38,218 nucleotides of DNA from an uncultured Coriobacteriaceae bacterium (GTDB lineage Bacteria; Actinomycetota; Coriobacteriia; Coriobacteriales; Atopobiaceae). The DNA lies in contig CACXDP010000088.1 of NCBI GenBank assembly GCA_902766445.1, positions 1-38,218 on the forward strand, written 5' to 3'. The notes beneath the pieces were generated by a model, which was given only the letters and a program-made list of their open reading frames with translations, did not search any database and had not been told where the DNA came from. The position numbers and the translations under genes were made by a program. Shown in pieces: positions 1 through 38,218 of the stretch (position 1 is the stretch's first letter; the number at the start of each line of letters is the position of its first letter).

Positions 1-27
1 CACAGGAGCAAAAAGAAGCCCTTTAGA

Positions 28-67
28 TATAATGAGTTATTGATTCAATGGGACTCTGTGATAGACT
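28..67 (+). promoter_or_regulatory. Candidate promoter region of the RiPP precursor gene
   Basis: A perfect TATAAT lies at 28-33, but no good -35 lies 16-18 bases before it. A second candidate pair is TTGATT (40-45) and TAGACT (62-67) with a 16-base spacer. A 7-bp hairpin (86-92 with 99-105) sits just before the Shine-Dalgarno GGAAGGAG (111-118) and could affect translation. The transcription start is not determined; both promoter calls are by eye. Confidence 0.4.
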
Positions 68-124
68 ACCATAAGTTCTAGCGAACGACGGCAGACGGGC
101 CGTCGCTACGGGAAGGAGCAAGAC

Positions 125-343
125 ATGGAAATGCCGAACATGGACCAGATACCCAAAGAGTTCAAGGATCTGGTAACACCTGAGCTGCTGGAGCAGGCGA
201 AGCAGTGCGAGACCCAGGAAGAGGCTATCGCTATGCTTACAAAAAGCGGCGTAGAGATTCCGGACGAAGTATTGGATAATGTGGCCGGCGGCTACTGGGG
301 TGGCGGCGGTGGCGGCTGCAACTGCGACTGGTATCACTTCTAG
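125..343 (+). CDS. RiPP precursor peptide with Nif11-like double-glycine leader
   Basis: This 72-residue peptide looks like a ribosomally made, post-translationally modified peptide precursor. Residues 1-56 form an acidic helical leader ending in LDNVAGG, with the pattern ELLEQAK...EEAIAML...GVEIPDEVLDNVAGG that is typical of Nif11-like leaders. Cleavage after Gly-Gly (55-56), as done by C39-type peptidases, would release a 16-residue core: Tyr57-Trp58, six glycines (59-64), Cys65-Asn-Cys67, then Asp-Trp-Tyr-His-Phe. Cys65 and Cys67 and the aromatic residues are the likely modification sites. The start at 125 has the Shine-Dalgarno GGAAGGAG at 111-118, six bases away. The radical SAM gene next door is convergent, not in the same operon. 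No peptidase or ABC exporter lies in the window; one may lie to the left. The leader call is by pattern; the final product class is unknown. Confidence 0.8.
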   Translation: MEMPNMDQIPKEFKDLVTPELLEQAKQCETQEEAIAMLTKSGVEIPDEVLDNVAGGYWGGGGGGCNCDWYHF

Positions 344-352
344 GATGTTTAG

Positions 353-378
353 CGAGAGGCGCTGTGCAGCGCCTCTCG
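353..378. terminator. Perfect 11-bp hairpin downstream of the precursor gene
   Basis: 353-363 pairs perfectly with 368-378 around a four-base loop. No T-run follows on either strand. It lies 10 bases after the precursor stop and could protect the 3' end of the short mRNA or support termination of the convergent maturase transcript. Confidence 0.5.
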
Positions 379-397
379 TGCGATCATAGAGATGCGC

Positions 398-430
398 GAC
401 CCGCTGGCAATGCTAGCGGGTCTCTTTTTT
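398..430 (+). terminator. Intrinsic terminator of the precursor gene, overlapping the maturase stop codon
   Basis: 398-405 pairs with 415-422 (8 bp, extendable inward with a G-T pair) and is followed by TCTTTTTT at 423-430, a good rho-independent terminator reading rightward. The stop codon of the convergent radical SAM gene (413-415) lies inside the stem, so the two 3' ends overlap. Confidence 0.8.
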
Positions 431-1765
431 CGCATGCGTCTGTGCGTAGAGGGCCCTCACGAACGTCTGAGGGTCGTCTTTGTATGCAACGCACGCCTTG
501 GACTCGAAGAGACGCCGATACGGACAGCCACCTGCGCATAAGGGAAGCCACACGCAGTTCAGGCACTCCGTATCGGACGTCGGCTGTGCCGTGTTGAGGA
601 ATTTCGTGAGATTGTTTGGGGAGGATGCCGTCGCTATGGGGTCGGCGGGGTTCCAGTCGTGTGCGGTGCCAAACGACAATGCGGGCTTATCGACGGCCTC
701 CCAACACTTATGAAGCCTGCCCTGCTCGTCGATACCCACGTCCCACAACGAGTGGGCACCGCAGAAGCTGCCGCGCGCGGGACCGAAGTGCCGCACCCGC
801 TGAAACACCAACAAGTCTCCCATGTCCGCGCCACGCACGAGGTCCACCTGATGGCCACGCCTGCCGGCGGCGGCATTGTCGCGTACGAGCGCCGGGAAGC
901 ACGCGATGTCGTTGCCCGACGCGCGCGCCACACGCTCCATGAATGCCCTGAGGTCGTCGAACTCACAACGGTTATTCTCGTACACGTTGCAGCGCACGTG
1001 GACGTGGAACCCCAGCTTGTTGTCCCGTAAGTTCGCAACGATGCGGTCGAAGGTGGGGCTGCCGTCTGCAAGGCGTCGCGTCGCTTCGTGCGTGGCCCCG
1101 ATACCGTCAACGGTTACCTGGGCGTGTTGGACCTTAGCCTCCGCGAGCATGTCTGCGACTTCCTGCGTGAGCAGGTAGCCGTTGGTGATGATGTTTGCGT
1201 TGTACGTGCCGCCACGCTGCTCAACTAATGAGATGAGACGCGACGAGAGCGACTCGATGACGCGGGGCGCCAGTAGCGGCTCTCCGCCGAACCACGTGAC
1301 GCTGAGCTTTTTGGCGCCAGAGGCGTCCAACATGCGTTGCGCCAAGGACACGACGTCGTCCTGGACCTGCAAGCTCATCTTCTTGCCGTGGTGCGTAGAG
1401 AAGCAATACGGGCAGTCGAAGTTGCAGCCCATGGTGGGGCAGATGGTGAGCGAGACTCCATGCGGAATGGCGCAAGCAGCCCTGCCCAGCGTTTGGAGTG
1501 CGGCTCGCTCGTCAAAGTTCACCACAAGCCCGCGTTGCACGAAGCGCGTGACAAAGGGGTGATCGCATGGCAGGTCATCGGCCTCGGCGAGAAGGGCCCA
1601 CTCCAGCGGCGAGCACATGCCGCAGGTGCCCCTAAAGAGGTTGGCGACGGCGATGCCCTGAGTGCCGGGCACGGTCGTCCAAATGAGGTAGCGCGACACG
1701 TGCCACCCGGCCTCACCAGCGGTTCCGTGGCGTTTCTCGATTTGGTCGCCCTGCCCGCACATCAT
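413..1765 (-). CDS. Radical SAM/SPASM peptide maturase
   Basis: About 450 residues. The radical SAM 4Fe-4S motif is CNFDCPYC (CX3CX2C), followed by a GGEP-type motif (FGGEPLL) that contacts SAM. The C-terminal SPASM domain is complete: an upstream Cys in SFCGAH, a Cys in HKCWE, then CX2CX5CX3C (CLNCVWLPLCAGGC) and a final Cys in KACVAY, enough for two auxiliary clusters. The N-terminal ~100 residues resemble the variable front part of RiPP maturases. In this superfamily such enzymes form thioether, carbon-carbon or carbon-oxygen crosslinks on peptides; the reaction here is unknown. I chose ATG at 1765 (a second ATG at 1762) because AGGGAGGAAGG lies just upstream (1775-1785); a longer reading frame to 1849 has no such site. 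The likely substrate is the adjacent Nif11-leader peptide. Confidence 0.88.
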   Translation of the reverse strand: MMCGQGDQIEKRHGTAGEAGWHVSRYLIWTTVPGTQGIAVANLFRGTCGMCSPLEWALLAEADDLPCDHPFVTRFVQRGLVVNFDERAALQTLGRAACAIPHGVSLTICPTMGCNFDCPYCFSTHHGKKMSLQVQDDVVSLAQRMLDASGAKKLSVTWFGGEPLLAPRVIESLSSRLISLVEQRGGTYNANIITNGYLLTQEVADMLAEAKVQHAQVTVDGIGATHEATRRLADGSPTFDRIVANLRDNKLGFHVHVRCNVYENNRCEFDDLRAFMERVARASGNDIACFPALVRDNAAAGRRGHQVDLVRGADMGDLLVFQRVRHFGPARGSFCGAHSLWDVGIDEQGRLHKCWEAVDKPALSFGTAHDWNPADPIATASSPNNLTKFLNTAQPTSDTECLNCVWLPLCAGGCPYRRLFESKACVAYKDDPQTFVRALYAQTHAKKETR

Positions 1766-1817
1766 CTCGTCGTTCCTTCCTCCCTGTAATCCTGGACGAG
1801 CACTAAAAGACTTTCCA

Positions 1818-1829
1818 TATGCTAGCATA
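1818..1829. promoter_or_regulatory. 12-bp perfect palindrome between two divergent RiPP-locus genes
   Basis: TATGCTAGCATA is its own reverse complement and sits in the 98-base gap between the maturase (start 1765, minus) and the next gene (start 1864, plus). Its halves resemble -10 elements on both strands (TATGCT, TAGCAT), so it could be an operator or paired -10 boxes. No convincing -35 box was found on either side. Confidence 0.4.
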
Positions 1830-1863
1830 GGCCACCGAGTCCCTTGCAACCGAGGAGCACGCC

Positions 1864-2874
1864 ATGCCTATTCCAGACCAGATGGATATGTTTGACCTGC
1901 TGTATACGCTTGCCGCCGCCGACGGGAGAGACGAGGCGTTGCTGGGAGGGCGGCGCGAGCAGCTTAGGTCGCTGTACGAACGCACGCTCATCGGTGGCGC
2001 CCGGCCGCAGCTCTACCTTGAGTTTCCGCTGCTTGGTGGACCCTGCTACGACTTTCTCTCGGTGATTGAGAGGGTGGAGCCGGGCGCCACATTTGCTCCC
2101 GGGGCGGGTTATGGGTATCAGAAGGCCTTCGATTGGTTCAGCACCGTTTGCGAGGACAAGGGCGTGAGCATGGGTTTCGAGCTTGACCTCTCGACGGGAG
2201 AACGGGAGCGTGCGGGCATCTACCTGCAGCAACGCCATCGCTCGGAGCTGGTCGAGCCCTTCTTGGCAAGCGTCAGCGAAGTGTGGCGCTATCCTGCATA
2301 CAAAAACGTCCAAGAAGCGATGCCCGAGGGATGGCCTCCCGCCTATGTTGCCCTTTTTCCCGGTAGGAAGGACTCGCCCACGCGCATAGGTGGATACATG
2401 ACGCATGACGAGCAGCACAGATGTGCCGAGGATCCCACGCACATGGGCGACTGCTTGCATCGCATTGGGTTCGATTCCTTTGACGAGCAGATGCTTGCTC
2501 GCTGCTCGTACCTTATGGGCATGGCGCCTGGTATAGATGTGCAGTTTGACATCATGGAAGACGGGTCCTTGGGCGACACCTTTGGCCTTGCTCTTTCTTT
2601 CAACGAGCTGAGGCCGCGAGCGGCGCGCGAACAGATGGAGAAAGGCGTTGGCCAGCGAATCATGTCCACACTGCAACAGTGGGGCCTTGCCGATGACCGA
2701 TGGCGCCTCCTGAGCAACGTCTCGTTCGCAAGGATGTACCCCTACGTGCGAGAGGACGGGACGACGGGACATCTGGGCTTATGCACACTGCTGAATTATG
2801 TCAAAGTAAAGTTTAGGAACGCACAGATGCTGCCGGCGAAGTTCTACTTGCTCTTGGCGGCTTTCGAGCTGTAG
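1864..2874 (+). CDS. Unknown protein, possible ABBA-fold (PT-barrel) peptide prenyltransferase
   Basis: This 336-residue soluble protein has no signal peptide or membrane segment. I do not recognise it with certainty. It contains recurring helix-then-strand-pair units: around residues 98-120 (GFELDLSTG then AGIYLQ), 222-246 (VQFDIMEDG then FGLALSF) and the C-terminus (GLCTLLNYVKVKF then PAKFYLLLAAF). This alternation, and the ending of the form VKVKF-x-PAKFYLL, recalls ABBA-type aromatic prenyltransferases such as the cyanobactin LynF/TruF/PatF group. That is a fold-level inference from memory without alignment. The context fits: it is divergent from a radical SAM maturase and near a precursor with Trp, Tyr and Cys in its core. 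Start at 1864 follows GAGGAG at 1852-1857. Alternative: an unrelated conserved hypothetical. Confidence 0.6.
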   Translation: MPIPDQMDMFDLLYTLAAADGRDEALLGGRREQLRSLYERTLIGGARPQLYLEFPLLGGPCYDFLSVIERVEPGATFAPGAGYGYQKAFDWFSTVCEDKGVSMGFELDLSTGERERAGIYLQQRHRSELVEPFLASVSEVWRYPAYKNVQEAMPEGWPPAYVALFPGRKDSPTRIGGYMTHDEQHRCAEDPTHMGDCLHRIGFDSFDEQMLARCSYLMGMAPGIDVQFDIMEDGSLGDTFGLALSFNELRPRAAREQMEKGVGQRIMSTLQQWGLADDRWRLLSNVSFARMYPYVREDGTTGHLGLCTLLNYVKVKFRNAQMLPAKFYLLLAAFEL

Positions 2875-2929
2875 GGAGTCACCGGGTCGGCGATGTTGCG
2901 TCCACCCGCCATTATTCGAGCAACAATGC

Positions 2930-2970
2930 ATCTCTAAGCATTTTATGCGGATAGAGATGTAGAATCTCTA
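2930..2970 (+). promoter_or_regulatory. Three copies of ATCTCTA upstream of the first hybrid kinase
   Basis: ATCTCTA occurs at 2930-2936 and 2964-2970, and its reverse complement TAGAGAT at 2952-2958. The last two form a 7-bp stem with a five-base loop; the first and second could pair instead. A TAGAAT (-10-like) lies in the loop at 2960-2965. This could be an operator or a pair of alternative hairpins in the leader. Confidence 0.35.
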
Positions 2971-2999
2971 GTATGGTCATTCATACGGAGGAGCGCCCA

Positions 3000-5435
3000 A
3001 TGTTCAGCAAGCACTTCGTCTTAAACGAGCAGAGCCTGTCGGTCATCGAGCAGCTCGGCGCACATATGCCGGGAGGCTTCTTCATCTACAAAGCCGATGA
3101 TGATGGAGAGCTCCTGTATGCAAACGATGCTGTCTGTCGTATCTTTGGCTGCGAGAACCTCGAGGAGCTCAAAGCGCTCACCGGTTTCACGTTCCGCGGG
3201 ATGGTCTTCGTCGACGATTATGAATGGGTGTCGGACGCCATCACGGACCAGCTCAACGAGACTCGCTATGCCCTTGACCACATCGAATACCGCATTGTTC
3301 GCAAGGACGGCGAGGTTCGATGGATCGATGACTATGGGCACTTCGTGGAGTCCGACGTCTACAAGGGGCTGTACTACGTCTTCATCTCGGACGTCACCGA
3401 CAAGCGCCGGAAGGCAGATAACGACAAGGCTCTTCGTTCAGCCGTAATCGAGGCCTTGACGCGCGTCTACGACTCGGTATGGCTCATCGACGACATACCA
3501 ACTCAGCACTTTCAGCTGTACCGCGTCGACGAGAATCTTTCACACCTTCTGCCTGCCAACCAGGCAATCAAGATTGACCGCTTCTCTGATGCGTTTGCCT
3601 TCTATTCAAATCTGGTGCTCGAAGAGGATCGGCAGGGATTTCTTGAGGCCGTCACGCCGGAGGAGATCGTGCGCAACACTGAGGAACGAATCATATACTC
3701 CGTTCCCTTCCGACGCGTCTTCGAGACGGGCATACGATACTACCGCCTGGAGTTCGCCAAGCTCGACCTCGGAAACGGTAAGACCGGTATCGTCACCGGC
3801 TTCAAAGACGTTGATGACGAGGTGCGCCGCGAGCAGCAGATACAGCAGGCCCTAAGAGACGCCGTTGATGCTGCCAACGCTTCCAGTAAGGCAAAGAGCG
3901 ACTTCCTCTCAAACATGAGCCACGACATCCGTACGCCCATGAACGGCATCATAGGTATGACGACCATCGCCATCAATAGCTTGGACGACCGCGAAAAAGT
4001 GGCCGACTGTCTGCGAAAGATTACGGAGTCCTCGAATCATCTCCTCTCCCTCATCAACGAGTTCCTGGACATGAACAAGATCGAATCGGGAAAGATTGAG
4101 CTCATGGAGGAGGAGTTCGACCTGGCTGAGCTTATTGACGGCATGCTCGCCATGACTCGATCCCAGATTCAGGCGCACAACCATACCTTCCGAATGGATA
4201 TCGTAGGCGTCCAACACGAGCGCGTCATCGGCGACAACCGCAGACTCCAACAGGTCTTCATCAACATCATGGGCAATGCCATCAAGTATACGCCCGATGG
4301 GGGCAAGATCTCGCTGTGTGTCGTGGAGACCCCAACCAAGGCGCACGACTTCGGCCATTACCAGTTCATCTTTGAAGATAACGGCTATGGCATGACCGAG
4401 GAGTTCCAGAAGCACTTGTTTGAACCCTTCGCGCGAGCCAATGACAAGAGGACGGTTGGCATCCAAGGCACGGGTCTCGGCATGACCATCACCCGCAATA
4501 TCGTTCGTATGATGGGAGGCGACATCGCGGTCGAGAGTACCTATGGGGTGGGTTCCAAGTTTACGGTGAGCGTGTACCTCAAACTTCAGGAGACTGAGGA
4601 CATCGACTACGACAGCTTCCTCAACCTCCGAGTGCTCGTCGTTGATGATGATCCCGCCTGCTGCGAGTCGACGTGCGGCGTCCTCAACGACATGGGCATG
4701 AACAGCGAGTGGGTGCTCTCAGGCAAGGCGGCCGTGGATCGCGTGAGGACGCGCTGCGAGCAGGGGAGGGGCTTCTTTGCCATCATCATCGACTGGAAGA
4801 TACCCGACCAAGGTGGGATTGAGACCACTAGGCAGATTCGCCAGATTGTGGGTGATGACGTACCCATCGTCATATTCTCCGCCTACGACTTGAGCGAGAT
4901 CGAGTCGGAGGCCAGGGAGGCTGGCGCAGACTCGTTCATGAGCAAGCCCCTATTCCGCACGAAGCTTGCGACGCTGTTTGACTCGCTTGTCAACAAGCAG
5001 TCCGCGGCTCTTGATTCGGACGCGGCGCTGCACGACCTCGAGGAGCTCAATCTCGATGGTTACCGAATCCTACTGGCCGAAGACCAGGAGATCAACGCGG
5101 AGATAGCGAGGGATTTCTTGGAGATGACCGGACTAGAGGTGGACTGGGCGAAGGACGGCTCCGAGGCAGTCAGGATGTTTGAGGCTTCCCCCGACGGGTA
5201 CTACGCCATGATCTTGTCGGACATCCGCATGCCTGTCATGGACGGATACGAGGCGACGAAGACCATCAGGGCCATGGATCGAGCGTATGCCAAAGACATT
5301 CCCATCGTCGCCATGTCAGCCAACGCCTTTACCGAGGACGTTATGAGTAGCAAGAAAGCCGGCATGAATGACCACATCGCGAAGCCCATCGACATCGAAG
5401 CGTTGGCTCAGGTACTCTCCAAGTACGTGCGGTGA
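3000..5435 (+). CDS. Cytoplasmic PAS hybrid histidine kinase with two receiver domains
   Basis: 811 residues with no membrane segment. Order: PAS domain (about 15-125, beginning GGFFIYKADDDGELLYAN), a divergent second PAS-like region (about 145-275), a short coiled coil, HisKA with SNMSHDIRTP (phosphoacceptor His308), HATPase with N box (GNAIKYTPDGG) and G boxes (DNGYGM, GTGLGM), then receiver 1 (DDD acidic pocket, phosphoacceptor Asp598 in IIIDWKIP) and receiver 2 (phosphoacceptor Asp741 in LSDIRMP). Receiver 1 lacks the usual MP after Asp-x-x. No output or HPt domain is present, so phosphate would pass to a partner. I chose ATG at 3000 because GGAGGAG (2987-2993) lies six bases before it; an in-frame ATG at 2973 has no ribosome binding site. 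The signal sensed is unknown. A second, similar kinase follows. Confidence 0.9.
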   Translation: MFSKHFVLNEQSLSVIEQLGAHMPGGFFIYKADDDGELLYANDAVCRIFGCENLEELKALTGFTFRGMVFVDDYEWVSDAITDQLNETRYALDHIEYRIVRKDGEVRWIDDYGHFVESDVYKGLYYVFISDVTDKRRKADNDKALRSAVIEALTRVYDSVWLIDDIPTQHFQLYRVDENLSHLLPANQAIKIDRFSDAFAFYSNLVLEEDRQGFLEAVTPEEIVRNTEERIIYSVPFRRVFETGIRYYRLEFAKLDLGNGKTGIVTGFKDVDDEVRREQQIQQALRDAVDAANASSKAKSDFLSNMSHDIRTPMNGIIGMTTIAINSLDDREKVADCLRKITESSNHLLSLINEFLDMNKIESGKIELMEEEFDLAELIDGMLAMTRSQIQAHNHTFRMDIVGVQHERVIGDNRRLQQVFINIMGNAIKYTPDGGKISLCVVETPTKAHDFGHYQFIFEDNGYGMTEEFQKHLFEPFARANDKRTVGIQGTGLGMTITRNIVRMMGGDIAVESTYGVGSKFTVSVYLKLQETEDIDYDSFLNLRVLVVDDDPACCESTCGVLNDMGMNSEWVLSGKAAVDRVRTRCEQGRGFFAIIIDWKIPDQGGIETTRQIRQIVGDDVPIVIFSAYDLSEIESEAREAGADSFMSKPLFRTKLATLFDSLVNKQSAALDSDAALHDLEELNLDGYRILLAEDQEINAEIARDFLEMTGLEVDWAKDGSEAVRMFEASPDGYYAMILSDIRMPVMDGYEATKTIRAMDRAYAKDIPIVAMSANAFTEDVMSSKKAGMNDHIAKPIDIEALAQVLSKYVR

Positions 5436-5554
5436 GCGCTGGGCGAGCCGCACCATGACAGCGAAGCAACGATAGCCAGACATTAGGAATGCAAAACCGT
5501 CCCAGCAAGGGCGTATACTTGCCGGGATTAGCGATAGCGTGAAGGGGAGGGCTC

Positions 5555-8500
5555 ATGAGAGGCAAAAGCGCGGGCCGAAGCAGCACGACGATTGTGGCAA
5601 TCGTGGGTGGCATCATCGTAGTTGCCCTATTCCTACTGGGAACCATATGGTCGGGCCGACGGGCGGCGGACGACACCAACGAAGCCGTTCATTCCGTGAG
5701 CCTGCTCTACCTTGACGAGCTCGCCGGACGACGCGAGCAGGTCGTTGCCTCTAACCTCCAAAACAAGATTGACGTCATACAGGTCGCCATCGAGCTCATG
5801 ACGAGTGAGGACTTAAGCGACCTCAAGCACCTGCAAGCTTATCAGATCCGCATGAAACGACTCTACAATCTCGATCGATTCGCCTTCGTCGATGAGAACG
5901 GCCTCATCTATACGGCCCTCGGTCCGCAGACGAACATCGATGACTATCAGTTCGATCATGTCACGCTTACTGAGCCTGAAATCTCGATTCTCAATCTACG
6001 GTCTACGGAAAAGAAGGTCATCATCGCAGTTCCCGTGAGCATCGCCTTCGAGGGGCATACGCTGAACGTCTGCTTCATGGAAATCGACATGAAGGAAATG
6101 CTCTCGGGTGTCTCGATGGAGTCAAGCGAAGGGGATGCCACCTTCTGCAACATCTATACCACTGATGGCATCGCGTTGAGCGACACGGTGCTCGGCGGTC
6201 TCGCTGACGAGGACAACCTCATCGAGGCCATGGAGCATGCCCAGTTCGAGGGTGACTACAGCTATGATCGTTTTATCCACGAGTTTAGTTCGCTGAAACG
6301 CGGCGTCGTCACCTTTACCTATGACGGCATTCAGGAGACGCTAAGCTATGTGCCAATAGAGGGCACAGACTGGCTGCTTACCTACCTCATTCGCGAAAGC
6401 GTCATCAGCGAGCAGATAGGCTCTGTGACAAATGGCATCATTGCGCGCAATCTCGTTCAGACCGCGCTTACGGTCGCGGCAATCGTCGTGCTATTTGCCT
6501 TCATCGTCTTGCAGACCCGTCAAAGCGCGCGGCTTCTCCTCGAGAAGGAGACTGCCGAGGCAGAGAACCGCGCACGCAACCAGGAGCTTGAGCAGCGCCT
6601 GCTTCTTCAGGAACAGCTGCTCGAGGAACGACGAAGCTCCGAGGAGCAGGACAAGCTCATCTCAGCCCTATCCTCGGACTACTGGAGTGTCTACTACATA
6701 GACCTTGACGCCGATGATGGCGTGTGTTACCAATCGCATGCCGACCTCGAGCATGGTTTGGCAGAGGGCGAGCACTTCTCCTACCATGACGCGGTAACCG
6801 CATATGCGAATGCCTACGTTTGTGAGGCGTATCGTAAAGACTTCTTGGACTTCGTGGATCCCGAGTCCGTGCGAAAAGGCCTGAGCGACAGTCGTGTCAT
6901 CTCCTATCGTTACATGGTCTCCCGACACGGACGTGAGACCTACGAAATGGCTCGCATCGCCGGCGTGCGACACCCCGAGGATCGTGATGACCATCTCGTG
7001 CATAGCGTCGGCGCTTGTTTCACGGATGTTGACGCCGAGACCCGTGCCCAGCTAGCGCAGAACCACGCGCTTGCCGATGCGCTCGAGGCTGCCGAGCGGG
7101 CTAACCAGGCAAAGACCGCATTCCTGTCGAACATGAGCCACGAGATTCGTACCCCGATGAACGCCATCATCGGCCTCGACAACATCGCTCTCAACGACCC
7201 CGAAACGCCCGAGGTTACGCGGGGCTATCTCGAAAAGATTGGCGATTCGGCCGAGCACCTGCTGTCCCTGATCAACGACATCCTCGACATGAGCCGCATT
7301 GAGTCGGGTCGCATGATGCTCAAGAACGAGGAGTTCTCGTTCTCGCGCCTGCTTGAGTCCATCAATACGATGTTCAGCGGCCAGTGTCAGGACAAGGGCC
7401 TCAGCTATCAGTGCCATATAAACGGCGAGGTGGACGGGGCATACATCGGCGACGAGATGAAGCTTCGCCAGGTTCTCATAAACATCCTGGGCAACGCAGT
7501 GAAGTTCACCCCCGAGGGCGGTGAGGTAGAACTTGAGCTGGAACGCACGGCGCGCTTTGACGGAAAGTCCACGCTGCGATTCGCGATTCGCGACACAGGC
7601 ATCGGCATGAGCACGGACTTCCTGCCGCACATCTTTGACACCTTTGCTCAAGAGGACTCGTCGAGCACGAACAAATACGGTAGCTCGGGTCTTGGACTCG
7701 CCATCACAAAGAACATCGTGGAGCTGATGAACGGCAACATCCACGTGACGAGCGTCAAGGGCGAAGGAACGACCTTCATCGTGACTGTTACACTGACGGA
7801 TTCACAGAAGGGGAGTCTGCTCGATGACGTCGAGATTGATCCTCATCAGATGAGCGTTCTTGTCGTGGACGACGATCCTGTTGCCTGCGAACATGCCAGA
7901 CTTGTGCTGCAGAGCGCGGGCATCGAGTCGGAGATTGCGGAGAGTGGTTACCTCGCCGTCGAGAAGGTGCGGCTGCGTCACGCACGTCGAGAGCCGTACA
8001 ACCTGATTCTCGTGGACTGGCAGATGCCGGATATGGACGGCGTGGAGACCACACGTCAGATTCGTGCCATCGTGGGCGACGAGTCGGCCATCATCATCCT
8101 CACGGCATATAAGTGGGACGATGTGCTGGAGGAGGCTATGCATGCGGGCGTGGACTGCTTCATTCCCAAGCCGCTCTTTGCCGCCACGGTGCTTGAGGAG
8201 TTCAGGTCGGCATTAATTCGTAAGGGCACGTTGGACATGGCGCAGGCTCACAAGGTAGAGCTCGAGGGCCGGCATGTCCTGCTTGCCGAGGACGTCGAGG
8301 TAAACGCGGAAATCATGGAGATGGTCCTCGAGATGCGTGGCATCAAGGCCGACATTGCCGAAAACGGACGCATAGCCGTCGAGAAGTTCGCCGAGGCTTC
8401 CGAAGGTCACTATGATGCGATACTCATGGACATGCGCATGCCAGAGATGGACGGTCTCGAGGCCGCGCGAACCATTCGCGCGATGGATCGAGCCGATGCA

Positions 8501-8647
8501 AAAACGATACCCATCATCGCGCTCACCGCAAATGCCTTCGACGAAGACGTGCAGAGAAGTCTGCAAGCTGGTCTCGATGCGCATCTTAGCAAGCCCGTGC
8601 AACCCGATATCCTCTTTGAGACCTTGGAGAGTCTGATAATGGACTGA
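5555..8647 (+). CDS. Membrane-bound hybrid histidine kinase with Cache-like sensor and two receivers
   Basis: 1030 residues. A membrane segment at about 12-32 and another at about 301-322 flank a ~265-residue extracytoplasmic region with strand patterns like a double-Cache sensor (for example FVDENGLIYTALG and VSIAFEGHTL). After a coiled coil (about 325-365) comes a PAS-like region, then HisKA with SNMSHEIRTP (His529), HATPase (GNAVKFTPEGG, DTGIGM, GSSGLGL), receiver 1 (Asp821 in LVDWQMPDMDG) and receiver 2 (Asp959 in MDMRMPEMDG). The two kinases share architecture from HisKA onward and probably arose by duplication. The 119-base gap before it holds a TATACT (-10-like, 5514-5519) and the ribosome site GAAGGGGAGG just before the ATG, so it may have its own promoter. 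No HPt or DNA-binding output domain is encoded nearby. Confidence 0.9.
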   Translation: MRGKSAGRSSTTIVAIVGGIIVVALFLLGTIWSGRRAADDTNEAVHSVSLLYLDELAGRREQVVASNLQNKIDVIQVAIELMTSEDLSDLKHLQAYQIRMKRLYNLDRFAFVDENGLIYTALGPQTNIDDYQFDHVTLTEPEISILNLRSTEKKVIIAVPVSIAFEGHTLNVCFMEIDMKEMLSGVSMESSEGDATFCNIYTTDGIALSDTVLGGLADEDNLIEAMEHAQFEGDYSYDRFIHEFSSLKRGVVTFTYDGIQETLSYVPIEGTDWLLTYLIRESVISEQIGSVTNGIIARNLVQTALTVAAIVVLFAFIVLQTRQSARLLLEKETAEAENRARNQELEQRLLLQEQLLEERRSSEEQDKLISALSSDYWSVYYIDLDADDGVCYQSHADLEHGLAEGEHFSYHDAVTAYANAYVCEAYRKDFLDFVDPESVRKGLSDSRVISYRYMVSRHGRETYEMARIAGVRHPEDRDDHLVHSVGACFTDVDAETRAQLAQNHALADALEAAERANQAKTAFLSNMSHEIRTPMNAIIGLDNIALNDPETPEVTRGYLEKIGDSAEHLLSLINDILDMSRIESGRMMLKNEEFSFSRLLESINTMFSGQCQDKGLSYQCHINGEVDGAYIGDEMKLRQVLINILGNAVKFTPEGGEVELELERTARFDGKSTLRFAIRDTGIGMSTDFLPHIFDTFAQEDSSSTNKYGSSGLGLAITKNIVELMNGNIHVTSVKGEGTTFIVTVTLTDSQKGSLLDDVEIDPHQMSVLVVDDDPVACEHARLVLQSAGIESEIAESGYLAVEKVRLRHARREPYNLILVDWQMPDMDGVETTRQIRAIVGDESAIIILTAYKWDDVLEEAMHAGVDCFIPKPLFAATVLEEFRSALIRKGTLDMAQAHKVELEGRHVLLAEDVEVNAEIMEMVLEMRGIKADIAENGRIAVEKFAEASEGHYDAILMDMRMPEMDGLEAARTIRAMDRADAKTIPIIALTANAFDEDVQRSLQAGLDAHLSKPVQPDILFETLESLIMD

Positions 8648-8737
8648 GATATGAGAGACCCTGCGTGTTCGCGCATCTGCTAGGATGGTGTGCGATTTCG
8701 CCCAATGCAGCTCATATGGACCTTGGGGGTAAGGCGC

Positions 8738-11700
8738 ATGATTGACACAGGCATGGTTTTGCACTATCTCTCGAACGCCGCGCGCTTCGGCGGGAGGGAT
8801 GACGTGCCCTTCGACGAAGAAGATCAGCTCTGGGAGCTCGGGGACGAGGCGCTCGTCACGGGTCAGCTCGATGTAGACGTCACTCGTGAGGTTCTCGAAG
8901 CCTATGCAAGCTTGTGTCCCGATGTACCATACGGTGAGCGACCGGTGCCTATCGTCGTGTGCCTACGTTGGTTTGTTCCCGAGGATGAAGCGCCTCGCAT
9001 GCCTTTGTTGCTCATGCCAGGGACATTGGACGTGGGAGGGTCCCTCAGACCGGATGTACATGCCAGCGCTTGGATACCGTGGCGCCGCTTTGCCGCGGAT
9101 GGGACGAAGGCGGACGTTCCCACTGTCTGCGCTCTTGATGCATTTCGTGCGCATCAGGAAGGCATGTCGGACTTACCCGATGACGGGAGTTGGCGCTTTG
9201 CCGTTGAGCGTGCGTCAGCAACGTTCGATGCCGTATGCGGTATCGAGTCGGACGCAAATGCGAATGGGATCGTGCGGAGTGCCCCTATCCTCATGCGCAT
9301 CTGGGAGTCTCCTGATGCGCTTGCGAGTGCTTCGTCCCTGCTCGATGTATGGGCTAGGGAATGCGACTCAGATGGACCGGGTTGCCTCACCGGACCAGTG
9401 CGCAAACTACTTGGTATGCCCACGACTGACGAGGAGGGTGAGCGGGGGAATGACCTGCCCCAGGACGAGCTTCTAGAGCCAAAGCTTCTTTGTGGGATTC
9501 CTGACCATATGCCGACACTAGGGCAGGGCGACAAATCGGCCCTCATCGCCTTCACACGTCAGCACGACGGCGACCTCATCGCCATGCGCGCGCCAAAGGG
9601 CACGAACTCACTGGCGGTATCGCTTGCAGCCATGGCAAACCATCTGACCGAACGCGCCCTTAGAGGAGATGCTGCGCCTGTCATGCTCTGCGTTGCGGCC
9701 GACACGACCCTCGAGGGAATGGAGTCTCTGCTCTCGTCTCGTCCCGCTGCAGGCCAGACCGCACTCCGCTCGCGTTGGCTACCGCGCATTGCCGCGGCAA
9801 GCGATGGGTCGGAGGCTCGGCGAATCCTCGGGCCACTTCCTACGATTTGTACGACACAGCTCGCCGTCGAATCTGCCAGACCGGAATCGGGCTCTCTGGT
9901 GAGTCGCTTAGGACACCCTCTCATGGGTGATGTCATCACCTATGCAGAGTCCTGGTATGTGCCGCAGGCTTGTACCTATTTTCTAGACTGTGCGTCTGGG
10001 TTCCTCGGGCAAAGAATCCGCGATGTGGGGGATGCTGCCGAGATGCTATCTGAGCGTCTTCGTCGCATTGACCAGGACCGCTGCGAGCTAATCGACGCCT
10101 ATGCGAACGTGTGTCGTGCTGCCGAGTTACTCAAGGAGCGTGATGCCTTGCTACGCAAGATCGGCTCCCTGCGGGAGGATCACAAGCACACCCGCGATAT
10201 CCTCCGCAAGTGGGAGCGGCTTGCCCAGGAGAACCCGCAACCCACGAGGCGTGCCGCCATGGGATGGCTCGACGCAGACCAGCTCGACATCATATCCGCG
10301 AATGCGCTTCCGGAAGAGACTCTAGCTCAAGGCTGCAAGCTCCTGAGTGAGGTGTGTACGGCGTATCGCAAGGAACTTCGACGTATAGAAGAGGCCATAG
10401 ACCTGCTGCGTCAGACGACGACGGACCTCAGCCGTCGCGCCCGTGCCTCAGTCGATGATGGACAGCGCTGTGCTAGCACGGTCGCGCGTCTCCATGCGCT
10501 GTGCGGACTCACGATGGCTCAGTCGCAACGTCTCTCAGCAACCATAGACGGGCGTGACGTATCGATGCGCCGCCTCGACGAAATTTTGGACCAGACGGTG
10601 AGGCCGGCTGAGTTTTGGCTCGCTGTGCATGCGTACGAAGCCCGCTGGCTTTTGCTTGGACAGCGTGGCGACGTCGCGCGCAACGTACTCTGCGGGGGCG
10701 GCGTCGTTTCATGGAGGGCAGTGGCAAACCTCTGTCCCGTACGGCTCGTGTCACAGAACCTCGCCGCTGCTGCGATGCATGACCTCGTAGGAACGCGAGG
10801 CGCATCGGCAGCACCCCCGGCTGACCTTGTCGTCGCCCTTGACGCAGACTTGCTAGACGTGGCTAGCGGAGTCGCCGTGCTCAGCGGTACGAATCGGGCA
10901 ATGGTGATGGGCACTGGCTCGAGCCTTGGACCCCAGCAGCCGCAGGGACGAACCTCTGACGAGGTCTATGCGGCGAAGGTACTTGGTGACGCATGGCCAC
11001 AGATGGTGGAGGCTGGGCTTTCGGCGTCGGGACGCTCCTCCCTGATGCGTGCTCTCATCACCAGCGACGGCGTTACCCGTACAAGCCTCTACGAGGGTAT
11101 TGGAGCCTACGGGGAGCTGGCAGATCTGCGCAGCGACCTGTGCCCGGATGAGCCGCTGCGCACGGCTCGCATCCCCTCAAACAGCGCAGACGATCCCTCG
11201 TACCCACTGCTTGGAATCGTCCCCGCCCTCTCGCACGTGCTCGTGCCCGATTCGTCCTGGCAGCAAGTCGGTGCGAGTCGTACAAATCGTGCAGAGGCAT
11301 TGGCATTGGTTCGTTGGCTCAGCAAGCACGGAAGACAGCTACATGAGCGGTATGAGGCATACGATGGTGTGCCCATCGCGGTTGTGAGCGCCTACCGCGC
11401 GCAGACACGTCTGCTGTCGAAGACGCTCGCTGACATCAAGGAGCTTCCCCAGGATGCCATCGAGATAGTGGCGCTGAGTGACGTGGGCATGCGCCGCTGG
11501 CCTGTCGTCCTGGCGAGCGCCACCTGTGGTCCCGCGGCATATGCGGGGGACTGCGCTTGCGATGCATCAAGCATCATGGCGTCTCTCACGGCATGCGCGC
11601 TTGATGCAATCGTGCTCTTTTGGGGAGGAGCTTGGACAAAAAGTGATGACCCCGCGGCGCTCACATACCTGCGAAGGGCTACCATGGTAGGCAGGCTCTA

Positions 11701-12088
11701 CTCAGTGATTCGCTCGGGCGGGCTGCGGAAGAGGCCCAATCCGCTCACGAATCCGAAGCATATGGACGACGAGACTCGCCGCAGGCTCGAGGTAGACCTG
11801 AGAGCAAAACCACTCTCGCTTACGGCGCTTCTTCGGAAGCTGGTAGCACGAGGGGACCTGCCCCTGCAACCATCCACATCGGCGGTAAACTTGGCCTTGG
11901 AGCAGGTCGGACTAATCGAGCGCGTCTCTGACCAGGGGGTGCACAAGGGCTGGCGCCCAACGCCGGCAGGACGTGAGGTGGGGATACTTGGCACCACTGA
12001 CAGGACGGGAACGCCGTTCTGCACGTATGCTCCACCCTCGGAGGCGGTTGTGGCGAGCACGTCGCTTGCCCTGCTTGCCGACGAATAG
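8738..12088 (+). CDS. Large protein resembling a catalytically degenerate SF1 (UPF1/DNA2-like) helicase
   Basis: About 1116 residues. The layout follows SF1 helicases, but the signature residues are changed. The Walker A position (from about residue 285) reads APKGTNSL where GPPGTGKT is usual, followed by a motif Ia-like strand (PVMLCVAADTT). A long helical, probably coiled-coil insertion lies at about 425-600. The Walker B position (around 702) reads VVALDADLL instead of a DEA/DEx box, and motif III (about 725) reads GTGSSLGPQQP instead of GDxxQLPP. Later segments match motifs IV-VI in shape (AVVSAYRAQTRLL, then VVLASAT) but lack the QG-E and TRA-R residues. The last ~95 residues look like a winged helix ending GWRPTPAGREVG. 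I infer loss of ATPase activity. Start ATG 8738 follows GGGGGTAAGG; an upstream GTG (8690) is also in frame. Confidence 0.65.
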   Translation: MIDTGMVLHYLSNAARFGGRDDVPFDEEDQLWELGDEALVTGQLDVDVTREVLEAYASLCPDVPYGERPVPIVVCLRWFVPEDEAPRMPLLLMPGTLDVGGSLRPDVHASAWIPWRRFAADGTKADVPTVCALDAFRAHQEGMSDLPDDGSWRFAVERASATFDAVCGIESDANANGIVRSAPILMRIWESPDALASASSLLDVWARECDSDGPGCLTGPVRKLLGMPTTDEEGERGNDLPQDELLEPKLLCGIPDHMPTLGQGDKSALIAFTRQHDGDLIAMRAPKGTNSLAVSLAAMANHLTERALRGDAAPVMLCVAADTTLEGMESLLSSRPAAGQTALRSRWLPRIAAASDGSEARRILGPLPTICTTQLAVESARPESGSLVSRLGHPLMGDVITYAESWYVPQACTYFLDCASGFLGQRIRDVGDAAEMLSERLRRIDQDRCELIDAYANVCRAAELLKERDALLRKIGSLREDHKHTRDILRKWERLAQENPQPTRRAAMGWLDADQLDIISANALPEETLAQGCKLLSEVCTAYRKELRRIEEAIDLLRQTTTDLSRRARASVDDGQRCASTVARLHALCGLTMAQSQRLSATIDGRDVSMRRLDEILDQTVRPAEFWLAVHAYEARWLLLGQRGDVARNVLCGGGVVSWRAVANLCPVRLVSQNLAAAAMHDLVGTRGASAAPPADLVVALDADLLDVASGVAVLSGTNRAMVMGTGSSLGPQQPQGRTSDEVYAAKVLGDAWPQMVEAGLSASGRSSLMRALITSDGVTRTSLYEGIGAYGELADLRSDLCPDEPLRTARIPSNSADDPSYPLLGIVPALSHVLVPDSSWQQVGASRTNRAEALALVRWLSKHGRQLHERYEAYDGVPIAVVSAYRAQTRLLSKTLADIKELPQDAIEIVALSDVGMRRWPVVLASATCGPAAYAGDCACDASSIMASLTACALDAIVLFWGGAWTKSDDPAALTYLRRATMVGRLYSVIRSGGLRKRPNPLTNPKHMDDETRRRLEVDLRAKPLSLTALLRKLVARGDLPLQPSTSAVNLALEQVGLIERVSDQGVHKGWRPTPAGREVGILGTTDRTGTPFCTYAPPSEAVVASTSLALLADE

Positions 12089-12117
12089 CACCCTGCAATC
12101 CGGTATTATTTGGCGGC

Positions 12118-12957
12118 ATGAGTGAAAGAATCACAATTGTGCTGCCAATGGTCCACGAGCGCGCGTGTTGCGCTAGAATGATTGACTTGCAAGGCGTCAT
12201 CGAAAGGCTATCCACGCACGTGAGCGAACGCACAGAAAGAGCAAAGTCCACAATCAAGGGGGTTGTAGCTCCCGATGCGGCAGCACTCCAGGAGAGCGGT
12301 ACCGCATCAGCTCCGTTGGGAACGTCAGAGAATCCTTCCCATGCGGTGCTTACGGTAGCGAACGTCGTCACGTTCTGTAGGTTCCTCTTTACGCTGGCGT
12401 TCCTCGTCCTCTTTGTGGGGCAGGATTCCTCCATGAGGTCCCTAGCGCTCACGCTCTATGCAGTGGCAGCCTGCACGGATTTCCTGGACGGCCAGATAGC
12501 GCGGCGGACCCAGACGGTGAGCTGGCTTGGTAAGGTCATGGATCCCATCATGGATCGCGTGCTGCTATTCACAGGCGTGATTGGCCTCATGGTTACGGGT
12601 GAGCTCCCGGTATGGGTCACCGTGTTTGTCGTGGGCCGCGACATCATCCTGGCGGCGGGTGCCATGTGGCTACGCATGTACCAGACGCGCCCTCTCGACG
12701 TCACGTACGTGGGCAAGGCTGCAACGGCATTGCTCATGAGCGGATTCGTGGATCTCTTGATTGGTGCTCCGCAGGTGGAGGGCTTCGGGTTGACGGATGT
12801 GGCGTGGCTGCCTGGTTTTAATGGCGAGAGCTGTGCCGTGGGGATATTTGCCGTCTACGCAGGAGTTGCCTGCTCGGCGATTGCCGCCGTGCTCTATTAC
12901 TACAGGGGTCTGCGCATCAGACGCCGGGTTCTTGACAGCAAGTCGGAAGGTGAGTGA
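12118..12957 (+). CDS. pgsA: CDP-alcohol phosphatidyltransferase (phosphatidylglycerophosphate synthase)
   Basis: 279 residues. It carries the full CDP-alcohol phosphotransferase motif D-x2-DG-x2-AR-x8-G-x3-D-x3-D (DFLDGQIARR...GKVMDPIMD) at about residues 119-144, plus several hydrophobic segments, as in integral membrane enzymes that join CDP-diacylglycerol to glycerol-3-phosphate in phosphatidylglycerol synthesis. Other alcohol acceptors cannot be excluded by motif alone. The start is uncertain: about 80 residues precede the first membrane segment, more than usual. The ATG at 12118 has no clear ribosome site but lies nine bases after TATTAT (12104-12109), which would suit a leaderless mRNA. 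Later starts (ATG 12178 or a GTG near 12220) are possible. The carboxypeptidase gene follows three bases after the stop codon. Confidence 0.85.
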   Translation: MSERITIVLPMVHERACCARMIDLQGVIERLSTHVSERTERAKSTIKGVVAPDAAALQESGTASAPLGTSENPSHAVLTVANVVTFCRFLFTLAFLVLFVGQDSSMRSLALTLYAVAACTDFLDGQIARRTQTVSWLGKVMDPIMDRVLLFTGVIGLMVTGELPVWVTVFVVGRDIILAAGAMWLRMYQTRPLDVTYVGKAATALLMSGFVDLLIGAPQVEGFGLTDVAWLPGFNGESCAVGIFAVYAGVACSAIAAVLYYYRGLRIRRRVLDSKSEGE

Positions 12958-12960
12958 CAT

Positions 12961-14328
12961 ATGATTGGTTCACGTCTCGCCAGAGGGGCGACGCGCGCCG
13001 TACTTGGACTGATACTCGCGGGTACTTGTACCCAAGCAGGTGTATTGCAGGCTATGGCCGAGGAATACGACCCCGGCATGGAAGTCTACGACGTTGTTAT
13101 CGACGATGGCGGAATTGCGGAGCCCCAGGTCGATCCCGGGGTCGTCAACCCGACAGCGACTGACGGCCAAGCCGTGCAACCGGCAGGGGAGCAAGTGTAC
13201 GATCCCGAGGCCGAGGCTGCCAGGATGGCCGCTCTTGCCGCTGCGCCAGCACCTCCGCTTGCCGAGGCGCAGGGTGCTGCCATCGTCGACGGAGGGGGCA
13301 ACATCCTCTGGCAAAAGAACGGCGACCAGCGGATGTCACCAGCATCCACCACCAAAGTCATGACGGCCGTGGTGGCGCTCGACGCGCTCAAGAACGGCAT
13401 ATCGCTTGATGACGAAGTAACGCTTGTCGCGCCAGACCTCGGCCCTGAGGCCCAGATGGCAGACTTTGCCAACGGCGAGAAGGCGGTCTTGAGGGACATG
13501 CTGCGCGTAATGCTTGTGTATTCTGCAAACGACGCCGCCTACAATGTCGCACGGTATGTGGCCGGTTCCATACCCGCCTTTGCCGACCTCATGAACGCCA
13601 AGGCAGCCGAGATAGGCATGACGAACTCTCACTTCATGAACCCGCATGGCATTGACGAGGACGGACACTATGTCTGTGCGAATGACCTTGCGCGTCTCAG
13701 CTGCTATGCCATGGAAAATTACCCCTTCATCGCTCAGACAGTGGGTCTTCATAGTGTGGAGATCCCCTTGCATGGCGAGAAGGCGGTATTTCAGTCCACG
13801 GACGTTCTTCTGGGCACCTATCGCGGGATTCGCGGGGTAAAGACGGGCTATGCGGAAGCGTTCACCTTCACGGGAGCTTCGGGTAGGGGAAGCTTGCAGG
13901 TCTATACGGCCGTACTTGGTTGTTCGACCGCAGAGGGACGCTTTAACGACACTGCGACGCTTATGGACTGGGCATATGCGCACTTTGGCGAAAGGCAGAT
14001 CTCGGAGGATGCCTGGGCGGTTCGCGTGCATCCGTATGCGCTCGACTTGGGCTATGACGTGGTGATATCGTCGGCCAATGACGCGAGGGGTACAGTATGG
14101 CCTGATGGAGGTCCTGCCTCCTATGAGAGCGTGCTTACGCGTCCGGGCCGGCTGCTTGCTACGGAAACGCCCTATGGGTGGTCATCTTGGAATCAGGGTG
14201 GGCGCACGATGGGGCAGGCTGTTTATGCGACGCGTAGCATGCCCGTACGCGTATCGGCATGGCCAGTGTTTACACTGCCGCTCTTTACAGACGCCACCAT
14301 GCTGGGAAGGTCGGCGACTAATGCCTAG
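12961..14328 (+). CDS. dacA: Secreted D-alanyl-D-alanine carboxypeptidase (PBP5/DacA family)
   Basis: 455 residues. A signal peptide (about 1-32, ending near LQAMAEE) leads into a low-complexity Pro/Ala/Glu linker, then a serine peptidase S11 domain. All three penicillin-binding motifs are present: STTK with nucleophile Ser129 and Lys132, SAN at 188-190, and KTG at 294-296. The enzyme removes the terminal D-Ala from peptidoglycan pentapeptides outside the membrane. The C-terminal ~100 residues probably form the beta-rich PBP5-type second domain; no obvious C-terminal membrane anchor is seen. It begins just after pgsA and its stop overlaps the next gene's start, so it lies inside an operon. 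A GGAAGG ribosome site precedes the ATG by about ten bases. Confidence 0.88.
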   Translation: MIGSRLARGATRAVLGLILAGTCTQAGVLQAMAEEYDPGMEVYDVVIDDGGIAEPQVDPGVVNPTATDGQAVQPAGEQVYDPEAEAARMAALAAAPAPPLAEAQGAAIVDGGGNILWQKNGDQRMSPASTTKVMTAVVALDALKNGISLDDEVTLVAPDLGPEAQMADFANGEKAVLRDMLRVMLVYSANDAAYNVARYVAGSIPAFADLMNAKAAEIGMTNSHFMNPHGIDEDGHYVCANDLARLSCYAMENYPFIAQTVGLHSVEIPLHGEKAVFQSTDVLLGTYRGIRGVKTGYAEAFTFTGASGRGSLQVYTAVLGCSTAEGRFNDTATLMDWAYAHFGERQISEDAWAVRVHPYALDLGYDVVISSANDARGTVWPDGGPASYESVLTRPGRLLATETPYGWSSWNQGGRTMGQAVYATRSMPVRVSAWPVFTLPLFTDATMLGRSATNA

Positions 14329-15208
14329 AGATGGCGCCAAGCGAGGCGCACAGTCGGCGCTCTACGGCGAACATATGCTGCTCGGTGCTCGTTTCGGCGA
14401 GGGACGTTCGGTTCTGCGCTATCACGGCGAGCCGCAGGGGGCTGACCTCGTAGCCACGCTCGAGCAAGGTTGTGTGCTGGGCGACGTGAGCGATGCGCAG
14501 GTCTTGGTCCTCTGGGGTGATCCTGTTGTGAGCTTCGCCGAGGCCGCTTTTGCGGGCAAACGCCTTGCGGTTGGCGAATGTGCATTCGAGGCGGTGCTTA
14601 CGGGTGATGGCGCGGTGGCCTCTGTGCCCTTGCTTGCTCGCACGGGTGACCGAGAATACGTATGCGCTGACCTCTGGGAACGCTCGGAGGTTCTGGCTGC
14701 ATGGCTCTCGTTTTTGGGGTCGGTGGATCAAGGTGGCGAGAGACCGTTTGCCGGACTTGGTAGCGAAGATGCGAGCGGAGCACATGTGGCGCTGCTCCTC
14801 TGGGGAAGAGAAGCCATCGAGGTCCTAGCCGATTATGTAACCAGTGCCAAGGACTTGCCAGCAAATGGCTGCATATCGTCATGTGCACTCGACCGCATAC
14901 CCTGCATAGTCGCCCGACGAGACCTTGGAGACTATCCTGCCTACGTCGTGCTCGTCCCGCCCGTACATGCCGTTACGCTATGGAGGAGCATCCTGTCCTT
15001 CGGACAGGTGACGCCAGTCGGCCGCAAGGCGTTGAGGATTCTTGGACGGGAGGCACTTCCATGGACTGCGTCCCTCGTGGCTGGCGACTCGTTGCGAATG
15101 GATGCATCGACGCTTGAGGCGGCAGGTCTTGTGCGTGCGGATGAAACGTTCGTCGGTGCGCGTGGGATTCGAGTACATGACAGTGGGGGAGAGCGAGGCG
15201 CTTCATGA
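14321..15208 (+). CDS. GcvT/YgfZ-like folate-binding-fold protein, shortened
   Basis: 295 residues. The N-terminal two thirds follow the aminomethyltransferase (GcvT) layout: an opening LYGEHMLLGARF, then GCVLGDVSDAQVLVLWGDP, a strand rich segment, and a late DETFVGARGI like the GcvT 'FIGR' region. The usual C-terminal barrel of GcvT (about 370 residues) seems missing, and the YgfZ signature KGCYxGQE is not found, so catalysis of glycine cleavage is doubtful. ATG at 14321 overlaps the dacA stop (ATGCCTAG), suggesting coupled translation; a longer in-frame opening back to 14078 lies inside dacA and is not used here. Its end overlaps ridA by ATGA. Family assignment is from overall pattern and is moderate; it might act in one-carbon metabolism or iron-sulfur maintenance. 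Confidence 0.6.
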   Translation: MPRDGAKRGAQSALYGEHMLLGARFGEGRSVLRYHGEPQGADLVATLEQGCVLGDVSDAQVLVLWGDPVVSFAEAAFAGKRLAVGECAFEAVLTGDGAVASVPLLARTGDREYVCADLWERSEVLAAWLSFLGSVDQGGERPFAGLGSEDASGAHVALLLWGREAIEVLADYVTSAKDLPANGCISSCALDRIPCIVARRDLGDYPAYVVLVPPVHAVTLWRSILSFGQVTPVGRKALRILGREALPWTASLVAGDSLRMDASTLEAAGLVRADETFVGARGIRVHDSGGERGAS

Positions 15209-15585
15209 AGTATGCCATCAACGGTCTGGGCGTTCCCGAGGCCATAGGTCCGTATTCGCAGGGTACAACCGCTGGCAGACTCGTCTTTGCCTCGGGACAG
15301 CTTGCATGGGATCCCGACGATCCTTCAAGGCTCATAGGCACTACCGTGGCTGAGCAGACGGAGCGTACGATTGACGTGATCGAGATCATTCTCGAGCAGG
15401 TTGACTGCACCTTGTCGGACGTCGCTCAGACCACCGTCTACCTCACCAATATCGACGACGTTGAGGAGATGAATGAAGTCTACGCAAGGCGGTTCCTCCA
15501 GCCAGCCCCCGCACGTTCGGTCGTGGCAGTATCTGCCCTTCCCATGGGGGCTCTCGTGGAGATGGACTGCGTTGCGTGTAGATAG
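15205..15585 (+). CDS. ridA: RidA family enamine/imine deaminase
   Basis: 126 residues, full family length. The start fits: EAIGPYSQGTTAGRLVFASGQL, with the middle TVYLTNIDDVEEMNEVY and the end PARSVVAVSALPMGALVEMDCVA. The conserved arginine (in PARS) and the late glutamate (in VEMD) expected for RidA deaminase activity are present. RidA hydrolyses reactive enamines and imines such as those made by threonine dehydratase and other PLP enzymes. It starts inside the stop of the GcvT-like gene (ATGA), so translation is probably coupled. Confidence 0.93.
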   Translation: MKYAINGLGVPEAIGPYSQGTTAGRLVFASGQLAWDPDDPSRLIGTTVAEQTERTIDVIEIILEQVDCTLSDVAQTTVYLTNIDDVEEMNEVYARRFLQPAPARSVVAVSALPMGALVEMDCVACR

Positions 15586-15629
15586 GAGTATTATGGTATG
15601 GTTCTGTCGGACAGAGGGGAGATGAACGT

Positions 15630-16052
15630 ATGCAACCCACGAAGTCAGGAATGGGTGCCACAGAGGTCTTCCGCATGCCTTCTGCGGACGCGACGATACC
15701 CGATCTCATGGGTGGGTCGATTCAGGCGAAGCCATCCATCACCATCGTGAAGGGACCGATGGCGGGGGAAAGCTTTGACCTTGACGACAACACCATCACA
15801 TTGGGTCGCGATCCAAAGAACAGCGTCTTTCTCAACGACATGACGGTCTCTCGACATCACGCGCGTATCGACCTCTCGGGCATTTCCTCTGGGTTTGCCA
15901 CTGTCGAGGACTTGGGGTCGCTCAACGGCACATGGGTCGACGGTGCTATCGTCAATCGTGCGGTGCTCAAGGATGGGTCTACGATTCAGATTGGGACGTT
16001 CCGCATGGTGTTTCACACCAATCGGCGCTCTAAGCGCGTGAAGACGGGGTAG
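15630..16052 (+). CDS. garA: FHA-domain signalling protein, GarA/OdhI-like
   Basis: 140 residues. The FHA domain spans about 36-132 and shows GRDP, VSRHHA, and DLGSLNGTWV, the phosphothreonine-binding core. The short N-terminal tail holds ATEVF with Thr11, matching the ETTSVF phosphorylation motif of mycobacterial GarA and corynebacterial OdhI, though with one Thr instead of two. In those proteins a Ser/Thr kinase phosphorylates the tail, which then folds onto its own FHA domain and stops inhibition of 2-oxoglutarate dehydrogenase. The next gene is a MerR regulator, as in garA-Rv1828 and odhI loci. Whether a PknG/PknB-like kinase or the same targets exist here is unknown. GAGGGGAG precedes the ATG by eight bases. 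Confidence 0.85.
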   Translation: MQPTKSGMGATEVFRMPSADATIPDLMGGSIQAKPSITIVKGPMAGESFDLDDNTITLGRDPKNSVFLNDMTVSRHHARIDLSGISSGFATVEDLGSLNGTWVDGAIVNRAVLKDGSTIQIGTFRMVFHTNRRSKRVKTG

Positions 16053-16055
16053 GTC

Positions 16056-16823
16056 ATGCCAGATGCGGGCTATCTGACCATTGGCAAGGTCGTTAAGCGC
16101 CTCCAGACGCAATATCCAGACCTTTCGGTGTCGAAGGTGCGCTATTTGGAGGACGAGGGATTGATTACGCCCTCTCGTACACCAGGCGGGTATCGTCTCT
16201 ATTCGCAGCACGATGTGCGGCGGTTGGAGACGATACTCTTCCTCCAAAAGAACCGTTTCATGCCGCTTCAGGTCATCAAAGAGGAACTGGCAAAGAGTGA
16301 TGCTGGGCTCGTCTCTACGATAACGGAGGTACAGAAGGGGGCTGCGTGGGTTCCAACGACACCCACGGCACCGCGCATGACTACGAGCAGTCCCGACAGC
16401 GAAGAGCTACTCCAGAAGTACCATCCCATCAGCAGGATGCCAGAGCTGTTAGGCGTCTCCGTGGGGTTCGTGCGCGAGCTCTCGGAGGCGGGTGTCATCA
16501 GCATGCGCACTTCTCCGCATGGGCGCAGCCTGGTAGATGGCCGGGATTTCCCCCTCATACGCACCTGCGAGGAACTGAGGCAGTTTGGCATCGGACCGCG
16601 CAACCTGCGCCAATACGTCCAAGCCGCCAACCGAGAGAGCGGCATGTTCGAGCAGGCTCTCACGGTCTTTGGGGCAAGTGCGTCCGGAAGCTCTACCCCT
16701 ACGGACGAACAACGCGAGCGTTATGCGCAGGCCCTGACGCGCATGATCGTGCTGACGAACAACGTTCGTGAGACGCTGATACGACGTAGCCTTCGGGGCA
16801 CGTCCAAGGATCAAAGGAACTAG
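16056..16823 (+). CDS. MerR-family transcriptional regulator (Rv1828-like)
   Basis: 255 residues. The N-terminal winged helix-turn-helix (about 6-75) has YLTIGKVVKRL, the VSKVRYLEDEGLITPSRTPGGYRLYS core and a DVRRLETI helix. The middle (about 128-190) holds a second DNA-binding-like or effector region (LLGVSVGFVRELSEAGVI). This size and spacing match Rv1828 and its actinobacterial relatives, which follow garA. It starts three bases after the garA-like stop. No metal-binding cysteine motif typical of metal-sensing MerR proteins is visible, so the ligand is unknown. Confidence 0.88.
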   Translation: MPDAGYLTIGKVVKRLQTQYPDLSVSKVRYLEDEGLITPSRTPGGYRLYSQHDVRRLETILFLQKNRFMPLQVIKEELAKSDAGLVSTITEVQKGAAWVPTTPTAPRMTTSSPDSEELLQKYHPISRMPELLGVSVGFVRELSEAGVISMRTSPHGRSLVDGRDFPLIRTCEELRQFGIGPRNLRQYVQAANRESGMFEQALTVFGASASGSSTPTDEQRERYAQALTRMIVLTNNVRETLIRRSLRGTSKDQRN

Positions 16824-16838
16824 GGGAAAGGTACTGTC

Positions 16839-17372
16839 ATGCCACTCATGAACTACGAAGATCTGATCGTTGATATCCTTGATTATCCCGAGCCCGGCGT
16901 GATTTTTAAGGACATCACACCGTTGCTCGCCGACGAGCAGGGACTTGCGGCTGTGATTGACGACATCTCGGACCATTTCCTCAAAGCTGGCATCACGAAA
17001 GTGGTCGGCGCTGAAGCACGTGGCTTCCTCGTGGGTGCTCCCGTGGCGTATCGCCTCGGTGCGGGATTCGTCCCCGCACGAAAGCCGGGCAAGCTCCCGC
17101 GCGCGGTCTACAGTGCGAAGTATGCGCTCGAGTACGGTACTGACGAGCTGGAGATTCATCGCGATGCGCTCGGCCCGGGAGACCGCGTTCTCATCGTGGA
17201 CGACCTCGTGGCAACTGCCGGCACTGCGATGGCGACAGCAAGGCTCGTCGAGGAAACAGGGGCAGAACTGGTGGGATTCTCCTTCCTCCTCGAGCTCGCA
17301 TTCCTCAAGCCACGTCAAATCATTGCCAAGGAATTCGACCAAGAGGTCTATACCTTGGTACAGGTGAACTAA
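16839..17372 (+). CDS. apt: Adenine phosphoribosyltransferase
   Basis: 177 residues, typical length. It has the family opening PGVIFKDITPLL, the GAEARGFLVGAPVAY loop, the RKPGKLP segment, and the PRPP-binding motif VLIVDDLVATAGTA. The enzyme makes AMP from adenine and PRPP in the cytoplasm (purine salvage). ATG 16839 follows AAAGG by seven bases; a second ATG lies nine bases on. It is the last gene before a strong hairpin at 17396-17437. Confidence 0.95.
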   Translation: MPLMNYEDLIVDILDYPEPGVIFKDITPLLADEQGLAAVIDDISDHFLKAGITKVVGAEARGFLVGAPVAYRLGAGFVPARKPGKLPRAVYSAKYALEYGTDELEIHRDALGPGDRVLIVDDLVATAGTAMATARLVEETGAELVGFSFLLELAFLKPRQIIAKEFDQEVYTLVQVN

Positions 17373-17395
17373 CGCAACGTTATTCGTCGGTGAAG

Positions 17396-17437
17396 GAGCG
17401 GCCGTCATTGTTCTTACGTGAGCAATTACGGCCGCTC
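17396..17437 (+). terminator. Long hairpin between apt and the helicase gene
   Basis: 17396-17405 pairs perfectly with 17428-17437 (10 bp), and inside it 17407-17410 pairs with 17423-17426. The following bases (AATTTGCTT) are only weakly T-rich. It may be a weak terminator of apt or a leader element of the helicase. It lies within the reading frame only if the helicase begins at the upstream GTG (17390), which supports a later start. Confidence 0.5.
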
Positions 17438-17467
17438 AATTTGCTTATCCCGCAGCGAGGAGGAACA

Positions 17468-20041
17468 GTGTCCATTCCCGATCCCTTTGCCCCTGGCTCC
17501 CTCGGTATGCTTGCCCCCGACTTCTTGGCGGGGGAGGAGCCACTCGAGGGCGAGGAGGCGCTTGAGCTCTTTATGGAGTGGCTTGAGGCGCGCGACGTCG
17601 AGTTGTGGGACCACCAAGAAGAAGCCCTGCTCTCCCTTGCGATGGGCAACCACGTGATACTCGGTACGCCTACAGGATCGGGCAAGTCTCTGGTCGCAGT
17701 GGGCATGTGCTTCATGGCGCTATGCGCCGACTACACCGCCTACTACACGGCGCCCATCAAAGCGCTCGTGTCGGAGAAGTTCTTTGACCTCGTCGAGGTC
17801 TTTGGTCGCGATCTCGTGGGCATGATTACTGGTGATGTTTCCATCAACGCCGACGCGCCTATCATCTGCTGCACGGCAGAGATTTTGGCAAATCAGGCCC
17901 TGCGCGAGGGGGAGGACACGAGCGTCGCATGGGTTGCGATGGACGAGTTCCACTATTTCGGTGACCCAGATCGTGGTTGGGCTTGGCAGGTGCCACTGCT
18001 CACCCTCGCGCGCACGAAGTTCCTGCTCATGAGCGCTACCTTGGGTGACATGACAGCCATAGCCGAGCTCGTAGAACGACAGACCTCGACTGATGTGGAC
18101 ATGGTACTCGACGCTCCACGCCCCGTTCCCCTGTCATATGAGTTCGTAGAGACGCCCCTCGAGGCCACGGTCGAGCTCGCACTACGCAATGGTGACGCGC
18201 CTATCTATGTCGTCCATTTCGCCCAGGACGCAGCGCTAAAGAGTGCCCAGGCCCTCGCGAGTTTTGGCGTATCCGACCGTGCCCAGAGAAACGCCCTGCG
18301 CGAGGCTTGCAAGGAGACGCGCTTCTCTACGGCATTCGGCAAGATTCTGAAGCGCCTTTTGCTCATGGGCGTGGGCGTTCATCACGCAGGCATGCTGCCC
18401 AGATATCGTTTGCTGGTAGAGAAACTCGCACAGCAGGGCTTGCTTCCGGTCATTTGCGGAACCGACACGCTAGGCGTGGGTATCAACGTTCCCATCCACA
18501 CCGTGCTGCTCACGGCACTCGCCAAGTACGATGGCACGCGACAGCGCCGACTCAACGCACGTGAGTTTCATCAGGTGGCGGGTCGCGCGGGGCGGGCGGG
18601 CTTCGACACGGAAGGCGTGGTTCTCGTACAAGCTACGGAGTATGACGTTGAGCGGGCAAAAGCTCTTGCAAAAGCAGGTGGCGATCCCAGACTCGCGCGC
18701 AGAGTCAAGACGCGCAAGCCGCCCGAGGGCTTCGTCGGCTGGAACAAAAAGACCTTTGAACGGCTCGTCGAGGCACAGCCCGAGCCTCTGCGACCTCGTC
18801 TCAAGGTTTCGCACTCCATGGTGTTGGCGGAGGTGAGCCAAGGCGGAGATGCATGGACGCGCGTGCGCGAGCTCATCGACGCCTCCATGCAAACCGAGGA
18901 ACAGAAGGAGTCCCTGCGCACGCGCGCGGATGAGATATTTGCAACCCTTATGGATGCGGGCGTCGTGGTGCGCGAGGAAGGCGCCGACGGGAGCGTATAC
19001 TTCTCCACAACGGTGGACGTGCCGACGGACTTCGCGCTTGATCAGCCGCTCTCGCCTTTTCTGCTCGCAGCTATTGAGCTCATCGACCGCGAATCCGAAA
19101 CCTATGCACTAGACGTCATTTCGCTCGTCGAGGCTACGCTTGAGCAGCCTTACCAGATCCTAAGGGCCCAAGAAAAGGCAGCGCGCAACGAGGCCATGGC
19201 GTGCATGAAGGCTGATGGTGTGGACTACGATGAGCGAATCGAGCGCATCCAGGAGGTCACCTATCCGAAACCACTTGAGGAACTCATCTCGGCTGCGTTC
19301 GCGACCTATTGCGAGAAGGTTCCCTGGGCCAACGATTACGAGCCGATGCCTAAGTCCGTGCTGCGCGACATGCTCGAGGCGGCCTCCGACTTCAAGGGCT
19401 ACATTCAGCGTTGCAATATCGCACGGGCGGAAGGTATCCTTCTGCGATACCTCTCGGAGGCGTATCGAAGCCTCTCGCGCACGCTGCCCATCGAGGCCCG
19501 TGACGAACGGCTGGAAGACATAATCGCATGGTTGGGGCTCGTCATCCGCTCGGTAGACTCCAGTCTCGTGGACGAGTGGGCACGCTCGGGGCAGCTCGAC
19601 GAGGATGCGGTGGCTCCGCCTTTGGCTCCCGACGCCGTAGTGGCCGACCGTCGTGCCGTCACGCTCCTCGTACGCAACGCGCTCTTCGCTCGCGTGCGTC
19701 TGGCGGCCCACGACGACTGGAAAGCCTTGGGAGAGCTTGATGCTGACTGGGGCTGGCCTGCGCAGCGCTGGCGTCAGGCGCTGGACGCATTCTATGACGA
19801 GCACGAAGACGTTCTGCTCGACGGCAACGCGCGCTCAACTCAGTTCTTTGAGATTGATGCTGCGGATGAGGAGCGCAGCCACGTATGGCATGCCCGCCAG
19901 ATCTTTGCTGACGCGGAGGGCGACCACGACTTTCGAATCGTCACGGACGTGGACCTCGATGCCACACAGGAGGCAGGTGAGGCAGTGTTTGTGAACTACC
20001 GCGTGGGCTTCGTGGAGGACCTATTGGATGACGAATCATAA
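17468..20041 (+). CDS. Ski2-like DEAD/DEAH-box helicase with DUF3516 region
   Basis: About 857 residues. Helicase motifs: Walker A GTPTGSGKS, motif Ia APIKALVSEK, Walker B MDEFHYF (DEFH), motif III SATLGD, and motif VI HQVAGRAGRAGFDTEG. The ~500 residues after the helicase core match the actinobacterial DUF3516 type: helical and acidic, without a zinc motif that I can see. The substrate is probably RNA or DNA, and the physiological role is unknown. I prefer GTG 17468 because GAGGAGG (17457-17463) sits four bases before it; an upstream in-frame GTG at 17390 adds 26 residues encoded across a strong hairpin. The stop is 20 bases before a small tail-anchored protein gene. Confidence 0.88.
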   Translation: MSIPDPFAPGSLGMLAPDFLAGEEPLEGEEALELFMEWLEARDVELWDHQEEALLSLAMGNHVILGTPTGSGKSLVAVGMCFMALCADYTAYYTAPIKALVSEKFFDLVEVFGRDLVGMITGDVSINADAPIICCTAEILANQALREGEDTSVAWVAMDEFHYFGDPDRGWAWQVPLLTLARTKFLLMSATLGDMTAIAELVERQTSTDVDMVLDAPRPVPLSYEFVETPLEATVELALRNGDAPIYVVHFAQDAALKSAQALASFGVSDRAQRNALREACKETRFSTAFGKILKRLLLMGVGVHHAGMLPRYRLLVEKLAQQGLLPVICGTDTLGVGINVPIHTVLLTALAKYDGTRQRRLNAREFHQVAGRAGRAGFDTEGVVLVQATEYDVERAKALAKAGGDPRLARRVKTRKPPEGFVGWNKKTFERLVEAQPEPLRPRLKVSHSMVLAEVSQGGDAWTRVRELIDASMQTEEQKESLRTRADEIFATLMDAGVVVREEGADGSVYFSTTVDVPTDFALDQPLSPFLLAAIELIDRESETYALDVISLVEATLEQPYQILRAQEKAARNEAMACMKADGVDYDERIERIQEVTYPKPLEELISAAFATYCEKVPWANDYEPMPKSVLRDMLEAASDFKGYIQRCNIARAEGILLRYLSEAYRSLSRTLPIEARDERLEDIIAWLGLVIRSVDSSLVDEWARSGQLDEDAVAPPLAPDAVVADRRAVTLLVRNALFARVRLAAHDDWKALGELDADWGWPAQRWRQALDAFYDEHEDVLLDGNARSTQFFEIDAADEERSHVWHARQIFADAEGDHDFRIVTDVDLDATQEAGEAVFVNYRVGFVEDLLDDES

Positions 20042-20061
20042 GCTGCTTACAAGGGGGAGCC

Positions 20062-20358
20062 ATGACAGATGACACTACGCCGCTGAGTGCCGAGGAGCGC
20101 GCTGAGCTGGAGCAGCTTCGCGCCGAGAAAGCTGCCCGCGAGGAGGCCGAGCAGGCGCGTCGTGAGCGAGCAGAGTTGCAGCGCCTACGCGAGGAGCGTG
20201 GTGCCCAAGGACAAGCAACAGCGCAAGAGGAGCGGGCGCGACGGCTCATGGAGCCGGGAGACGACCTTTCGATGCCCGTGGGGCAAAAGGTCGTACTTGC
20301 CGTCGTCGCCATCGCCGTGATCGTTGCCGTGGTGCTGATCTTCTTTGCTCCCGCTTAG
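20062..20358 (+). CDS. Small coiled-coil protein with C-terminal membrane anchor
   Basis: 98 residues. Residues 8-63 are almost entirely charged and helical (Glu/Arg/Ala rich), which predicts a coiled coil. Residues 75-96 are one hydrophobic segment (VVLAVVAIAVIVAVVLIFF) ending at Pro-Ala, so the protein is tail-anchored with its coiled coil in the cytoplasm. Nothing in it indicates an enzyme. It follows the DUF3516 helicase by 20 bases with its own GGGGGAG ribosome site, so the two are probably co-transcribed. Function unknown. Confidence 0.75.
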   Translation: MTDDTTPLSAEERAELEQLRAEKAAREEAEQARRERAELQRLREERGAQGQATAQEERARRLMEPGDDLSMPVGQKVVLAVVAIAVIVAVVLIFFAPA

Positions 20359-20449
20359 CGGGTGGGGCAGGGCATTGAGGAGTACCCCTAATGGCCCTTC
20401 TCTCGTTTCATGTGCTTTTCAGAGGTGTTACGTGGGAAGGGGTTCTGTG

Positions 20450-20477
20450 TTACAAGTGATTAGCAGAGTGCTATATT
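20450..20477 (+). promoter_or_regulatory. Candidate promoter of pncB
   Basis: TTACAA (20450-20455) and TATATT (20472-20477) are spaced by 16 bases, in an AT-rich gap before pncB. The -35 is weak. The gap (20359-20515) otherwise holds only a short CCCGCT/AGCGGG inverted repeat near 20355, and the GAGGAGG ribosome site at 20501-20507. Confidence 0.4.
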
Positions 20478-20515
20478 GAAATTTCTATCTCTCACATCAA
20501 GAGGAGGACTTATCT

Positions 20516-21985
20516 ATGGCACTCACTGACCGCACAGTCCCCACGGACGTCGCGCTCAACACCGACCTGTACGAGCTCACGATGGCTCAGGGATTCTTTG
20601 AGTCGGGGCTCATGGATGCTCAGGGCTGTTTCAATGTGTTCTTTCGGGAGAACCCCTTCGGTGGTGGATATGCCGTTGCCTGTGGAATAGGACAGATTGC
20701 CGAGCTTGTACAAAACATGCGCTTCGATGACGAGAGCATCAGCTACCTTGCGTCAGTGAAGGCGCCAGGTGGAGGTCCCATGTTTCGCGCGGCCTTTCTC
20801 GACTACCTGCGCGACTTTCGTCCTCACCTTGATGTGTGGGCAGTGCCAGAGGGCGACCTCGTCTTTCCGCGCGAACCCATGGTACGTGTGCAGGGTCCCA
20901 TCATCGAATGTCAGCTACTTGAGACAGCCCTGCTGAACCTCGTGAACTTCCAGACGCTTGTGGCCACCAAGGCGGCACGCGTGGTGTATGCGGCTGAGGG
21001 CCACCCCGTCTCGGACTTCGGCCTGAGACGTGCCCAGGGCCACGATGGTGGCCTCGCAGTTGCCAGGGCGTCCTTCATCGGTGGATGCGCCTCCACGTCT
21101 AACGTGCTTGCTGGAAAGATCTATGGCATTCCCGTATTTGGCACGCATGCGCACTCCTGGGTGATGGCGTTTCCCACAGAGATTGACGCTTTCCGCGCCT
21201 TCGCGAAGTCAAGCCCAAAGAACTGTTGTCTCTTGCTCGACACCTACGACGTTCATCAGGGCATACAGAATGCCATAGTCGTCGCGAAGGAGATGGAGGA
21301 CGCAGGCGAGCGACTCTCCGCCATCCGCATCGACTCAGGTGACCTCGCACGTCTCTCGAAAGACACGCGTACCGCCTTCGATGAGGCTGGGCTGCCCTAT
21401 GTGAAGATCTCGGTCTCCAATGACCTTGACGAATACACCATACAGTCGCTCTTTGCGCAGGGAGCACCCATCGACAGCTTCGGCGTGGGAACCAAGCTGG
21501 CCACCTGTGACCCGCAGCCTGCCTTGGGAGGCGTCTACAAGCTCTCGGCGACGCGTGCGTCCAATGATGAGCCTTGGCGACCAGTGATGAAGCTCTCCGA
21601 ACAGGTTTACAAACGCACGATTCCCGGCGTGCAGCGCGTGCTGCGCTTCCGAGACGCGAGCGGTGTTCCCATGGGCGACATGATCGTAGACGACGCGGTG
21701 GACACGGGCGAGCGCGGCTGCATGATTGATCTCATTGATGCCATCGCGACATATCGCCTCAAAGGCTACGAGAGCCAGGATCTGCTGACGCAGATCGTGG
21801 CTGATGGCGAGCCGCTAGACAATCAGAACTCGATTGGGGAGGCTCGCGCGCGCTGCAAGGAGGCCATCATGCACCTCGATCCGGCGACCAAGCGCTTCCT
21901 TAACCCCCAAATCTATCCGGTGGGCTTGGAGCGTGGTCTCGCCGACCTGCGCCAACGTCTGGCCAGCGAAGAGCGGGGGGAATAA
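20516..21985 (+). CDS. pncB: Nicotinate phosphoribosyltransferase
   Basis: 489 residues, normal length. It has the family opening NTDLYELTMAQGF, the mid-region FGLRRAQGHDGG, and FGTHAHSW with His211 at the position phosphorylated during the ATP-driven cycle. Later IRIDSGDLARLS and FGVGTKL loops bind phosphates. The enzyme turns nicotinate and PRPP into nicotinate mononucleotide in the Preiss-Handler NAD salvage route. It has its own promoter region, and argS follows after 51 bases. Confidence 0.96.
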   Translation: MALTDRTVPTDVALNTDLYELTMAQGFFESGLMDAQGCFNVFFRENPFGGGYAVACGIGQIAELVQNMRFDDESISYLASVKAPGGGPMFRAAFLDYLRDFRPHLDVWAVPEGDLVFPREPMVRVQGPIIECQLLETALLNLVNFQTLVATKAARVVYAAEGHPVSDFGLRRAQGHDGGLAVARASFIGGCASTSNVLAGKIYGIPVFGTHAHSWVMAFPTEIDAFRAFAKSSPKNCCLLLDTYDVHQGIQNAIVVAKEMEDAGERLSAIRIDSGDLARLSKDTRTAFDEAGLPYVKISVSNDLDEYTIQSLFAQGAPIDSFGVGTKLATCDPQPALGGVYKLSATRASNDEPWRPVMKLSEQVYKRTIPGVQRVLRFRDASGVPMGDMIVDDAVDTGERGCMIDLIDAIATYRLKGYESQDLLTQIVADGEPLDNQNSIGEARARCKEAIMHLDPATKRFLNPQIYPVGLERGLADLRQRLASEERGE

Positions 21986-22036
21986 GCACCGCTCGTCAAA
22001 GCACGTATTTGTTGGATGCAAAGAAGGAGAACCACC

Positions 22037-23935
22037 ATGCTCGACACGCTTGAGACTCTCGTACACGATGCGCTTGCTGAAGCGCAATCGGCAGGGGACC
22101 TGCCCGAGTTCGAGGTCGGCGACCTTGGGTTCGAGCGTCCCGCCGACTCAAACAACGGCGACTGGTCAAGCACCGTTGCCATGCGTTCCGCAAAGCTCGC
22201 TCGCCGCTCGCCACGCGCCATCGCTGAGGCGATCGTTGCGCATATCCCAGCGTGTGAGCTGCTTGACCGCGTCGAGGTCGCAGGTCCCGGCTTCATGAAC
22301 TTCTACCTCAATGCCGCGAGCGCCAACGACGTGGTGCGACAGATACGCACGCTGGGGCGCGACTTCGGACGTTCGGACTTTGGTGCGGGCCAGCGTGTGC
22401 AGGTTGAGTTCGTCTCGGCAAACCCCGTGGGTCCCATGCACATCGGTCACGGTCGATGGACAGCCCTTGGAGATTCACTATGCAACGTGATGGAGCACGC
22501 TGGCTACGATGTGCAGCGCGAGTACTACATCAACGACCACGGCAGCCAGATGGACGTCTTTGGCTCGTCCATCAGTGTACGCTATCTGCAACTCATGGAA
22601 CTCATGGACAAGGGACAGGACCTCGATGAGGCTCGTGTCACCCTCCTTCGCGATCGCGTGGCGTTCATGCTAGACGGAGATGACGATTCCGAAGAAGATG
22701 CCGAGCCTGTAGATTGGGATGCTCTGCCCCTCGAGCAGCGTCCGTCTCCAGACGGCCATCCCTATATGGACGCTTTCAACGAGGAGCTGGGTGGTAACGC
22801 CTATGGCGGTGACTATATCATCGACCTTGCCCTCCACTTCGCACGCGAAGGTGGCAATCGTTGGGTCGCGCTTCCCTCAGACGAGCGCATCGCGGAGTTC
22901 CGCGAGAGCGGCTACAAGCTTATGCTTGATTCCATCCGTGCGACCTGCCACGAGGCGCGCTGCGACTTCGATACGTGGTTTTCCGAGCGTTCTCTTTACG
23001 TGAATGACGAGTCGGGCATGGATGCGGTTCATCGTGCGTTCGCCAAGCTTGAGCAGATGGGTCACACCTACACCACCGAGGATGGAGCTCTATGGTTCCG
23101 CTCAACGACCTTTGGAGACGACAAAGACCGAGTGCTTGTGAAATCCAATGGGGAGTACACATACTTCGCCTCTGACGTCGCCTATCACTGGGACAAGTTC
23201 CAACGTGTTGATCATGTCATTGACATCTGGGGAGCCGATCACCATGGTTACATCAAGCGCGTGGACTCTGCATGCGAGGCGCTCGGCTATCCCGGTGGAC
23301 TTGAGGTGTTGCTCGGGCAACTCGTCAACCTTCTGCGCAACGGAAAGCCAGTGCGCATGTCGAAACGCAAGGGCACCATGGTGACATTCGATGAGCTCTT
23401 GCACGAGGTGGGAGCGGACGCCACGCGATACACGCTTGTCTCTAAGTCGGCGAACCAGATGATTGACTTTGACATCGAGCTTGCCAAGCGTCAAGACAAT
23501 ACGAACCCTGTTTACTACGTCCAATACGCTCATGCACGCATTTGTTCGATACTGCGCCGTGCGGCGGGTGTCACGCCGCAGGAAGCGGAGGTTACAGGCA
23601 TGGATGCCGTTGCATCTGGCGTTATGGGCACTGACGTCGACCTCGGGTTGTTGGCGCATGCCAGTGAGCTGTCCCTCACGCGCAAGCTTTCCGAGTTTCC
23701 CGGACTTGTCGAGGGCTGTGCACGCGACCGTGCCCCCTTCCGCCTCACGCACTATGCGGAGGAGCTGGCAGGTGCGTTCCATGCGTTCTATACGCAATGC
23801 CAAGTGCTTCCCTCAGATGGGCGTCCGCTCGATGCGGATCTCTCTCGTGCGCGTCTTGCGCTCTGTGACGCTGTGCGCATCGTTTTGGGCATCTGTCTGC
23901 AGCTCGTCGGTGTGAGCGCACCTTTACAAATGTAG
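22037..23935 (+). CDS. argS: Arginyl-tRNA synthetase
   Basis: About 632 residues. Class I features: the N-terminal additional (tRNA-contacting) domain, HIGH at 135-138 (SANPVGPMHIGHGRW), and RMSKRKG at about 440-446 in the place of KMSKS, as is common in ArgRS. The C-terminal anticodon-binding helical domain includes YVQYAHARICSILR and ends at LQLVGVSAPLQM. A notable acidic insertion (about residues 214-225, DGDDDSEEDAE) lies in the catalytic domain. ATG 22037 follows AAGGAG by about seven bases; an upstream ATG at 22016 has no such site. It supplies Arg-tRNA, including the tRNA-Arg at 35145-35221. Confidence 0.96.
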   Translation: MLDTLETLVHDALAEAQSAGDLPEFEVGDLGFERPADSNNGDWSSTVAMRSAKLARRSPRAIAEAIVAHIPACELLDRVEVAGPGFMNFYLNAASANDVVRQIRTLGRDFGRSDFGAGQRVQVEFVSANPVGPMHIGHGRWTALGDSLCNVMEHAGYDVQREYYINDHGSQMDVFGSSISVRYLQLMELMDKGQDLDEARVTLLRDRVAFMLDGDDDSEEDAEPVDWDALPLEQRPSPDGHPYMDAFNEELGGNAYGGDYIIDLALHFAREGGNRWVALPSDERIAEFRESGYKLMLDSIRATCHEARCDFDTWFSERSLYVNDESGMDAVHRAFAKLEQMGHTYTTEDGALWFRSTTFGDDKDRVLVKSNGEYTYFASDVAYHWDKFQRVDHVIDIWGADHHGYIKRVDSACEALGYPGGLEVLLGQLVNLLRNGKPVRMSKRKGTMVTFDELLHEVGADATRYTLVSKSANQMIDFDIELAKRQDNTNPVYYVQYAHARICSILRRAAGVTPQEAEVTGMDAVASGVMGTDVDLGLLAHASELSLTRKLSEFPGLVEGCARDRAPFRLTHYAEELAGAFHAFYTQCQVLPSDGRPLDADLSRARLALCDAVRIVLGICLQLVGVSAPLQM

Positions 23936-24040
23936 ATGAATTGTGGAGAATGGCGTAAAAAAAGGTAAACAATATTACAAATGTACGATAGTGAGTGACG
24001 CGTATAGTTTTAATGTTGTATGGTGTTAATGTTCGATAAT
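23924..24040 (+). promoter_or_regulatory. Regulatory region before the MarR-like gene: direct repeats and -10 box
   Basis: TTACAAATGTA occurs at 23924-23934 (in the argS end) and at 23975-23985, exactly 51 bases apart (about five helical turns). Each contains the mirror arms TACA and TGTA, as an operator might. TTAATGTT is repeated at 24010-24017 and 24026-24033. GATAAT at 24035-24040 is a good -10 about 40 bases before the start codon. The AT content of this stretch is clearly above that of its neighbours. Confidence 0.45.
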
Positions 24041-24079
24041 TGCACTACTCGTCAGCGGACCGTTGGGTAGGAGGGCCTT

Positions 24080-24757
24080 TTGGAGCTACGGGAGTACATG
24101 TCTATACGCAGGGCTTACAACCTAGTGAGACAGAATGCGGATGCTGCGAGTCGCCTTACCTTCGAGGAATTTGCCATCCTCTGCAGGCTCGAGGCGGTCG
24201 GCGTTCCTGTCAAGACTTCGGAGATAGCTGACTATCAGGGTGCGTTGCGACCAACGATGACGCATCGGACAAATCACTTGGCAAGCCTAGGTTTTATCGA
24301 CCGAGGTGAGGGGCTCGTAGATAGACGAAATATTGTCTGCAGCATCTCTGAGGAGGGGAAGCAGCATGCAAGGAATCTCGCTCGCCTAACATGCGAGAAG
24401 ATTCCTGCTGGACAGCCCCTGGCGCGCATAACATCAGAGCGTATGTGCAAGTATGTAGACGCGATGGGTACTGTTTACTGCACGGCAGGTGAACTGGTTC
24501 TCGTTTGCCTGCTTGAAGCCGAAGGAGAACGTTGCACCGTCACGATGCTCGTGGATCGTCTGGGATTCTTGCAGCCGACGGTCTCCATGTCAGTCGCAGC
24601 GCTCGCTGAGAAAGGCTTGGTGGTTCGAAGCCGTCCCGAGGGCTCGGTTACGAGATCCTTGGACATCGAGCTTACGCAGGAGGGGCGCGACGTCGCCATG
24701 GGTATATTCAAGAGAATCGATTCCATTGTCGTACGACGTCGTACGCGCGTCGAATAG
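24080..24757 (+). CDS. Tandem MarR-like regulator (two winged-helix domains in one chain)
   Basis: 225 residues. The first winged helix-turn-helix lies at about 27-97 (FEEFAILCRL, SEIADYQGALRPTMTHRTNHLASLGFIDR, then a wing with DRRNIVCSISEEG). The second lies at about 130-215 (GELVLVCLLEA, VTMLVDRLGFLQPTVSMSVAALAEKGLVVR, then RSLDIELTQEG). MarR proteins normally dimerise; a fused pair could act as a monomeric dimer or bind two sites. The start is TTG at 24080, supported by TAGGAGG (24068-24074); an ATG at 24098 is the alternative. It has its own upstream regulatory repeats and a strong downstream hairpin, so it is probably monocistronic and may regulate itself. Ligand and targets unknown. Confidence 0.8.
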   Translation: MELREYMSIRRAYNLVRQNADAASRLTFEEFAILCRLEAVGVPVKTSEIADYQGALRPTMTHRTNHLASLGFIDRGEGLVDRRNIVCSISEEGKQHARNLARLTCEKIPAGQPLARITSERMCKYVDAMGTVYCTAGELVLVCLLEAEGERCTVTMLVDRLGFLQPTVSMSVAALAEKGLVVRSRPEGSVTRSLDIELTQEGRDVAMGIFKRIDSIVVRRRTRVE

Positions 24758-24776
24758 TAGCCGATATGCATGCCCG

Positions 24777-24810
24777 AGCGCGTGGGTGCCGCATGCGGCA
24801 CCCACGCGCT
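24777..24810. terminator. 34-bp perfect palindrome after the MarR-like gene
   Basis: 24777-24793 is the exact reverse complement of 24794-24810, a 17-bp stem rich in GC. It is followed by GTCATTTTGA, only a short T-run. It likely terminates the MarR-like transcript. The rest of the gap to rho (24811-25058) holds a bulged hairpin (24902-24910 with 24924-24933) and a TATATT at 24995-25000 that may be the rho -10 box; no convincing -35 was found. Confidence 0.65.
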
Positions 24811-25058
24811 GTCATTTTGACTGCATCTGAGGTTTATCCCAATTGTGTAACCCCCAATGTGTGGCTTAGACTGCAATTTGCTTCGTAGATAGATATCATT
24901 TGCCGTTCGTGGATTTGGACTGTACGAAACGGCAGGCGTGATGTATTGTATGTCGGACTTGAGCGCATGTAGCGCTGTCAAATAAGACAAAAGCTATATT
25001 CCCATCCATTGTACAAATTATGCGAAGTGTCGCGCAATGACTGAGAAAGGTTGTGCGT

Positions 25059-26777
25059 ATGGCTGAGGATACCGAGATGGTTGCGAACGATTCCGTGCAG
25101 TCCACTGAGGTGGGAGATGTGCGGCAGGCTCCTGCCCAGCTATCTATGGAGGTCCCTGACGACGGGTCGTTCGCCGCGAAGCATCGCGAAGGTACCCAGG
25201 AAAATGCGCAGGGTGATAGCGCGCACGGAGAATCCGATGGGCAACAATCGCAACAGCCCTCGGATGAGCAACAAACCTCCAGCGAGCAGCAACCATCCGA
25301 AGGGCATCAGGCATCGCACGAACAGCAAGCCTCTCCAGAGCAACAACAATCCCAAGAGCAGGGAAATCAGAGGAAACGCCGCAGGCAGAATGGTGGTCAG
25401 GGCGGCAACGCCCAAGGTCGGGGAAAGAACGGCCAGCCTAATAAGCAGGGCCAACAAGGACGGCGTCGCGGTAGAAGGCAGAACCAGCCGGACCAGAACC
25501 TGGAGCCTTCTCTCAAGCGCGAAGATCTTGAAAAGATGAAGGTGGCTGAGCTCCGCAAGAAAGCGATAGAACTCGAGATAGATGTCGCGGGCAAGCGCAA
25601 GGCAGAACTGGTGGACCTCGTTTATGACGCCGCAGCCAAGGCAGAGGGCTTTCGGAGCGTTATGGGCGTGCTTGACGTGCAGAATGACGGATACGGATTC
25701 CTGCGCACCGGAAACTACATGAAGGGCGACGATGACGCCTTTGTTCACCAGCAGATCATTCGACAGTATGGTCTTCGCCCCGGCGATATGATTCAAGGCA
25801 CACTGGCACCTGCGCGTGCGGGCAACAAATACCCGCCGCTCGGTCGCGTTGAGACGATAAACGGCATGTCGATAGAGGCCGCGCGCAAGCGACCGCGCTT
25901 TAGGGATCTGACGCCGATTTATCCCGACGAGCGTCTGTTTATGGAGCATGGCAAGGATTCCATCACGGGGCGTGCCATAGACTTGGTCGCACCTATCGGC
26001 AAGGGACAGCGAGGCCTCATCGTGAGTCCGCCAAAAGCCGGAAAGACCACGGTCCTCAAGCGCATCTGCCAGTCCATCGCGGCAAACAACCCAGAAGTGC
26101 ATCTCTTTTGCCTACTTGTTGACGAACGTCCCGAGGAAGTTACCGACATGGAACGCTCCATCAAGGGTGAGGTTATTGCCTCGACCTTTGACATGCCCGC
26201 TGAGAACCACACCACCGTATCCGAACTGGTCATCGAGCATGCAAAGCGATTGGTAGAGATGGGGGAGGACGTCGTCGTTGTCCTCGACTCCATAACTCGT
26301 CTCGCACGTGCTTACAATTTGGCACAACCCGCTAGCGGTCGCATCCTCTCGGGTGGCGTTGACTCAGCAGCCCTTTATCCGCCCAAGCGTTTTCTCGGTG
26401 CAGCTCGCAACATCGAGGGCGGCGGCTCGCTCACCATCCTCGCTTCGGCCCTTGTGGACACGGGGTCAAAGATGGACGAGGTCATCTTTGAGGAGTTCAA
26501 GGGCACGGGCAACATGGAGCTGAAGCTTGATCGCGACCTTGCAAACAAGCGTATCTTCCCGGCCATTGATCCCGTGGCGTCGGGCACCCGTAACGAGGAG
26601 CTACTCATCGACGCCGAGCTCCAACCCTTCGTGTGGGGCATCCGCCGCGTTCTGGCAAACATGAACAACATCGAGCGTGCGCAGTCGGCTCTGGTGAAAG
26701 GCCTCAAGCAGACCGACAACAACCAAGAGTTCCTCATTCGTTCCGCAAAGAAAGCCCAGCAAAACGACTACCTATAA
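25059..26777 (+). CDS. rho: Transcription termination factor Rho with disordered Gln-rich N-terminus
   Basis: About 572 residues, longer than the ~420 of E. coli Rho. Residues 47-103 are a Gln/Glu/Ser stretch with a loose repeat of Ser-x-Glu-Gln-Gln, and 104-143 a basic Arg/Gly/Asn/Gln stretch; both look disordered. A Rho_N (SAP-like) helix set (about 151-190), the RNA-binding cold-shock-like domain (about 197-265), and the ATPase follow. Walker A is SPPKAGKTT (Lys329), Walker B VVVLDSITRLARAY, and the later GGGSLTILASALVDTGSKMDEVIFEEFKGT spans the Q and R loops. Written-out stretches are conserved Rho motifs. ATG 25059 follows AAAGG by eight bases; a GTG two codons earlier is also possible. 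Rho ends transcription by translocating along RNA. Confidence 0.96.
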   Translation: MAEDTEMVANDSVQSTEVGDVRQAPAQLSMEVPDDGSFAAKHREGTQENAQGDSAHGESDGQQSQQPSDEQQTSSEQQPSEGHQASHEQQASPEQQQSQEQGNQRKRRRQNGGQGGNAQGRGKNGQPNKQGQQGRRRGRRQNQPDQNLEPSLKREDLEKMKVAELRKKAIELEIDVAGKRKAELVDLVYDAAAKAEGFRSVMGVLDVQNDGYGFLRTGNYMKGDDDAFVHQQIIRQYGLRPGDMIQGTLAPARAGNKYPPLGRVETINGMSIEAARKRPRFRDLTPIYPDERLFMEHGKDSITGRAIDLVAPIGKGQRGLIVSPPKAGKTTVLKRICQSIAANNPEVHLFCLLVDERPEEVTDMERSIKGEVIASTFDMPAENHTTVSELVIEHAKRLVEMGEDVVVVLDSITRLARAYNLAQPASGRILSGGVDSAALYPPKRFLGAARNIEGGGSLTILASALVDTGSKMDEVIFEEFKGTGNMELKLDRDLANKRIFPAIDPVASGTRNEELLIDAELQPFVWGIRRVLANMNNIERAQSALVKGLKQTDNNQEFLIRSAKKAQQNDYL

Positions 26778-26799
26778 ACAGGCAATGATCTTGCATTGG

Positions 26800-26832
26800 T
26801 GTGCTGTTTGGGGATACCCCCCAAACAGCACA
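26800..26832. terminator. 14-bp perfect hairpin after rho, lacking a T-run
   Basis: 26800-26813 pairs perfectly with 26819-26832 around a five-base loop. It is 22 bases after the rho stop. It is followed by AAAGCATC and not by T residues, so it is not a standard intrinsic terminator on the plus strand. It may block exonuclease digestion or assist termination. Confidence 0.55.
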
Positions 26833-26873
26833 AAAGCATCTCGCGGCGCATTCGCAACCATGCACGAATGCAC

Positions 26874-26903
26874 TTGGCACAGACTCGGTTATATCTCTAT
26901 AAT
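26874..26903 (+). promoter_or_regulatory. Near-consensus sigma70-type promoter for the membrane protein gene
   Basis: TTGGCA (26874-26879) and a perfect TATAAT (26898-26903) are 18 bases apart, with the start codon at 26940. This is the best promoter match in the window and implies that the gene is strongly transcribed independently of rho. Confidence 0.75.
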
Positions 26904-26939
26904 GGGGCTGACACAAACACACTCAATACGGAGCAAACC

Positions 26940-27821
26940 ATGCAGCCAAAAACGAATCATGCTCTTCTGTGTCCCGATGGCGCAACGCGTGTGGGACTGG
27001 CTGGTATCACTGGTCTAATAGTAGCGATGCCAAAATCAGCATATGCGCTCACGCTGGACGAGGTTCTTGCGGAGGTCTCTTCCCCACCAGTAATGTGCTA
27101 TGGCATTGGTATTTTGACGGGGACTTTGGTTACGGGTTTGGTTGCTCATGGGCTTCATCAACGCAAGCTGCGCATCCTTGAGGGGAAGGTCACGGAGCTT
27201 GAGGATCAAATGGCTGCGTCGGTGGGTGGCAATACCCCAAAGAATGAGCATGCCCTGCAGATTGACGAAGTGCTCGTAGAGGACGCAGAGGACTCTTCTA
27301 TGCCGGTGGGGAAGCACTTTGCAAAGCCAAATTCATCGAATGAGGTTAAGGTGTGGCCAAAACATCATCTCGCGAGCGTCGACTCGGTCTTTGGCGACTT
27401 GCTGAAACTTTCTGACGAGAATGACCTGCCCCATTTTGAGCGAGGGGACAGCTCGGGTGACCTCATGAGATCAAGCGACGACCTCGAGCGAACTCATGCC
27501 ATGCAGGTATTGCACACGCTGGATTCGGCCACGCGAGCAAACATAATCAAGAAGCGCATTCCCTGTCTAGGCAAGCTCAATGCGATGCCTGAAGGACGCG
27601 CAGCCAAAGACGAGCAAGTTGTGGAGACTGATCCCGCGCGTCGCATCGAGCAGATATATGAGGAAGAGCTGCGACGCAGGGATAAAGAGGCGGCAAAGGC
27701 GTTTTCTCGTTCTCACCTCACCGTGGTTGAAGGATCCAATGGCAACGTACCAAAGAGGGCGAAGGACACCCAGAATGGGTTGCATGGCAAGCACTTTGCT
27801 CCCGTGACTAAGGAGGCATAG
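26940..27821 (+). CDS. Unknown membrane-anchored protein with long cytoplasmic acidic tail
   Basis: 293 residues; I do not recognise it. Near the N-terminus is a hydrophobic stretch (about 16-33, VGLAGITGLIVAMPKSAYA) that could be a signal peptide or first membrane segment, and a second lies at about 50-70 (CYGIGILTGTLVTGLVAHGL), followed by positive residues (HQRKLR). The remaining ~220 residues are charged, partly coiled-coil (LRILEGKVTELEDQM) and mostly without regular hydrophobic core; near the end is a helical stretch (RRIEQIYEEELRRRDKEAAKAF). The start ATG 26940 follows CGGAGC; a reading frame opens earlier but has no ribosome site. A near-consensus promoter lies upstream. VanZ follows after four bases, so both may share an envelope function. 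Confidence 0.7.
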   Translation: MQPKTNHALLCPDGATRVGLAGITGLIVAMPKSAYALTLDEVLAEVSSPPVMCYGIGILTGTLVTGLVAHGLHQRKLRILEGKVTELEDQMAASVGGNTPKNEHALQIDEVLVEDAEDSSMPVGKHFAKPNSSNEVKVWPKHHLASVDSVFGDLLKLSDENDLPHFERGDSSGDLMRSSDDLERTHAMQVLHTLDSATRANIIKKRIPCLGKLNAMPEGRAAKDEQVVETDPARRIEQIYEEELRRRDKEAAKAFSRSHLTVVEGSNGNVPKRAKDTQNGLHGKHFAPVTKEA

Positions 27822-27825
27822 GCCG

Positions 27826-28281
27826 TTGGCGACCGCAAGAAGGCGCAGTCGCATAGTATGGACGGTGCTGCTGGTGCTATGGATCTGCGTCGTGTGGGGA
27901 CATTCGCTCATGTCGGCGGAAATTTCAGCGGAAGAATCGTCTCGCTTTGTGTTCTTGGTGAGGCCGTTCTTTGCAATGTGCGGAATCACGGATGAGGGGT
28001 TCATGACGCACGTAATCCGCAAAACGGCACACTTCAGCGAGTACGCGGTCCTGGCAAGCATTGCGATTGGATGCGTACGAGCATGGTGGGGCGCAACGCG
28101 TACTGCTCTTTATACGGTGCTCGCCATCTGGGTGTGTGTGCCCGTGGTTGACGAAACCATTCAGGGCTTTTCGCCCGGTAGGGCACCACGCGTGACTGAC
28201 GTGCTTATCGACATGGCTGGAGGACTCTTGGGGATGCTCATCGCACATGCCGTACTGCGAAGAAAGCGGCTTCGCAACTGA
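27826..28281 (+). CDS. VanZ family membrane protein
   Basis: 151 residues. The family hallmarks are a histidine-containing motif RKTAHFSEYAVLA and the later VPVVDETIQGFSPGRAPRVTD, then an aspartate-glycine membrane segment (VLIDMAGGLLGMLIAH). About four membrane segments are predicted by eye. VanZ-like proteins have been linked to teicoplanin resistance and to envelope stress, but most are uncharacterised. The start is TTG 27826, nine bases after AAGGAGG (27810-27816). It ends two bases before the convergent thrB stop codon. Confidence 0.85.
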   Translation: MATARRRSRIVWTVLLVLWICVVWGHSLMSAEISAEESSRFVFLVRPFFAMCGITDEGFMTHVIRKTAHFSEYAVLASIAIGCVRAWWGATRTALYTVLAIWVCVPVVDETIQGFSPGRAPRVTDVLIDMAGGLLGMLIAHAVLRRKRLRN

Positions 28282-28283
28282 GA

Positions 28284-29231
28284 CTACGAATGCAGGTTGA
28301 CCTTGGCACCTCCCGTGGCGCGAAGCGTCGTTACCCACAAACCCTCAACGAGACCATCGACCGCACGCTCTACCCGCCTTGCCGCTTCGTCCCCGTCGGT
28401 GATGGCAAGCATCGTTGAACCCGAACCAGATATCACGAACGCTGAGGCACCAGCCCCGAGGGTGCGTGTGCGCAGCAAGTCGTAATCAGGGATGAGCAGC
28501 ATGCGGTGAGGTTCATGCAACTTGTCGTGGCAGGACTTGGCTATGAGGTCAGCGTCACCGCGCTCGAGCGCATCGGCCATTGCCACACAACGACCCATCT
28601 GCCAGACGGCGGTCTGGCGCGAGACGGTGTCGGGAAGCGCCTTACGTGCCTCCTCCGTCTGCACCTCATAAGGAGGTGCCATGGCCACGAAGCGTAGATT
28701 GTCGCCGACAGGCATGACGGCCGCATAGACAGTGCCTGCCTCTACGAAAGAGCTGGTCAGACCACCATAGATGGCGGGAGCCACATTGTCTGGATGCCCC
28801 TCGATAGCAGTAGCGATATTGAGCGCCTGCGCGCGGTCGAAGGGACGTCCCGAAAAGAGCAGCGCTGCTATGACGCCCGCAACTACGCATGTTGAACTCG
28901 ATCCAAGTCCACCAGATAGAGGAAGCGGCGAGTTGATGGATATGGAGAGGGGCCTTGCCGGCGCATCGAGTAGCTCGCAGGCCCTACGATATGCCACCCA
29001 CACGAGGTTGTCTTTGTTGGCGAATCGTGCAAGGCAGCCCCGAATCTCTAGTTCGTCGCTCGGCTCAAAGGTGAAGGTAGCCCAGAGATCGAGGGCTAGA
29101 CCCATGACATCGAAGCCAACGCCGAGGTTAGCTGAGGTTGCAGGGACGAGGACAGTCACGGTGCCCTCGTCTCGCGGCGGCAGCGTCCCCTCGAGAGGCT
29201 CCGAGTACGTGATGACGCGACGCTCGATCAT
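28284..29231 (-). CDS. thrB: Homoserine kinase
   Basis: About 315 residues. It has the GHMP kinase N-terminal motif VPATSANLGVGFDVMGLAL, the ATP-binding loop PLSGGLGSSSTCV, and the C-terminal SGSGSTMLAI loop. The enzyme phosphorylates homoserine with ATP, giving the substrate of threonine synthase. ATG 29231 overlaps the thrC stop (ATGA), which indicates translational coupling; an upstream TTG (29249) is in frame but less likely. It is downstream of thrC on the minus strand. Confidence 0.95.
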   Translation of the reverse strand: MIERRVITYSEPLEGTLPPRDEGTVTVLVPATSANLGVGFDVMGLALDLWATFTFEPSDELEIRGCLARFANKDNLVWVAYRRACELLDAPARPLSISINSPLPLSGGLGSSSTCVVAGVIAALLFSGRPFDRAQALNIATAIEGHPDNVAPAIYGGLTSSFVEAGTVYAAVMPVGDNLRFVAMAPPYEVQTEEARKALPDTVSRQTAVWQMGRCVAMADALERGDADLIAKSCHDKLHEPHRMLLIPDYDLLRTRTLGAGASAFVISGSGSTMLAITDGDEAARRVERAVDGLVEGLWVTTLRATGGAKVNLHS

Positions 29232-30718
29232 GCGAAGACTCGCTTGCAAGCAGCTTCCACGAACGCAGGCATCTCAGCGCGGTCACAGACGTCCGCATGG
29301 CGTTCACTGGCAGTGCGCAGACCAGAGAGCTGGGACGGCGCGGTGGTGTGTGTGAGTTCCTCGAGCTTGTCCATGCAGGCAAAGCCGTCAAGGCCGTTGA
29401 CATCTGCACCGAGTGCGGCGAGGACGTCGGCGCAGAACTTGTAGGGCGATGCCGTCGAGAGGCATACGCGCTGGCGTCCAGATGCGGGGAGCTTGTCAAC
29501 CACGGCCTTGCCGACGGCCGTGTGCGTGTCAATGAGTACGCCGAGCTCCGCCCAGGTATTGCGGATGGTCTCGCGTGTGGCGTCATCGTCCGCAAATCCA
29601 CAGCCGAAGCTTGTCTGGAGCTTTGACAAGATGTCTGCGTTAACGGTATAGCATCCCTTGCTTGCGAGATCCGCCATGTAGGAGGCCACAAGCTCGCAGT
29701 CGCCGCCGCTTAGGTAGTACACAAGGCGTTCGAGGTTTGAGGAGACGAGGATGTCCATGGAAGGCGAGATGGTCTTGTGGAAGGTCCGCCTACGGTCATA
29801 GGTGCCTGTCGTGATGAAGTCCGTGAGCACGTTGTTTGCGTTCGAGGCTACGATGAGCTGACCCACGGGCAAGCCAAGCAGCTTTGCATAATAGCCAGCG
29901 AGAACGTCCCCAAAGTTGCCTGTCGGTACACAGAAGTCTATCTGATCGCCCGCCTTGATGGCACCCGTACGTGCGAGCTGGGCGTATGCGTCGAAGTAAT
30001 AGGTGACCTGGGGGACAAGGCGCCCCACATTGATGGAATTGGCGCTCGAGAGCACGCAACCATCGCTGGCGAGGCGCGCGCGCAGGTTTGCGTCCGCAAA
30101 GATTGCCTTGACCTCGGTCTGGGCGTCGTCAAAGTTGCCGCGGATGCCACAGACAGCAACGTTTGCGCCGCGCTGCGTGACCATCTGCAGCCGTTGCACG
30201 TCCGAGACTTTACCGTCTGGATAAAAGACAGTCACGCCGGTGCCAGCGACGTCAGCGAAGCCCTCAAGCGCTGCCTTTCCGGTATCGCCTGAGGTGGCCG
30301 TTAGAATCATGACGTTTTGGCCGTCGCCCTCGGTGGTGCGCGCAACGCTCATGAGGCGCGGTAGCATCTGCAGGGCTACGTCCTTGAAGGCGCAGGTGGG
30401 GCCGTGATATAGCTCGAGCAGCCAGTCATTGCCGATGGGTGTAAGCGGGGTGATGGCAGGGGTATCCCACTGGCTACCGTAGGCTCCCGTCACGCAGTCG
30501 GAGACCTCCTGAGCACTGTAGTCACCCAGTAGCGTCTGGAGTACGACCCGAGCCGTGGCATGATAGTCTTGAGCGCATATCTGCGTGACGTCGAGGGTAA
30601 CCGTACCGATCTGATCGGACACATAGAGTCCCCCGTCAGGCGCGATACCAGCCAGGATTGCTTGCTTGCTGCTCATGACACTTTGTGCGTCACGTGTGCT
30701 GTGATACAACGTCTCCAC
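29228..30718 (-). CDS. thrC: Threonine synthase
   Basis: About 496 residues. It starts with the conserved LYHSTR, AILAGIAPDGGLYV segment, has the PLP lysine in PTCAFKDVAL (Lys112), the phosphate loop ATSGDTGKAAL, and SANSINVGRLVPQ, as in long-form bacterial threonine synthases. It converts O-phosphohomoserine to threonine. I chose GTG 30718 because AGGGAG lies six bases upstream; a longer frame to a TTG at 30766 runs over a TATACT (-10-like) at 30752-30757 on the minus strand, where a promoter is more likely. thrB follows with overlap. Confidence 0.93.
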   Translation of the reverse strand: METLYHSTRDAQSVMSSKQAILAGIAPDGGLYVSDQIGTVTLDVTQICAQDYHATARVVLQTLLGDYSAQEVSDCVTGAYGSQWDTPAITPLTPIGNDWLLELYHGPTCAFKDVALQMLPRLMSVARTTEGDGQNVMILTATSGDTGKAALEGFADVAGTGVTVFYPDGKVSDVQRLQMVTQRGANVAVCGIRGNFDDAQTEVKAIFADANLRARLASDGCVLSSANSINVGRLVPQVTYYFDAYAQLARTGAIKAGDQIDFCVPTGNFGDVLAGYYAKLLGLPVGQLIVASNANNVLTDFITTGTYDRRRTFHKTISPSMDILVSSNLERLVYYLSGGDCELVASYMADLASKGCYTVNADILSKLQTSFGCGFADDDATRETIRNTWAELGVLIDTHTAVGKAVVDKLPASGRQRVCLSTASPYKFCADVLAALGADVNGLDGFACMDKLEELTHTTAPSQLSGLRTASERHADVCDRAEMPAFVEAACKRVFA

Positions 30719-30751
30719 GATGGACTCCCTGCTCTCGTTCGACAAAACAAC

Positions 30752-30757
30752 CGTAGT
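30752..30757 (-). promoter_or_regulatory. Candidate -10 box for thrC in the thrC/hom divergent region
   Basis: TATACT reads on the minus strand about 34 bases before the chosen thrC GTG. No convincing -35 was found. The hom promoter on the other strand is not clear (TTGGTG near 30822 is a weak candidate). I saw no T-box, lysine riboswitch or leader attenuator in the 157-base gap. Confidence 0.35.
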
Positions 30758-30875
30758 ATACGGCAATTCTCGGACTAATTGGGCCAGAGCGCATTTGATG
30801 CGCCGCGCACGACAGCGGACGTTGGTGTATCCTGTACGGATTGCGTAGTAGGCAAGCGTACGTTAGAGGTTTTGT

Positions 30876-32006
30876 ATGAACATCGCTCTTTTGGGCCATG
30901 GGACGGTCGGGCGTGGCGTCGACGGCATCATCCGTGCACGCGTGCCCGAAATCGAGGTGACGCGAATCCTCGAGCTACCCGACAGGATCACCGACCCGCG
31001 CATGACGTCGGACTTCGGCGAGATACTGGCTGACAATTCCGTCGAGCTCGTGGTGGAATGCATGGGGGGCATCGAGCCCGCACACACCTTCATCGCGGCG
31101 GCTCTCGCGGCAGGCAAGCACGTGGTGACGTCAAACAAGGCCGTTGTGGCGGCCCACTTCGCCGAGTTCGCTCGGCTCTCAGAGGAGCACGGCGTGGCAT
31201 TTCTCATCGAGGCATCGGTGGGCGGGGGAATTCCCTGGATCGCAAGCATCGACAAGGTGCGTCGCATCGATGAGGTCAACTCCTTCATGGGTATCATGAA
31301 CGGCACGACCAACTACATCATGGACTCCATGCGTCGTGAGGGCTTGGATTTCGACATCGCACTCGGACGCGCACAGGAGCTAGGTTATGCCGAGCGTGAT
31401 CCATCAGCCGACATCGATGGCATCGACGTGGCAAACAAGACCATCATCTCGGCTTGCGTCGCCTTTGACGTGGACTGCATACGAGAGCTGCCTGTCACGG
31501 GTATCCGCACGGTTACCAAACGGGACCTCGACCTCTTCTCGTCACACGGCCTCATGGTCAAGCTCTTTGGTCGCGGCGTGTGCAAAGACGGTCGCTATGC
31601 AGTGGCCGTGGAGCCTGTTGCCATCCCGATGATGTCGCTCGAGGCGGCCGTGCCTTCAAACTTCAACCTCGTCTCACTCGAAGGCGTGACGATTGGTCCT
31701 CTCAAGTTCTATGGACAGGGTGCGGGGAGCCTGCCCACGGGCAACGCCATCGTGCAGGACGTCATCGACGTGTCACACGGCCGCAGACAGCGCTACGACT
31801 TCTCGCGCGGCCTTGTCTACGACCCGTCACTCATGGTGTGCGACTACGTGCTGCGCTCAACCGTTTGTCCGCCACACGCAGACGCGTGGGCGCCCGGTGC
31901 CTGGCGCGTGCGCAACCTTACGGCCGAGGCTGCGCGCAAGTTGCTCGAAGATGTTTGGCAGAAGGATCCGACCGCTTTCATGGCGGCGCTTCGTCAGGAG
32001 GTATAG
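30876..32006 (+). CDS. hom: Homoserine dehydrogenase, without a recognisable ACT domain
   Basis: 376 residues, shorter than the ~430 of enzymes with a C-terminal ACT domain. The N-terminal Rossmann motif is LLGHGTVGRGV, followed by TSNKAVVA, IEASVGGGIPWI, and FMGIMNGTTNYI of the catalytic domain. The enzyme reduces aspartate semialdehyde to homoserine. After about residue 315 the tail (DYVLRSTVCPPHADAW and helices) is not a normal ACT module. Feedback control by threonine may therefore be at LysC. It begins a run with lysC three bases later and asd. Confidence 0.94.
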   Translation: MNIALLGHGTVGRGVDGIIRARVPEIEVTRILELPDRITDPRMTSDFGEILADNSVELVVECMGGIEPAHTFIAAALAAGKHVVTSNKAVVAAHFAEFARLSEEHGVAFLIEASVGGGIPWIASIDKVRRIDEVNSFMGIMNGTTNYIMDSMRREGLDFDIALGRAQELGYAERDPSADIDGIDVANKTIISACVAFDVDCIRELPVTGIRTVTKRDLDLFSSHGLMVKLFGRGVCKDGRYAVAVEPVAIPMMSLEAAVPSNFNLVSLEGVTIGPLKFYGQGAGSLPTGNAIVQDVIDVSHGRRQRYDFSRGLVYDPSLMVCDYVLRSTVCPPHADAWAPGAWRVRNLTAEAARKLLEDVWQKDPTAFMAALRQEV

Positions 32007-32009
32007 CTC

Positions 32010-33344
32010 GTGATTAAGGTGGCAAAGTTTGGCGGGTCGAGCGTGGCAGATGCCTCGCAGTTCCAAAAGGTCCGCGAGATCGTGAAGGCTGACCCCGACC
32101 GTAAGTTTGTTGTGGTGTCAGCGTCGGGAAAGCGCTGCAAGGGTGACAACAAGATTACCGACCTGCTCCTGCTTGTAAATGCGCACATCCAGTACGGCGT
32201 CGACTGCACGGCGCTTCTAGCGACCATCGAGCAGCGTTTCATGGACATTGCTCTCGAGTTGGGGCTTGACTTCCCGCTTGCAGAGGAGTTCATGAGCCTA
32301 GTCAACGACATCGACAAGTTCACGCCCGAGTACGTCGTATCGCGCGGGGAGTGGTTTACCGCAAAGCTCATGGCCGAGTATTTGGGCATGCCCTTCGTGG
32401 ATGCGGCTGACGTCATCGTCTTTCACCACGATGGCACCGTGGACATGGAGCGCACGCAGACGAAGCTGCGCGAGGCCGTCATCCACTCAGGAGGCACGTT
32501 CGTCCTCCCGGGATTCTACGGCTCCACCGTTGACGGACAAATCAAGCTCTTTAAGCGTGGAGGTGGCGACATTACAGGCGCCATCCTTGCACGCTGCATT
32601 GACGCGGCCCTTTATGAGAACTGGACGGATGTATCGGGGTTCTTGGCGGCGGATCCTCGCGTGGTCGAGAATCCGCGCGGCATCCATCGCATCACCTTCG
32701 AAGAGATGCGAGAGCTATCGTACATGGGTGCTTCAGTGCTACAGGAGGAGGCCATCTTCCCGGTGCGCGAGGTAAACATCCCCATACAGATCAAGAACAC
32801 GAACGCCCCTGACGAGTTCGGCACCATCATCCGCGAAACAGCCAACGAGCATGCACGCGAGCATCTCATTACCGGCATCGCGGGAAAGAAGGACTTCGTG
32901 GGCATCTATGTACAGAAGGCCCACATGTCAAACGAGATTGGGTGCATTCGCAACGCACTCTCCATTCTTGAGCGTTACGGCGTATCGGTTGAGCACATAC
33001 CCACGGGTGTGGACTCCTTCTCTATCGTGGTCAATGGAGAAGACGTCAAGGATACGATCTACTCAATCGTGGCGGACATGCAGCGTGACTTGCAGCCCGA
33101 CTCAATCAACGTGCTCCCTGGCTTGGCGCTTATCAGCGTTGTTGGACGCAACATGAGTCGACGCGCCGGCACTTCTGGCCAAATCTTTGGAGCGCTCGGC
33201 GAGGCAGGTATAAACATCCGCATGATTACGCAGAGCTCGCAGGAGATTAGCATAATCGTCGGCGTTCAAAACGAGGACTTCGAGAAGGCCATTCGCGTGA
33301 TCTATAACCGCTTTGGCGATGCCGTGGTCATTCGAGACCGTTAA
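32010..33344 (+). CDS. lysC: Aspartate kinase with C-terminal ACT domains
   Basis: 444 residues. The amino-acid kinase motif KFGGSSVAD starts at residue 6, with RGEWFTAKLMAEYL and the nucleotide site KRGGGDITGAILA; two ACT domains follow (about 295-365 and 370-440, with INIRMITQSSQEISIIV). This is the ATP-dependent first step of the aspartate family and the usual control point for lysine or threonine feedback. The start is GTG 32010, eight bases after AGGAGG, and only three bases follow the hom stop. Confidence 0.94.
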   Translation: MIKVAKFGGSSVADASQFQKVREIVKADPDRKFVVVSASGKRCKGDNKITDLLLLVNAHIQYGVDCTALLATIEQRFMDIALELGLDFPLAEEFMSLVNDIDKFTPEYVVSRGEWFTAKLMAEYLGMPFVDAADVIVFHHDGTVDMERTQTKLREAVIHSGGTFVLPGFYGSTVDGQIKLFKRGGGDITGAILARCIDAALYENWTDVSGFLAADPRVVENPRGIHRITFEEMRELSYMGASVLQEEAIFPVREVNIPIQIKNTNAPDEFGTIIRETANEHAREHLITGIAGKKDFVGIYVQKAHMSNEIGCIRNALSILERYGVSVEHIPTGVDSFSIVVNGEDVKDTIYSIVADMQRDLQPDSINVLPGLALISVVGRNMSRRAGTSGQIFGALGEAGINIRMITQSSQEISIIVGVQNEDFEKAIRVIYNRFGDAVVIRDR

Positions 33345-33355
33345 CTGCAGAATTC

Positions 33356-33374
33356 AAGCCCCAAGGGGTGGCTT
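33356..33374 (+). other. Small inverted repeat between lysC and asd
   Basis: AAGCC (33356-33360) pairs with GGCTT (33370-33374) and inner CC/GG bases can extend it with a bulge; a competing pairing (CCCCAA with TTGGGG) overlaps it. It lies in the 75-base gap and may be a processing or attenuation element. Evidence is weak. Confidence 0.25.
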
Positions 33375-33419
33375 TGGGGGACATCGCGTTTGTGAGCAAC
33401 GAAGCAGGAGGAGAACATC

Positions 33420-34427
33420 ATGACTGGTAAGGTAGTTGGCATTCTGGGTGCCACAGGGGTCGTGGGCAGGCAGATGCTGCAGTGCCTGGAGGAGCGAGAC
33501 TTTCCGGTCGAGCGGCTCGTACCGCTAGCAAGCTCGCGTTCTGCGGGAAAGACCATCGGATTTCGCGGCGAGGAAGTGACCATTCTCGAGGCATGCCCCG
33601 AGGCCTTCGAGGGGATCGACATTCTGCTCGGTGCGGCCGATGACGCGACAGCTAAGCGGCTCTTGCCCGAGGCGGTGAAGCGTGGGGCGGTATGCGTGGA
33701 CAACAGCCATGCATTCAGGCTCGAGGAGGACGTTCCGCTGGTCATTCCAGAGATAAACGCAGAGGACGTGAAATGGCATCACGGCATCATCTCGAACCCG
33801 AACTGCGCCACGATCATCGGCCTCGTGCCCTTGTGGCCACTGCATAAGGCGGCGGGGATGACTCGCATCATTGCGAGCACGTACCAGGCGGCCTCCGGTG
33901 CTGGCATGCCGGGTCTTGTGGAGCTCGAGCGAGAGATGGCGTGCGTGGCGGCTGGCGAGTCGGTGGGGGAGACCAAGCCCTTCGCCTATCAACTTGCGGC
34001 TAATCTCATACCGCAGATCAGCAGCTTCAAGCAAGATGCCTACACCGACGAGGAGCTCAAGATGGGGCGTGAAGGGCGCAAAATCTGCCATTTGCCTGAT
34101 CTCAGAGTTAACTGCACCTGCGTGCGCGTGCCCATCATGCGCTCGCACTCCGAGTCGATAACGGCCGAGTTCGAACGCCCGATCACACCAGACGAGGCTC
34201 GCGAGATACTACAGTCGGCTCCCGGCGTCAAGGTCGTGGATGACCCCGCAAACCTGCGCTATCCCATGCCGCTTGAGACAAGCGACCAAGACCTCATCTA
34301 CGTGGGTCGCATCCGTCGCGATCTCTCAGCTCCCGACGGCGTGAATGCACTTACAATCTTCTGCTGTGGTGACCAGATTCGAAAGGGTGCCGCAACGAAC
34401 GCAGTACAGATTGCCGAACTGCTGTAA
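33420..34427 (+). CDS. asd: Aspartate-semialdehyde dehydrogenase
   Basis: 335 residues, normal length. It has the NADP-binding opening VGILGATGVVGRQML, the catalytic cysteine in ISNPNCATI (Cys129), the ASGAGMPGL loop, and the later RVPIMRSHSES with the active-site arginine and histidine. It makes aspartate semialdehyde for threonine, lysine and peptidoglycan precursors. AGGAGGAG lies just before the ATG. It completes the plus-strand aspartate run and ends before a good terminator. Confidence 0.95.
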   Translation: MTGKVVGILGATGVVGRQMLQCLEERDFPVERLVPLASSRSAGKTIGFRGEEVTILEACPEAFEGIDILLGAADDATAKRLLPEAVKRGAVCVDNSHAFRLEEDVPLVIPEINAEDVKWHHGIISNPNCATIIGLVPLWPLHKAAGMTRIIASTYQAASGAGMPGLVELEREMACVAAGESVGETKPFAYQLAANLIPQISSFKQDAYTDEELKMGREGRKICHLPDLRVNCTCVRVPIMRSHSESITAEFERPITPDEAREILQSAPGVKVVDDPANLRYPMPLETSDQDLIYVGRIRRDLSAPDGVNALTIFCCGDQIRKGAATNAVQIAELL

Positions 34428-34454
34428 GTGGGACCAGCAAGAAAGCTTTGACAG

Positions 34455-34490
34455 GAGCGAGAAGGGAGTAGCCCCTTCTCGCTCGTTGTT
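34455..34490. terminator. Bidirectional intrinsic terminator between asd and the NUDIX gene
   Basis: 34455-34466 pairs with 34473-34484 (12 bp, six-base loop), followed by GTTGTTT on the plus strand. It lies in the 62-base gap between the asd stop and the convergent NUDIX stop, so it can serve both. Confidence 0.75.
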
Positions 34491-35059
34491 TACACGAGGC
34501 CAGCTGCTGCCGCAAAGACCGACACGACGGTCTTTGCATCCTCGATGAGTCCCGCCCGTATCGCTTCTACCATGTCAGAGATGGGTAGCCATACTACGTC
34601 CACGAACTCACCGGCGTCGGGGTTGGCCGGGCCTTGGGCGAGACCATGGGCGGCAAATATGCGGGTCTTCTCGTTGTTGAAGCCGGGAGCACCCGCACTC
34701 ACGGCGAGCGGCTCGATTCGCTCGGCGACCAGACCTGTCTCCTCCTCGAGCTCTCGCGCCGCGCAAATTGCCGGATCCTCGCCAGGGTCAAGCTTTCCTG
34801 CGGGAATCTCTAGGGACATGCGGCCCAAGGCTACCCGGTACTGACGTACGAGGCAAATCTTGCCGTCACGGATGGCGCATACGCCAGCTCCGCCATTGTG
34901 ACGCACGATCTCACGCCATCCGGCAGATCCGTCCGATAGCCGCACGTCGAGTGTCTCCACGGAGAAAATCCTGCCGTCCCATTCTTTGTGTATACGTTCT
35001 ACCTTCTCGAAGTAGCGACTGTCGGTCTCTAGCAGCTTGCGTATCGTATCGAGCGACAT
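34490..35059 (-). CDS. NUDIX hydrolase (ADP-ribose pyrophosphatase-like)
   Basis: About 189 residues. The full NUDIX box GX5EX7REUXEEXGU is visible as GKLDPGEDPAICAARELEEETGL, with the preceding SLEIPAGK typical of the ADP-ribose pyrophosphatase branch. The fold begins with a strand-rich part holding ETLDVRLSDGS. It probably hydrolyses ADP-ribose or similar nucleotide sugars. ATG 35059 follows AAGGAGA by seven bases; a longer opening to 35122 lies in the terminator of the tRNA-Arg gene and is not used. Confidence 0.9.
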   Translation of the reverse strand: MSLDTIRKLLETDSRYFEKVERIHKEWDGRIFSVETLDVRLSDGSAGWREIVRHNGGAGVCAIRDGKICLVRQYRVALGRMSLEIPAGKLDPGEDPAICAARELEEETGLVAERIEPLAVSAGAPGFNNEKTRIFAAHGLAQGPANPDAGEFVDVVWLPISDMVEAIRAGLIEDAKTVVSVFAAAAGLV

Positions 35060-35094
35060 TGCGTGATCTCCTTTTTTGACGTGTCCGAAACGTA

Positions 35095-35134
35095 CAAAAT
35101 AAGAAACAGGCCAACCACTCAAATGGTTGACCTG
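35095..35134 (-). terminator. Intrinsic terminator of tRNA-Arg
   Basis: On the minus strand an 11-bp stem (35107-35117 with 35124-35134, one G-T pair, six-base loop) is followed by TTTCTTATTTT. The stem contains AGGTCAAC and GTTGGCCT, which also form the stem of the terminator after tRNA-Lys (35803-35822). Confidence 0.85.
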
Positions 35135-35144
35135 CGACTTAGCC

Positions 35145-35221
35145 TGGTGCGCCCTGAGGGACTCGAACCCCCGACCTTCGGATTAGAAGTCCGTTGCTCT
35201 ATCCACCTGAGCTAAGGGCGC
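35145..35221 (-). tRNA. tRNA-Arg (anticodon TCT)
   Basis: On the minus strand the acceptor stem begins GCGCCCT, the D arm contains AGCTCAGGTGG, the anticodon loop is CTTCTAA with anticodon TCT, and the T arm contains GGTTCGAGTCC. The 3' end is GGGCGCACCA, so CCA is encoded. TCT reads AGA and AGG codons. Confidence 0.95.
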
Positions 35222-35257
35222 TGATCTCGACCTATCATAGCACGTTAGCGTGGCATC

Positions 35258-35776
35258 TTACTTGACATTGACAAACATGAAGATGCTCAATCCCGCCAAC
35301 ACCAACGCAATGAGAGGCTGCTGTAAGTTGCCTAAAACGAAATATGCACCAAGGGCGCATCCAATCGATCCAACTGTAAACAACGCTCCCTTAGGCGTCT
35401 GGATAGCCGCGTAGAGCTTATACTCGAGTTCCTCGTCCTCCTCGGAAGCAGAGGGGCATATGCTTCGTGCTAAAGAAATGGCATTCTGACTCTGGGTCTT
35501 ATTGATCTCCATCACCCAGCAGAACCCTTTGCCCGCTCCGACAAGCAAGCTTGTCTTTCCCTTCGTGGATTGGGTATCCTTCGTCCATAAACCCACCACA
35601 TCTCGCTTGGCATCCACGAGCTCGCGCGCCTCTTCTACGTTGATGATGTCGAAGCTAGAGAAGTCCTCCACATCCTTATCGTATACGACGTTCTCGGACT
35701 TGAATCGTACGACGCCATCCTCAATCGACATGTTTTCGCCGTTCTTGCCGTTAACGCGCATCACAGTCTTTGCCAT
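35258..35776 (-). CDS. Unknown protein: strand-rich domain plus two C-terminal membrane segments
   Basis: 172 residues; not recognised. Residues 1-100 alternate strands (TVMRVNGKNGENMSIEDGVV, ENVVYDK, DVVGLWTKD, TSLLVGAGKGFCWVMEI) and end with a helix, which resembles a bacterial PH-like fold. After an acidic stretch (about 113-118, EEDEELE), a hydrophobic hairpin of two segments occurs at about 133-150 and 153-170 (SIGCALGAYFVLGN and LIALVLAGLSIFMFV). So it is probably a membrane protein with a cytoplasmic head. GAGGTGAT precedes the ATG by five bases. It lies between tRNA-Lys and tRNA-Arg on the same strand. Confidence 0.75.
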   Translation of the reverse strand: MAKTVMRVNGKNGENMSIEDGVVRFKSENVVYDKDVEDFSSFDIINVEEARELVDAKRDVVGLWTKDTQSTKGKTSLLVGAGKGFCWVMEINKTQSQNAISLARSICPSASEEDEELEYKLYAAIQTPKGALFTVGSIGCALGAYFVLGNLQQPLIALVLAGLSIFMFVNVK

Positions 35777-35795
35777 CTAGTATCACCTCGCGATA

Positions 35796-35822
35796 TGAAA
35801 TAAGGCCAACTTGCGTTGACCT
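35796..35822 (-). terminator. Intrinsic terminator of tRNA-Lys
   Basis: On the minus strand AGGTCAAC (35815-35822) pairs with GTTGGCCT (35803-35810) with one G-T pair around the tetraloop GCAA, then TATTTCAT. The ribosome site of the next gene lies just beyond, so any read-through would feed it. Confidence 0.65.
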
Positions 35823-35833
35823 CAAATTCAAAG

Positions 35834-35909
<76 letters not shown>

Positions 35910-35927
35910 ACTATATACCGCTTCGGA

Positions 35928-36004
35928 TGGGGTGGGTACAGGGGCTCGAACCCTGGACCTCCTGAGCCACAGTCAGGCGCTCTGCCAACTGAGCTACACC
36001 CACC
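35928..36004 (-). tRNA. tRNA-His (anticodon GTG)
   Basis: The anticodon loop CTGTGGC carries GTG. The acceptor begins with an extra G at position -1 (36004) before GTGGGTG, pairing with the discriminator C, which is the identity mark of tRNA-His. CCA is encoded. The T arm contains GGTTCGAGCCC. It is the first gene of the minus-strand tRNA group. Confidence 0.95.
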
Positions 36005-36036
36005 ATGTAAGTCCCACTCCGTCAATCGGCTAGTAC

Positions 36037-36065
36037 ATTATGCACAAGGCCGTAGCAGAATGCAA
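36037..36065 (-). promoter_or_regulatory. Candidate promoter of the tRNA-His/Lys group
   Basis: On the minus strand TTGCAT (-35, 36060-36065) and CATAAT (-10, 36037-36042) are separated by 17 bases and sit about 33 bases before the tRNA-His 5' end. Confidence 0.6.
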
Positions 36066-36372
36066 GCCCCAATTTTGAAATTTTTGGATTTTGCTCGCCG
36101 CGACCACTTGGGACCATTTGGGTTGTTTTGCGGGCTGGCCGATCTATGCTGAACCGATAGCCAATAATTAATGCAACAGATCACATCCACAGGTGAGCGG
36201 TACGTGAGCGCGGCTATGCGGTCTTACCCTCCAATTCGGTCCACTTATGGATAGAATGATTACGTAGACCTGCCAACTTTGAACGGTCGCCGAGGTTATC
36301 CGCATTTTTTGGCACAAATGGTCTACAAACTTGCTAAGGCTGTTTTGCCAGCACGACAGATGGGAGTAAGGA
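36066..36372. other. Intergenic region before the fructose PTS EIIA gene
   Basis: No gene is seen in this 307-base stretch. It contains a tandem near-repeat, ACCACTTGGG (36103-36112) directly followed by ACCATTTGGG (36113-36122), and a distant inverted pair GTAGACC (36264-36270) / GGTCTAC (36320-36326). TAGAAT at 36252-36257 is a -10-like box with no clear -35. The EIIA promoter and any regulator site probably lie here. Confidence 0.35.
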
Positions 36373-36819
36373 ATGAGCAAGCTCGTCAAGAAGGTCTTCT
36401 TCGACAACACCGCAAAGTCCGCCGCAGAGGCGCTGGAGTTCTTGTCTGCACAGGCAGTCGAGCTCGGCATCGCTGATGACAAGGACGCCATCCTCGCTGC
36501 GTTCAATGAGCGCGAGGCCCAGGGTCCCACCGGCATGACGGGAGGATTCGCGCTTCCGCACGCCAAGTCGACTGCCGTCAAGGACGTTGCGGTTGTCGTC
36601 GTCAAGTTTGCTGAGCCCGTGGCTTGGAAGTCGATGGATGGAGATACCTGCAAGGTTGCCATCGCGATCTTCGTTCCCGACAACGAGGCGACCACCACGC
36701 ACCTCTTGGTTCTCTCGAAGCTCGCTGCGCTCCTGCTTCAGCCGGACTTCTGCGCGACCATCCTTGAGTCGAATGACGAGGACGAGATTGCCACTGCCAT
36801 TCAGGAGGAAGCAGAGTAG
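36373..36819 (+). CDS. PTS EIIA component, fructose/mannitol type
   Basis: 148 residues, the size of a stand-alone EIIA of PTS_EIIA_2 type. GGFALPHAKS carries the expected phosphorylated histidine, and the final helices (HLLVLSKLAALL and DEIATAIQE) follow the family pattern. It passes phosphate from HPr to a membrane IIBC unit, not seen in this window. It is followed by fruK after 151 bases and by ptsI, so it probably serves fructose uptake. AAGGA precedes the ATG. Confidence 0.9.
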   Translation: MSKLVKKVFFDNTAKSAAEALEFLSAQAVELGIADDKDAILAAFNEREAQGPTGMTGGFALPHAKSTAVKDVAVVVVKFAEPVAWKSMDGDTCKVAIAIFVPDNEATTTHLLVLSKLAALLLQPDFCATILESNDEDEIATAIQEEAE

Positions 36820-36970
36820 TTTTACAAGGGCACAGGTTTGCAAGCAACGCGGTCTCAATCGTAGCTCAAATCCCATCAACGAACCTCGTCCTTGCCCTGG
36901 CCAACACGATTGGTTTGTCCCCGCTACAAGCGGGTACGGTATAGCGGTTTCGGGCTGGAAGGAGCTTACG

Positions 36971-37897
36971 TTGATTTATACGGTGACACTTAACCCGGCT
37001 ATTGACTACGTGATGCACCCATTGACGCTGGACATGGGCTTCACCAACCGGTCCAGCAGCGAGGAGGTTCACTGCGGAGGCAATGGCATCAACATCTCCA
37101 CGCTCTTGAACGAGCTTGGAGTTACCAACGTCGCCTTCGGCATCTCTGCCGGTTTTACGGGCGACTACCTGCTGACGAGACTGCAGGAGAAGGGCATTTC
37201 CTGCAACTTCGTACGCCTCGAGAAGGGCTACACCCGCATCAACGTCAAGTTGCAGGGCATCGTCATGACGATCTGCAACGGCATGGGACCAAAGATCAGC
37301 CAGAAGAAGGTCGACGAGCTGCTCGAGCGCATCGACACGATTGGCAAGGGCGACACGCTCGTCCTTACGGGCTCGATCCCCAACTCTCTGCCCGCAAACA
37401 TGTATGACATTATTATGCGTCGCCTTGAGGGACGCGGCATCCGCTTTGTCGTTGATGCTCCGGGTCAGCTCCTCATGGAGTCCCTCTCGGCTAAGCCGTT
37501 CTTGATCAAGCCCAACAACCATGAGGTTGGCCGCATCTTTGATGCGAACCCCGAGACCCCCGAAGAGGCCTTGCCGTTCGCGCACAAGCTGCATGAGCTC
37601 GGTGCCCAGAACGTCATCATCTCCTGTGGTGGACATGGCGCTGCCCTCGTGGATGAGTTCGATCAGGAGCACACCGTTCCTACCGCAAAGATCAAGCTCG
37701 TCAACGCCACCGGCGCAGGCGACTCGATGGTAGCCGGCTTCATTGCCAAGGTCGAGGAAGGCGCAGGTTACGACGAGGCACTGCTGTTTGCCTCCGCATG
37801 TGGCACCGCCACCGCAGGCAGCAAGGGCATCGCAAAGCGTTACAAGATTGATCGCGTTGTTGCCGCTCTGAACAAGCAGATGGCTGAGGCCAAGTAG
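36971..37897 (+). CDS. fruK: 1-phosphofructokinase
   Basis: About 308 residues, typical of the PfkB-type FruK family. It opens IYTVTLNPAIDYV, has the substrate loop HCGGNGINIS, and ends with NATGAGDSMVAGF, where Asp251 is the expected catalytic base. It phosphorylates fructose-1-phosphate, the product of fructose PTS import, to fructose-1,6-bisphosphate. The start is TTG 36971, preceded by GAAGGAG (36957-36963); no ATG is better placed. The 151-base gap before it holds a short CCCGCT/AGCGGG hairpin. Confidence 0.93.
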   Translation: MIYTVTLNPAIDYVMHPLTLDMGFTNRSSSEEVHCGGNGINISTLLNELGVTNVAFGISAGFTGDYLLTRLQEKGISCNFVRLEKGYTRINVKLQGIVMTICNGMGPKISQKKVDELLERIDTIGKGDTLVLTGSIPNSLPANMYDIIMRRLEGRGIRFVVDAPGQLLMESLSAKPFLIKPNNHEVGRIFDANPETPEEALPFAHKLHELGAQNVIISCGGHGAALVDEFDQEHTVPTAKIKLVNATGAGDSMVAGFIAKVEEGAGYDEALLFASACGTATAGSKGIAKRYKIDRVVAALNKQMAEAK

Positions 37898-37913
37898 CGC
37901 ATGTTAGTACCAG

Positions 37914-37940
37914 GGAGCCCGTCGCGGTGCGGCGGGCTCC
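37914..37940 (+). terminator. GC-rich 12-bp hairpin between fruK and ptsI
   Basis: 37914-37925 pairs with 37929-37940 (one G-T pair, three-base loop). It is followed by TATCGTAG without a T-run, so it may be a partial terminator or a stability element that sets the fruK/ptsI ratio. Confidence 0.45.
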
Positions 37941-37995
37941 TATCGTAGTTGCCGTTAGGCGTCTGAATAGACGAATGTGATAGGAGGAGATTGCA

Positions 37996-38218
37996 ATGTA
38001 CAGTGGAGTTAATGCCTCTGATGGCATCGGCATCGGTGTAGCGAGTGTCGCAATTGAGCCGGATCTGTCCTACACCCCCAAGAAGATTGATGATACCGAG
38101 GCTGAGAAGGCACGCTATGTCGCAGCCCGCGAGGCCTTCATGGAGATGACCAACAAGCAGATCGCCAACATGCAGGCGAAGGGTCTCGAGAAGGAGGCCG
38201 GCATCCTCAACGCTCACA
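37996..38218 (+). CDS. ptsI: PTS enzyme I (phosphoenolpyruvate-protein phosphotransferase), 5' end only
   Basis: The frame is open to the window edge, giving 74 residues. It begins MYSGVNASDGIGIGVASV, the typical enzyme I N-terminus, followed by a charged helical stretch (TEAEKARYVAAREAF). The full enzyme is about 570 residues and takes phosphate from PEP to HPr. AGGAGGAG lies upstream of ATG 37996. The active-site histidine and PEP domain lie beyond the window. Confidence 0.85.
   Translation, partial: MYSGVNASDGIGIGVASVAIEPDLSYTPKKIDDTEAEKARYVAAREAFMEMTNKQIANMQAKGLEKEAGILNAH

Follow-up and report, generated by a model that had tools for sequence, protein, structure and literature searches.

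Peptide lipidation by ABBA enzymes has so far been described mainly for cyanobacterial cyanobactins and, recently, for lanthipeptides, and these are also the two groups of products on which ABBA-fold enzymes act in the literature that we searched. The MppE/MppM/MppC system of the cyanobacterium Moorena yields a prenylated lanthipeptide by leader-dependent geranylation of Trp (PMC12715784). Like the locus described here, it combines a precursor bearing a Nif11-like leader with an alpha-beta-beta-alpha prenyltransferase; however, its macrocycle is made by a LanM lanthionine synthetase rather than a radical SAM enzyme, and MppC was placed in the cyanobactin prenyltransferase family by its authors, whereas our protein matches no family model (PMC12715784). 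The cyanobactin F-family itself (PatF, PagF, KgpF and LimF) has the same barrel fold as our protein (Z 13.9 for PatF) and uses RiPP cores as substrates, but cyanobactin prenyltransferases act on leaderless macrocycles (PMC12715784), and our protein has no match in NCBIfam or Pfam. A third system, PalQ/PalX from Paenibacillus, is likewise a three-gene RiPP locus with an NHLP-type precursor and a Trp prenyltransferase, but PalQ is related to isoprene synthases and not to ABBA enzymes, and the Pal cluster lists no radical SAM enzyme (PMC10853753).

The closest fold belongs to the DMATS-type bacterial indole prenyltransferases CymD, PriB and SCO DMATS (Z 15-16 over about 280 residues). These enzymes share only about 10-13% identity with our protein and differ from it at several diphosphate-site residues, and the substrates of their known members are free Trp or small molecules. 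For the radical SAM enzyme of the locus, the TIGR04463 SPASM maturases of Cys-rich peptides give the best NCBIfam score, though far under the equivalog cut-off, and CteB is the best structural match, yet at 17% identity. We know of no named partner of TIGR04463-related SPASM maturases or of CteB whose core joins a Gly run to a CxCDWYxF motif. In the open-licence literature, we found no description of a RiPP pathway that pairs a radical SAM/SPASM enzyme with an ABBA prenyltransferase, and nothing on Nif11 with radical SAM and Olsenella or on TIGR04463. As far as tested, each part of the locus is of a known kind, while the combination, the core and the branch of prenyltransferases are new.

A three-gene cassette conserved as a unit

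The window, by which we mean the whole stretch of DNA analysed, is an entire 38,218-base contig of a 4.07-Mb draft genome, with window position 1 being the first base of the contig. Related records belong to Atopobiaceae/Coriobacteriia, and several were assembled from sheep, goat and deer gut. Three genes lie at the left end of the window and encode a precursor, a radical SAM/SPASM enzyme and a 336-aa protein (Table 1). Because the contig starts at window position 1, the 10 kb to the left of the cassette cannot be read.

Table 1. Features of the cassette and the basis for each assignment
Feature	Position	Strand	Basis
Whole cassette	84..2895		blastn between loci: block common to three other genomes, flanks differ
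Ribosome-binding site AAGGAG of precursor	113..118	+	sequence reading; 6 nt 5' of ATG
RiPP precursor, 72 aa, ATG start	125..343	+	orthologues; purifying selection (dN/dS 0.10-0.22)
Leader, 56 aa, Gly-Gly end, Nif11-like	125..292	+	alignment; TIGR03798 matches in relatives
Predicted core YWGGGGGGCNCDWYHF, 16 aa	293..340	+	conservation across four orthologues
Rho-independent terminator-like hairpin 3' of precursor	398..422	+	11-bp stem, T-run after
Radical SAM/SPASM peptide maturase, 450 aa, open frame to 1849	413..1765	-	models, homologues, structure prediction
Predicted ABBA-fold (PT-barrel) prenyltransferase, new sequence family, 336 aa	1864..2874	+	predicted fold, homologues

Three other species-level genomes of the same genus carry the same three genes in the same arrangement: in all four loci, the precursor and maturase genes are convergent, and the prenyltransferase gene is divergent from that of the maturase. 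Nucleotide identity to the three other genomes is 83-90% across 84-2895, and blastn between the four loci detects no likeness outside this block except for one 47-bp match far to the right in the window. Close orthologues of the precursor were found in only 4 of 16 genus genomes by the precursor search, and the same four genomes hold the closest maturase (at least 83% identity) and the closest prenyltransferase (at least 85%). Purifying selection acts on each of the three genes: dN/dS is 0.10-0.22 in every pair of the four genomes. The precursor, maturase and prenyltransferase genes thus form one unit. Conservation in four assemblies together with the dN/dS values rules out a chance ORF, a pseudogene or a misassembly. 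Two hybrid histidine kinases encoded further to the right are not members of the cassette, since the shared block ends at 2895. None of the four loci has an exporter gene within the cassette; elsewhere in the window's genome, there are five C39-peptidase genes or fragments. A phage search returned no match.

We consider it likely that the cassette provides self-contained tailoring of a radically crosslinked and prenylated RiPP in a herbivore-gut Atopobiaceae bacterium, with both reactions inferred rather than observed. A first-pass annotation of the sequence had proposed a crosslinked, possibly prenylated peptide, and the findings below support that reading, although neither the two modifications nor their order is more than inferred.

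Predicted fold of the third protein

Searches with the third protein, alone or as an alignment, gave no hit in Pfam, NCBIfam or the PDB sequences, and for 24 family members there was likewise no match to Trp_DMAT, PTase_Orf2 or any other prenyltransferase model of Pfam or NCBIfam. Its AlphaFold model, built on an alignment of 42 sequences, has a pLDDT of 94.7 and a pTM of 0.90; in it, strand pairs alternate with helices, giving an antiparallel barrel of ten strands with the helices around it. Foldseek gave 30 matches at E<=0.001, each of them an aromatic prenyltransferase. VIA-align pairs the model with CymD at Z 15.8 over 282 of 336 residues and with PatF at Z 13.9, and its list also includes MpnD, SCO DMATS, PriB, NphB/Orf2 and AmbP1. 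From the layout of strand pairs alone, the first-pass annotation had guessed at an ABBA prenyltransferase; since the AlphaFold model matches ABBA aromatic prenyltransferases, the guess is borne out as far as the fold is concerned, and the linkage of the family to RiPP precursors also favours it, but it finds no backing in any sequence model. Judging by the predicted structure, the protein is most likely a member of the ABBA (PT-barrel) fold prenyltransferases, and its activity is inferred.

Across the 42 members, E53, D63, D108, R168, R174, Q227, D229, K314, K326 and Y328 are invariant. These residues can be mapped to DMATS enzymes by topology only, as read from the sequence. On that reading, E53 falls on strand 1, which we take to be where DMATS enzymes keep their catalytic Glu, while the DMATS Arg of strand 6 and Lys-x-Tyr of strand 10 presumably have their counterparts in R174 and K326-x-Y328. 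D63, on strand 2, stands at what we assume to be the place of an Arg in DMATS. A profile comparison with Streptomyces DMATS gave a weak, local and out-of-register match (Prob 60), and the comparison with Orf2 was uninformative. Two known ABBA families compared with each other in the same way reached only Prob 0.4; because known ABBA families miss one another too, profile comparison cannot settle homology.

Relatives of the prenyltransferase and their gene neighbours

Members of the prenyltransferase family occur in all genus members searched, in 25 of 100 near relatives and in 16 of 298 Coriobacteriia genomes. A profile scan of 84,980 species genomes yielded 31 family loci, and the neighbourhood counts given here take in the 29 with a readable gene. 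In 19 of these 29 loci, a Nif11-type leader ORF lies within 1.5 kb of the prenyltransferase; in total, 24 such ORFs fall in 133 kb of sequence near prenyltransferases, against 16 in 290 kb far from them. Many loci contain two adjoining prenyltransferase paralogues in the order A, B. The clearest example is L112, where a precursor with the core DSWWCPTATSCPNYEVMR precedes A, and a precursor with the core SWYNCMNETW follows B. Another contig of the window's own genome (C179) carries, in a row on one strand, a Nif11-type precursor (29.5 bits with TIGR03798), a prenyltransferase homologue (31% identity), a radical SAM/SPASM gene with matches to SPASM-type models, and a C39 peptidase that matches the NHLM exporter model. 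Plasmid pNP243 of Butyrivibrio fibrisolvens encodes a homologue (24% identity, hhalign Prob 99.6) that is annotated as a hypothetical protein and lies near lasso B2, PqqD-family, S24/S26 peptidase and ABC transporter genes. A small ORF with a Cys/Trp/Tyr-rich tail was also seen near the pNP243 homologue.

A homologue of the window's maturase is present in 8 of the 29 loci and absent in the other 21, and many maturase relatives occur without a prenyltransferase; the pair are therefore not always partners. Their separate occurrence, and the use of free Trp or small indoles by the best fold matches, would suit an explanation in which only the SPASM enzyme and the precursor constitute the RiPP pathway, with the ABBA protein a stable neighbour that prenylates a small indole or an unrelated peptide. 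We regard this as unlikely, as all three genes stay together between unrelated flanks, related prenyltransferases adjoin leader ORFs in most loci and sit in RiPP clusters of two phyla, and MppC of the lanthipeptide system is an ABBA enzyme that acts on Nif11-type precursors (PMC12715784). We think it very unlikely that the ABBA-fold protein is a former enzyme, now without activity, that helps the maturase by binding the leader or acting as a scaffold. Some of the diphosphate-binding positions of DMATS enzymes do appear to differ (Gly for Lys on strand 6, Asp for Arg on strand 2), but charged residues and Tyr on the barrel strands or adjoining them show no variation among 42 divergent members, a pattern in keeping with an active site, and the family often occurs as two tandem paralogues.

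The prenyltransferase family is linked to RiPP precursors in loci other than this one and in another phylum. Returning to the reading in which the third protein acts on the precursor, we lean, with some reservation, towards a new class of RiPPs whose single core peptide is both crosslinked by a radical SAM/SPASM enzyme and prenylated by a member of a hitherto unrecognised, leader-linked ABBA branch. This branch would be found widely among gut Coriobacteriia, in many cases as two tandem enzymes with precursors on either side, and would extend to a Bacillota plasmid. If this is true, gut bacteria use an ABBA branch that sequence models miss to modify peptides with leaders, in concert with radical SAM chemistry. 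The cassette would then offer a defined test system of two enzymes and one peptide, as well as a route to lipidated crosslinked peptides, and the fold and invariant residues would provide a handle for finding relatives now annotated as hypothetical proteins.

Precursor, maturase and proposed pathway

The precursor gene encodes the 72-residue double-glycine peptide with a Gly6-Cys-x-Cys-Asp-Trp-Tyr-His-Phe core that had been picked out at first reading. Its C-terminal end reads DNVAGG followed by YWGGGGGGCNCDWYHF, and the core is therefore Tyr-Trp-Gly6-Cys-Asn-Cys-Asp-Trp-Tyr-His-Phe. Three orthologues at 76-94% identity, together with the dN/dS values, establish that it is more than a chance ORF. 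The cores of these orthologues are YWGGGCNCDWYHF, YWGGGGGCSCDWYRF and GWWCGGGGCNCDWYHF; CxCDWYxF and a Trp near the start of the core are kept in all four sequences, whereas the Gly run varies in length and so suits a linker. The Nif11 label given to the leader holds only in part. The precursor itself does not reach the curated cut-offs of the Nif11 models (15.0 against 23.8 bits for PF07862, and 13.9 against 32.3 bits for TIGR03798), but 20 of 20 relatives with the same leader match TIGR03798 at E<=0.1 (best E 9e-8). The leader Gly-Gly is invariant in 20 aligned members, and the cores after it diverge. For this precursor, the label is thus a putative one that is consistent for its relatives and rests on family-wide similarity rather than on its own score. 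Precursor homologues beside radical SAM genes, the absence of which would have refuted the first-pass annotation, are present in three other genomes. We give hardly any credence to the ORF encoding a small protein with a Nif11-like helical domain instead of a RiPP precursor: several leader homologues in the window's genome do end in zinc-ribbon-like C-terminal modules, and the ORF's own Nif11 score is under the cut-off, but it has a short Gly/Cys/aromatic tail after Gly-Gly that is conserved except near the Gly run, and it lies opposite a SPASM enzyme in four genomes.

The gene on the opposite strand encodes a complete radical SAM/SPASM enzyme, as first annotated, with a CxxxCxxC motif and seven SPASM Cys, the set for two auxiliary clusters. 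This motif and C335, C354, C401, C404, C410, C414 and C425 do not vary among eight homologues, whose identity is 45-88%. Although the reading frame is open over 413-1849, comparison with orthologues points to the ATG at 1763-1765 as the start. The protein scores 61 bits with PF04055 (cut-off 29.5) and 45.4 with the SPASM model TIGR04085 (cut-off 27). Its best named models are those of peptide maturases, namely TIGR04463, Clo7bot, FlmE/OhkG, geopeptide, CefB and PapB; TIGR04463 gives the top NCBIfam score, at 191 bits against an equivalog cut-off of 525, and the equivalog cut-off is reached for none of the named RiPP-maturase models. The AlphaFold model is moderate (pLDDT 69.8), with the SPASM region poorly predicted, and its best structural matches are the thioether-forming CteB (Z 19.2), anSME, ChlB, TigE and SkfB. 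With peptide maturases as its best models and CteB as the top structure, the enzyme gives no sign of the non-peptide function that would have refuted the first-pass annotation. Residues 27-97 are predicted to form a beta-beta-beta-alpha-alpha-alpha arrangement, at a pLDDT of about 60-85 that drops in the third helix; this region was hardly covered by the fold search, and in its secondary structure, though without a fold match, it looks like a leader-binding RRE.

In the pathway that we propose, the Nif11-like leader would recruit both the maturase and the prenyltransferase, and the N-terminal region of three strands and three helices in the maturase may be its RRE-like binder. The SPASM enzyme would crosslink the Cys/aromatic core by radical chemistry, the likeliest bond being a thioether at one or the other Cys of CxCDWYxF. 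The ABBA-fold enzyme, for its part, would attach a C5 or C10 prenyl group, taken from an inferred donor, to an aromatic side chain, probably that of a Trp. Trp is merely the likeliest guess at the acceptor, because early Trp residues are also found in Nif11-type ORFs that do not adjoin a prenyltransferase, and the Cys and aromatic acceptor residues alike are inferred. MppC uses a Nif11-type leader and modifies Trp, so the mechanism is plausible, not proven (PMC12715784). Cleavage after Gly-Gly and export of the product are inferred to take place in trans, through a C39-type exporter whose gene lies elsewhere in the genome. Terminator-like hairpin matches are not above shuffled expectation, and the position of the one directly 3' of the precursor fits.

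Neighbours of the cassette and maturase paralogues

Immediately to the right of the precursor, maturase and prenyltransferase cassette lie two large hybrid histidine kinase-like genes, which are absent from the part shared by the orthologous cassettes. Adjoining one cassette, a Nif11-like leader frame continues into the beginning of an ATPase sequence (FGRRRVGKTYLV). Paralogues of the window maturase (58-59% identity) adjoin precursors whose core, MMWGDVCVGVACKVCRGYKGCKCY, is identical across four loci in three genomes (L048, L049, L054 and L055).

Prenyltransferase homologues in other settings

At L112, one or two precursors flank a tandem pair of ABBA-fold prenyltransferases, an arrangement also found at L095, L100, L102, L106, L109 and L114. 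Precursors at these loci carry the very conserved cores DSWWCPTATSCPNYEVMR and SWYNCMNETW, and no window-type maturase is found nearby. Genome RUG087, labelled Erysipelotrichaceae, has the maturase together with two precursors and prenyltransferases of both types, which could reflect either a mislabelled bin or horizontal transfer. The Butyrivibrio fibrisolvens plasmid pNP243 encodes a homologue of the prenyltransferase next to PqqD-family and S24/S26 peptidase genes, with lasso-type genes near; beside these peptidase and PqqD-family genes there is also a small ORF whose C-terminal tail is rich in Cys, Trp and Tyr.

Nif11-type leaders with other cores

An apparent operon in the window's own genome combines a Nif11-type precursor with a long core, a prenyltransferase homologue, a radical SAM/SPASM gene and an NHLM exporter-type C39 peptidase whose frame ends early. 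In many Nif11-type leader ORFs of this genome and its relatives, a zinc-ribbon-like CxxC...CxxC module replaces the short core after Gly-Gly.

Coordinates of the features described, within each locus
Feature	Locus	Coordinates
Histidine kinase-like genes	window	2973-8647
Leader-ATPase frame	L040	11685-11987
Tandem pair	L112	9615-12292
RUG087 genes	L113	3628-7956
pNP243 genes	L204	9947-14771
Apparent operon	L134	2593-6721
Zinc-ribbon-like leader ORFs	L133	659-934, 344-1042
	L140	4181-4447, 6118-6366
	L139	8998-9411
	L146	5691-5939
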